Origin: a virus
IMG/VR virus record: IMGVR_UViG_3300037246_001365
Span: 1 to 32,526 of that record
Strand: one strand, 5' to 3'
Length of the DNA: 32,526 bases
Numbering within the stretch: the stretch's first letter is position 1; each line of letters opens with the position of its first letter. A model generated the notes under the pieces. It was not told the DNA's origin. It was given only the letters and a program-made list of their open reading frames with translations, and made no database searches. Positions 1 through 32,526 of the stretch are shown here, piece after piece. A program made the translations under genes and the position numbers.

Positions 1-79
1 AGAGGCCGCGCAAATGAGGGTAATTGTTATGGATATGTAAGTATATGTCTTGATGTAAACGGGTTTCTGACTGGGTCAT
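1..79 (-). CDS. Probable VRR-NUC-type nuclease, 5' end only (cut by window edge)
   Basis: Only the first 26 codons lie in the window. The start ATG (79-77) overlaps the stop codon of the preceding gene as ATGA, which implies translational coupling. The visible peptide begins MTQSETRLHQD and contains HNNYPHLRGL. This resembles the N-terminus of phage VRR-NUC nucleases, which often read like 'E..LQ......HN.YP.LRGLLF'. VRR-NUC proteins are PD-(D/E)XK-fold nucleases frequently found beside phage SF2 helicases, and a helicase lies two genes upstream here. The catalytic residues are outside the window, so the assignment rests on a short match and on context. Confidence 0.5.
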   Translation of the reverse strand, partial: MTQSETRLHQDIYLHIHNNYPHLRGL

Positions 80-312
80 TCCTTAGCCTCCATTCTCAAG
101 AAATCCAAGTTATCAACAATATAAACCTTAAGCGGTCCAAAACATTTATTATTTTCATATAGCCAAATAAGGTAATTTGCTGGCATATTTTCAAGCGTAT
201 AGCCTTTGTATTTTCCAAAGGTCATAATACTGTCATCTTTTAGTTTTGTCATTACTGTTTTTTTATTATTAAACCATTTTTGTTTTAATGACAATCTTAG
301 TTTTTCCATCAT
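76..312 (-). CDS. DUF3820-family small protein
   Basis: A 78-residue protein. From about residue 30 it carries the DUF3820 signature: MTFGKYKGYTLENMPANYL followed by a WLYE-like tryptophan/tyrosine segment. In this family the motif is a 'FGKYKG..l.d.P..YL.Wl' core, found as a small free-standing phage protein or attached to exonucleases. The biochemical role is unknown; proximity to nucleases and helicases suggests DNA metabolism. The N-terminal 29 residues are basic and not conserved in the family, so internal methionines 21 or 30 are alternative starts. It lies 7 bases after the helicase gene and overlaps the next gene by ATGA, so it belongs to the same operon. Confidence 0.7.
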   Translation of the reverse strand: MMEKLRLSLKQKWFNNKKTVMTKLKDDSIMTFGKYKGYTLENMPANYLIWLYENNKCFGPLKVYIVDNLDFLRMEAKE

Positions 313-319
313 ATATAAT

Positions 320-2764
320 TTAATTACTAATTACTTCCTCAACAACACAAGCCCCGCAAGAAATAAGCCCATCTTGCAACTCATTATTTTCATTATAAAC
401 CTTATGCTTTTGGCCCAAAAATTCGGAGCCGCAACAATCACACACATTTACAAATTCTTTGTATTTATACCAAGCCCAACCGTTTTTATAATTCCTTAGT
501 TTTTGATAAGTAAAGAATTGATTCTTTTCGGTGAATTTATATAAAATCCAACCCATTTTAAAGCCTTTGGCAATACGATAATTCTCAAGCTCTTCTACAG
601 TGGCAGCATCAAGCCATTCTTTTTGCTCCTTTGGGTTTAATCGCTGCAATATGATTTCCATTTGCTCAACTGAAGTTGCAGGGTATTCAAAACCGCAATA
701 TTTACATTTCTTAGAACCTGCTGGAATAAGAGCCTTACAATTAGGGCATTCTTTTATAATTGCCGGGCCTTGTTTTTTCTTTTTCTTTTTCGGTGGCAAA
801 AGAGACCATTCACGATCAGAACACCAGAATTCATGTCTGTTGATATTACCTCCACAATCAATAATATTGAAATGATCAAGGCCTTCGAAAATCCTAGAGC
901 CGCGCCCACACATCTGAAGAAAAAGAGTAATTCGCATAGTAGCCCGAAATAGTATTATTGTTTCAATACTTGGCTCATCGTAGCCAGTTGTAAGGATATC
1001 AACAGAGCATAATACCAAAAACTTACCTTGTTTAAAATCTTCAAGGATCTGATCCCTATCTGTCGATTCAGCATCGATTGACCTGGCAGAAATGCCAACT
1101 TTTAAAAATTCATCTCTTACCCGTTCAGAATCTTTGACAGAAGATGCAAACAAGAGGGCTTTTGTGTTTGGTGTTAATTTTTGATAATTTTCAACTACAT
1201 TACTAAATACTTGATTCTTATCATAGTATTCAGAAATAGCCTTTTCATCGAATTCGCCACTCTTTAATTTAACTTGAGAGAAATCTAATTGCAAGCCATA
1301 GTACACAGCTGGCAATAGAAATTTTTGCTCTATGAGATCTGCGATTGGTACTCCTTCAATAATACATTCGTAGTAGTCAGATAAAGGACTTTTAAAACCG
1401 GCTCGATCTGGTGTGGCTGTTGCTCCTATGACATATTGATTAGGTGTTAATGCTGCAAAAATCTTATCAAAACTACGTTTATGGCAATTATGCACTAATA
1501 CACCATTAGCAAAATAATTATTATTATCTTCTATTTCTAAATTATAGACAATATTTCCTTTGCTACCATCTTCACATTTTCCATGATTGCCTGATTTGTA
1601 TATGTTAATACTAGATACCCTTTCGAATCTAATAAAATTATCTTTCTTGAATCTGCTTTTTTTACTTTTAAGCTTGAATGAGATCCACCATTTATTTCTA
1701 TTAATATTTTTCTTTCTGGGTTTCCAATATCTATTTTGTAGTGATAAGGCAAGTAACCATTTCCAGTTATTATAATTAATTCTGGAAACCATCCATTTCC
1801 TAACTCTGCTAATAAAGCTTTTTGCGGCTGAGTTAATACACGACCATTTCCACCTTGAATCTTTGGCTTGTGTCCAATTCTCTTTAATGTATCTGATACT
1901 TTTTTTCTTGTTTCTGGGTTTGACATTGGATTTTTCAATCTCATCCTTTTTGATGATAAAGTCCCTGTGTAATCCCAAACACAACGTCTTGAGCAAAATA
2001 CTTTTCCATTTTTTTTCTTTTTCCGTTTTAGTATTAGCATTTTTTTTCGACCAATATCTTTTAATGTTATTTCTTTTTTGCAGAAATGGCAAAATTCTGA
2101 ACTTACATCTTTGTGTTTTAAAATGTGACCTGACATATATATAATCATTTAATTTAACATCCTTTGCGGATACATACCCTTTATTTTTCACAAATATAGG
2201 ATGTTCTTTTGTGCAATGCAAAACAACATGCAGGTACTTTAATGACACCATGTCACTAAACGACTCTTTTTCAAACTTATGCAATACCTTTTTTTGCTCT
2301 ATTTTTTTTGTATTATGATTAAAACTGTCCACAAAATCACCAACTTTTATATCCTTTATGTCAATTTCGCCGATCTTAGTTTCGGCAGGGAAACATTCAT
2401 CAAAAACAATGAGCTTAAAGCCCTGTATGAATTCTACATAACCTGGCTTTTGCAGCCGCCTCTTAATAGTTTCCGACATTGCTACGCACAATGTACCATT
2501 TGGAATAGTTTTTTGCTTGGCGGTCAGAAAAGAGGATGTTAACCCAAACTTTAAAAAAGTACTTCCAGCTTGCTTTAATAATTCTTTACGATCTGTTATG
2601 ATTAATACCGAATTACCATTTTCGATGGCTTGTTTTGCCATGAAAGTAAACATTACGGTTTTACCTCCCCCGGTTGCAAGCTGCATGATCAAGCGCCTAA
2701 TCTTAGATACCCATGCCTTTTTAATTGACTTGATTTGATCGAATTGATACCACCTTAATTTCAT
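320..2764 (-). CDS. SF2 DEAD/DEAH-type helicase interrupted by an intein
   Basis: 814 residues as translated and 511 after intein removal. Extein motifs in order: a Q-motif-like start (RWYQFDQIKSI), Walker A LATGGGKT (29-36), motif Ia around TDRK (57-60), motif II D122-E123 joined to C427-H428 (DECH once spliced), motif III GATATPDR (447-454), and the RecA2 domain with CSVDILTTGYDEP and motif VI QMCGRGSR. The C-terminus has a CPNCK...CKYC zinc ribbon (673-690), then a CDCC...CGAC cysteine set (775-806). This is the phage 'type III restriction/Rad25-like' helicase layout, an ATP-dependent DNA translocase probably used in replication or recombination. The intein sits inside the catalytic motif, so the helicase should be inactive until spliced. 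It overlaps the upstream gene by 4 bases (ATGA-type). Confidence 0.9.
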   Translation of the reverse strand: MKLRWYQFDQIKSIKKAWVSKIRRLIMQLATGGGKTVMFTFMAKQAIENGNSVLIITDRKELLKQAGSTFLKFGLTSSFLTAKQKTIPNGTLCVAMSETIKRRLQKPGYVEFIQGFKLIVFDECFPAETKIGEIDIKDIKVGDFVDSFNHNTKKIEQKKVLHKFEKESFSDMVSLKYLHVVLHCTKEHPIFVKNKGYVSAKDVKLNDYIYVRSHFKTQRCKFRILPFLQKRNNIKRYWSKKNANTKTEKEKKWKSILLKTLCLGLHRDFIIKKDEIEKSNVKPRNKKKSIRYIKENWTQAKDSRWKWSCINSAAKSFISRVRKWMVSRINYNNWKWLLALSLQNRYWKPRKKNINRNKWWISFKLKSKKSRFKKDNFIRFERVSSINIYKSGNHGKCEDGSKGNIVYNLEIEDNNNYFANGVLVHNCHKRSFDKIFAALTPNQYVIGATATPDRAGFKSPLSDYYECIIEGVPIADLIEQKFLLPAVYYGLQLDFSQVKLKSGEFDEKAISEYYDKNQVFSNVVENYQKLTPNTKALLFASSVKDSERVRDEFLKVGISARSIDAESTDRDQILEDFKQGKFLVLCSVDILTTGYDEPSIETIILFRATMRITLFLQMCGRGSRIFEGLDHFNIIDCGGNINRHEFWCSDREWSLLPPKKKKKKQGPAIIKECPNCKALIPAGSKKCKYCGFEYPATSVEQMEIILQRLNPKEQKEWLDAATVEELENYRIAKGFKMGWILYKFTEKNQFFTYQKLRNYKNGWAWYKYKEFVNVCDCCGSEFLGQKHKVYNENNELQDGLISCGACVVEEVISN
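1487..2395 (-). mobile_element. Intein inserted in helicase motif II (DE^CH)
   Basis: A 303-residue in-frame insertion, helicase residues 124-426. Block A starts at the nucleophile Cys124 (CFPAETKIGEID). Block B is CTKEHPIF with the conserved Thr and His (185, 188). Block F is YNLEIEDNNNYFA (407-419) and block G is GVLVHN followed by the +1 extein Cys427. The penultimate His425 and terminal Asn426 are present, so class 1 splicing residues are complete. Removal gives FDECHKRSFD, restoring a normal DECH helicase motif, and the +1 Cys is the motif's own cysteine. Residues from about 206 to about 405, read in this frame, are lysine/tryptophan-rich and resemble no endonuclease domain. That DNA encodes a nuclease in another frame (1537-2148). 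Confidence 0.92.
1537..2148 (-). CDS. Homing endonuclease (NUMOD3 + Vsr-like EDxHD nuclease) nested out of frame inside the intein
   Basis: A 203-residue ORF on the same strand as the helicase but in another frame, lying wholly inside the intein between blocks B and F. It has a zinc-binding region (C20-x2-C23, C52-x3-C56), a NUMOD3 DNA-binding motif (about 71-93, NPMSNPETRKKVSDTLKR), and a C-terminal Vsr/PD-(D/E)XK-like nuclease domain. Candidate catalytic residues follow the EDxHD pattern: E123 (FPEL), D140 (KIDIGNP), E151/H157 (IEINGGSH) and D166 (ADSRK), then the LLDSKGYLVL strand. NUMOD3 and this nuclease fold are known in intron and intein homing enzymes. The start ATG is preceded by AAAGGATG at about 13-20 bases, a plausible ribosome site; Met5 is an alternative start. 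Translation is presumably independent of the helicase. Its stop codon falls at the beginning of intein block F. Confidence 0.85.
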   Translation of the reverse strand: MIIYMSGHILKHKDVSSEFCHFCKKEITLKDIGRKKMLILKRKKKKNGKVFCSRRCVWDYTGTLSSKRMRLKNPMSNPETRKKVSDTLKRIGHKPKIQGGNGRVLTQPQKALLAELGNGWFPELIIITGNGYLPYHYKIDIGNPERKILIEINGGSHSSLKVKKADSRKIILLDSKGYLVLTYTNQAIMENVKMVAKEILSII

Positions 2765-3138
2765 AATTCTATCAGTTCCCTTTTAGCATCCCTTTTCCTA
2801 TCAAACCCAATCGAAACCGTAATAGTAAACGAAGCCAATAAACCACCGTACAAACACCTTTGTAAGTATTTATTGTTTTGTGGATGAGTGAAAGAATACA
2901 GATAACTAGTCAATAATGCTGCTCCAGTACCTATAAGCCTGCATTGATTTTGAGTAAAATTTGTTTTTTTGAATACAATTTCATAGGTGATTAAATAAGC
3001 ACCTGAAGATACTGCAAAGCTTTTCAAGAGCGGAGGGAAAAAGTCCGCTGAATTATCAATAAGCTCTATGTCTTTTGTTTGTGCGTTGAGTGTAAATACA
3101 AACAACATTAAAATTAAAATTAGTTGTAAATTTTTCAT
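2761..3138 (-). CDS. Small exported or membrane protein, function unknown
   Basis: 125 residues. The N-terminus is a clear signal peptide or membrane anchor (MKNLQLILILMLFVFTLNAQ, with possible cleavage after the ALNAQ-like site). Two or three further hydrophobic stretches follow around residues 40-55, 66-82 and 92-110, and the tail is basic then acidic (DRKRDAKRELIEL). No family was recognised. It is coupled to both neighbours by short overlaps (4 bases each), so it is co-translated with the helicase and the cysteine-rich protein upstream. A host-envelope role, such as superinfection exclusion, is possible but nothing in the sequence shows it. Confidence 0.7.
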   Translation of the reverse strand: MKNLQLILILMLFVFTLNAQTKDIELIDNSADFFPPLLKSFAVSSGAYLITYEIVFKKTNFTQNQCRLIGTGAALLTSYLYSFTHPQNNKYLQRCLYGGLLASFTITVSIGFDRKRDAKRELIEL

Positions 3139-3494
3139 GATTCTTTTTTTAAGTTTTTTAATATACTTCTCATGTAATTGGCGCGGGCCTTGAAAGCTAC
3201 TTTCAGCTCTTGGGGTTTTTCTGCTTCAATTATTGCATCATAAGTCGATTCAGCATCACCACGACAACAATAATTTAACAATTTATCATCCATTACCTCC
3301 GAATCAAATGCTTTACAATAAACACACTTATAACAATTTACTTTAATGGGTTTGCATAATGTGCATGAATTGTGAGTACCGAAACCTGTTATTGAGTTTA
3401 TTACAAATCCATCACTAACATGATTTTCAATTTCTTCAACTGTAATACTCTCATATCTAAGTATCAGCTCTTTAAATTCTTTTAAATTCTCCAT
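3135..3494 (-). CDS. Cysteine-rich hypothetical protein
   Basis: 119 residues. The middle has closely spaced cysteines (CTLC, NCYKCVYC, then NYCC about 25 residues later), consistent with one or two metal sites. The flanks are charged and helical, and the C-terminus is basic (KARANYMRSILKNLKK). I do not recognise the family. It begins with MENLKEF, the type of start shared by several small genes here (3494, 7172, 7812, 19582). It overlaps the next gene by 4 bases. Confidence 0.65.
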   Translation of the reverse strand: MENLKEFKELILRYESITVEEIENHVSDGFVINSITGFGTHNSCTLCKPIKVNCYKCVYCKAFDSEVMDDKLLNYCCRGDAESTYDAIIEAEKPQELKVAFKARANYMRSILKNLKKES

Positions 3495-3505
3495 TGATTT
3501 ATTTT

Positions 3506-3730
3506 TTAAAAGTTTTCGATCTTTCCTTCTTTAGCTTCAATAATCCCAGCTAATGAAATCCCTGGGTTTTTCTCACAAAGCACAAAATACTCAAAAAGCA
3601 TATTGAAATCTATGAACACAAAAGAGCTGAAACCTTCATTATCTTTTGAAACATAGGATTCACCTAAATAGTAGTGAATGTTATTGAATCTCATCCATAG
3701 CGCGAACGCTTTAATTTGGCTTTTATCCAT
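3506..3730 (-). CDS. Hypothetical protein (74 residues)
   Basis: A short acidic/aromatic protein starting MDKSQIKAFALWMRFNNIHYY and ending in EAKEGKIENF. No motif or family was recognised. It is the first gene downstream of the long non-coding dyad region (3731-4248), so any promoter in that region would drive it and the helicase operon. It is followed after 11 bases by the cysteine-rich gene. Coding potential is supported by spacing and by the absence of any competing frame. Confidence 0.6.
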   Translation of the reverse strand: MDKSQIKAFALWMRFNNIHYYLGESYVSKDNEGFSSFVFIDFNMLFEYFVLCEKNPGISLAGIIEAKEGKIENF

Positions 3731-4248
3731 TTCGTATATATTTAATTATCAATCTGTTGTGTTATGCTAAAACATTCCTGATCGTTAGATTTCTAGTAAT
3801 GTATTGTTTATTAATGTAAAGAAAGATACAAAAAAGTTAACTAAAAAAGTTAACTAGTTAACCAAATTTGTAAACTGAGCTTTCCGCTCATACTGGGCGT
3901 TTCAGAAGAAATCAGTTATAGTTAACTAAAATCCTATATAAATTTAAGAAAATAAAAAATAATGTATAGATAGTAATATATAATATACTATATATATATA
4001 ACGTTACCAACTAACTTTATATATATATGTAGAAATATCAAAAAATATCACTTTTTAAATATTTATATAGAAAAGTAGTTAACCATAACTTTTTTGCTCT
4101 GTATCCTGCATTATCAGTACAAAGCTCAGTTTACACTTTCGAGTTAACTGTTAACTAAATTGGTTAACTTTTTCAAAGAACCTTAAATCAAGCCTAGTCA
4201 TTGTGTAAAGTATTGTTTTAATCTTACTATACTGGTAAAGGTTTGGCT
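3731..4248. other. 518-base non-coding region, very AT-rich, candidate origin or regulatory region
   Basis: No ORF of reasonable length is present on either strand. The region is dominated by TA-rich runs (about 3950-4070) and by GTTAAC hexamers arranged symmetrically (described separately, 3836-4169). No Bacteroidota -33/-7 promoter pair reading into the gene at 3730 was found by eye, although TATCTTTC (3821-3828 complement) has a partial -7 look. Both flanking genes run leftward, so this is not a divergent promoter region. Confidence 0.6.
3836..4169. repeat. Large imperfect inverted repeat with eight symmetric GTTAAC sites
   Basis: GTTAAC begins at 3836, 3849, 3857, 3921, 4078, 4143, 4150 and 4163. 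Pairing first with last, second with seventh and so on gives the same centre each time (about 4002). The centre itself is the palindrome TAACGTTA (3999-4006). Beyond the hexamers, GTAAACTGAGCTTT (3870-3883) is exactly matched by its complement at 4121-4134. The segments around the inner sites also match (GTTATnGTTAACTA, then CTATATAAAT). The arms flank a TA-rich core. This layout fits an initiator-binding origin or a large operator; the function is inferred from architecture only. Confidence 0.75.
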
Positions 4249-5595
4249 TTAGGACGTTAGTTTTTTAATTGCTTTGGTTATTTTCTTGATTTGTTTTAGT
4301 GTTACATTTTTTATACAGCCGATTTCTATACATTCGGTTAATCCATCCCTGCAAATTGTTTTAAATGGGCCTAATTCTAATTCTATATGAGAACCTGCCT
4401 TTGCAGCTGGAACAAATACTTTAGCCCACTTTAACCATTCTGTTTTTTTGGCATAGTCTTTTTTACACTCGATCATACCGTCTTTAATAATGACAGGGTG
4501 TTCACCTAGCATTAACTCTTGTTTAGGTTCCCATATTTTCCCAAGTATTGAATTGTGAAATTCCTTAATGGTAGACCGATTAATACGTCCTGATTTTATT
4601 AGTTTTTGGTTATTCAATGTCCCTACTGACTGCCAAGTGCCATCTTCAAATCCAGCAACCAAATTAAATGAATTGTAACTGAATGAAACTATCTTATCTG
4701 TTACTGTAGCCGTGATTACAGTATCACCAATATGAAACCCTAATTTATGGGCCTCTATTTCGGGTTTTGTTGCTGGTCTAGCACGGCCTAATAAGATACC
4801 ATTATCTGTATGTCCTTCTTCGTCAAATTCAGTATACCAATAATCGCTTTTGCTTAATAATTTATAAAGTTTATTTTTTGTATATGTATTATAGCTTTTA
4901 CCAGTAAATACTACCCACTCAACTACATCTTCTTTTACTGGTTCGGCAATAAAACCTTTATCTTCAGTCCACCATAGATGACCATCATGAAATAAACCAT
5001 GCGTAATAAACTCTAATTTTAATGGACTTTTAAAAGACCTATGCTTATCTTTTTCATCTATAAATCTATATCTATTACACCCTTCAAACATCCTTTTAGC
5101 CTCCTCCATTACATAATCTAAAGCAGATTTTTTATTTACAAATCTAATATTTCCGCTATCTTCATTGAATGCAAATGGTGAATTACCTACCTCGCAACTT
5201 CTTATTTCCCAATTGTCATTTTTACGAATGAGCCATGTGGTATCATCTTCATAAGCAAAACCATCAATCATTTTTTGAACTGGCGTTTTTATGATTTTTG
5301 CCCATCTGCCATTGTCGTATACAACGCCACCACGTCCAGGCCCAACAACAGATATCCATGTATGTTTGTCATTCCACCAAGGATCGATTTTACAAACCAC
5401 TTCATCATCGAAACTACCAGCAAACACAACACCCTTGTAGTACTCTTCATAAGCCTTTTTCAAAAGCTCATCTTTCGAAGGTTCTTTTTTTAAGTCAATA
5501 ACTATCCGAGGAGTAATTGTCTCACTAATATATGTATCAATCTCATATCCTTCAGGAATAATTTCCTTAAGTTTCGTTTCTTTATTTATTTCCAT
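4249..5595 (-). CDS. Hypothetical phage protein with 'IPEGYEID' N-terminal motif
   Basis: 448 residues from the chosen start. The frame stays open to an ATG at 5718 (489 residues), but I prefer 5595. Right after it comes MEINKETKLKEIIPEGYEID, and 'IPEGYEID' is a recurrent N-terminal motif of Bacteroidota phage proteins. The later start also avoids overlapping the small gene at 5672-5803. The body is mixed alpha/beta, rich in Trp and Tyr (WWND, HLWWTEDKG, DYWYTEFDEEGH). Its segments look like repeated small beta-modules (GDTVITATV...VAGFEDGTWQSVG), and the tail is lysine-rich. No enzymatic motif was recognised. It is the last gene before the dyad region. Confidence 0.7.
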   Translation of the reverse strand: MEINKETKLKEIIPEGYEIDTYISETITPRIVIDLKKEPSKDELLKKAYEEYYKGVVFAGSFDDEVVCKIDPWWNDKHTWISVVGPGRGGVVYDNGRWAKIIKTPVQKMIDGFAYEDDTTWLIRKNDNWEIRSCEVGNSPFAFNEDSGNIRFVNKKSALDYVMEEAKRMFEGCNRYRFIDEKDKHRSFKSPLKLEFITHGLFHDGHLWWTEDKGFIAEPVKEDVVEWVVFTGKSYNTYTKNKLYKLLSKSDYWYTEFDEEGHTDNGILLGRARPATKPEIEAHKLGFHIGDTVITATVTDKIVSFSYNSFNLVAGFEDGTWQSVGTLNNQKLIKSGRINRSTIKEFHNSILGKIWEPKQELMLGEHPVIIKDGMIECKKDYAKKTEWLKWAKVFVPAAKAGSHIELELGPFKTICRDGLTECIEIGCIKNVTLKQIKKITKAIKKLTS

Positions 5596-5671
5596 AGTCT
5601 TTTTCTTATTTATGTAAATTAGTGATGATGGTAATTTAGGTAATGGCAAACTAAGTCCACCCTTGATGATT

Positions 5672-5803
5672 TCATATCCTTTTACATGGGATAGATTTAT
5701 TTTCTTGAATAGACTCATACCTTAAAAACGCCCCTCTAGTTTGTAATTTGCTAATTATTTCTAGCGCTTTTGTCATTTCGTTTTCAATGTCTTTTTCATC
5801 CAT
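5672..5803 (-). CDS. Small hypothetical protein (43 residues)
   Basis: An ORF starting MDEKDIENEMTKALEIISKL and ending with a basic tail (SIPCKRI). It fills the gap between the DUF5131 gene and the 'IPEGYEID' gene. It is helical and acidic at the N-terminus. It overlaps the 5' extension of the downstream ORF, which is one reason to place that gene's start at 5595. There is no family assignment, and it may not be expressed. Confidence 0.4.
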   Translation of the reverse strand: MDEKDIENEMTKALEIISKLQTRGAFLRYESIQENKSIPCKRI

Positions 5804-5835
5804 CGTTATTTGATTTAAGTTCTAAATTAGCTTAT

Positions 5836-6672
5836 TCATACAGGAAATTCTTTAAATTCCACACCATTAATTTTGCATCCGGCTTTCTTTTTGCCTACTC
5901 TTTGCATAAGATAACCTTTCCCGCACGAAGTCCCTTGCCATTCTCCCCAACTTTTAAAAAAGAAAGGCATTTTGTAATCTCGGCAATCTTCAAGCAATTC
6001 ATATACATGTTCAATATGCATTGGCCTGGCATTCGGTCCCGTTTCCCCTCCACAAATCACCCAATCCAAAAAACTAAAAGCATTTATTCTGCTTTCAACA
6101 TTACCATTTTCATTAAACTTATCAATATGCTCAAGATTAACAGATCCAAGCATAGGCTCAATACTAACAAAGTGCTTTGCAGCTGGTATTTGCAGTAATA
6201 AAGGGATTCGCTCATTTGCATTTTCCTGATTTTCAATTGTAGCGCCAAACCAAATATTTGCGGCTGGTTTCCATTTGGATTGAATACCTAACTGATCAGA
6301 TAATTGTTTTCTTTTCCAGGTAATGTATTCTAAAGCCCGATCAGGTCTTTTTGTTAACACTTGGAATGTGTGTCTTTTACAATGATCCATAGTGTTGAAA
6401 ACTTGATCTATCTGTTTGAATGTCAGGTTTCGGTGGAAAGTATCAGACATTGAATTTACAAATACCATTGATGGCTTTTTCCATTTGGTAGGCTCTGTCA
6501 GTGCAGCCAGCCATAATTGCACAACATTAAAATCTTTTTGATATTTATCTATACCCATGGCTTTTAAGCGCTTATGCATTGGCTCAGCATAGCAATTAAT
6601 ACAGCCGGTTGATTTTTTGGTACATCCCTGGTTTGGGTTCCAAGTTCGATCGGTCCATTCTATTTTGCTCAT
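5836..6672 (-). CDS. DUF5131 (phage Gp37/Gp68-type) protein, radical-SAM-like
   Basis: 278 residues, full length for the family. The diagnostic N-terminus is IEWTDRTWNPNQGC followed by GCINCYAE. Cysteines 17, 24 and 27 form a Cx6Cx2C cluster, unlike the canonical radical-SAM Cx3Cx2C. Further family landmarks are VFVNSMSDTFH, FQVLTKRPDRA, IWFGATIENQ, FVSIEPMLG, VICGGETGPNARPM and FFFKSWGEW. The family (phage Gp37/Gp68) is widespread in phages. It is related to radical-SAM enzymes, probably binds an iron-sulfur cluster, and its substrate is not established. The start overlaps the end of the HD-domain gene by 4 bases, so the two are coupled. Confidence 0.9.
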   Translation of the reverse strand: MSKIEWTDRTWNPNQGCTKKSTGCINCYAEPMHKRLKAMGIDKYQKDFNVVQLWLAALTEPTKWKKPSMVFVNSMSDTFHRNLTFKQIDQVFNTMDHCKRHTFQVLTKRPDRALEYITWKRKQLSDQLGIQSKWKPAANIWFGATIENQENANERIPLLLQIPAAKHFVSIEPMLGSVNLEHIDKFNENGNVESRINAFSFLDWVICGGETGPNARPMHIEHVYELLEDCRDYKMPFFFKSWGEWQGTSCGKGYLMQRVGKKKAGCKINGVEFKEFPV

Positions 6673-7172
6673 GATGTAAGTTTATTAAATGTTTGTAAAA
6701 AAGATATTTTTGCATCGATTGAGGTCCAACAATAAAAACTATTAGTTATTGACTTTTTGAGCACTATATGCTCCCATTCAAATTCAAGCATATTTTCATC
6801 AGCAAGTTTTATTTGATTTTCGAGCGGATATTTAAATCCAAATTTTTCAGCAATTAACAGCATCAATTTGTTTTCGATTAACTTGTAATCGTTCAATCTT
6901 CTTTTTATCGGCCTTGGCATATCCAGTAAATAAGCCTCTGAAGCATCGTGCAATAATGCCTGCAATTTAAATTTATCATCAACCATTTTAGAACAATGTA
7001 CACTATGCTGTGCAACCGAATAGAATTCCGGCAAGTGGCCACCAAACCGACATTGAAATGATAATGCATGCGCAATATCTTCAATGCAGATCATGTCAAT
7101 AGTAGGCTCAAATACATTCATGTATTTACCGGTGAAAGTCCTGATACAATCAGGTGTGTGTAGATTCTCCAT
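6669..7172 (-). CDS. HD-domain phosphohydrolase (YfbR/5'-deoxynucleotidase-like)
   Basis: 167 residues with an HD-domain metal site: H35 (EDIAHALS), H46 (CRFGGH), H56 (FYSVAQHS) and the H75-D76 pair in ALLHDASEAYLLDMPRPIK. This segment is the hallmark of YfbR-like HD hydrolases, which remove phosphate from (deoxy)nucleotides. In a phage such an enzyme could tune nucleotide pools or serve base modification. It is coupled to the downstream DUF5131 gene (6672) by a 4-base overlap. The ATG is preceded by AATTGATATC, a leader also found at 7812. Confidence 0.85.
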   Translation of the reverse strand: MENLHTPDCIRTFTGKYMNVFEPTIDMICIEDIAHALSFQCRFGGHLPEFYSVAQHSVHCSKMVDDKFKLQALLHDASEAYLLDMPRPIKRRLNDYKLIENKLMLLIAEKFGFKYPLENQIKLADENMLEFEWEHIVLKKSITNSFYCWTSIDAKISFLQTFNKLTS

Positions 7173-7176
7173 GATA

Positions 7177-7398
7177 TCAATTTAGATTAATTGTTTCTCT
7201 TAAATAAAATGCAAGCAAAGCCTGTTCGACTTCTTTATCGCTTAAATGTTTAGCTTTTTTAGAAGCTTTTTGCAAAAGGTCTAAGTTTATTTTATTGGAA
7301 ATTATGCAACCTTTGAGTATTTCAGCTGCGCGGCTTTGTGTGCCGGTGTCTGGCTTTTTACCAAACATTCTTTTTATTAGGGCTTTTAGTTTCTCCAT
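7177..7398 (-). CDS. Hypothetical basic protein (73 residues)
   Basis: It starts MEKLKALIKRMFGKKPDTG, a basic amphipathic N-terminus. A helical, lysine-rich middle (LLQKASKKAKHLSDKEVEQALLAFYL) follows. No recognised family. Its start lies inside the 3' end of the 59-residue ORF at 7386-7565, and it ends 4 bases before the HD-domain gene. Genuine coding is likely from the tight packing. Confidence 0.55.
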   Translation of the reverse strand: MEKLKALIKRMFGKKPDTGTQSRAAEILKGCIISNKINLDLLQKASKKAKHLSDKEVEQALLAFYLRETINLN

Positions 7399-7565
7399 GA
7401 GTCCATTTTTTTTAATCGTTTAATTACCATTTTTATATTAATAGTACGTTTTTTGCTCCAGCTCCTAAGACTAGAAACTGTATTTATGATGAGTTCGTAA
7501 ATATTAGGATTCTCTTTAAGTTCCTTTTCTATTTCTTTGGCTTTTTGTTTTGGTGTCTTTTTCAT
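7386..7565 (-). CDS. Small basic hypothetical protein (59 residues) bridging two genes
   Basis: The ORF starts MKKTPKQKAKEIEKELKENP and ends KKMDSWRN. It is basic and helical. It fills the 117-base gap between neighbouring genes and overlaps both: 50 bases with the 3' end of the zinc-finger gene upstream and 13 bases with the start of the gene downstream. The start codon is preceded by TTAATTAAAAAAAGCG. The same TTAATTAAAAAA leader occurs before the gene at 19093. I do not know its function. Confidence 0.5.
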   Translation of the reverse strand: MKKTPKQKAKEIEKELKENPNIYELIINTVSSLRSWSKKRTINIKMVIKRLKKMDSWRN

Positions 7566-7812
7566 CGCTTTTTTTAATTAACAATTCATTTTTTTTATTT
7601 TCAATCACTCCATATCCATCACATTTGTAACAGCTCACAATAACTCCTTCATCAGAAGTCCCACTACCATCACAATCAGGACACCGCACTACTTCAGGTT
7701 TGTTTTCAAGTGCTTTTACTTTACTTTCAAGCATTTCAAATTCTTTTATTGCTAATGTCTTTTGGTACATGCTCAATTTGTGTCCGTATACTAATGCTCT
7801 TAAATTCTCCAT
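7516..7812 (-). CDS. Small DnaJ-type zinc-finger protein
   Basis: 98 residues. A helical N-terminus is followed by two CxxCxGxG-type repeats, CPDCDGSGT and CYKCDGYGV (about residues 44-70). These are the zinc-binding signature of the DnaJ cysteine-rich domain, here without a J-domain. Short proteins of this kind are common in phages and may be chaperone-like or bind nucleic acid. The C-terminal 30 residues are lysine-rich and overlap the next ORF. The motif KKNELLIKKS near the end recurs at the C-terminus of the protein at 19090-19464. The ATG is preceded by AATTGATATC. Confidence 0.7.
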   Translation of the reverse strand: MENLRALVYGHKLSMYQKTLAIKEFEMLESKVKALENKPEVVRCPDCDGSGTSDEGVIVSCYKCDGYGVIENKKNELLIKKSDEKDTKTKSQRNRKGT

Positions 7813-7836
7813 GATATCAATTTATTAGTTTTACCC

Positions 7837-7868
7837 CCAAAACCCCGAACCGGTCAAGATGTCGGGGG
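7837..7868 (-). terminator. Hairpin terminator, copy 1 of a shared family
   Basis: On the minus strand, CCCCGA and TCGGGG form a stem around CATCTTGACCGGT, followed by TTTTGGGGG. It shares the block GAACCGGTCAAGAT (plus strand) with the hairpin at 8503-8530. It sits between the 43-residue gene (ends 7894) and the gene starting at 7812. The U-tract is short, so termination may be partial. Confidence 0.6.
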
Positions 7869-7893
7869 GTTTGTCCGCAAGAATTAGCGGAAA

Positions 7894-8025
7894 CTATTCA
7901 TCATTAAATCCTATTTCTTTAACTGATAAATTCTCTTCTTCTTTTAGCCATTCTGCGAATGACACCCATAAATCATTTTCATTCAAGAATTTTTCAAAAA
8001 TCTGTATTAATTCGTCTTTATCCAT
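7894..8025 (-). CDS. Small acidic hypothetical protein (43 residues)
   Basis: It starts MDKDELIQIFEKFLNENDLW and ends KEIGFNDE. It is acidic and helical with a central tryptophan pair. Its ATG overlaps the end of the upstream gene in ATGGATAA, so it is translationally coupled. It is followed by the terminator at 7837-7868. The family was not recognised, but the coupling argues that it is expressed. Confidence 0.55.
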   Translation of the reverse strand: MDKDELIQIFEKFLNENDLWVSFAEWLKEEENLSVKEIGFNDE

Positions 8026-8290
8026 AATTTTTATTTTCATTTTCAATTAATATTATTATTTTTTTAGCTCTTGTTGTATTTTCTTCTAATGTTGGGAACC
8101 TAAAACAAACCCCGTTCGTTGTAACTATATTGGATAGTGATGCACCAGTTCCATATATTTCTTTAACTTTTTTGTAACATTTTGTTACAAAAGCCCAAGA
8201 TTTTTCACCATTTGATTTATTTATTTGGATTTCAATACAGTTAGGATTATTAAGACTATTAACCTTTACTAGTTTATATAATTTCAACAT
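8018..8290 (-). CDS. Hypothetical protein (90 residues)
   Basis: It starts MLKLYKLVKVNSLNNPNCIE. The region KSWAFVTKCYKKVKEIYGT and then TTNGVCFRFPTLEENTTRAKKIIIL suggest a small beta-sheet fold with a C-terminal helix. No family assigned. It overlaps the upstream gene by 7 bases and the downstream gene by 8 bases, so it is a middle member of a three-gene coupled set (8481 to 7894). Confidence 0.6.
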   Translation of the reverse strand: MLKLYKLVKVNSLNNPNCIEIQINKSNGEKSWAFVTKCYKKVKEIYGTGASLSNIVTTNGVCFRFPTLEENTTRAKKIIILIENENKNYG

Positions 8291-8481
8291 ACTGTTGCTT
8301 TTAAATAATCTAACTTAAAAAATTCAGATATCTGTTCTAGTGCCTTTATTTTAGCACCAGTTTTAGATATTGCATTAATAAATTTGGTATGTCCTTCGCC
8401 CCAAATTTTTTGAGCTATATCTGAATGTCTACCTCTGTAAGATAGTTCGATAGCGTAATTTTTCATTTTTTTCATAATCAT
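8284..8481 (-). CDS. Hypothetical protein (about 65 residues)
   Basis: The open frame extends upstream to a TTG at 8520, but that part translates the terminator hairpin at 8503-8530. I therefore place the start at the ATG at 8481; Met codons at 8475 and 8466 are alternatives. The core reads NYAIELSYRGRHSDIAQKIWGE, followed by HTKFINAISKTGAKIKALEQ, with two helices and a C-terminal ATVC. Function unknown. Confidence 0.55.
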   Translation of the reverse strand: MIMKKMKNYAIELSYRGRHSDIAQKIWGEGHTKFINAISKTGAKIKALEQISEFFKLDYLKATVC

Positions 8482-8502
8482 TAATTTATTATTTTCACCA
8501 CC

Positions 8503-8530
8503 AAAACCCGAACCGGTCAAGATTCGGGGC
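8503..8530 (-). terminator. Hairpin terminator, copy 2 of a shared family
   Basis: Minus strand: CCCGAA, a 10-base loop TCTTGACCGG, TTCGGG, then TTTTGGTGG. It lies between the gene at 8551-8796 and the gene starting at 8481. It is nearly identical to the hairpin at 7837-7868 through the loop, and shares the TTTTGGTGGT flank with the one at 19589-19616. Confidence 0.65.
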
Positions 8531-8550
8531 GTTTAGTTGTAGGGCATTAT

Positions 8551-8796
8551 TTATAAATTTGCCATATAAGTACATTTGTATTCAACTTTTAGTTTATTCA
8601 TGGCTTTTTCAGTTGCATAATATGATTTTAGTCCTCTTTTATGATTACTTCCATTTCCACTTAACGAAATTCCACGTCCTTTTAATTCTAAATCTGTATG
8701 TAAATAAAATTTACTGCCATAACTGCAAACAAATTCAATTTTATTATCTATTGAAACGTTTTCCCCTAATTCTTTGTATACTAATTTATGTGCCAT
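8551..8796 (-). CDS. Hypothetical protein (81 residues) under its own promoter
   Basis: It starts MAHKLVYKELGENVSIDNKI. Glycine- and serine-rich turns (RGISLSGNGSNHKRG) and a lysine-rich C-terminus follow; it is possibly an all-beta small protein. Not recognised. It is the first gene after a strong Bacteroidota-type promoter (8819-8849) and is followed by a terminator (8503-8530). It is therefore a near-monocistronic unit, as expected for a regulated early or accessory gene. Confidence 0.65.
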   Translation of the reverse strand: MAHKLVYKELGENVSIDNKIEFVCSYGSKFYLHTDLELKGRGISLSGNGSNHKRGLKSYYATEKAMNKLKVEYKCTYMANL

Positions 8797-8818
8797 TTTC
8801 TAATTTTTTAATACACTC

Positions 8819-8849
8819 CAAAGATAAGTATAATTCCCATCAATGCAAA
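8819..8849 (-). promoter_or_regulatory. Bacteroidota-type promoter (TTTG-N19-TATCTTTG)
   Basis: Minus strand: -33 box TTTG (8849-8846), a spacer of exactly 19 bases, then -7 box TATCTTTG (8826-8819), a full match to TAnnTTTG. The predicted start site is about 15 bases before the ATG at 8796. The sequence from -7 upstream is repeated at 19889-19949. Confidence 0.8.
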
Positions 8850-8890
8850 TATTAATTGAATATTAATTGATGTTTTAACATTCTTTAACA
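8820..8890 (-). repeat. Promoter/operator repeat, copy 1 (with 11-bp internal duplication)
   Basis: 71 bases matching 19890-19949, except that ATATTAATTGA is tandemly duplicated here. The minus strand contains the inverted repeat CATCAAT...ATTGATG around the -33 box and the direct repeat TGTTAAAGAA/TGTTAAAACA upstream. This looks like an operator for one phage regulator acting at both promoters. The function is inferred. Confidence 0.75.
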
Positions 8891-8898
8891 CTTTTAAT

Positions 8899-8930
8899 AA
8901 AAAAAGCGATGCCTCAAATGAGTACACCGC
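8899..8930 (-). terminator. Rho-independent terminator after the replication operon
   Basis: Minus strand: GCGGTG pairs with CATCGC (one G-U pair), with an inner CTCA/TGAG stem, followed by seven T. It closes the operon ending with the gene at 8956-9150, just upstream of the promoter at 8819-8849. Confidence 0.75.
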
Positions 8931-8955
8931 TAATACAGCCCCCTGTAAATAAGGT

Positions 8956-9150
8956 TTATTCTATTTTCTTAATAGTTTTATAAATCTCCCCCCTTAGCAA
9001 CTCTAAAGTCATTCCAGATTCCAGACTCATATCAGCAATATGCTGAAATGTAGCAATAGATATACTTTTAATAATCTTTTTATAATCTATTACTATTTCT
9101 TCAAAAAGCTCATCGATTGTTTCATTAATTTCTTTAATTTCTTTTTCCAT
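8956..9150 (-). CDS. Hypothetical helical protein (64 residues)
   Basis: It starts MEKEIKEINETIDELFEEIV, an acidic coiled-coil-like helix, then FQHIADMSLESGMTLELLRG and a basic end. No family. It is the last gene of the replication operon, 23 bases after the DUF3987 gene and 25 bases before the terminator at 8899-8930. It may be a small helicase-associated factor, but only position suggests this. Confidence 0.6.
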   Translation of the reverse strand: MEKEIKEINETIDELFEEIVIDYKKIIKSISIATFQHIADMSLESGMTLELLRGEIYKTIKKIE

Positions 9151-9173
9151 AATTGTTTTGCTTTTTATAATAA

Positions 9174-10562
9174 TTAACTTTTTATAAATTCATCCTTAAT
9201 CGTCTTGCTTACATAAGGTTTCGAACAGCTCAACATCTTCGCAATACCACTTTGCTTAATTCCCTGTTTATACATTCGTAATATCGTTTCTTTTTTCGTT
9301 TCTCCTTTTCCGTATGCAACGCGCTGTAATTCTTTGATCTGTTCTTTGTTTTCAAAGGTTCTCATTGCAGTTTTTAGGAAATAATTGACAAGCTTCTCAG
9401 CTCCTACTAAGTGCTTTAAATCTACACTATAGCCATAATTATTATCGATTCCTCCAAATACATAGTCGATTAATTGAAGTATCAAAGCAAACCTGGGTAG
9501 ATAGGTTTTTAATTTTGAAATGTAATTAACAGTAACAACCGTAAATTTATTATCATTTTGAAGATCAGTTAAATATTTATCTATTTCAAAATACTTATCA
9601 ATTGCTGAATCGGTCATTTGAAATTGAGTAATTTCTGTTTGATTCTCAACCTCAAAATAATAATCGTAAATCTTTTGATAGTATTCTTGTTTTACGGATG
9701 AATCAACATTTTTCCTGGATAGAGGTTTTTTTTCTGTATTTATATCCGTAAATAAGAAACGGTGTAATAATCCATCCGTTTCAGTTATTTTATTTATCTC
9801 TGTTGGTTGGATGGTCCCAATTATGTTAATATTTACCTTGTCAAGCATTATTGGATCGGAGTTGACTCTATTTATAGAATAGAATGAATTATTGAATGAG
9901 GAGAGCCAAAACTGCTTATCATTTGATTTACCAGCCGCTTTATATTGACCCATTGAATTAACCCACGACATTAATTCGTCGTTGAAAGCAAGAATAGAAT
10001 TAGTATTTATGCCATGTACCTTGAATGCACTTTCTACAGTTATATTTTGAACTATAATTTGTTTTAATCGTGGCCTTAGTAATCTTTCTTTAGTCGGATC
10101 TTTTGCTGCCTTCGATTCGTTTTCTTCAAATATTTCAGACTCAATTTTGAAATTATGAAAGAAATCTTTATTTAGATCGATCAATGGATTTAACATATTT
10201 TCAACAGGATGACTTTTGATCGCTCCAGGTTCTGAAACAATTGCAAACCAGAAAAGGGCCGGTGTTGTCCATTTTCCAGCTGCATCTATTCTATTTTTAT
10301 TGCCAGCAATACCACCGATGACAGACATAAGGCTTGTTAAAGTAAAAGCTCTGTCGTAATTTAAAGCGAAATCAAGCACTTTGGCGTAATCCCTTATAAA
10401 TTCTGGGAATATTTCAATTGGAAATTGTATTTTATCCTTGATCTCTTCGGGTTCATTGAACTTGTCATATAATAGTTTTGCATCATCAGTTAAGAATTCG
10501 TATGCTTCGAAAGGATCAAAGCTTACTGTGTCTCCGTTTAAGAATTCGTATTTTTTAGCCAT
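9174..10562 (-). CDS. DUF3987 replicative helicase/primase-type protein
   Basis: 462 residues with DUF3987 landmarks. The first is ALNYDRAFTLTSLMSVIGGIAGN, given here split as ALNYDRAFTL and LMSVIGGIAGN. Next comes a P-loop-like EPGAIKSHP in place of the usual GxGKS, then NSILAFNDELMSWVNSMGQY (Walker B-like acidic DE), NIIGTIQPTEI, and LLHRFLF (arginine-finger-like). The C-terminus is a helix-turn-helix (QSGIAKMLSCSKPYVSKTI). DUF3987 proteins are mobile-element helicase/primase proteins used to start or drive DNA replication. The weak P-loop (GAIKS) is worth noting. Directly upstream lies the BT4734-like gene, the usual partner, and only the stop/start junction separates the two. Confidence 0.8.
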   Translation of the reverse strand: MAKKYEFLNGDTVSFDPFEAYEFLTDDAKLLYDKFNEPEEIKDKIQFPIEIFPEFIRDYAKVLDFALNYDRAFTLTSLMSVIGGIAGNKNRIDAAGKWTTPALFWFAIVSEPGAIKSHPVENMLNPLIDLNKDFFHNFKIESEIFEENESKAAKDPTKERLLRPRLKQIIVQNITVESAFKVHGINTNSILAFNDELMSWVNSMGQYKAAGKSNDKQFWLSSFNNSFYSINRVNSDPIMLDKVNINIIGTIQPTEINKITETDGLLHRFLFTDINTEKKPLSRKNVDSSVKQEYYQKIYDYYFEVENQTEITQFQMTDSAIDKYFEIDKYLTDLQNDNKFTVVTVNYISKLKTYLPRFALILQLIDYVFGGIDNNYGYSVDLKHLVGAEKLVNYFLKTAMRTFENKEQIKELQRVAYGKGETKKETILRMYKQGIKQSGIAKMLSCSKPYVSKTIKDEFIKS

Positions 10563-11465
10563 TTATTTGTTGCTGTCAAAAGTTAAAGGTTTACTCATTC
10601 CCAAATTAATAGCCTGCTTTGCTGTCTTAATATATCCTGAAATCCCTTTTTGTAAATACCCATTAGAATGAATTAGAGATTCAGCCAAGCTTTCAGCATC
10701 CATCTGCGATAAATACCCACCACCGACATAGCCGCCAAGACTAACAGAATGATCCCTTAGTTGAGGGTGCCCGTTACCATTGATCGAATTAATGCTATTT
10801 TCGTACCAATCAGTTACCCATTTAGTTTGCCCAGATGTAAGAGTATCAGGTCTAACAAAATCCTTAATTGGCTTACTGTCAAAAGAATCAATTTGGATGC
10901 CACGTTTTTGAAAGGTGATTGCATTTGTACGTATCAGGATATCCGGATCGTATCCTACAAAAGTCAACAGAACAGCATTATTAACAACAATATCAAAGCC
11001 GTTAATTAGCTTAAACTCAGTACATAACCCAAAAGTATAGCTTTTAAAATCTGCTTTTGATTCAACAATAGGAATTTTAACAAGAGCCTTGCATCCTTTT
11101 CCAGATGGTGAAATCCATGCAGCAATTATGAATTTAAAATTGTTAAATATCCAATGCTTTAAATTGTGAGCATTTTCAATTTTATCAAAATCAAGCACCG
11201 CTAAACCTGTATAAGAAGTAACGAAATCATACTTTCTGCGTTCAGATACATTAACACATGGCGTAAATCCATGTAAACCTTCTTTAAGTTTAGTTTTTAG
11301 TTTGACATCACCGGCTTTGCTTGCCTCTTGAATCTTTTCAAGCAGATCTTTAATTGATTTTTTGGGGTTTTTTATGATGGATAAGAAGCGTACCAAACCA
11401 ACGTAGCCGGATGGCTTTGAACTTTCAACATCGTTTTTATAATATTGGAATTTGATTTCTTTCAC
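10563..11465 (-). CDS. BT4734-like (VirE N-terminal type) primase-associated protein
   Basis: 300 residues. The N-terminal half has the BT4734/BF3469-like layout: YYKNDVESSKPSGYVGLV, KTKLKEGLHGFTPCVNVSERR, then TGLAVLDFDKI and IAAWISPSGKGCKALVKI. This fold is related to the archaeo-eukaryotic primase/VirE N-terminal domain and usually precedes or is fused to DUF3987 helicases; here the two are separate adjacent genes. The start is GTG (11465-11463); no ATG precedes it before the terminator at 11482-11510. The leader is short, so expression depends on read-through or on a promoter I could not identify. Confidence 0.8.
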   Translation of the reverse strand: MKEIKFQYYKNDVESSKPSGYVGLVRFLSIIKNPKKSIKDLLEKIQEASKAGDVKLKTKLKEGLHGFTPCVNVSERRKYDFVTSYTGLAVLDFDKIENAHNLKHWIFNNFKFIIAAWISPSGKGCKALVKIPIVESKADFKSYTFGLCTEFKLINGFDIVVNNAVLLTFVGYDPDILIRTNAITFQKRGIQIDSFDSKPIKDFVRPDTLTSGQTKWVTDWYENSINSINGNGHPQLRDHSVSLGGYVGGGYLSQMDAESLAESLIHSNGYLQKGISGYIKTAKQAINLGMSKPLTFDSNK

Positions 11466-11481
11466 GTGGGCTGTATTTGGT

Positions 11482-11510
11482 AAAAAAGGCAGCTATTAAC
11501 TGCCTTTTTC
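11482..11510 (-). terminator. Rho-independent terminator or attenuator ahead of the replication genes
   Basis: Minus strand: AAAAAGGCAG, loop TTAATAG, CTGCCTTTTT, then another T. The ten-base arms are perfectly paired. It lies between the end of the 253-residue gene (11527) and the GTG start at 11465. Because no clear promoter follows it, it may attenuate rather than stop transcription. Confidence 0.8.
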
Positions 11511-11526
11511 GAGTGTATTGATTTTT

Positions 11527-12288
11527 CTAGCTAAAATATGTAACACAAAATTCCTTCATAGGCTTTCCGTTTACATCCTTTTCAAGCTCTGCATTAAGCA
11601 ATGCGTTTGCTTGAGCTTCCATGTTGATATCAAGCTCAGTTGTGAATAATGAACATGATAGATCCGTGTATTCTACATCTATTTGAATTTCGAAGGTTAT
11701 GGGATCAGCGCCTTTGATAACTGGCATTCTAAGATTGAAAGTTTTAGGCAAATTATGCACAACCTCTTGCTTTACTGATTGAATTGCATTTCCATCTCTC
11801 ATATCTAACTTTTCGATCTGCTTATCTACACTAGCTTTAAAGTGTGTTAAGTTTTTCCAAATATTATCAAATTGAGTTGGATCTTGAAATAAGTTTTGAA
11901 TTTTTCGCAATTCGCGGGCTAATTCATTAGGAGTGAAATTGCCATTTAGTAAGTTGTTGAGCTTTTTGAGCTCCTTTGATTCTGTCATTTGGCCAACTAT
12001 AATAGTATAATGATCATTATCATCTGATTGTTCATTGCCTTTGAATATGATCATTAATTTTTCGGGCCTAACTTCAATATTGCATTTTGTTGCATCAAAT
12101 TTTCCATGTCGAATACTTAAAAAATTGTGCACTGTGTCAATATTTCCATCAAGTCGGAGCTTTTCTTTTTTAATTGGTACAGGTGGCGCTAATAATATTG
12201 GAGCCTCACCATTCCTCACAATCACTTCAATTTTCCCATTCTTGGCAGCTTTGGCCAATTCGATTGCATCATTTTTTGTTAATTCCAT
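11527..12288 (-). CDS. DUF2303/YfdQ-like hypothetical phage protein
   Basis: 253 residues. Its layout resembles DUF2303 proteins: a middle helical segment (NELARELRKIQNLFQDPTQF), a second strand-rich half (LPKTFNLRMPVIKGADPITF), and a C-terminal strand plus helix (LFTTELDINMEAQANALLNA). The exact domain match cannot be confirmed by eye. DUF2303 genes lie in phage early regions near recombination genes, as here, and have no defined activity. It is 30 bases after the coiled-coil gene upstream and is followed by a terminator. Confidence 0.5.
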   Translation of the reverse strand: MELTKNDAIELAKAAKNGKIEVIVRNGEAPILLAPPVPIKKEKLRLDGNIDTVHNFLSIRHGKFDATKCNIEVRPEKLMIIFKGNEQSDDNDHYTIIVGQMTESKELKKLNNLLNGNFTPNELARELRKIQNLFQDPTQFDNIWKNLTHFKASVDKQIEKLDMRDGNAIQSVKQEVVHNLPKTFNLRMPVIKGADPITFEIQIDVEYTDLSCSLFTTELDINMEAQANALLNAELEKDVNGKPMKEFCVTYFS

Positions 12289-12318
12289 TCTTTTGACTTT
12301 TTTAATTAATAAATAAAT

Positions 12319-12744
12319 TTACATTGCCTCTTTATTTTGATTGTTAAAAAGGTTCATTGTAGAACCTTCTTTAAAACGCCAACTGTCAATTACTTCAGCA
12401 TCAGCATTTATGCGCTCAGCCATTCCGGTCTCGTAGTTGTTTATTATCCAGGTTTTCTCTGTAACTTCAACAACACCCTTGACCACTTCAATGCTATTTT
12501 CAATATACTTTTTTTCAAGTTTGGCGATCTCAGCATTCATTGCTTTCCGCTGATCTTTAAGCGCAATGACCTTGTTAATTGTTTGGTTGACAATTACATT
12601 TTTCTCTTTGATTTGGACCTCACTTAAATTATTTGTATACAAATAGTCCTCATCAATAGTTTCAGAATTGGTATTCAAAGCCTCTATTCTGGCGTTTTCA
12701 TCCATCTCAGCAAATAGCTGATTTTTTTTAAATCTTCTTTCCAT
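12319..12744 (-). CDS. Coiled-coil hypothetical protein
   Basis: 141 residues. It starts MERRFKKNQLFAEMDENARI. Residues about 45-85 are a heptad-like charged helix (VNQTINKVIALKDQRKAMNA, then EIAKLEKKYIEN). The C-terminal part is VVEVTEKTWIINNYETG and a Trp/Phe-containing end. No family recognised. It ends 30 bases before the DUF2303-like gene and starts 4 bases after the upstream gene, so it is in the same operon. Confidence 0.6.
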   Translation of the reverse strand: MERRFKKNQLFAEMDENARIEALNTNSETIDEDYLYTNNLSEVQIKEKNVIVNQTINKVIALKDQRKAMNAEIAKLEKKYIENSIEVVKGVVEVTEKTWIINNYETGMAERINADAEVIDSWRFKEGSTMNLFNNQNKEAM

Positions 12745-12748
12745 TTAT

Positions 12749-13102
12749 TTACTTTTTTACAGGGATTAAATTAAAATAATGAACTTTTTTATCAGTTTTA
12801 GAGTGTATTGCAAGTCCTACACCTCCTATAATATAAGCAGTTTCTGGAGACAGACTTACAATAAGAGCATTATCTGGCTTTTTGTCTATGTGCTTAATGA
12901 AGTCATTCCCGGTTAATGGGTTAATAGTAATTGGCACTTTATCAAATGAACCATCATTTATTATAATGCATATAAAATTATTGATAATACCTACAGGTAT
13001 CAGACTCATTTTAGTTTCAGGGTCCATTAGATGAATTGTTTTTTCTTGCAAGGAAAACTTTATGATAGCATCCTTGATTGCTCCATGTTGTTCTTTATAC
13101 AT
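12749..13102 (-). CDS. Hypothetical protein (117 residues)
   Basis: It starts MYKEQHGAIKDAIIKFSLQE and is predominantly beta (LIPVGIINNFICIIINDGSF, GGVGLAIHSKTDKKVHYFNL). No family recognised. It is tightly packed between the small gene ending at 13106 and the coiled-coil gene, so it is part of the early operon. Confidence 0.6.
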   Translation of the reverse strand: MYKEQHGAIKDAIIKFSLQEKTIHLMDPETKMSLIPVGIINNFICIIINDGSFDKVPITINPLTGNDFIKHIDKKPDNALIVSLSPETAYIIGGVGLAIHSKTDKKVHYFNLIPVKK

Positions 13103-13105
13103 ATG

Positions 13106-13255
13106 TTAATTTTTTTGTTCAAATTCACTTCCCTTGGTAATAATTTCAAGGTGTTCTAAATATGATCTTTCTGATTCAGACAAACCTGAACCTCTTGCCT
13201 TTTCCTGAAGTCGATCACGTTCAGTTAAATTAGCTTTATGTTGATCGTTGTCCAT
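13106..13255 (-). CDS. Small charged hypothetical protein (49 residues)
   Basis: It starts MDNDQHKANLTERDRLQEKA and ends KGSEFEQKN. It is helical and highly charged. Its ATG lies inside the 3' end of the ORF at 13236-13400, and its stop is 3 bases before the next gene, which is the typical packing of this operon. The family was not recognised. Confidence 0.5.
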   Translation of the reverse strand: MDNDQHKANLTERDRLQEKARGSGLSESERSYLEHLEIITKGSEFEQKN

Positions 13256-13400
13256 TAATATTATCCTTTAAATTATTAAATTCATTTTTCTTATCAATCA
13301 AAATACTTGCTGCAAGTATTCGAAGATCCAGATCGCCTGAAGATGAACGCTCTTCGTAAAATTGTATTTCTTCGCGTTTTAGTTGTAGCTCTGATTTCAT
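13236..13400 (-). CDS. Small hypothetical protein (54 residues)
   Basis: It starts MKSELQLKREEIQFYEERSS and continues SGDLDLRILAASILIDKKNE. The ATG overlaps the stop of the upstream gene as ATGA. The 3' end overlaps the next small gene by 20 bases. It is helical and charged with no known family. The clean coupling on the 5' side favours a real gene. Confidence 0.5.
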   Translation of the reverse strand: MKSELQLKREEIQFYEERSSSGDLDLRILAASILIDKKNEFNNLKDNINGQRST

Positions 13401-13639
13401 AAAGCTTCGAATTCGTCTATAAGTTGTTTTAATTGCTTTTGATATTCAGTGTGTAATATATTTTTAATCTTTTCAATTAATTTAATATCAGTACATATTA
13501 AACATTCGCTTTCATTTTTATCATCTATGAGATACAGGCTTGATTCATTTTCAACCTCATTTAAATTATTTATGAATGATTCAGTCAGTGATATATCTGC
13601 ACTCAACAAATTACCTCTTTTTAAATTTTCATGTGTCAT
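13397..13639 (-). CDS. Hypothetical protein (80 residues)
   Basis: It starts MTHENLKRGNLLSADISLTE. The middle is acidic (NEVENESSLYLIDDKNESEC), with a CLIC pair and a helical end (YQKQLKQLIDEFEAL). No family. It lies 1 base after the MBL-fold gene and is coupled by ATGA to the following small gene. Confidence 0.55.
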   Translation of the reverse strand: MTHENLKRGNLLSADISLTESFINNLNEVENESSLYLIDDKNESECLICTDIKLIEKIKNILHTEYQKQLKQLIDEFEAL

Positions 13640-13640
13640 G

Positions 13641-14363
13641 TTAAAAAGCCTCCATATTTAATTCAATTTCAAGTCCTTTATCAGCAACAATAGTATTTTT
13701 ATTAGTTAATTCTGAAACCTCTTTTTTGAACAATTCAGCATCACTATTGCCATCTGATAGATGTAGTAAAACAATGTTATGTGTTTCAGTAAGATCACAA
13801 GCTTCTAAATAGCTTTTCGTTGTATTTAACTCCATGTGAGAATTAAAGATTCTGTTACGTATAGCATTATCTGCAATAATATCAAAACTGTAATTTGATT
13901 CGATGAGGTAATGATTTATTCCGGGAAATCTATAACGAATAAAATTTGTATCAGTAGCAAAGAAAACGAGGCCGCAATCAGGATGTTTGATAATAAACCC
14001 GAATGGCTCAGCTGCATCATGGCTGACATCAAAGGGTAAAACTTCAAAGCCTCCTATTTTATACTTTTTCTTATTTTCAAGGATATTGGCCCGGTGTGCT
14101 AATTCAATATTTATTTTTGATGCTTCAAAAGTACCTTTGCTAGCGAAAATTTCAATACCAGAAATAGCAAGATCCTTAATATATTTAGCATGATCCCCGT
14201 GTTCATGCGTAACAAGACAGCCTTTTACTTTACCTATATTAAAATAAAGTGCTTTTTTCACTTCATTTATTTTAATACCAGCCTCTAAAATCAAAGCCTC
14301 TGAATTGTTTTGTAAAATGTAGCAATTCCCAGCGGAACTGCTACCAAGTACGATTAGTTTCAT
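13641..14363 (-). CDS. MBL-fold metallohydrolase (possible phage recombination nuclease)
   Basis: 240 residues from the ATG at 14363. The frame continues upstream, but only through the end of recT. The metal-binding motif is VTHEHGDHAKY (H53, H55, D57, H58). It is preceded by the fold-typical start MKLIVLGSSSAGNCYIL and followed by a DVSHDAAEPFG-like histidine and FATDTNF, then LLHLSDGN. LILEAG replaces the usual 'L.DaG'. The YycJ-like MBL group includes DNA exonucleases, and in many phages an MBL gene sits next to recT where lambda-type systems have an exonuclease. The start is 1 base from the recT stop (TAATATG), so they are coupled. A nuclease role is inferred from the neighbourhood. Confidence 0.8.
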   Translation of the reverse strand: MKLIVLGSSSAGNCYILQNNSEALILEAGIKINEVKKALYFNIGKVKGCLVTHEHGDHAKYIKDLAISGIEIFASKGTFEASKINIELAHRANILENKKKYKIGGFEVLPFDVSHDAAEPFGFIIKHPDCGLVFFATDTNFIRYRFPGINHYLIESNYSFDIIADNAIRNRIFNSHMELNTTKSYLEACDLTETHNIVLLHLSDGNSDAELFKKEVSELTNKNTIVADKGLEIELNMEAF

Positions 14364-14364
14364 A

Positions 14365-15249
14365 TTAAAATGGATCTCCACCTTCAGTATTACTCGAGTT
14401 AACCGCTTGTTCTTTTTCGATTGACTCATCAATAGCCTCTTTATTAGCTTTAATCTCAGGCTTAATCAACTCTTCATCAACATCTTTAATGTCCTCAAAA
14501 CTGATTTCTTCAATTGCCTGTTCATCTTGAATGGTAGCTTTCAGCTCTTCTTTTGAACGATCTAAAGTTTCGCTTTCTTCATACAAAACAGCATCAGAAG
14601 AGGTTTTAATAAATTTTCCACATGCTCTTTTAATAACAGTTTTTTTTGCCATTTGTGCAGGGAATTTTTTGTGTGCTGGGCTCAGATCGTCACCAGGTCT
14701 TTGACTCCACGCTGCTTTAATGTCTTTCATTGTCATTATAAAAGCCTCTACACTTCCATCATTAAGCATAACAGTTGCATAAGCTCCGATTATTTCAGCA
14801 TTTAAATTTTCAAAAGTTTGTTCATGTTTTGTTATTGACATAACGCTAGTCATTGGATCAATTTTGTATTTAAAATCATCGCCTTTGTATACAACTTGTG
14901 AATTTACATCCACCACATTGCTCACTCTTTTTGCGACGGCAATATCACCAAAATAAGAACGTTCGAATTTGCATGTTTTACCATATGGTATTAAATAGCA
15001 TTGATCTTTCGACATATCTAAGCCTTGTATAACCATTTTAAGCAAAGAGCTATGTACACTTTCAAGAGTACATTTTTCCATTATAGACTTACCATCCTTG
15101 CCCGGTTCGCAAAGTGCGAAGCCTGCAAATTTTAAAGCATTTGCAGGAATATAATCTTTTGGCAATTGTAACCCCCCTGATCCTTCAAGTTGTTTAATTT
15201 GTACTAATACAGCATCATTGACGCTTTGAGTTTTCTTAATTTCTCCCAT
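14365..15249 (-). CDS. recT: RecT-family single-strand annealing protein
   Basis: 294 residues from the ATG at 15249 (MGEIKKTQSVNDAVLVQIKQ). An upstream ATG at 15291 would add 14 residues but overlaps the ORF at 15251-15574. Family landmarks: CTLESVHSSLLKMVIQGLDM, QCYLIPYGKTCKFERSYFGD, VVYKGDDFKYKIDP, GAYATVMLNDG, and KKTVIKRACGKFIKTSSDA. The C-terminal 60 residues are acidic and disordered, as in many RecT/Bet proteins. RecT anneals complementary single strands in phage recombination and replication restart. It is coupled with the MBL-fold gene and lies in one cluster with an SbcC-like ATPase. Confidence 0.9.
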   Translation of the reverse strand: MGEIKKTQSVNDAVLVQIKQLEGSGGLQLPKDYIPANALKFAGFALCEPGKDGKSIMEKCTLESVHSSLLKMVIQGLDMSKDQCYLIPYGKTCKFERSYFGDIAVAKRVSNVVDVNSQVVYKGDDFKYKIDPMTSVMSITKHEQTFENLNAEIIGAYATVMLNDGSVEAFIMTMKDIKAAWSQRPGDDLSPAHKKFPAQMAKKTVIKRACGKFIKTSSDAVLYEESETLDRSKEELKATIQDEQAIEEISFEDIKDVDEELIKPEIKANKEAIDESIEKEQAVNSSNTEGGDPF

Positions 15250-15250
15250 T

Positions 15251-15574
15251 TTAATTTTGATATTTATATGACACCCTGCACCGAGTGCCATTAATTAATA
15301 CTACCTTACCTAATAAAACTGATTTTTTATATGTAATCATATAACTTCTCTTTAACATTCTACTTGGTAAGCACTTTAATTCTATAAGGTTGTATCGTAT
15401 ACTACCACGTTTATATTTACGATTACCAGTACTAGATCCCTGATTCTCATGACCATTACTTCTTACATTTAACGACTTCTCTACTGGAGCTATGAAAATT
15501 AAGATACATCTTTTAAAAAACGACTTTAATCTTAGCCGTTTTTTATTTGCTGGTGTTCTGGCGTGGCAATTCAA
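15251..15574 (-). CDS. Uncertain ORF between recT and the 77-residue gene
   Basis: 107 codons from a TTG start (15574); the stop is 1 base before the recT ATG. Translation gives a basic, low-conviction protein (KKRLRLKSFFKRC ... SIRYNLIELKCLPSRM ... VVLINGTRCRVSYKY). No other frame is better. If it is not real, this 300-base stretch is non-coding leader to recT. The second half has more protein-like character, so a shorter gene starting at an internal Met is possible. Confidence 0.3.
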   Translation of the reverse strand: MNCHARTPANKKRLRLKSFFKRCILIFIAPVEKSLNVRSNGHENQGSSTGNRKYKRGSIRYNLIELKCLPSRMLKRSYMITYKKSVLLGKVVLINGTRCRVSYKYQN

Positions 15575-15804
15575 AATATTAATTTATATTCAAATTTATT
15601 TGTATCAGCTAATTCAAAAACCCATTTCAATACCTTTTTAACAAAGACCTTTTCACCAAATTGTTTGTCAAAGCGCCTTTTAGCTTTCATTCTGGCAGAT
15701 GTAAAATTCAAAGCCTTAATTACTTTTCTAATCCCTTTATATTCAAAAGTGAAAGTTTTCTTTTTTGAAACGGGGCCTCTTTTTCTGTATATACTATAAT
15801 CCAT
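15571..15804 (-). CDS. Hypothetical basic protein (77 residues)
   Basis: It starts MDYSIYRKRGPVSKKKTFTF. It is strongly basic (SARMKAKRRFDKQFGEKVFV) with an aromatic C-terminus. The composition suggests nucleic-acid binding, but no fold was recognised. Its ATG overlaps the end of the acyl carrier protein gene (GATGGATTATAG), so it is coupled to it. It may be a partner of the carrier protein or simply an operon neighbour. Confidence 0.55.
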   Translation of the reverse strand: MDYSIYRKRGPVSKKKTFTFEYKGIRKVIKALNFTSARMKAKRRFDKQFGEKVFVKKVLKWVFELADTNKFEYKLIF

Positions 15805-16024
15805 CTGTATATTTTTTTATTATATTAAATAAATCACCAACTATTTTTATGTTTTCAATTTCAATGTCTGGTATTCTAATCTTAAACTCGCGTTCGATCT
15901 CCATTACGATCTCAATAACATCAAGACTGTCAAGTTCTAAGTGTTCTAATTTAGAATCTTTGGTTATGTCTTGGTTAGGAATACCACTTTTTTCACTAAT
16001 AAATTCAATTACTTTTTCTTCCAT
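15794..16024 (-). CDS. Acyl carrier protein (phage-encoded)
   Basis: 76 residues from the ATG at 16024 (MEEKVIEFISEKSGIP); the frame continues upstream to 16060 but only into the end of the ATPase gene. The phosphopantetheine site LELDSLDVIEIVMEIEREF holds the invariant DSL with Ser33. Length, acidity and the four-helix pattern (IPDIEIENIKIVGDLFNII in the last third) match AcpP. Such a protein would be charged with 4'-phosphopantetheine by a host holo-ACP synthase. It lies 10 bases after the SbcC-like ATPase, and no fatty-acid enzyme is visible nearby, so its partner is unknown. It could act in lipid or membrane change, or in protein or tRNA acylation. Confidence 0.88.
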   Translation of the reverse strand: MEEKVIEFISEKSGIPNQDITKDSKLEHLELDSLDVIEIVMEIEREFKIRIPDIEIENIKIVGDLFNIIKKYTDGL

Positions 16025-16034
16025 TATGAAATTT

Positions 16035-18038
16035 TTAAGGTTTTTGATTTTGAATTTCAATAATTCTTTTATTCGTTTCTTCAGGGGTAGGATCTACCTT
16101 TAATTTAGGCCATATTTTATTTACAACCAAATTAATGACCTGAGTATCCATTTGTATGATCTCAGTTACACTTTCCCTATTGTCCAATATTATAGGAGCA
16201 TAAAAATTAAATTTTTCGCTAAAAGTCTTGATTATATCAAGCCCTGCATTTAATTTACTTTCGGTATTTGCATCAGAATAAGGTACACCGTCAATTAATG
16301 CCTTACATGTAGCTTTTTCACCACCATTGTTTTGGATTTCGAATAACTTAAACTTAACAAAACTGAATTTATCATTTACTTTTAATTCTAAGGCTTCATT
16401 TTTTGCCTTTTCATAAGCTTCTATTGCAAATTGATACTGTTCAAGATTTGCTATTTCTTGAGCTTTTGCACTTTCACTTGCTTTTAATTCGTTTATTTGA
16501 GTATCAATACGATCTATTTGCTTTTTGTTTTCTAGTTTTGGTTTTAGTTCATCAATCTTGGATTTAATTTCTTTCTTTTTGGCTTCAAGATCGTGTGTAT
16601 CTACTTTAGGCCCCTTTACAGAATCATAAGCTTTTTTTGCTTTTTCGTGGGCTTCTTTTTTGTGGTTGTATCCAAGATCAATCGAAGGGTCAAAGATCCC
16701 TAATTTAATTAAGTCATTTGATCGATCTTCTGATTTTGCTTTAAGGAGTGTGATTTGCTGCTCTAGTTGTTCAAACATTTCTTCGTTTTGCTCTTTTTTA
16801 GATTCAAATTCTTTTATCTCTTTAGCAAAGCGAGTGCCTTTTAATTTCATTGCTTCCAGACTATCAAGCTTTTCTTTCAAGAAATTAGTTTTCAAATCAG
16901 CATCTATGTTATCAGAATTCAACAACAATTGTTTACAGGTGGGGCATATTTTTTTATCCGGATCAAAAACAAACTGTTTTAAGTTCAGTTCTTTGTATCT
17001 GGCTAAAAGTCCAGCCTTTTTTATACTTAAATCTTCAATGTCTTTTCTCCAGTCTTGAATTTGAACATCTATACTTAATTTTGTTTCACCAAGACTTTTA
17101 ATACCTGTTTGTGCATTTTGCATGTCTTGTCTAATTTCATTTTTATTTTTATCGAAATTAGTTCTTAATTCAAATTCACAGCTATTTAGAGAAGAAAGCA
17201 ATTCATTGACTTTGTTTTGCTCTTCAATTCGATCCTCGTTGAATTTTCTGAAAGCTTTTGACTTGTCGTTTACTTGGGTGTCAATTATAGTAATTTCAGT
17301 TTCATAATTAGCTAATAACTTAGTTAATGAATCCCAGTCAAACACTTCAGGTTTATTTCGATTTGACTGATCAATTCTTGACGGGATCAGTTCAAGTTCT
17401 TCATTTATTTTCTTGATTTTTTTAAGTAGGATCGCTTTTGATTCTTCAATAGATCTGCCAGCTGCTAATGTTTGACTCATTAAAGCAGCCGTTTTGCTGT
17501 CAAGCCCTGCAATTACATCATCTTGTTTGATGCCTCCGATAAGCTCAATAAGCATTTCGCGTTGCTTCTCCCAATGGAGTTTATTAAAATACAATGGATT
17601 TGTGGTAAGTTTAAATAAACCTTCGTTTATTAATGAATCTCTTTTTTGATTGAATTCAGTAATACTAACAGGAATGGTATTCCACTCACAAATAGTTTCA
17701 TTGCCTTTAAATTCAAGCTCTGAACTGCCACGGCGTTTTTGCCACTTTTCACGTAATTTTTTTGATAGAATTATAGTACTATCATTTATTACATACTCTG
17801 CCTCAATTTCAGTTTCGAGTTTTGGATTTGTTTCATTGTTTGAATCTAAAGGTTTTATTTCAAACTTTTGCTCATCTAGCAAGTTTTTGCCAAACAACAA
17901 CCATGTAATAGTTTCAGCAACCGTACTCTTGCCGGTCCTATTAGCACCTTCAATTGTTGTGAATGGATTGAATTCAACTACAAGCTCTCCGATTTTCTTG
18001 TAATTGATAATTTTAATCTTCTTTAAAAATACTCTCAT
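16035..18038 (-). CDS. SbcC/Rad50-like AAA ATPase with zinc hook
   Basis: 667 residues from the ATG at 18038 (MRVFLKKIKIINYKKIGE), the usual start for this family; a longer frame runs from a TTG at 18089. Walker A is EGANRTGKST (30-39). Long charged coiled coils run about 195-345 and 375-560. A CPTC zinc hook (Cys365, Cys368) lies between them. The C-terminal ATPase half holds NNGGEKATCKALIDGVPYSD and a Walker B-like APIILDNRESV (D-N in place of D-E). SbcC/Rad50 ATPases work with a nuclease to process DNA ends. No SbcD is present, so the MBL-fold enzyme is a candidate partner. The 5' end overlaps the regulator gene by 26 bases. Confidence 0.85.
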   Translation of the reverse strand: MRVFLKKIKIINYKKIGELVVEFNPFTTIEGANRTGKSTVAETITWLLFGKNLLDEQKFEIKPLDSNNETNPKLETEIEAEYVINDSTIILSKKLREKWQKRRGSSELEFKGNETICEWNTIPVSITEFNQKRDSLINEGLFKLTTNPLYFNKLHWEKQREMLIELIGGIKQDDVIAGLDSKTAALMSQTLAAGRSIEESKAILLKKIKKINEELELIPSRIDQSNRNKPEVFDWDSLTKLLANYETEITIIDTQVNDKSKAFRKFNEDRIEEQNKVNELLSSLNSCEFELRTNFDKNKNEIRQDMQNAQTGIKSLGETKLSIDVQIQDWRKDIEDLSIKKAGLLARYKELNLKQFVFDPDKKICPTCKQLLLNSDNIDADLKTNFLKEKLDSLEAMKLKGTRFAKEIKEFESKKEQNEEMFEQLEQQITLLKAKSEDRSNDLIKLGIFDPSIDLGYNHKKEAHEKAKKAYDSVKGPKVDTHDLEAKKKEIKSKIDELKPKLENKKQIDRIDTQINELKASESAKAQEIANLEQYQFAIEAYEKAKNEALELKVNDKFSFVKFKLFEIQNNGGEKATCKALIDGVPYSDANTESKLNAGLDIIKTFSEKFNFYAPIILDNRESVTEIIQMDTQVINLVVNKIWPKLKVDPTPEETNKRIIEIQNQKP

Positions 18039-18228
18039 TGTTTTCGATTTTAAATAATTGATCCACCGTAATATCAAAGTATTCAGCAATTCTGAAAGCT
18101 GTTAGTAAAGATGGAATAGTACCTCTTTCAATAGCTCCGATCGCTTCTCTTGATATATTTACGGCTTTACCTAGTTGTTTTTGTGTGCAGTCAGCGATAA
18201 GACGCTGATCTTTAATAATATTTTTCAT
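18013..18228 (-). CDS. Cro/C1-type helix-turn-helix regulator
   Basis: 71 residues from the ATG at 18228 (MKNIIKDQRLIADCTQKQLG). The HTH spans about residues 15-37 (TQKQLGKAVNISREAIGAIE), followed by the XRE-family RGTIPSLLTAFRIAEYFD and DQLFKIE. The frame runs up to 18297, but a promoter -7 box at 18254-18261 lies inside that extension, so the short form must be the product of this promoter. It is a DNA-binding protein without a dimerisation or cleavage domain, so more Cro-like or XRE-like than a full C1. The target operators may be the repeats at 8820-8890 and 19890-19949. It is the first gene of the recombination operon. Confidence 0.85.
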   Translation of the reverse strand: MKNIIKDQRLIADCTQKQLGKAVNISREAIGAIERGTIPSLLTAFRIAEYFDITVDQLFKIENNESIFKED

Positions 18229-18253
18229 TTCATCATGATAAGTTAACTTAATG

Positions 18254-18285
18254 CAAATGTATATCATTAAGATAAGTAAACCAAA
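18254..18285 (-). promoter_or_regulatory. Bacteroidota-type promoter (TTTG-N20-TACATTTG) for the regulator and recombination operon
   Basis: Minus strand: -33 TTTG (18285-18282), a 20-base spacer, then -7 TACATTTG (18261-18254), an exact TAnnTTTG. It gives a leader of roughly 20 bases before the ATG at 18228. The AAGTTAAC just downstream may be part of an operator. Confidence 0.75.
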
Positions 18286-18293
18286 CTTTAGTA

Positions 18294-18327
18294 GCAAAAA
18301 AAAGCACCTATTTCACAAGGTGCTTTT
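18294..18327 (-). terminator. Rho-independent terminator before the regulator promoter
   Basis: Minus strand: AAAGCACCT, loop TGTGAAAT, AGGTGCTTT, then a run of T (at least eight counting the stem end). The nine-base arms pair perfectly. It ends the small-gene operon (19859 to 18346) and insulates the promoter at 18254-18285. Confidence 0.85.
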
Positions 18328-18345
18328 AATTAGGATTGTAGGGAA

Positions 18346-18603
18346 TCAATCAACTGTTATTATATTACCCTCTATAAACCCATTCCAAAGATCTTTTTGA
18401 TCCGATCTTAATTTGCTAATATCCACATCATTAATTAGCTCAGCTGCGAATTCAAGCTTTTCAAAATCAGTCATATTTTTATAAATCCTTTTTTCTAATT
18501 TTGAAACTCTAGCTTTTAAAGTTCTAGCTTTATCTATCAGATGTATAATTACAATACCTGAGATTGTCAATAAAAAATACAGGAAATATTCAATTGTTAA
18601 CAT
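18346..18603 (-). CDS. Single-pass membrane protein with coiled coil
   Basis: 85 residues. One membrane segment at about residues 4-23 (IEYFLYFLLTISGIVIIHLI) is followed by a basic coiled-coil (TLKARVSKLEKRIYKN) and an acidic C-terminal domain (ELINDVDISKLRSDQKDLWN). No family. It overlaps the upstream zinc-finger gene by 14 bases and is the last gene before the terminator at 18294-18327. Confidence 0.6.
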   Translation of the reverse strand: MLTIEYFLYFLLTISGIVIIHLIDKARTLKARVSKLEKRIYKNMTDFEKLEFAAELINDVDISKLRSDQKDLWNGFIEGNIITVD

Positions 18604-18871
18604 TTTTTTTATTTGCTAATGGGTGATTGTAAACCCTTCTGTTTCGGGCCTGCATTCTATGCAGATTTAATTTTACAAAAACTTCTTTGTTCTCAATTAT
18701 TTTCTTTCCAGTTAATATTTTACCTTCAAAAATAAGATGACAACAATAACACCTATTTACATCTGGAATTCGATCAGCTACATTTTGTTTAATTGGCCTG
18801 AAACAGTCCTTACAGGTCTTAGTTGACATTTTCCTATAATCTACTTTTTTTTGCTTTTTTACTTGTGGCAT
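18590..18871 (-). CDS. Small zinc-finger protein (two CxxC pairs)
   Basis: 93 residues. The N-terminus is basic (MPQVKKQKKVDYRKMSTKTC). CKDC and CYCC about 20 residues apart form a likely zinc site. The C-terminal half is basic (NLHRMQARNRRVYNHPL). It probably binds nucleic acid or protein; the family was not recognised. The gene is tightly packed and overlaps the next gene. Confidence 0.6.
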   Translation of the reverse strand: MPQVKKQKKVDYRKMSTKTCKDCFRPIKQNVADRIPDVNRCYCCHLIFEGKILTGKKIIENKEVFVKLNLHRMQARNRRVYNHPLANKKNVNN

Positions 18872-18901
18872 AACATAAATTTAAATGATTAAAAACTCTT
18901 T

Positions 18902-19093
18902 TTAACTAAATAATTTTCTAAACACATTAGGCTTTTTAATAATTATTTTAAAAGCCTCGGATCTTTCACTATCTGACGCCGTACTGACTATTCTTTTAAA
19001 TCTTTTTAGCCTACGACAAGAATAATGTTCAGTCCGGTTTTCTTTGATTTCTGCCTTAAGCAAAGGCTCCTCGCAAATAGTACAATCTTTCAT
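18902..19093 (-). CDS. Small zinc-binding protein (63 residues)
   Basis: MKDCTICEEPLLKAEIKENR begins with a CTIC pair, then HYSCRRLKRFKR gives a His and a Cys that could complete a zinc site, followed by a basic segment and a basic C-terminus. The ATG overlaps the stop of the 124-residue gene by ATGA-type coupling. It is preceded by TTAATTAAAAAATCG, a leader shared with the gene at 7565. It is the second of two neighbouring zinc-finger microproteins. Confidence 0.6.
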   Translation of the reverse strand: MKDCTICEEPLLKAEIKENRTEHYSCRRLKRFKRIVSTASDSERSEAFKIIIKKPNVFRKLFS

Positions 19094-19464
19094 AATTTCG
19101 ATTTTTTAATTAATAATTCATTTTTTTTCTGCATGATCAAATCATGCAAATAATCAACTTTTAAATATTGCTTTTCAAATTCTTCAAGCATGTTTTTTGC
19201 TTTGACTACATGCTCTTTAGTATCACAAAAAACAATACAGCTAATAACTTTTACAAGGGCATTTGCCATCGTGTCAATTATTTCAGACTCTTTAAGTAAG
19301 TCAAATAAAGCCGTTTCAATAATCTTTGCTTGTGCCAGCGAGATCTTATTTCCTTGTTCGCGATCAATCTTTTGATATATTGTTTGCGGATATTTAAAGC
19401 CTAATATTTCAGTACCAATATATGATTTATTTAGTATTTTGTTTTTTAATATTTTTAAGTTCAT
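19090..19464 (-). CDS. Hypothetical helical protein (124 residues)
   Basis: It starts MNLKILKNKILNKSYIGTEI. Residues 20-60 (FKYPQTIYQKIDREQGNKIS) resemble an HTH-like region, with later helices and CIVFCDTKEHVVKAKNMLEE. The end, QKKNELLIKKSKL, shares NELLIKKS with the protein at 7516-7812. No family. The 5' end overlaps the small ORF at 19427-19582 by 38 bases. Confidence 0.55.
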   Translation of the reverse strand: MNLKILKNKILNKSYIGTEILGFKYPQTIYQKIDREQGNKISLAQAKIIETALFDLLKESEIIDTMANALVKVISCIVFCDTKEHVVKAKNMLEEFEKQYLKVDYLHDLIMQKKNELLIKKSKL

Positions 19465-19582
19465 GTGTCCTTTTATTTGTGAATATTATTTCAAATTTGT
19501 GTTTTTTGCCTTTTCCGAAATTTTCAATTAGAGAATTTATGAAATTGGAGTGGATTTTTTTGACGTGATTTAGGTTCTCCAT
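19427..19582 (-). CDS. Small basic hypothetical protein (51 residues)
   Basis: It starts MENLNHVKKIHSNFINSLIE and continues FGKGKKHKFEIIFTNKRTHE. It is basic. Its MENL start and its position right after a terminator (GGTGGT then ATGG) match other small genes in this genome. It overlaps the next gene by 38 bases. There is no family, and the coding call rests on start context. Confidence 0.45.
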   Translation of the reverse strand: MENLNHVKKIHSNFINSLIENFGKGKKHKFEIIFTNKRTHELKNIKKQNTK

Positions 19583-19588
19583 ACCACC

Positions 19589-19616
19589 AAAACCCCGCCT
19601 TTATTTCAGGGCGAGG
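19589..19616 (-). terminator. Hairpin terminator, copy 3 of a shared family
   Basis: Minus strand: the CC-TCGCC arm pairs with GGCGGGG (one mismatch) around a 10-base AT-rich loop, followed by TTTTGGTGG. It lies after the gene at 19635-19859 and directly before the ATG at 19582. The TTTTGGTGGT flank is shared with 8503-8530. Confidence 0.6.
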
Positions 19617-19634
19617 CGTTATAAGCGTTTTCAG

Positions 19635-19859
19635 TTAAGTTGACATTCTACCTATAATTTGATAATTAACATCTTCGACAATTAATTGCGTGCCCTCTGA
19701 ATACTTCGCTAAATAATTAGCGTTCTCTTTATCTGAATTAAGATAGCCGTTTGACAAATGTTTTATAATTCTTGAAATTACCGAGCGGTTTACTCTTCCT
19801 GAATGAGGGTGAATAACTGTTAAATTAAAAAATTTTGATGTTTCGTTCTTATTTTCCAT
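19635..19859 (-). CDS. Hypothetical protein (74 residues), first early gene after the switch region
   Basis: It starts MENKNETSKFFNLTVIHPHS. GRVNRSVISRIIKHLSNGYL has an HTH-like look, then ENANYLAKYSEGTQLIVEDV and a strand-rich end. A role as a small DNA-binding regulator is possible but not shown. It is transcribed from the promoter at 19889-19919 and followed by a terminator, the same arrangement as the gene at 8551-8796. Confidence 0.6.
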   Translation of the reverse strand: MENKNETSKFFNLTVIHPHSGRVNRSVISRIIKHLSNGYLNSDKENANYLAKYSEGTQLIVEDVNYQIIGRMST

Positions 19860-19888
19860 TTTGCTAATTTTTAATTATTAATACGATG

Positions 19889-19919
19889 TAAAGATAAGTA
19901 TAATTCCCATCAATGCAAA
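19889..19919 (-). promoter_or_regulatory. Bacteroidota-type promoter (TTTG-N19-TATCTTTA)
   Basis: Minus strand: -33 TTTG (19919-19916), a 19-base spacer, -7 TATCTTTA (19896-19889), one base off TAnnTTTG. The predicted start is about 20 bases before the ATG at 19859. It is identical to the promoter at 8819-8849 up to the last -7 base. Confidence 0.75.
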
Positions 19920-19949
19920 TATTAATTGATGTTTTAACATTCTTTAACA
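19890..19949 (-). repeat. Promoter/operator repeat, copy 2
   Basis: 60 bases identical to 8820-8890 apart from the 11-bp duplication there. It carries the inverted repeat CATCAAT...ATTGATG spanning the -33 box and the direct repeat TGTTAAAGAA/TGTTAAAACA. It is likely bound by the same regulator at both sites. Confidence 0.75.
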
Positions 19950-19971
19950 TATCACACCTATGTAAACAAAA

Positions 19972-19987
19972 TGTTCCACGTGGAACG
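19972..19987. promoter_or_regulatory. parS-like ParB-binding site
   Basis: TGTTCCACGTGGAACG contains the perfect 14-base palindrome GTTCCACGTGGAAC. The conserved chromosomal parS consensus is TGTTnCACGTGnAACA, and this site matches 15 of its 16 positions. It stands alone in the switch region between the late terminator and the early promoter. No parA or parB gene is in the window, so host ParB would be the reader. It could instead be an operator for a phage protein. Confidence 0.65.
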
Positions 19988-20017
19988 TAATGCATGATCA
20001 GGTTTTAGTACATACCT

Positions 20018-20049
20018 AAAAAACAAAACCCCGAATCAAAGATCCGGGG
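20018..20049 (-). terminator. Late-operon terminator
   Basis: Minus strand: CCCCGGATC, loop TTT, GATTCGGGG (one mismatch in nine), then TTTTGTTTTTT. It closes the late operon after the small membrane protein at 20083. It shares the GATTCGGGGTTTT arm with the other hairpins of this genome. Confidence 0.85.
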
Positions 20050-20082
20050 CACAAAAAAAATCAAAATACAACTACGGAGAAA

Positions 20083-20181
20083 TTACTTATTCTTTTTTAT
20101 TCTTGCAATTAGGTAAAGTGTAAGCATTAAGGCTATAACAAACATGCCAAACTTACATAATTCTATGAGTGTTTGTTCCAT
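20083..20181 (-). CDS. Very small membrane protein (32 residues), possible holin or lysis accessory
   Basis: From the ATG at 20181: MEQTLIELCKFGMFVIALML, then TLYLIARIKKNK. There is one membrane helix and a positively charged tail. A longer frame to 20268 lies within the upstream gene and is not preferred. It starts 2 bases after the preceding stop and is the last gene before the late terminator. Size and topology suit a holin-like or spanin-like peptide. Confidence 0.5.
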   Translation of the reverse strand: MEQTLIELCKFGMFVIALMLTLYLIARIKKNK

Positions 20182-20183
20182 TA

Positions 20184-20663
20184 TTAGAAAATTAGGTTTA
20201 CTATTTTTTGAATATCGATCAAGTCGTATGCTTTCATAGCTCCAAGCATGATCAGCGCAATTAGCCATTTGTATTTTTTAACAATATTTATAAAATCAAC
20301 AGTGTTTTCAAGTTTAGTAACACGACCATTTGTTTTTTTATTTTCCTCAAGAATATCCTTTAACTGAATCCCGATGACTTCAAAATTTGAATTCATCTGT
20401 ATCATTATAGTATTTAATCTTGAATGAATTGAATCATGTTCTAATTCTTCGCGCGTTTTATCTTTCAGATTGTCCATTAATTTTAATATTCTATTGATTC
20501 TTACTATGTTTTTTTGCCTACTTTGTTTGATTCTAGCTAATTCTATTCTATAAACAAACGAATATGAAGCAAAGGCAGTAAAAAAGCCCGCTATGATTTG
20601 AATTTTGTGTAACCAAACAAAGCTAATAAAGCTATTGCAATCGATGTTGATAATTGTATCCAT
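20184..20663 (-). CDS. Membrane protein with central coiled coil, holin-like
   Basis: 159 residues. One membrane segment lies near the N-terminus (about 20-40, IQIIAGFFTAFASYSFVY) and one near the C-terminus (about 131-148, WLIALIMLGAMKAYDLI). A long charged helix between them has heptad character (KKTNGRVTKLENTVDFINIV). The layout resembles phage holin-like proteins. The N-terminal part overlaps the upstream gene by 73 bases, long for this genome, so a later unusual start is possible. Confidence 0.6.
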   Translation of the reverse strand: MDTIINIDCNSFISFVWLHKIQIIAGFFTAFASYSFVYRIELARIKQSRQKNIVRINRILKLMDNLKDKTREELEHDSIHSRLNTIMIQMNSNFEVIGIQLKDILEENKKTNGRVTKLENTVDFINIVKKYKWLIALIMLGAMKAYDLIDIQKIVNLIF

Positions 20664-21010
20664 GAGCCATTATTAATAAATAACCTACTATCATTAATTT
20701 TAGCCAATTGGCAGAAAATTTCGATAAATTCTACCTGGAACCAGAATACAACACCCAACATTATCACCTTTGATGCTTTATTTTTACGCTCTATTTTCAG
20801 AAAGGTAATTATAACAAACATTAGGATAAATAAAGAATGAACAAAATAATACACCATGTCATCAACATAATATATATGTTCAACTTCATCAACTATTGCC
20901 GAGCTATGAAATACTTTACCATCTATCATAAATAATAAATGAAAATATTCATTCATTACAGCCCCGAATAGGATTAATAATGCCGTATAATTACTTTTTA
21001 GAAAGCTCAT
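20591..21010 (-). CDS. Multi-pass membrane protein (139 residues)
   Basis: Hydrophobic segments at about 8-27, 53-72, 82-100 and 117-135 suggest four membrane helices (YTALLILFGAVMNEYFHLLF, YYFVHSLFILMFVIITFLKI, STSIAIALLALFGY). It has short basic loops and no recognised family. In a late phage operon after tail genes, a holin or antiholin function is the simplest guess. The 5' end overlaps the small gene at 20991-21167 by 20 bases. Confidence 0.6.
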   Translation of the reverse strand: MSFLKSNYTALLILFGAVMNEYFHLLFMIDGKVFHSSAIVDEVEHIYYVDDMVYYFVHSLFILMFVIITFLKIERKNKASKVIMLGVVFWFQVEFIEIFCQLAKINDSRLFINNGSWIQLSTSIAIALLALFGYTKFKS

Positions 21011-21167
21011 TTATTCGTTCTGTTAACATTTCGTTTTGAGCCATTAAATAAGCAATTTTAGATATTAATAAAGCCCCGTTATCGGACGATGTTCGTATTT
21101 CATCTATCAATTCTTCTGTTAATTCTGCCACCCTTTTATTAGGTGGTTTTGTTCCTAAATTTGGCAT
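20991..21167 (-). CDS. Small hypothetical protein (58 residues)
   Basis: It starts MPNLGTKPPNKRVAELTEEL and ends MLTERINELSKK. It is helical, probably a coiled coil, with a Pro-rich start. It overlaps the following membrane protein gene by 20 bases. It may be a phage tail or lysis accessory; no family recognised. Confidence 0.55.
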   Translation of the reverse strand: MPNLGTKPPNKRVAELTEELIDEIRTSSDNGALLISKIAYLMAQNEMLTERINELSKK

Positions 21168-21224
21168 TTTGTTATATATTAATAATGTTTATACTCAATT
21201 TGTTACCCTCTAGTTGATAACTTT

Positions 21225-21518
21225 TTAAGATATCGGTCCAATCTCAACCAATCTACAATTTGAAACCTCAATATCATCAACAGAGCCAATAAAAGCAATA
21301 TACCTTGGCAGCGAATTAAACCTGTAATAATCTGCCACTATGAACGGGCTCGTAGCGCTTGCCATGTCTTGCATGTCAGCAATGTTCTCTGGTTTTTGTT
21401 CGCTGCCATAAGCTATAATTGATGGCGCTACGGCACTAATTAAACGGATCGGAATTTCAGTTCCGATCACGCTCCGTCCGGTTGTTTCTACTTTGTATAA
21501 TTTACCTACTGTGTACAT
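21225..21518 (-). CDS. Hypothetical late (probably structural) protein, 97 residues
   Basis: It starts MYTVGKLYKVETTGRSVIGT. It is strand-rich, with IPIRLISAVAPSIIAYGSEQ and RYIAFIGSVDDIEVSNCRLV. Low charge and Gly/Ser/Ile content are typical of tail or virion components. It lies 14 bases after the 322-residue tail protein and belongs to the same late operon. No family recognised. Confidence 0.55.
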   Translation of the reverse strand: MYTVGKLYKVETTGRSVIGTEIPIRLISAVAPSIIAYGSEQKPENIADMQDMASATSPFIVADYYRFNSLPRYIAFIGSVDDIEVSNCRLVEIGPIS

Positions 21519-21532
21519 AATTTATATTTTTA

Positions 21533-22501
21533 TTATTGACTCATTTTTAATCTCAATCTGAATGATTCAATTGTTGTTAAATCATCTTGAACCCTTGCAA
21601 TTATCTTATCACTTGGGAAAAATGTCATTGGCCCACCTATATCGCTTGCCATTGTCCATCTACCTATATAAGCACCAACCTTATAGGGGCTTTCGAAATC
21701 AAACATTGTCATTGATATATCCATGTTTGTCTTCCATGTTTCTAGTACAGTTTCAACACCGTCTTTTACTGATATTATCTGAACTCCATTAGTTAAGCCC
21801 GCAGGAATAGCGCCAAAATCTTCAGGCTGAAATGCCTGGGCACCGTCTGCTAAATCAATAAACGATCTAAACCACTTGGCAGAAGCGATGCCAGTAATCT
21901 CGTACTCAAAATCAACAGGCGCGCCACCACTTCCTAGCACATTCATGTCTTGACTCGCTGCATTTAATAAATACGGTGATCTATAAGATGTACCGTATTT
22001 GATTGAAGATTCTGGAATTGCAGCAACGGTCATCAATTTCGGTATAAATATATTTGTTATAGAAATAGTGTCCATTGTATGAAATTCTAATCTAAACGCA
22101 TTTAATCCAGCATTGGGAAAAGGAAAAAATTGTGTAGTCCTGTCATTATCATCATCCGTGAAATCAGCAAGAACCATCTCTATTCCACCGGAAACAATAC
22201 CTATTAGTTTCACGTTCGAAAATGAACCACCTTCAGAGCTACCGATCCCAAATAATGGAGTCACTAGCGTTCTGTGGAAATGTATTGTTACTGATTTAGG
22301 ATTATTTGCAGAATTATCAAGATTTTCAGAATGTAGATTATCAAAAAAATCAGTTGGTAAACCTGAAAAACTACCCATTATGCACCTATCAATATCCACA
22401 TCTTTCGCATGGACCGAGTCACCATCTACAGCAAGAGGGTTTTGCGGACTTAATTCCTTTCCTCCAAAATTAATCTTGAAAATATTTCCTAATAAGCTCA
22501 T
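21533..22501 (-). CDS. Putative tail fibre or baseplate-attached structural protein (322 residues)
   Basis: MSLLGNIFKINFGGKELSPQ, followed by strand-rich, low-charge sequence with many Gly, Asp and Phe (TTQFFPFPNAGLNAFRLEFH, GIASAKWFRSFIDLADGAQA, PYKVGAYIGRWTMAS). No enzymatic motif is present. The position directly after the gp45-like spike gene, and the composition, suggest a tail tip, fibre or fibre-anchoring protein. The 1-base gap to the spike gene indicates joint translation. The exact role is not determinable by eye. Confidence 0.55.
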   Translation of the reverse strand: MSLLGNIFKINFGGKELSPQNPLAVDGDSVHAKDVDIDRCIMGSFSGLPTDFFDNLHSENLDNSANNPKSVTIHFHRTLVTPLFGIGSSEGGSFSNVKLIGIVSGGIEMVLADFTDDDNDRTTQFFPFPNAGLNAFRLEFHTMDTISITNIFIPKLMTVAAIPESSIKYGTSYRSPYLLNAASQDMNVLGSGGAPVDFEYEITGIASAKWFRSFIDLADGAQAFQPEDFGAIPAGLTNGVQIISVKDGVETVLETWKTNMDISMTMFDFESPYKVGAYIGRWTMASDIGGPMTFFPSDKIIARVQDDLTTIESFRLRLKMSQ

Positions 22502-22502
22502 A

Positions 22503-23042
22503 TCATTCTGTTTTTAGATTAGTTTTTTTTGAACTGTCAATACTTGCGTTAGAATTTGATGAGCTTGTAGCTATTGGCGGTGTGCCTAATGCAGATGGAC
22601 CACCAGGCACATAAGCCGCCGCAAAAGTATTCCAATTCTGTACGTGATTATTAAAATCGGTTTTTAATTCATCAAACCCACTTTTTAAATCATTAAACCC
22701 CGCTATAAAATCAGTATTACCATTAAAATGCATTTTACCTGAACTTAATAGCTTGATGTATGCTTTAATATCATCACCACCCTCATTTGTTGAGAATATT
22801 TGCTTTTCACCTGGTTTTAAACTATCAATAGTTACCTTATTGATAAACCCAATACAAACAGGTTCTGAGCTATTAGATGTTTGAATATATAAACAGTCAT
22901 ATCCTTTAGGCGGGTTAAAATCTTCACCGAATGAAGATAATAAAAAAGGGTTTATATTGTCACTTTCTCCAAACCTCAAGAGCTTTACAATCCTTAATCC
23001 TTCCTCAATTACACTTTCAATAACTTTGCTAATTACTCCCAT
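22503..23042 (-). CDS. Mu gp45-like baseplate spike protein
   Basis: 179 residues. The C-terminal two thirds match the gpV/gp45 spike pattern: GEKQIFSTNEGGDDIKAYIK, then LLSSGKMHFNGNTDF, then repeated heptads FIAGFNDLKSGFDELKTDFN, followed by VQNWNTF and a Ser/Asn-rich tail. In Mu this trimeric protein forms the central membrane-piercing spike under the baseplate. It follows the gp44-like hub gene after two small hairpins (23048-23094). The length is slightly shorter than Mu gp45. Confidence 0.75.
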   Translation of the reverse strand: MGVISKVIESVIEEGLRIVKLLRFGESDNINPFLLSSFGEDFNPPKGYDCLYIQTSNSSEPVCIGFINKVTIDSLKPGEKQIFSTNEGGDDIKAYIKLLSSGKMHFNGNTDFIAGFNDLKSGFDELKTDFNNHVQNWNTFAAAYVPGGPSALGTPPIATSSSNSNASIDSSKKTNLKTE

Positions 23043-23047
23043 AATAT

Positions 23048-23094
23048 AAGGTTATAGCCTTAAATATTTAAAATAAAATAAGGCAATAGCCTTA
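23048..23094 (-). repeat. Two near-identical small hairpins between hub and spike genes
   Basis: Minus strand: AAGGCTATTGCCTT (overlapping the gp44-like stop) and AAGGCTATAACCTT, 18 bases apart with an AT-rich spacer. Both can fold. They may be a partial terminator or an mRNA-processing or stability element tuning hub versus spike levels. Confidence 0.5.
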
Positions 23095-24021
23095 TCTGTC
23101 ATAAACTTTTGCATTCAACAAGTCAACTGTACATGTTTCGCCAGTTGAGTTATAATTATAATTCATTGCATTTGATATCATCTTTGCGCCATCAATATCA
23201 TAAATTTCACCAGTATCAGCAAAATGATCATGGAATTCTAATTTTAAAGAATTCGATTTATAACTATCAAATTTTAATGCATTGGCCTGATCTTGTGCGC
23301 TACCTGCATCACCATCACTTTGTTTTTTTGTTATACTTCTTTTTTCAATTATTTGATCAAAAAATACCTCTGCCTGTCTGGAGCTGCCACCTTTGATGCT
23401 TTTTTGGCCAATTATTAAATACTTATTATAGAATTTTCTATAGTTGTATGATTTACCCGAGCCGGTGTTTAATGGTGGGCTTGCATTATTTCCAACTAAA
23501 GTCTTTGTAATGATTAACTCACCTTTTGAATTATGTGTTAAAATCAAGTTCTTTTGTGAACATAATTTATTAATTATTGCACTTGCTTTTGCAGTCGGAT
23601 CTTGATCTTGTAAAGTGTATTTTAAGTTTATAGCACTTTCAGCTGAGCTGTCAAATTTTACCACCACATCAAAACTACTGCATATTGAATCAACGATTTC
23701 TTTTAATGATTTATTTTTTGTTTGTATAGGATAAGAAGATAAAGGCAATGGACAATCTTCTAATATTCCTGTTAATGAATAACACTTGTATGTTATTGGC
23801 TCAGGCTTGGCATTATTTGGAAAGTCGGGCGCAAAAACAGAGCCTTTAAAAATTATAATGTCATTTCTAAGCACTTCTATTGTCGCAAACTCATAATCAT
23901 CTATTACATAAAAACTACTAAATGAAAAAGATGATGAAATTGCATCTATTGACTTTGATAATGTTACATTATCAAAGAACTCTAATTTTTTACCATTTAT
24001 TTTAATTACCAAGCTAGGCAT
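23092..24021 (-). CDS. Mu gp44-like baseplate hub protein
   Basis: 309 residues. The N-terminal beta-domain has PSLVIKINGKKLEFFDNVTL and SIDAISSSFSFSSF. The typical SLKEIVDSICSSFDVVVKFD, ASAIINKLCSQKNLILTHNS and KGELIITKTLVG hub segments follow, and a C-terminal beta-domain ends in GETCTVDLLNAKVYDR. This is the gpD/gp44 (T4 gp27-type) hub that links tail tube and spike. It overlaps the gp43-like gene by 8 bases and precedes the spike gene, the same order as in Mu. Confidence 0.75.
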   Translation of the reverse strand: MPSLVIKINGKKLEFFDNVTLSKSIDAISSSFSFSSFYVIDDYEFATIEVLRNDIIIFKGSVFAPDFPNNAKPEPITYKCYSLTGILEDCPLPLSSYPIQTKNKSLKEIVDSICSSFDVVVKFDSSAESAINLKYTLQDQDPTAKASAIINKLCSQKNLILTHNSKGELIITKTLVGNNASPPLNTGSGKSYNYRKFYNKYLIIGQKSIKGGSSRQAEVFFDQIIEKRSITKKQSDGDAGSAQDQANALKFDSYKSNSLKLEFHDHFADTGEIYDIDGAKMISNAMNYNYNSTGETCTVDLLNAKVYDR

Positions 24022-25330
24022 AATATATGATCTCTGTATTTTTTTTAATTACAAAATTTCTCCAAGAATTTTTAATTGAATTTTTACCAAACAAATCATT
24101 CCCGTCTATTATTTCCTGAACGTTCTCATCAGTGGCAATTCCGTATAATTCAAAAGCTAATATTTCCGGTATAGTGTCTTTTATAGTTACATAAACACTT
24201 GCCTCTTTAGCCTTAACTGAGATCTCTTTTATTTCCTGAATTGAAAGAATGATGGTATTATTTACAGCCGTATTTAATGTATCATTTGGCGAATATTTTA
24301 TAAAGCCTTGTGTTTCAATATCAATGGCATCCAATGCAATTATATAATCATTCAATAATTGATTTGTTTCTAAAATAGTAGCATCTACATCACTTTTATA
24401 TCTGTAATCGCTAGTAGCACCTACATCGCTCACATCCGTAACATCAAAACCAGACACGGCGTTTTGACTTTCTGCTGGCGTTGCAACTGTCACCGCAATA
24501 GCTGCCATATTTGTTGCCCCTGAAAATTCTTTAAATAAAGCAATTACATCACTTATATTACCATCAGGTGTTAATGTTGATACAATTTCATCAAGTGTAA
24601 CAATGACAGAGTTTTGACCTATCATTATATCAAGCCTTGTTTTTAATGGCGATAAAATCCCATCAAACGAAAGCGTTGATCCTATTTTCAATAAGTCATT
24701 AGCCTGATCCATGAATTTCAAGGAATTAAAAACCGTATCCTGGATGGTTTGCCTGATATCATAAAGCTTGTTCACATACTCATTGTTCAAAACTGAATCA
24801 TACAATTCCTCTAAATCATTAATGAATTGTTCAAGTTTTCCTATCTCTTCAATAGAAGGTTCTGTTAATGCAAAAGCAGTAACTGTAATTTCTTCAATAA
24901 ATATATTTTGAGTTAAGATCCTTTCTCTGTAATCGGTTAAAACTAAAGGTGTATCATCTTTAATAGATTCTTGAAACTGTATTGTGAATTCAACATCATC
25001 AAGCTTGACATTATCCCAACTCAAAGTAGTTGGTTGCCCTTTTAGATCACCGTATAACGGATGTTTTACAAGCCATTCGCCAGATGGATCACATATACTA
25101 TTTTTGAATTTTACAAATAAATCTTGTGGTATAAATAGTGTTAAATCATATACAGGTGATGCGCAACTATTACGCTTAGGTTTTGAGCCTATTTTACCAG
25201 GGTAATTATAGGAGGCCGTTAAGGGATCGATAGATCCGCCCTTAAATTTCATTTTAAGATCATAGGTTTCACCATCACCGGTTGTAATAGGAACTAATTT
25301 ATAAGCGTTTACATCATCTTGCCAAGCCAT
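24014..25330 (-). CDS. Mu gp43-like (DNA circularisation N-terminal) baseplate protein
   Basis: 438 residues. MAWQDDVNAYKLVPITTGDG, the SPVYDLTLFIPQDL segment, and SGEWLVKHPLYGDLKGQPTT with LDDVEFTIQFQES follow the DNA-circularisation N domain layout (W-start, GxxLvHPxxG block). A long helical middle and an acidic/threonine-rich C-terminal half follow. In Mu this protein belongs to the tail hub/baseplate; the domain name is historical. It is immediately upstream of the gp44-like gene and 3 bases after the basic protein at 25334. Confidence 0.65.
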   Translation of the reverse strand: MAWQDDVNAYKLVPITTGDGETYDLKMKFKGGSIDPLTASYNYPGKIGSKPKRNSCASPVYDLTLFIPQDLFVKFKNSICDPSGEWLVKHPLYGDLKGQPTTLSWDNVKLDDVEFTIQFQESIKDDTPLVLTDYRERILTQNIFIEEITVTAFALTEPSIEEIGKLEQFINDLEELYDSVLNNEYVNKLYDIRQTIQDTVFNSLKFMDQANDLLKIGSTLSFDGILSPLKTRLDIMIGQNSVIVTLDEIVSTLTPDGNISDVIALFKEFSGATNMAAIAVTVATPAESQNAVSGFDVTDVSDVGATSDYRYKSDVDATILETNQLLNDYIIALDAIDIETQGFIKYSPNDTLNTAVNNTIILSIQEIKEISVKAKEASVYVTIKDTIPEILAFELYGIATDENVQEIIDGNDLFGKNSIKNSWRNFVIKKNTEIIYYA

Positions 25331-25333
25331 AAT

Positions 25334-26035
25334 TTATTTTAAATATCTTGCTATTTGTTTTTGTGCATGTTTCTTAAAATTACTATTTAACAATTTAGCA
25401 CTTTCTAGAGCTGCATTATTTACAAATGGATGCTTGTGTTTTAATTCTATTTTTCTATTCTCTTTATAACTAGCAATTGGTGTCATTGCCGGTATTTTTT
25501 TATTTTTTTTCGTCTTACCTATTTTAACCAAGACACCTCTATTGTTTTTCTTAATCAACAAGGGTCTTTGTTTATCTCTTGCCTTTGAAACTCCCACAAA
25601 AAAAGATTTTCCCTTTTCGGCTATAATTGGCTTCTTGCTTCTTTCTGTTAAGTACGAACTCTTAACCAATCCTTTTGATGTTCGTTGATTTTTAGCAGGC
25701 GCATAAGATTTATTATGCAGTGTCCCTGCAAATTGTTGCTGTGCTATTTCAGTACTTGCAACCGATTTACTATCCATGCCTTTCACCATCCCGGCAACGG
25801 CTTTCATTTTTGAAATATCAAAACCTTTTGCTGGTGAATAACCTGAGAATTTACTAAAAAAACTAGCTTTTTTTACGTCAAATTCTTTTCTAGCATGTTT
25901 TTTTAACGTTCTGAATTTAACGTCTTTCGCTGAATCAGTCAAGGTGAATCTGACTGCATTAGGTAGTGCTGATCTATGTAAGCGGCTGAGCTTATGACTG
26001 AAATCGATTAGCTTATCACCTTTGTACATTAACAT
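25334..26035 (-). CDS. Basic tail-completion-like protein (prophage minor tail protein Z-like)
   Basis: 233 residues, very basic (many Lys, Arg, Ser, Ala). NAVRFTLTDSAKDVKFRTLK, KHARKEFDVKKASFFSKF and MKAVAGMVKG resemble GPZ-type minor tail proteins, in which an Ala-rich 'alN.ta...T' helix precedes 'v....i..r'. The C-terminus has KHPFVNNAALESAKLLNSNF, common to tail-completion proteins of the HK97-gp10 type. Its position between NHL proteins and baseplate genes is unusual for GPZ, so the family call is tentative. It overlaps the NHL gene by 1 base. Confidence 0.5.
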   Translation of the reverse strand: MLMYKGDKLIDFSHKLSRLHRSALPNAVRFTLTDSAKDVKFRTLKKHARKEFDVKKASFFSKFSGYSPAKGFDISKMKAVAGMVKGMDSKSVASTEIAQQQFAGTLHNKSYAPAKNQRTSKGLVKSSYLTERSKKPIIAEKGKSFFVGVSKARDKQRPLLIKKNNRGVLVKIGKTKKNKKIPAMTPIASYKENRKIELKHKHPFVNNAALESAKLLNSNFKKHAQKQIARYLK

Positions 26036-27195
26036 TATATATATTTATTTACAAGATTAGTACCTGTAGAATTACCAATATACATTTTATCACCCACATT
26101 GCAAATTGCATGCGGTTGTGTATTTGTTGAAAATTGATCAATATAATTTCCGTTAAAATCGAAAATCTGTACTCTATTATTAAAAAGATCACATACATAA
26201 ATTAACCCATTATATTCGACTATGCTTCTAGGCGTATTAAATTGACCATCTCCTGAGCCATTACTTCCAAATTTAAAAAGAAAAGTGCCGTTTTTATCAA
26301 ATACTTGAATTCTGAAGTTGTTTAAATCGGATACATAAAGATTGTTGTTGATGACATATATTTTTTCTGGTGTATTAAATTGACTATCGCCAGCCCCAGG
26401 GCTTCCGAATTTAGATACGAAATTCCCGTTTAAATCAAATTTTTGGACTCTTTGATTAGTTCCTCCATCACAAACCCACATATTTACATCATCTGTAGCA
26501 ATCCCCTGTGTTTGTGAAAATTGGCCATCACCAGACCCATTTGATCCAAATTGAGAAATATAATTACCACTTAAATCAAATTTCTGAACCCTTTGATTGT
26601 TTGCATCACCTACATATATGAAATTATTTGTAATTGCTATTCCTGTGGTAAACGCAAATTGACCATTTCCAGATCCACTAGTACCAAATTTTAAAATGTA
26701 ATTTCCATTCAAATCTAACTTTTGAACTCGATCATTTGAGGTATCAACTATATATAATTCATCATTAAATTCTATTATTTCTCTTGGAAAATTAAATTCG
26801 CCATCACCAACACCAGAGCTTCCAAAAGAATTAAGAAGATTAGCTGAAAATTCTCCCCTCACAATATACCGACTTACCACTGCATTAGTACCTTGTATCG
26901 AGACAGAAGCATACCACCCAGATGGTATATAATCACTACCTATCATTATAACAGTAAAAAAATTGGTGTCAATATCCGAAATGGTGTCACCATCTTGAAT
27001 TATATCATCATTATTAACGATATAAACAAAACCATTATTCAAGGTTTGTATGTTTACAGCGTGGTTTAAGACTGTTTTTATAGATGAGAATTTTTTTGAT
27101 GATTCAGCAATACGCCAATCATTCATAACCTTAAGCTTTTGCTCATTTGTTAATTCATCTATTTTATATGCTTTTTTTGGCGTTATTATTAGCAT
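26035..27195 (-). CDS. NHL-repeat beta-propeller tail protein, copy 2
   Basis: 386 residues. The N-terminal 120 residues include SSIKTVLNHAVNIQTLNNGF and DYIPSGWYASVSIQG, then five to six NHL repeats of about 44 residues (for example DNRVQ-like 'NNQRVQKFDLSGNYISQFG'). NHL domains are six-bladed propellers that bind proteins, RNA or sugars. In a phage tail operon they are candidates for receptor-binding or tail appendage proteins. The N-terminal module is nearly identical in DNA to that of the next gene (26862-27087 vs 28034-28259), but the propellers differ. The last repeat ends as TNLVNKYI. Confidence 0.75.
   Translation of the reverse strand: MLIITPKKAYKIDELTNEQKLKVMNDWRIAESSKKFSSIKTVLNHAVNIQTLNNGFVYIVNNDDIIQDGDTISDIDTNFFTVIMIGSDYIPSGWYASVSIQGTNAVVSRYIVRGEFSANLLNSFGSSGVGDGEFNFPREIIEFNDELYIVDTSNDRVQKLDLNGNYILKFGTSGSGNGQFAFTTGIAITNNFIYVGDANNQRVQKFDLSGNYISQFGSNGSGDGQFSQTQGIATDDVNMWVCDGGTNQRVQKFDLNGNFVSKFGSPGAGDSQFNTPEKIYVINNNLYVSDLNNFRIQVFDKNGTFLFKFGSNGSGDGQFNTPRSIVEYNGLIYVCDLFNNRVQIFDFNGNYIDQFSTNTQPHAICNVGDKMYIGNSTGTNLVNKYI
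26862..27087 (-). repeat. 226-bp duplicated segment, copy A (in NHL gene)
   Basis: Identical to 28034-28259 by eye except for one base (27064 G versus 28236 T), which changes Asn to Lys in VLNHAV. The flanking propeller DNA is diverged, so this block was duplicated or converted more recently than the rest of the genes. Confidence 0.9.
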
Positions 27196-28367
27196 TATAT
27201 AAATTTTTGAATTCGGTCATTATCATCAGAGGTGTATAGAATTTTGTCTTTCACACAGACAAAAAGCACGTTGTCGAATTGGCCACTACTGACTCCAAAG
27301 CTCCCAAATTTTAAAATAAAATTACCTACTAGGTCAAACTTCTGAATATTATTATTTGTAGAATCAGTAACAAAAATATTAGTTTCATTAATACAAATAC
27401 CACGAACATTATTAAATTCACCATCACCACTACCAATTGACCCAAATTGATCAACATAAACCCCTGATAAATCAAATATCTGAACTCTATTATTGTTCTT
27501 GTCTGTAACAAAAATATTAGTTTCATTAGCATCTAAATCTTCTGGTGCATCAAAAAGTCCATCTGTGCTTCCTGTTGACCCAAATTGATCAACATAAACC
27601 CCCGCTAAGTCAAATATCTGAACTCGGTCATTACCTCTATCTGTAATAAAAATATTAGTACTATTTACAAATATTCCTCTTGGTGCATCAAAAAGCCCAT
27701 TTGTTGTTCCAAAACTCCCAAATTTTGAAACAAAACTACCTACTAAATCAAATTTTTGAACTCTATTATTACCTGAATCTACAACAAAAATATTAGTATC
27801 ATTTACATATATACCTACTGGATTTGTAAAAAGCCCATCTGTAATACCAACACTTCCAAATTGTGAAACATAATTACCGTTTAGGTCAAATATCTGAACT
27901 CTATTATTGTCTCTATCAACAGCAAAGATATTAGTTTTATTAATCGCAATGCCTCGTGGTAAATTAAATTCACCATTTGATGAACCGGTTGATCCCCACT
28001 TCTTTAAAAAATCACCATTAATATCATCAAAAGCAATATACCGACTTACCACTGCATTAGTACCTTGTATCGAGACAGAAGCATACCACCCAGATGGTAT
28101 ATAATCACTACCTATCATTATAACAGTAAAAAAATTGGTGTCAATATCCGAAATGGTGTCACCATCTTGAATTATATCATCATTATTAACGATATAAACA
28201 AAACCATTATTCAAGGTTTGTATGTTTACAGCGTGTTTTAAGACTGTTTTTATAGATGAATATAATAATTTATACTTATTAATATCTACTGAATTTTGCA
28301 CTAATAGAATTTGAGCTGCACTCAATTCGTCAATCTTTTCCGCTAATTCTGGCGTATCTATACTCAT
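27195..28367 (-). CDS. NHL-repeat beta-propeller tail protein, copy 1
   Basis: 390 residues. MSIDTPELAEKIDELSAAQI leads into the shared N-terminal module, then six NHL repeats from about residue 118. Each contains 'RGI..N.TNIFV.D..NNRVQIFDL.G.YV.QFGS'. Repeats two to five are highly alike, with Asn-Thr-Asn-Ile-Phe in most. A closed six-bladed propeller is therefore plausible. It follows the gp48-like gene, the site where Mu-type phages carry their tail-fibre genes, so receptor recognition is likely. It overlaps the next copy by 1 base. Confidence 0.78.
   Translation of the reverse strand: MSIDTPELAEKIDELSAAQILLVQNSVDINKYKLLYSSIKTVLKHAVNIQTLNNGFVYIVNNDDIIQDGDTISDIDTNFFTVIMIGSDYIPSGWYASVSIQGTNAVVSRYIAFDDINGDFLKKWGSTGSSNGEFNLPRGIAINKTNIFAVDRDNNRVQIFDLNGNYVSQFGSVGITDGLFTNPVGIYVNDTNIFVVDSGNNRVQKFDLVGSFVSKFGSFGTTNGLFDAPRGIFVNSTNIFITDRGNDRVQIFDLAGVYVDQFGSTGSTDGLFDAPEDLDANETNIFVTDKNNNRVQIFDLSGVYVDQFGSIGSGDGEFNNVRGICINETNIFVTDSTNNNIQKFDLVGNFILKFGSFGVSSGQFDNVLFVCVKDKILYTSDDNDRIQKFI
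28034..28259 (-). repeat. 226-bp duplicated segment, copy B (in NHL gene)
   Basis: Partner of 26862-27087, offset by 1172 bases. It encodes the module from about SSIKTVLKHAV to VSIQGTNAVVSRYI that joins the N-terminus to the propeller. Confidence 0.9.
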
Positions 28368-28379
28368 ACTGTTACAATG

Positions 28380-28997
28380 TTATAATTCGTCAATTGCTAA
28401 TACAAAATCGTCATCAAGCGCTAATGCAAAATCATCATCATATGCCATAGCGAGAGCAACATCTACAGTGTCATATACGGCACTATCTAAAGGCTTTATG
28501 CTCATTAATAAAAGAAGCATTTTTTCATAATAGTTAACTTTCAAAGTGCCTGAGATTATAAAACTATTATATGCATCAGGCCCGATTGTGTAATTTTCAG
28601 TACTTGTTATATTATTACCATGCAGCTTGCCTTCAGATGCTTCAGCCTCATTTGTAGAAACTATTACATTAGGAAAACCGGCGAGATTTAATTGCCCTTG
28701 AATATAATCAATACTCAGTCTATTGTCTGACTGTGGATAGATCATATATGATTTAACCGTTTGCTGTCTTTCTTCTAAAGTAGCTGCCAAAGGAACATCG
28801 ATATTATATCTTTTTTCCCATGGTTCCGGATCGAAATTTGAATTAAAATACCAAATCTGATCTTGAAAATTCTGAACCTGTGCAACAATCCTATCAATTT
28901 GCAATGCAATAACCTCATTGAATAGCTCTGAATCACCTACATTATTATAAGCGCGCCCATTTGGGAATAATAAACTTACATATTCTTTGGTGTCCAT
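28380..28997 (-). CDS. Mu gp48-like baseplate protein (DUF2313/YmfQ type)
   Basis: 205 residues. The N-terminus, EYVSLLFPNGRAYNNVGDSE, is the usual 'LLPpGrAw' start of gp48/YmfQ, followed by DPEPWEKRYNIDVPLAATLE and QQTVKSYMIYPQSDNRLSID. A mid-domain (NVIVSTNEAEASE, YEKMLLLLMSIKPLDSAVYD) follows. It has an extra C-terminal tail with repeats of acidic/aromatic triplets, AYDDDFALALDDDFVLAIDE. In Mu, gp48 with gp47 forms the baseplate wedge. It lies directly after the gp47-like gene, as in Mu. Confidence 0.8.
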   Translation of the reverse strand: MDTKEYVSLLFPNGRAYNNVGDSELFNEVIALQIDRIVAQVQNFQDQIWYFNSNFDPEPWEKRYNIDVPLAATLEERQQTVKSYMIYPQSDNRLSIDYIQGQLNLAGFPNVIVSTNEAEASEGKLHGNNITSTENYTIGPDAYNSFIISGTLKVNYYEKMLLLLMSIKPLDSAVYDTVDVALAMAYDDDFALALDDDFVLAIDEL

Positions 28998-28998
28998 A

Positions 28999-30132
28999 TT
29001 ATGTATTTATTATCAATGTCTCTAATGTTGGTATTTCACCATAAAAAGTGGGATCGTCAGCATCACCAACTTGATACTCAGTAACTGTTTGTTCAATACC
29101 ACCCAAGGGTTTAACTTTTAATACTAAAGCTGAAAAAGTGATATTATTATCAGATAAAACTTTAATTAACCCCGACTGTGTAATTGTATCATCTTCTGGA
29201 ATTCGAACTTGATTCAACGTTGGTAGATAAGGCCTTATACCCAACAGGTAATCTTCTATTACTTGCTCAGCCGCTGCTTGCTGGCCTGTATTACCTGATG
29301 ATAATACAATGTTTATATCTGAAATTTGAACAGGTACAATATATGCATCTGTTATAAAAGGAAATAAATCAACAATTATACGTCCATTTCCTTCAGGATC
29401 GTATTTAAAGGCCTCAATAACCTCATCAATTTTTGCTGGAATTGGTTCAAAGGATGACACACCTTCGCAATATACATTTATCTTGCCTGCTTCGCCATCA
29501 GCGGCATACGGGTAAACAGTACGTATGTCTGAAACATCAGAGGCCCAAAGAATATAATCAGCTGCATTTCCTCCAGATGGCCTGAGAATGTAACTATTAA
29601 TTAAATCTTGTCTATAGTCTTCAATATCTTCAGCATCTGAAGCCGTTTGTATAATTGAATCCACTATAATTACATCCTGAATTGATGGCAATGGAGAAAC
29701 ACTTGTTAACTCATCAGTAACAATTAGTACACTGATCGTTCCCGGTGTTAATGCTCTTACTTGCACGTTGTCACCTGGATTTATATTTGTTAATGTTTCA
29801 TACACAAAAGCACCTTTTTTAAATTGCGTGCCAAGCGGTATTATATCAGTTTCAGTTCCTATTTGTGTTGTAGTACATTCATATATACCAGAAACAGCCG
29901 GAAATGGTAAGCGCCCTATCTTATCAAGTCCTATTGCGTATAGCGTTTCAGCGTCTGCACTTCCTACCCAAATATTAGCCGCTATTTCATTAATTCTCAA
30001 AAGTAAACTGTATTCAATAGTTGCTAGTACAGCACTTTCAGCGATATAATTAGATCCCAAGTCTTCTACTGGAATGTTATAAACATTTGAGAAGTCTAAT
30101 TTTATTTGCTCGAATAATTCTTGCTTTGTCAT
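28999..30132 (-). CDS. Mu gp47-like (baseplate J) wedge protein
   Basis: 377 residues. Landmarks of the gpJ/gp47 family: an N-terminal helix (SAVLATIEYSLLLRINEIAA), 'GLDKIGRLPFPAVSG', IIPLGTQFKKGAFVYETL, and EDIEDYRQDLINSYILRPSG with GGNAADYILWASDVSDIRTV. The C-terminal strand and helix (LLGIRPYLPTLNQVRIPE) are also present. The protein forms baseplate wedges of contractile-tail phages. It overlaps the gp46-like gene at the start by 4 bases and ends 1 base before the gp48-like gene. Confidence 0.88.
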   Translation of the reverse strand: MTKQELFEQIKLDFSNVYNIPVEDLGSNYIAESAVLATIEYSLLLRINEIAANIWVGSADAETLYAIGLDKIGRLPFPAVSGIYECTTTQIGTETDIIPLGTQFKKGAFVYETLTNINPGDNVQVRALTPGTISVLIVTDELTSVSPLPSIQDVIIVDSIIQTASDAEDIEDYRQDLINSYILRPSGGNAADYILWASDVSDIRTVYPYAADGEAGKINVYCEGVSSFEPIPAKIDEVIEAFKYDPEGNGRIIVDLFPFITDAYIVPVQISDINIVLSSGNTGQQAAAEQVIEDYLLGIRPYLPTLNQVRIPEDDTITQSGLIKVLSDNNITFSALVLKVKPLGGIEQTVTEYQVGDADDPTFYGEIPTLETLIINT

Positions 30133-30524
30133 ATTATTCTAAATTCAATAACCTGCGATTTTGTAAAATCCCATACCATTTGTAATGTTTGGTTATTATT
30201 TGCAACTATATTTATTTTCATCCTATTATCATCTATCTCAACTAAACTTACATCAAAATCAGCAAAAGTTAAATTTGAAAGATCGCTTTCAATAGCCCTT
30301 TTTATATTTTCCTTTCCTTTTGAATCCAAAGAATTGCTAGTTAATGCTTTTTCTGTTTGTGAATCAATAGAAATATTAAAAACATTGTTTCCCCAATATG
30401 GAGAAATCGAAGAAAACATGACTAAATAAACAGGCGTAAATATACCACTATCGTTTTGTATGTCATTTTCTGAAATAACAATAGAACCACCTGATCCAGT
30501 TTCATACATTTGCTTATTAAACAT
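30129..30524 (-). CDS. Mu gp46-like (gpW/gp25-type) baseplate protein
   Basis: 131 residues. GSIVISENDIQNDSGIFTPV is followed by ISPYWGNNVFNISIDSQTEK, which resembles the 'WWgd...' region of Mu gp46. The C-terminal half (ENIKRAIESDLSNLTFADFD) carries the family's helix and beta segment. The assignment rests on length, position between tape-measure and gp47-like genes, and this weak pattern. gp46 completes the baseplate wedge with gp47 and gp48. Confidence 0.6.
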   Translation of the reverse strand: MFNKQMYETGSGGSIVISENDIQNDSGIFTPVYLVMFSSISPYWGNNVFNISIDSQTEKALTSNSLDSKGKENIKRAIESDLSNLTFADFDVSLVEIDDNRMKINIVANNNQTLQMVWDFTKSQVIEFRII

Positions 30525-30525
30525 G

Positions 30526-32526
30526 CTAATAACCTGTTTTATCTACATTTACACCCGTGCCCTCTGTTGTCGTTTCGGTATTTCCTGCCCGATTATTAAT
30601 AAATAAATCTACTCTATTTGTGTTTTGTTGTGGATTGTTGTTACTATTATTATCACTTGTTAACACTCCGTTACCATCATATGTATTAAAATTATTTGTA
30701 ATATTACCAGCATCTAGTGCTGAGTTTTTTACAAATGCCTGTGTTGGTTGTTGTAGGTTTTCATTAAGTTTAATTAAATCGTTTAATGTTGTTTGTATCT
30801 CAGCTGCATTGGCAGCATCTTTGATCAAAGCCATATTGTCAAAGATACCCTCATCGATCCTGTATTTTTTTAATAAATTATAATAATCAGGCAGCTTTGA
30901 TAATGGAACTTCCCATTGACCAATTATATTTTGCTCAACGATCTGAGAATTCTTGAAATCCTTCATGAAGTCCTCAGACTTAATACCCATTTGCTGTAAT
31001 TGCAATTCGAAATCCACCAATTTATTTGCCTGATCTCCGATCTTTTCTTGCACTGCTTTTGCTTTTGCCGTTTTAATTATTGCAGCTCGAAGGAAATCAT
31101 AAGATTGAGTTAAATTATTTGTATTTTTTAACTCTTTTTCCATTGCATCATTAACGCCTGGATAAGCATTTTTCAACTGGTTTATCAAAGTGATACGTTC
31201 CTTTGATAATGGCAATGTCTTTTTAATTGCAGAAAATTGCTTATTCAGGTCAACTATTTGCTGTGCAGCAAGTTCGCGCGTTCTATTATTAACTTCCTCC
31301 ATTGCCTTTTCAGATGCACTTTGCGCTGTGACCATCTTGTATATTATACCAATAACAGCCGCAATAGCAACGCCCATTGCAATATAAGGATTTGACAGGA
31401 CTGCTAAGTTTAGCAATTTTTGTGCAGCCGTTGCAAAACCTTTTGCTCTTGCTAATTTAATGAATACGCGAACAAATTTAAAAAAGTGACCGACTCTCAT
31501 TAATAGCTGATAAGCCTTTACAGCTATATTTAGCGATTTCTGAACAGCTACAAAAATTATATATGTTTTTATTAAGGATCCGGCAATACTTACAAAATTC
31601 TTGACTTTCAATGCAAGACTTCTTATTTTTAATTCGGTTTCTGTTAATTGGTCTTTAGCTTTTGCTGTTCCTGAAGCCATGGATAGAAATTCAGTTGCGA
31701 CCTCAACGGATGTTTTTAAGAATTTAGCAAACACACCATCACCAGACTCAACACTTAAAATAAAACCCTCCCAAGCAGATCCTAGAATTGTCAAACGTCC
31801 ATTTAATGTATTAAGTTGTTTGTTTGCAGCTGTTTCGGCTGTGCCTGCGGCACCTTGTAGCGCTTTGTCTAAATCTTGTGTGTTTTTTATATTTTTGGAT
31901 AAAATAACAGAACTAACAGATGCACGTACACCAAACTGATCTACGGATGCTGTTAATTTATCGCTATTTTTTACAATCCTTCCCAATATCTGTTCATAAT
32001 CTTCACCTTTGGCCTTACTTTCAATAAATATTCTTTTTAGCGCATTGGCTGAACTACTGGCGTCTATTCCTGAATCAGATAATTTTCCAAGTAAAGCAAG
32101 TAACTTTGTAAATGGGACACCGGCGGCACTGGCTGCGCCTGCCACAATAGGAATACTAGTTTGTAATTTTTCAAAATTCAAGGCGCTTTTTTGAGTTGCC
32201 AAGGTCATTTGATCAATAATCATAGGTGCATCAACAGAACTAAATGCATCAAATGTTTTTACAACGGCACCAACTAGATCTGCTGTATCTGCTAATTCAG
32301 CCCTCATTGCAATTGACCCAGATATGGTGGACTGGGTCATATTTAAAATGGATTTTTCTTGGAATCCGAGGCGCGCAAAGCTTTCTTGCAGCCCGACAAC
32401 TTCTGACGCCGTTCTGGCCGTTACTGAGCCCAAGCGCATAGCGTCTTTTGTCAACGCTTTATTTTCTCCGACTGTTCGATTCATCACAGCCGCAAGCCCT
32501 GCATTAGCCTGCTCAAAATCAGCAAA
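30526..32526 (-). CDS. Tail tape-measure protein (TP901-like), 5' end outside the window
   Basis: The frame continues to the window edge without a start, so an N-terminal part is missing; 666 residues are visible. The tape-measure signature is DFEQANAGLAAVMNRTVGEN, then MRLGSVTARTASEVVGLQES and GSIAMRAELADTADLVGAVV. Typical FEKLQTSIPIVAGAASAAGV, LLALLGKLSDSGIDASSSAN and ALKRIFIESKAKGEDYEQIL segments follow. There is a hydrophobic stretch at about YIAMGVAIAAVIGIIYKMVT, then a helical C-terminal part and a low-complexity Asn/Thr-rich end (NNSNNNPQQNTNRV). It sets tail length and passes DNA into the cell. Confidence 0.9.
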   Translation of the reverse strand, partial: FADFEQANAGLAAVMNRTVGENKALTKDAMRLGSVTARTASEVVGLQESFARLGFQEKSILNMTQSTISGSIAMRAELADTADLVGAVVKTFDAFSSVDAPMIIDQMTLATQKSALNFEKLQTSIPIVAGAASAAGVPFTKLLALLGKLSDSGIDASSSANALKRIFIESKAKGEDYEQILGRIVKNSDKLTASVDQFGVRASVSSVILSKNIKNTQDLDKALQGAAGTAETAANKQLNTLNGRLTILGSAWEGFILSVESGDGVFAKFLKTSVEVATEFLSMASGTAKAKDQLTETELKIRSLALKVKNFVSIAGSLIKTYIIFVAVQKSLNIAVKAYQLLMRVGHFFKFVRVFIKLARAKGFATAAQKLLNLAVLSNPYIAMGVAIAAVIGIIYKMVTAQSASEKAMEEVNNRTRELAAQQIVDLNKQFSAIKKTLPLSKERITLINQLKNAYPGVNDAMEKELKNTNNLTQSYDFLRAAIIKTAKAKAVQEKIGDQANKLVDFELQLQQMGIKSEDFMKDFKNSQIVEQNIIGQWEVPLSKLPDYYNLLKKYRIDEGIFDNMALIKDAANAAEIQTTLNDLIKLNENLQQPTQAFVKNSALDAGNITNNFNTYDGNGVLTSDNNSNNNPQQNTNRVDLFINNRAGNTETTTEGTGVNVDKTGY

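What the first reader, a model, noticed from the sequence alone, without database searches (positions are those of the whole stretch)
1537..2148. Homing endonuclease nested out of frame inside an intein
Seen in sequence: the intein of the helicase (1487-2395) lacks any endonuclease domain in its own frame. The same DNA, in another frame of the same strand, encodes a complete 203-residue NUMOD3/EDxHD-type nuclease. Both frames are open across about 204 codons in AT-rich DNA; in a checked segment (1741-1800) the third forward frame meets a stop. Known inteins usually carry the endonuclease as an in-frame domain. Here one DNA stretch appears to serve as both the intein linker and a separately translated nuclease gene. 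Selection must then keep the host frame stop-free so the helicase is still made.
Basis: partly seen in the sequence, partly recalled or inferred. Interest (0 to 1): 0.92.

Follow-up and report, generated by a model that had tools for sequence, protein, structure and literature searches.

The report
Endonuclease gene overlapping an intein
In a large family of phage helicase and packaging genes, a self-removing protein insert (an intein) carries its DNA-cutting "homing" enzyme in a shifted reading frame of the same DNA, so one stretch of DNA spells two proteins; this window is one of more than 100 such cases found, and the arrangement seems also to have given rise to split inteins.

Summary
Confirmed and extended. 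On the minus strand, an 814-aa helicase ORF (2764-320) holds a class-1-like intein (2395-1487) in its DEAH box. A complete 203-codon EDxHD/DUF559 nuclease ORF (2148-1537) lies inside it in the +1 frame. This is not an indel artefact. Nuclease-first and intein-first searches gave 112 distinct loci (90% nt clusters) with both intein halves. All 111 with recognisable nuclease sequence have it at +1; none is in frame or at +2. In 103 the intein frame is fully open: 0 stops observed against 884 expected after synonymous shuffling. Four loci, one clade, have 25-35 stops there (the chance level) and are split-intein "fractured" genes. Every intein-frame stop can be removed by a silent T-to-C change at the nuclease wobble base; at such sites the open loci use T 0 times in 1580. 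The nuclease C-terminus and the intein's C-terminal splicing half share about 105 nt, conserved in both readings. Mini-inteins still carry the nuclease tail as a fossil. Homing signs: inteins far more alike than their flanks, plus empty alleles. Expression, splicing and cleavage are inferred. The closest report, the ShiLan out-of-frame HNH, lacks an intein; one relevant preprint could not be read.

The parts
320..2764 (-). Host gene: SF2 (DEAH-type) helicase precursor, 814 aa, interrupted by the intein
   Evidence: ORF; ResIII, Helicase_C and Intein_splicing matches; intein-free homologues
2396..2764 (-). N-extein, ends in ...VFDE
   Evidence: alignment to intein-free phage helicases
1487..2395 (-). 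Intein, 303 aa, host frame; Cys1 at 2395-2393, Asn303 at 1489-1487
   Evidence: PF14890; invariant C1, T62, H65, N303 in 41 relatives; HINT fold hits
2126..2395 (-). N-terminal HINT half (intein residues 1-90)
   Evidence: AlphaFold2 pLDDT 87-98 per 10-residue block
1643..2125 (-). Host-frame linker (intein residues 91-251), predicted disordered; by-product of nuclease coding
   Evidence: pLDDT 38-52 over nearly all of it; 21% family identity against 43% in the nuclease frame in the middle region
1487..1642 (-). C-terminal HINT half (intein residues 252-303)
   Evidence: pLDDT 83-96 except the loop around 271-280
1537..2148 (-). Nested EDxHD/DUF559 homing endonuclease gene, 203 aa, +1 frame of the host; ATG 2148-2146, alternative ATG 2136-2134
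   Evidence: DUF559; profile hit to I-Bth0305I 3r3p; fold hit; pLDDT 89
1981..2091 (-). Nuclease Cys4 segment (C20, C23, C52, C56), probable zinc finger
   Evidence: nearly invariant Cys in alignments; metal binding inferred
1540..1791 (-). Nuclease catalytic domain (about residues 120-203) with invariant D140, E151, H157, D166
   Evidence: alignment; structure
1537..1642 (-). Dual-coded stretch in which both the nuclease C-terminus and the C-terminal HINT half are folded and conserved
   Evidence: nuclease/C-block overlap of 55-139 nt in all loci with a C block; 40% and 42% identity in the two frames
2160..2165 (-). Weak Shine-Dalgarno-like AAAGGA upstream of the nested ATG (uncertain; Bacteroidota-type phages often do not use SD)
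   Evidence: family-wide SD enrichment
320..1486 (-). C-extein, begins with Cys+1: CHKRSFDKI...

Best explanation
This is a mobile intein in the DEAH box of a phage helicase whose homing endonuclease is a separate, overlapping gene in the +1 frame of the intein DNA. Ribosomes reading the helicase frame pass through the whole intein; its two HINT halves fold together around a mostly disordered 'shadow' linker and splice out, leaving an intact DECH helicase. Other ribosomes start at an internal ATG near the end of the N-terminal HINT half and make the free EDxHD endonuclease, which cuts intein-free alleles in co-infecting phages so that the intein is copied in. Selection at protein level acts on the nuclease in the middle, on both proteins in the last ~105 nt, and on the host frame of the middle almost only to avoid stops. 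The +1 phase makes that possible: every host-frame stop begins at a nuclease wobble base, so a silent T-to-C change always removes it. Shown here by sequence: anatomy, conservation, phase, stop avoidance, selection pattern, mobility signature. Inferred: splicing, internal initiation, DNA cleavage and homing.
For: Phase: nuclease at +1 in all 111 distinct clusters with nuclease sequence; 103 full length with open host frame. Stops: 0 observed, 884 expected after synonymous shuffling; third frame 1564 against 1447. Wobble: 0 T and 1580 C where T would make a stop, 3740 T and 3054 C elsewhere; split clade 116 T and 20 C at such sites. Selection: middle region dN/dS about 0.02-0.2 in the nuclease frame, near or above 1 in the host frame; in the overlap both frames are conserved. 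Folds: nuclease pLDDT 89, best PDB match I-Bth0305I; HINT halves folded, linker not. Initiation: SD-like motif before 31 of 56 nested ATGs against 8.7 expected. Mobility: intein more alike than both flanks in all 40 closest pairs listed; empty and mini-intein alleles in close Vibrio phages. Intein-free homologues of the window helicase have an intact DECH.
Against: No product was observed: no proteomics, ribosome profiling, splicing or cleavage data. This window and its nearest relatives lack a strong SD, so the start codon is inferred. A +1 frameshift is not strictly excluded. Loci within the family are related by descent, so they are not fully independent tests of the phase; the +1 phase may be common ancestry as well as coding constraint. 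The searches used conserved family motifs and could miss differently arranged relatives.
Confidence: 0.86

Rival explanations
1. The nuclease is an ordinary in-frame intein domain, and two compensating sequencing or assembly indels only make it look out of frame.
For: Metagenome assemblies can carry indels; most inteins have the endonuclease in frame (established knowledge).
Against: Same +1 phase in 111 distinct clusters, including isolate genomes from several laboratories; HINT and nuclease are both conserved over the same bases; the wobble pattern needs both frames to be real.
Confidence: 0.005
2. The anatomy is as described, but the nuclease is made by programmed +1 ribosomal frameshifting near the end of the N-terminal HINT half, giving an N-extein/HINT-N/nuclease fusion.
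For: The phase is always +1; in GC-rich loci the nuclease frame is open for some tens of codons upstream of the Cys motif.
Against: 71 of 74 loci keep an in-frame ATG before the Cys motif; an upstream stop in the nuclease frame often lies only a few codons before that ATG; SD-like motifs are enriched before the ATG.
Confidence: 0.08
3. The overlap is a relic: the window's nuclease is no longer expressed or active, and the frame is open by inheritance.
For: Some relatives are eroded (L155, L157) or have lost the nuclease body (L122, L166).
Against: The window copy is full length with all invariant residues, and nuclease-frame dN/dS is low in close relatives.
Confidence: 0.05
4. The host gene is in fact a split (trans-splicing) system, and the long read-through ORF is not used.
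For: A related clade is split, with the same nuclease between the halves.
Against: Where the frame is really unused it has 25-35 stops, the shuffled expectation; here it has none.
Confidence: 0.01

Closest known systems
ShiLan-type out-of-frame HNH insertions in mycobacteriophage methylase genes (Arsenault, Gosselin, Gogarten 2025, PMC11855218)
   Same: A mobile endonuclease in another frame of the same strand; host frame kept free of stops; disjunct distribution; expression unexplained.
   Different: ShiLan has no detectable intein or intron and is thought to stay in the protein, and its nuclease is HNH in the 'third frame'. Here a complete HINT intein surrounds an EDxHD nuclease at +1, and the nuclease end overlaps splicing-domain coding.
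Fractured genes: split inteins with a free-standing Vsr-like/EDxHD endonuclease between the halves (Dassa et al. 2009, NAR 37:2560; known to me from its abstract and citations, full text not readable here)
   Same: Same endonuclease superfamily, HINT halves on both sides, phage DNA-metabolism genes; four relatives found here (L005, L040, L044, L057) have this layout.
   Different: In the window and 102 other clusters the host ORF is unbroken, so the intein is contiguous and the nuclease gene overlaps it.
EDxHD homing endonuclease I-Bth0305I (PDB 3r3p)
   Same: Nuclease fold and active-site arrangement.
   Different: I-Bth0305I is intron-encoded; this one is encoded inside an intein, in another frame.
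Classical LAGLIDADG inteins (e.g. PI-SceI, Mtu RecA)
   Same: HINT splicing domain with an endonuclease coded between its two halves; invade conserved ATPase motifs.
   Different: The classical endonuclease is an in-frame domain made with the intein; here it is a separate overlapping gene.

Membership tests
Intein (HINT protein-splicing element, class 1) | Cys/Ser/Thr at position 1, block-B TxxH, C-terminal His-Asn, Cys/Ser/Thr at +1 | tested here: met
   C1, T62, H65, H302, N303, then C+1 in the window; C1, T62, H65, N303 invariant in 41 relatives
Intein (HINT protein-splicing element, class 1) | HINT fold, in-frame insertion in a conserved host motif, intein-free homologues exist | tested here: met
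   fold; DE|CH site and intein-free helicases
Intein (HINT protein-splicing element, class 1) | Protein splicing activity | not testable with these tools
   needs expression of the precursor
EDxHD (Vsr-like/DUF559) homing endonuclease | Sequence profile and fold of the family with conserved acidic and His residues | tested here: met
   DUF559; 3r3p profile hit and fold hit; D140, E151, H157, D166 invariant (assignment of the individual motif letters is inferred)
EDxHD (Vsr-like/DUF559) homing endonuclease | Site-specific cleavage and homing | not testable with these tools
   indirect support only: intein more alike than its flanks, empty alleles
NUMOD3-bearing endonuclease | Match to the NUMOD3 profile | tested here: not met
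   no NUMOD3 among Pfam hits; one structural neighbour in BFVD bears that name
Fractured gene (split intein plus free-standing endonuclease) | Host ORF broken between the intein halves | tested here: not met
   window host frame open; met only in L005/L006, L040, L044, L057/L059
ShiLan-type out-of-frame insertion | Open host frame with an out-of-frame endonuclease | tested here: met
ShiLan-type out-of-frame insertion | HNH nuclease and no splicing domain | tested here: not met
   EDxHD nuclease and full HINT domain
Self-splicing intron | Intron RNA family match | tested here: not met
   no Rfam match in the window

The most novel reading that the evidence does not exclude
A distinct, widespread class of phage inteins in which the endonuclease is always an overlapping +1-frame gene. 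The phase is locked because it alone lets all host-frame stops be removed by silent wobble changes, and the shared C-terminal stretch ties the two genes together. This class is the direct precursor of at least one lineage of split-intein 'fractured' genes: once host-frame stops are tolerated, the same locus becomes a split intein.
Probability: 0.65. Interest if true: 0.9.

Novelty: new variant of a known kind. Interest (0 to 1): 0.87.

Why it matters
It shows a second way for a homing endonuclease to live in an intein: as a separate, overlapping gene instead of a fused domain, which uncouples its expression from the host protein. It offers a simple coding reason for the fixed phase, links contiguous inteins to split inteins through observed intermediates, and explains why gene callers miss the enzyme: in every annotated phage region inspected only the host gene is annotated. 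Cultured carriers exist, so initiation, splicing and homing can be tested directly. It is also an unusually clean natural case of dual coding, because the split clade acts as an internal control.

Tried and rejected
Indel artefact: rejected by relatives. Chance open frame: rejected. Intron: no Rfam match. Bacterial genomes (a narrow pattern) and plasmids gave no relatives, so the family looks viral at this sensitivity. A whole-gene DNA alignment meant to place the empty-site gap failed (MAFFT put the gap at the start); the empty site rests on the protein comparison and the 1068-nt length difference (2699 against 1631 nt). Dassa 2009 and the preprint 10.1101/2025.01.02.630785, 'Actinobacteriophage Inteins... 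Non-Canonical Architecture', are not held, so an earlier description of out-of-frame endonucleases in true inteins cannot be excluded. A genome-relatives search was not possible for a virus record.

Full report
WHAT IS THERE. On the minus strand, a helicase ORF of 814 aa runs from 2764 to 320. It matches ResIII and Helicase_C and, between them, the intein splicing domain. The intein is 2395-1487: C1, block-B T62/H65, terminal His-Asn, then C+1. It splits the DEAH box as DE|CH. Phage helicases without it (Nonlabens P12024L, Flavobacterium lotta8-2, Cellulophaga phi46:1) align across with DECH intact. Inside the intein, the same strand encodes a 203-aa ORF at 2148-1537, one base out of the host frame (2764-2148 = 3x205+1). 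It matches DUF559; with relatives, the profile finds 3hrl (E 3e-11) and I-Bth0305I 3r3p (E 6e-4), and 3r3p is the best solved fold.

IT IS A FAMILY WITH A FIXED PHASE. Nuclease-based searches of viral contigs gave 7 and then 80 loci, and the phage records gave 40 isolates. A search started only from the N-terminal HINT block, blind to the nuclease, gave 80 loci. Together, 159 loci with both intein halves collapse to 112 clusters at 90% nt. The two intein halves are always in the same frame. Where nuclease sequence is recognisable (111 clusters) it is at +1; never in frame, never at +2. Of the 112, 103 are full length with an open host frame, 4 have many host stops, 2 are eroded, 2 are mini-inteins with a nuclease remnant, and 1 (L164) is a mini-intein without nuclease. 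In the tree set of 74, hosts are DExH helicases (58), large terminase (5) and SNF2-like helicases at different sites (7 and 4); the insert sits at or near Walker B (host names were assigned from flanking motifs, not from profile searches). No relatives came from bacterial genomes or plasmids.

SELECTION KEEPS THE HOST FRAME OPEN. Shuffling synonymous codons within each nuclease (same protein, same codon usage) predicts 884 host-frame stops over the 103 open clusters; there are none. The third frame has 1564 against 1447 expected. In this phase every host stop (TAA, TAG, TGA) starts at the third base of a nuclease codon. Since NNT and NNC are always synonymous, a silent T-to-C change removes any of them. 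At codons where T would create a stop, open loci have 0 T and 1580 C; elsewhere 3740 T and 3054 C. In the other shifted phase, Met followed by M, I, T, N or K would make an unavoidable TGA in 97 of 103 nucleases. The fixed phase therefore has a coding reason besides shared descent; the data do not separate the two.

AN INTERNAL CONTROL. In L005/L006, L040, L044 and L057/L059 the host frame between the halves has 25-35 stops, just the shuffled expectation, and T is common at the sensitive wobble sites (116 T, 20 C). These are split inteins with a nuclease between, the 'fractured gene' layout. On the nuclease tree they form one clade (100/100), with two overlapping-type loci, L049 and L041, as nearest relatives (97/86 and 97/96). 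The tree is unrooted, so overlap-to-split is the most economical direction, not a proven one.

TWO PROTEINS FROM THE SAME BASES. The nuclease model is confident (mean pLDDT 89). The intein model has two well-folded HINT halves (about 1-90 and 252-303, except a loop near 271-280) and a linker with block pLDDT of 38-52. The nuclease ends inside the C-terminal HINT half, so about 105 nt (1642-1537) encode folded parts of both. Over the family, mean identity in the middle is 21% in the host frame and 43% in the nuclease frame; in the overlap it is 40% and 42%. Between close relatives the nuclease frame of the middle has dN/dS of about 0.02-0.2, while the host frame is mostly near or above 1, as expected when nuclease-silent changes alter host residues. 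Conserved-looking host-frame residues in the linker (L134, L219, Q220, R233) are probably shadows of nuclease motifs (inference).

FOSSILS. L122 and L166 are mini-inteins whose nuclease body is gone, yet the +1 frame still reads the nuclease tail (GWTVLRFSN..., VLRFKNKQV...; E 5e-6 and 1e-7), because that DNA is also HINT coding; L122 also keeps a CxxC piece of the start. L155 and L157 are partly deleted.

HOW IT IS PROBABLY EXPRESSED. 71 of 74 loci have an in-frame ATG before the Cys motif. Of 56 with an ATG within 25 nt of the N-block end, 31 have an SD-like motif at 4-12 nt, against 8.7 expected. In several loci the motif is GAGG, lying within the host codons of the intein's Asp-Glu-Val motif (sequences). 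This favours internal initiation over frameshifting, but the window and its nearest relatives lack a strong SD, so the start here is inferred.

MOBILITY. In the 40 closest pairs listed (many of them near-copies of a few loci), the intein is more similar than both flanks (L009/L010 95.8% against 76.6% and 75.2%; L140/L141 99.8% against 96.3% and 82.2%). Vibrio phages close to L009 include alleles 1068 nt shorter, without the intein and with DEAHH in place of DE-intein-CHH, and alleles with a nuclease-free mini-intein at the same site. The empty alleles with Ala suggest that the Cys+1 came in with the intein.

ANNOTATION. In the isolate records inspected, only the host ORF is annotated; the nested nuclease is missing.

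NOVELTY. The closest published case in reach is the ShiLan insert, an out-of-frame HNH without a detectable splicing domain (PMC11855218). Fractured genes with the same nuclease superfamily are known (Dassa 2009; not readable here). I found no paper describing a contiguous intein with an overlapping out-of-frame endonuclease, but a 2025 preprint on actinophage inteins with 'non-canonical architecture' could not be read. I therefore file this as a new variant of a known kind.

Noticed in passing
L005/L006 3574-4551, L040 747-1724, L044 548-1525, L057/L059 3577-4554: Split inteins in an SNF2-like helicase with the same nuclease gene between the halves, one clade derived from or sister to the overlapping type.
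   Followed up: yes
L004 about 2440-3460; L172 (Vibrio phage PS65A.1): A second intein, with an in-frame LAGLIDADG-like domain, at the Walker A motif of the same helicase gene; in L172 it sits with a mini-intein at the DEAH box.
   Followed up: partly
L009 against L174, DEAH box: Intein-free Vibrio alleles have DEAHH, intein-bearing ones DE-[intein]-CHH: the Cys+1 needed for splicing seems to have replaced Ala, perhaps by co-conversion.
   Followed up: partly
L175 2382-2629 (Vibrio phage K459): A gene annotated as endonuclease directly follows the helicase that holds a nuclease-free mini-intein; it could be a neighbouring free-standing homing enzyme.
   Followed up: no
L122 4001-4441, L166 2578-3006: Mini-inteins that still read the nuclease tail in the +1 frame because that DNA also encodes the splicing domain.
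   Followed up: yes
window 26035-27195 and 27195-28367, minus strand: Two adjacent ORFs with NHL-like repeats share an almost identical stretch of about 75 residues near the N-terminus, followed by diverged repeats, like duplicated tail-fibre-type genes.
   Followed up: no

Follow-up and report, generated by a model that had tools for sequence, protein, structure and literature searches.

The window, i.e. the whole stretch of DNA that was analysed (32.5 kb; 32,526 nucleotides of IMG/VR record IMGVR_UViG_3300037246_001365), is a linear fragment of a phage genome: its right end interrupts a tail gene and the head/packaging end is missing. Every recognisable gene lies on the minus strand. Read from the right, the tail and baseplate genes give way to small ORFs and a terminator, beyond which lie the parS-like site, the promoter cassette and then the early block (Table 1). 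Based on Pfam and PHROGs matches, the early block encodes an HTH_3 regulator, an SbcC-like protein, RecT, a metal-dependent hydrolase and helicase/primase-type proteins; an acyl carrier protein gene was also found there (15794-16060, minus strand). The first-pass annotation had located the parS-like site in a late/early switch region and had mentioned an origin-like region. The former description holds in outline, with a strong terminator and a promoter separating the tail genes from those for replication and recombination. No origin-like signal was found, and the GC skew keeps its sign across the window.

Table 1. Positions of features at and around the late/early junction, together with the second copy of the promoter cassette.
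Feature	Position	Strand	Basis or detail
Second promoter cassette copy, without parS upstream	8798-8890	-	Internal control
HTH_3 (Xre/Cro-like) regulator in early block, candidate phage regulator	18013-18297	-	Family search
First early gene downstream of promoter, 74 aa, without family match	19635-19859	-	ORF list, family search
Promoter cassette	19868-19950	-	Ends 21 bp before parS
Predicted Bacteroidetes-type promoter of early block, TTTG-N19-TATCTTTAC	19889-19919	-	-33 at 19916-19919, -7 at 19889-19897
parS-type site TGTTCCACGTGGAACG	19972-19987	.	Motif scan; core identical in Bacteroidota chromosomes
Intrinsic terminator closing late (tail) block	20028-20050	-	10-bp stem then T-run; fold -15.7 kcal/mol, z -4.4
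Last late-block ORF before terminator, 61 aa, without family match	20083-20268	-	ORF list, family search

A motif scan confirmed that the site is a near-perfect parS, one end base off and with the full 14-base palindrome, as had been annotated from the letters alone. Compared with TGTTCCACGTGGAACA, the site TGTTCCACGTGGAACG has one mismatch (15/16), keeping one of the two consensus end bases and carrying G for A at the other. The core matches at 14/14 and is a perfect palindrome of two GTTCCAC half-sites (19973-19986), which places the site by sequence among chromosomal-type parS (tGTTYCACGTGRAACa, perfect 14-bp core). The claim that it is the only such site in the window was likewise borne out, as no other match to TGTTCCACGTGGAACA was found at ≤3 mismatches (shuffled sequences give 0.07). 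The site is intergenic in a window of which, by a crude gene call, ∼8% is non-coding. Half-sites were not enriched in the window (GTTCCAC, 2 found and 1.7 expected; GTTTCAC, 4 found and 3.1 expected), and no similarity was found between the junction DNA and known phages.

That the palindrome arose by chance, or acts as a weak second terminator backing up the late one, we regard as quite improbable. It was scored as terminator-like, with a 5-bp stem followed by ATTTTGTTTA, and its selection presumably followed the screening of many windows and motifs; however, its fold is weak (-6.2 kcal/mol, z -1.5) and a strong terminator already stands ∼40 bp before it. Against chance, the expected number of copies of the degenerate core GTTYCACGTGRAAC is 1.3e-4 at the composition of the window (32.5% GC), and the flank and position statistics of viral sites as a class (see below) argue for selection. 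Judged by its sequence, 19972-19987 is a genuine parS of the host type, carried by a phage fragment and beyond chance.

The cassette beside the site has operator-like repeats of its own, comprising two TTTAACAT repeats 10 bp apart (19933-19940 and 19943-19950) and the inverted repeat CATCAAT/ATTGATG (19908-19914 and 19925-19931). Its promoter is predicted from the TTTG / TAnnTTTG consensus, which puts the early start site ∼95 bp downstream of parS. This promoter/operator cassette of ∼80 bp is present twice, 11 kb apart, in copies that differ by an 11-bp insertion; the core promoter is identical at 30/30 positions (second copy at 8820-8849) and the repeat block with TTTAACAT at 32/32. Since the second copy is without the palindrome, parS is not simply the operator of the early promoter, whose own control elements thus stand apart from the palindrome. 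This weakens the alternative that the first-pass annotation had named as refuting its proposal, namely a phage repressor bound to the palindrome. An operator for a phage-encoded regulator that resembles parS by accident would have a candidate ligand in the HTH_3 protein and would be suitably placed upstream of the early promoter, but it would be present in a single copy, missing from the second promoter, and identical to chromosomal parS at 14/14 positions by coincidence. We consider it very improbable indeed.

Host ParB bound at parS could also silence or tune the early promoter, or insulate the early block from late read-through. With the late terminator on one side and the early promoter on the other, the site is suitably located for such a role, and repression by ParB of promoters next to parS has been described in Pseudomonas aeruginosa (PMC5521831; reviewed in PMC7022226). 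In other species, in contrast, loss of ParB seldom alters neighbouring genes (PMC7022226). Because of the short distance to the predicted early start a local transcriptional effect is possible, but it is made less likely by the twin promoter without a site and by the variety of settings in which viral sites occur: those between genes show no single promoter arrangement, and one phi29 site, at 10445, falls where genes 10 and 11 meet. We therefore view a transcriptional role as unlikely.

Bacteroidota are the probable host phylum of the window phage, as suggested by the Bacteroidetes-type promoter, by BT4734-like_N and DUF3987 proteins in the window, and by a 210-kb Chryseosolibacter contig that carries a distant baseplate J relative. 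The pattern TTTG-N19-TAnnTTTR occurs at both near-identical cassettes; the window as a whole has 3 matches (1.06 expected), i.e. no overall enrichment. The two closest relatives were binned in MAGs labelled Chlorobiota and Thioploca, labels that are unreliable as host evidence, and RecT was not found in the two MAGs holding the closest contigs.

Among Bacteroidota genomes, 111 of 118 carried the GTTYCACGTGRAAC core, usually clustered and in one to nine copies, compared with 6 of 118 for a reversed-pattern control. The chromosomal sites flank or adjoin mnmG in 15 of the 16 genomes checked, and a ParB_N protein was found in all 28 genomes tested. The core of the window site, GTTCCACGTGGAAC, is exactly a chromosomal parS of this phylum. 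In 42 chromosomal sites, 61% of sides had T as the base outside the core and 23% had C, and T...G sites exist; as this outer base varies, the T...G ends of the window site are ordinary.

Plasmid-like maintenance had been raised in the first-pass annotation, together with a check for partition genes or an integrase elsewhere on the element. Within the 32.5 kb fragment no ParB_N match was found, and neither ParA nor an integrase was detected among 32 window proteins compared with Pfam or PHROGs, the head/packaging end and the rest of the genome being missing from the record. Plasmid-like maintenance is thus not supported by this incomplete record, in which the parA and parB of a phage-plasmid with its own ParABS were not seen. 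Plasmid prophages such as P1, N15 and the extrachromosomal mycobacteriophage prophages resemble the window phage in having a partition-type site on a phage genome, but they possess their own ParA/ParB and their own centromere, none of which was found in the window.

The search was extended to viral contigs of IMG/VR, where exact TGTTCCACGTGGAACA occurred in at least 120 stretches, compared with 0 for a reversed control palindrome and 1 for a permuted one in which the CCACGTGG core was kept. In 119 unselected matches to the 14-mer, the next outward base was T on 68% of sides, so that the chromosomal consensus was reproduced at a position that was not part of the query. Exact sites lay between called genes in 39 of 106 cases (8.7 expected), a ∼4.5-fold excess obtained with a crude gene caller that underestimates non-coding DNA in GC-rich contigs. 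Within the 14-mer set the intergenic share dropped as consensus end bases were lost, from 19 of 53 sites with both (4.0 expected) to 9 of 42 with one (2.4 expected) and 1 of 18 with neither (0.7 expected). Genes around the 39 intergenic sites were oriented ++ at 15, -- at 9, +- at 9 and -+ at 6. The 50 viral records with parS that were searched for ParB_N (27-351 kb) gave no match, and most of them had a single parS site. Host-type parS is commoner than chance in phage genomes.

The viral nature of ten parS contigs was spot-checked with one protein per contig: the protein was clearly structural (portal, terminase, tail sheath) in three contigs, belonged to a phage family without known function in two, and gave no phage-family match in the other five. 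The isolated phages are free of this weakness. Host contamination is an unlikely source of parS in the viral contigs, as annotated isolated phages carry the site and the long records were without ParB_N. One 29 kb viral record (IMGVR_UViG_3300003650_000024) contained five exact parS over 6 kb and no ParB_N match.

Isolated-phage records containing three parS variants numbered 41, 198 and 92 (overlapping sets), compared with 0 matches for two control palindromes of equal composition. Carriers include phi29, PZA and B103 as well as phages of Listeria, Lactobacillus, Gordonia, Microbacterium, Pseudomonas, Roseobacter and Spiroplasma. There are four exact sites in phi29; the sites in Lpa804, Arian, Woes and DSS3P8 lie between genes, and that of phiPsa374 within the terminal repeat. 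Exact parS is therefore widespread in phages, and the earlier description of phage use of host parS as unusual was wrong. An exception needing explanation is provided by a few Klebsiella phages, mostly jumbo, that carry the motif inside coding genes; the enterobacteria that serve as their hosts are not known to have a chromosomal ParB.

Two further observations concern the range of genomes in which the motif occurs. In the Klebsiella RaK2-like jumbo phages the exact parS core lies in a coding gene that some annotations call a baseplate wedge. At the other end of the size range, an exact parS was found at 693-708 of Spiroplasma phage 4, a single-stranded DNA microvirus of 4.4 kb, and several further Microviridae records also have one.

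Based on the exact core match, the class-wide enrichment over controls and the lack of ParB_N matches in the 50 long carrier records, the proposal that host ParB is used is well supported by sequence, and that part of the first-pass annotation stands without its label of rarity. We consider it likely that 19972-19987 is an orphan parS, the predicted loading site for host chromosomal ParB. The clamp mechanism of ParB has been established by work on bacterial ParABS systems. By extension to the window phage, we infer ParB binding, clamp spreading and a benefit to the phage: host ParB-CTP would load at the site and close into a clamp, the clamp would slide over the adjoining phage DNA and could recruit host ParA/SMC, which might serve to tether, segregate or compact the phage DNA while it replicates or when infection is slow or stalled.

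Several observations count against host ParB loading at this site. Queries with the baseplate J, baseplate hub, RecT and SbcC-like proteins yielded no relative with an alignable junction, as contigs stopped short or none were found; four relatives (L189, L197, L199 and L200) have baseplate proteins 67-82% identical to those of the window on contigs that stop before the parS junction. The other, more distant structural or early-gene relatives (L122-L127 and L190-L195) gave no match to the window variant within 2 mismatches in the available sequence. In addition, the motif is present in some Klebsiella phages, the window has one site only, compared with four in phi29, and the host phylum is itself a probable assignment.

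The closest precedents for an orphan parS are phi29 and its relatives (PZA, B103 and Goe1), which have exact parS sites of the host type and no annotated ParB; the window fragment likewise has a host-type parS and no ParB_N match. Host Spo0J/ParB reportedly helps to bring the phi29 genome into the spore. Four sites and a spore-forming host distinguish phi29 from the window phage, with its one intergenic site and probable Bacteroidota host. Bacteroidota form no endospores, so with such a host the use of the site in the window phage must differ from the spore entrapment of phi29. The chromosomal ParABS of Bacteroidota has an identical GTTYCACGTGRAAC core with similar flanks, but the window copy is single, lies on a phage and has no parAB that we could find in the fragment. 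Otagovirus-type Pseudomonas phages (phiPsa374) have the exact parS in a terminal repeat and differ from the window phage in host and phage family. Gordonia Woes, Lactobacillus Lpa804, Roseobacter DSS3P8 and Spiroplasma phage 4 have it outside annotated genes or in a terminal repeat; together with phiPsa374 these phages represent different hosts and families, some of them multi-site, and are likened to the window phage by site placement.

The data suggest that many unrelated parS phages without detectable ParB borrow the segregation machinery of their hosts. We lean, by a modest degree, towards the view that borrowing of host ParB (and via it SMC or ParA) through an orphan parS is a general strategy in phages of ParB-bearing bacteria rather than a peculiarity of phi29 sporulation. 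The same slight preference applies to its extension to virulent and very small phages and to hosts that never sporulate, the window phage being one instance. The phi29 precedent was already known. New are the probable phylum of the host, the occurrence as a single intergenic copy and, most of all, how broad the class is.

If host ParB loads via such sites, infecting phages would act as clients of the bacterial apparatus that segregates chromosomes and loads condensin. ParB borrowing would, if true, explain a regularity of phage genomes that apparently has not been surveyed; we found no literature survey of host-type parS in phages. The idea is testable in model systems, since parB deletions can be made in several laboratory hosts and the exact site is present in phi29 and in phages of Listeria, Lactobacillus and Pseudomonas.

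Two other regions of the window drew attention during annotation. The minus-strand gene at 320-2764 encodes a phage DEAD/ResIII helicase with an intein (Pfam Intein_splicing, residues 134-426), and a minus-strand ORF of 203 aa (1537-2148) lies in another frame within the intein stretch. At 26035-28367, two adjacent genes contain degenerate 138-bp (46-aa) repeats, by eye of an NHL-like beta-propeller type. A 226-bp block is 100% identical between the two genes, which suggests either that a gene was duplicated recently or that this is a variable region of the tail tip.
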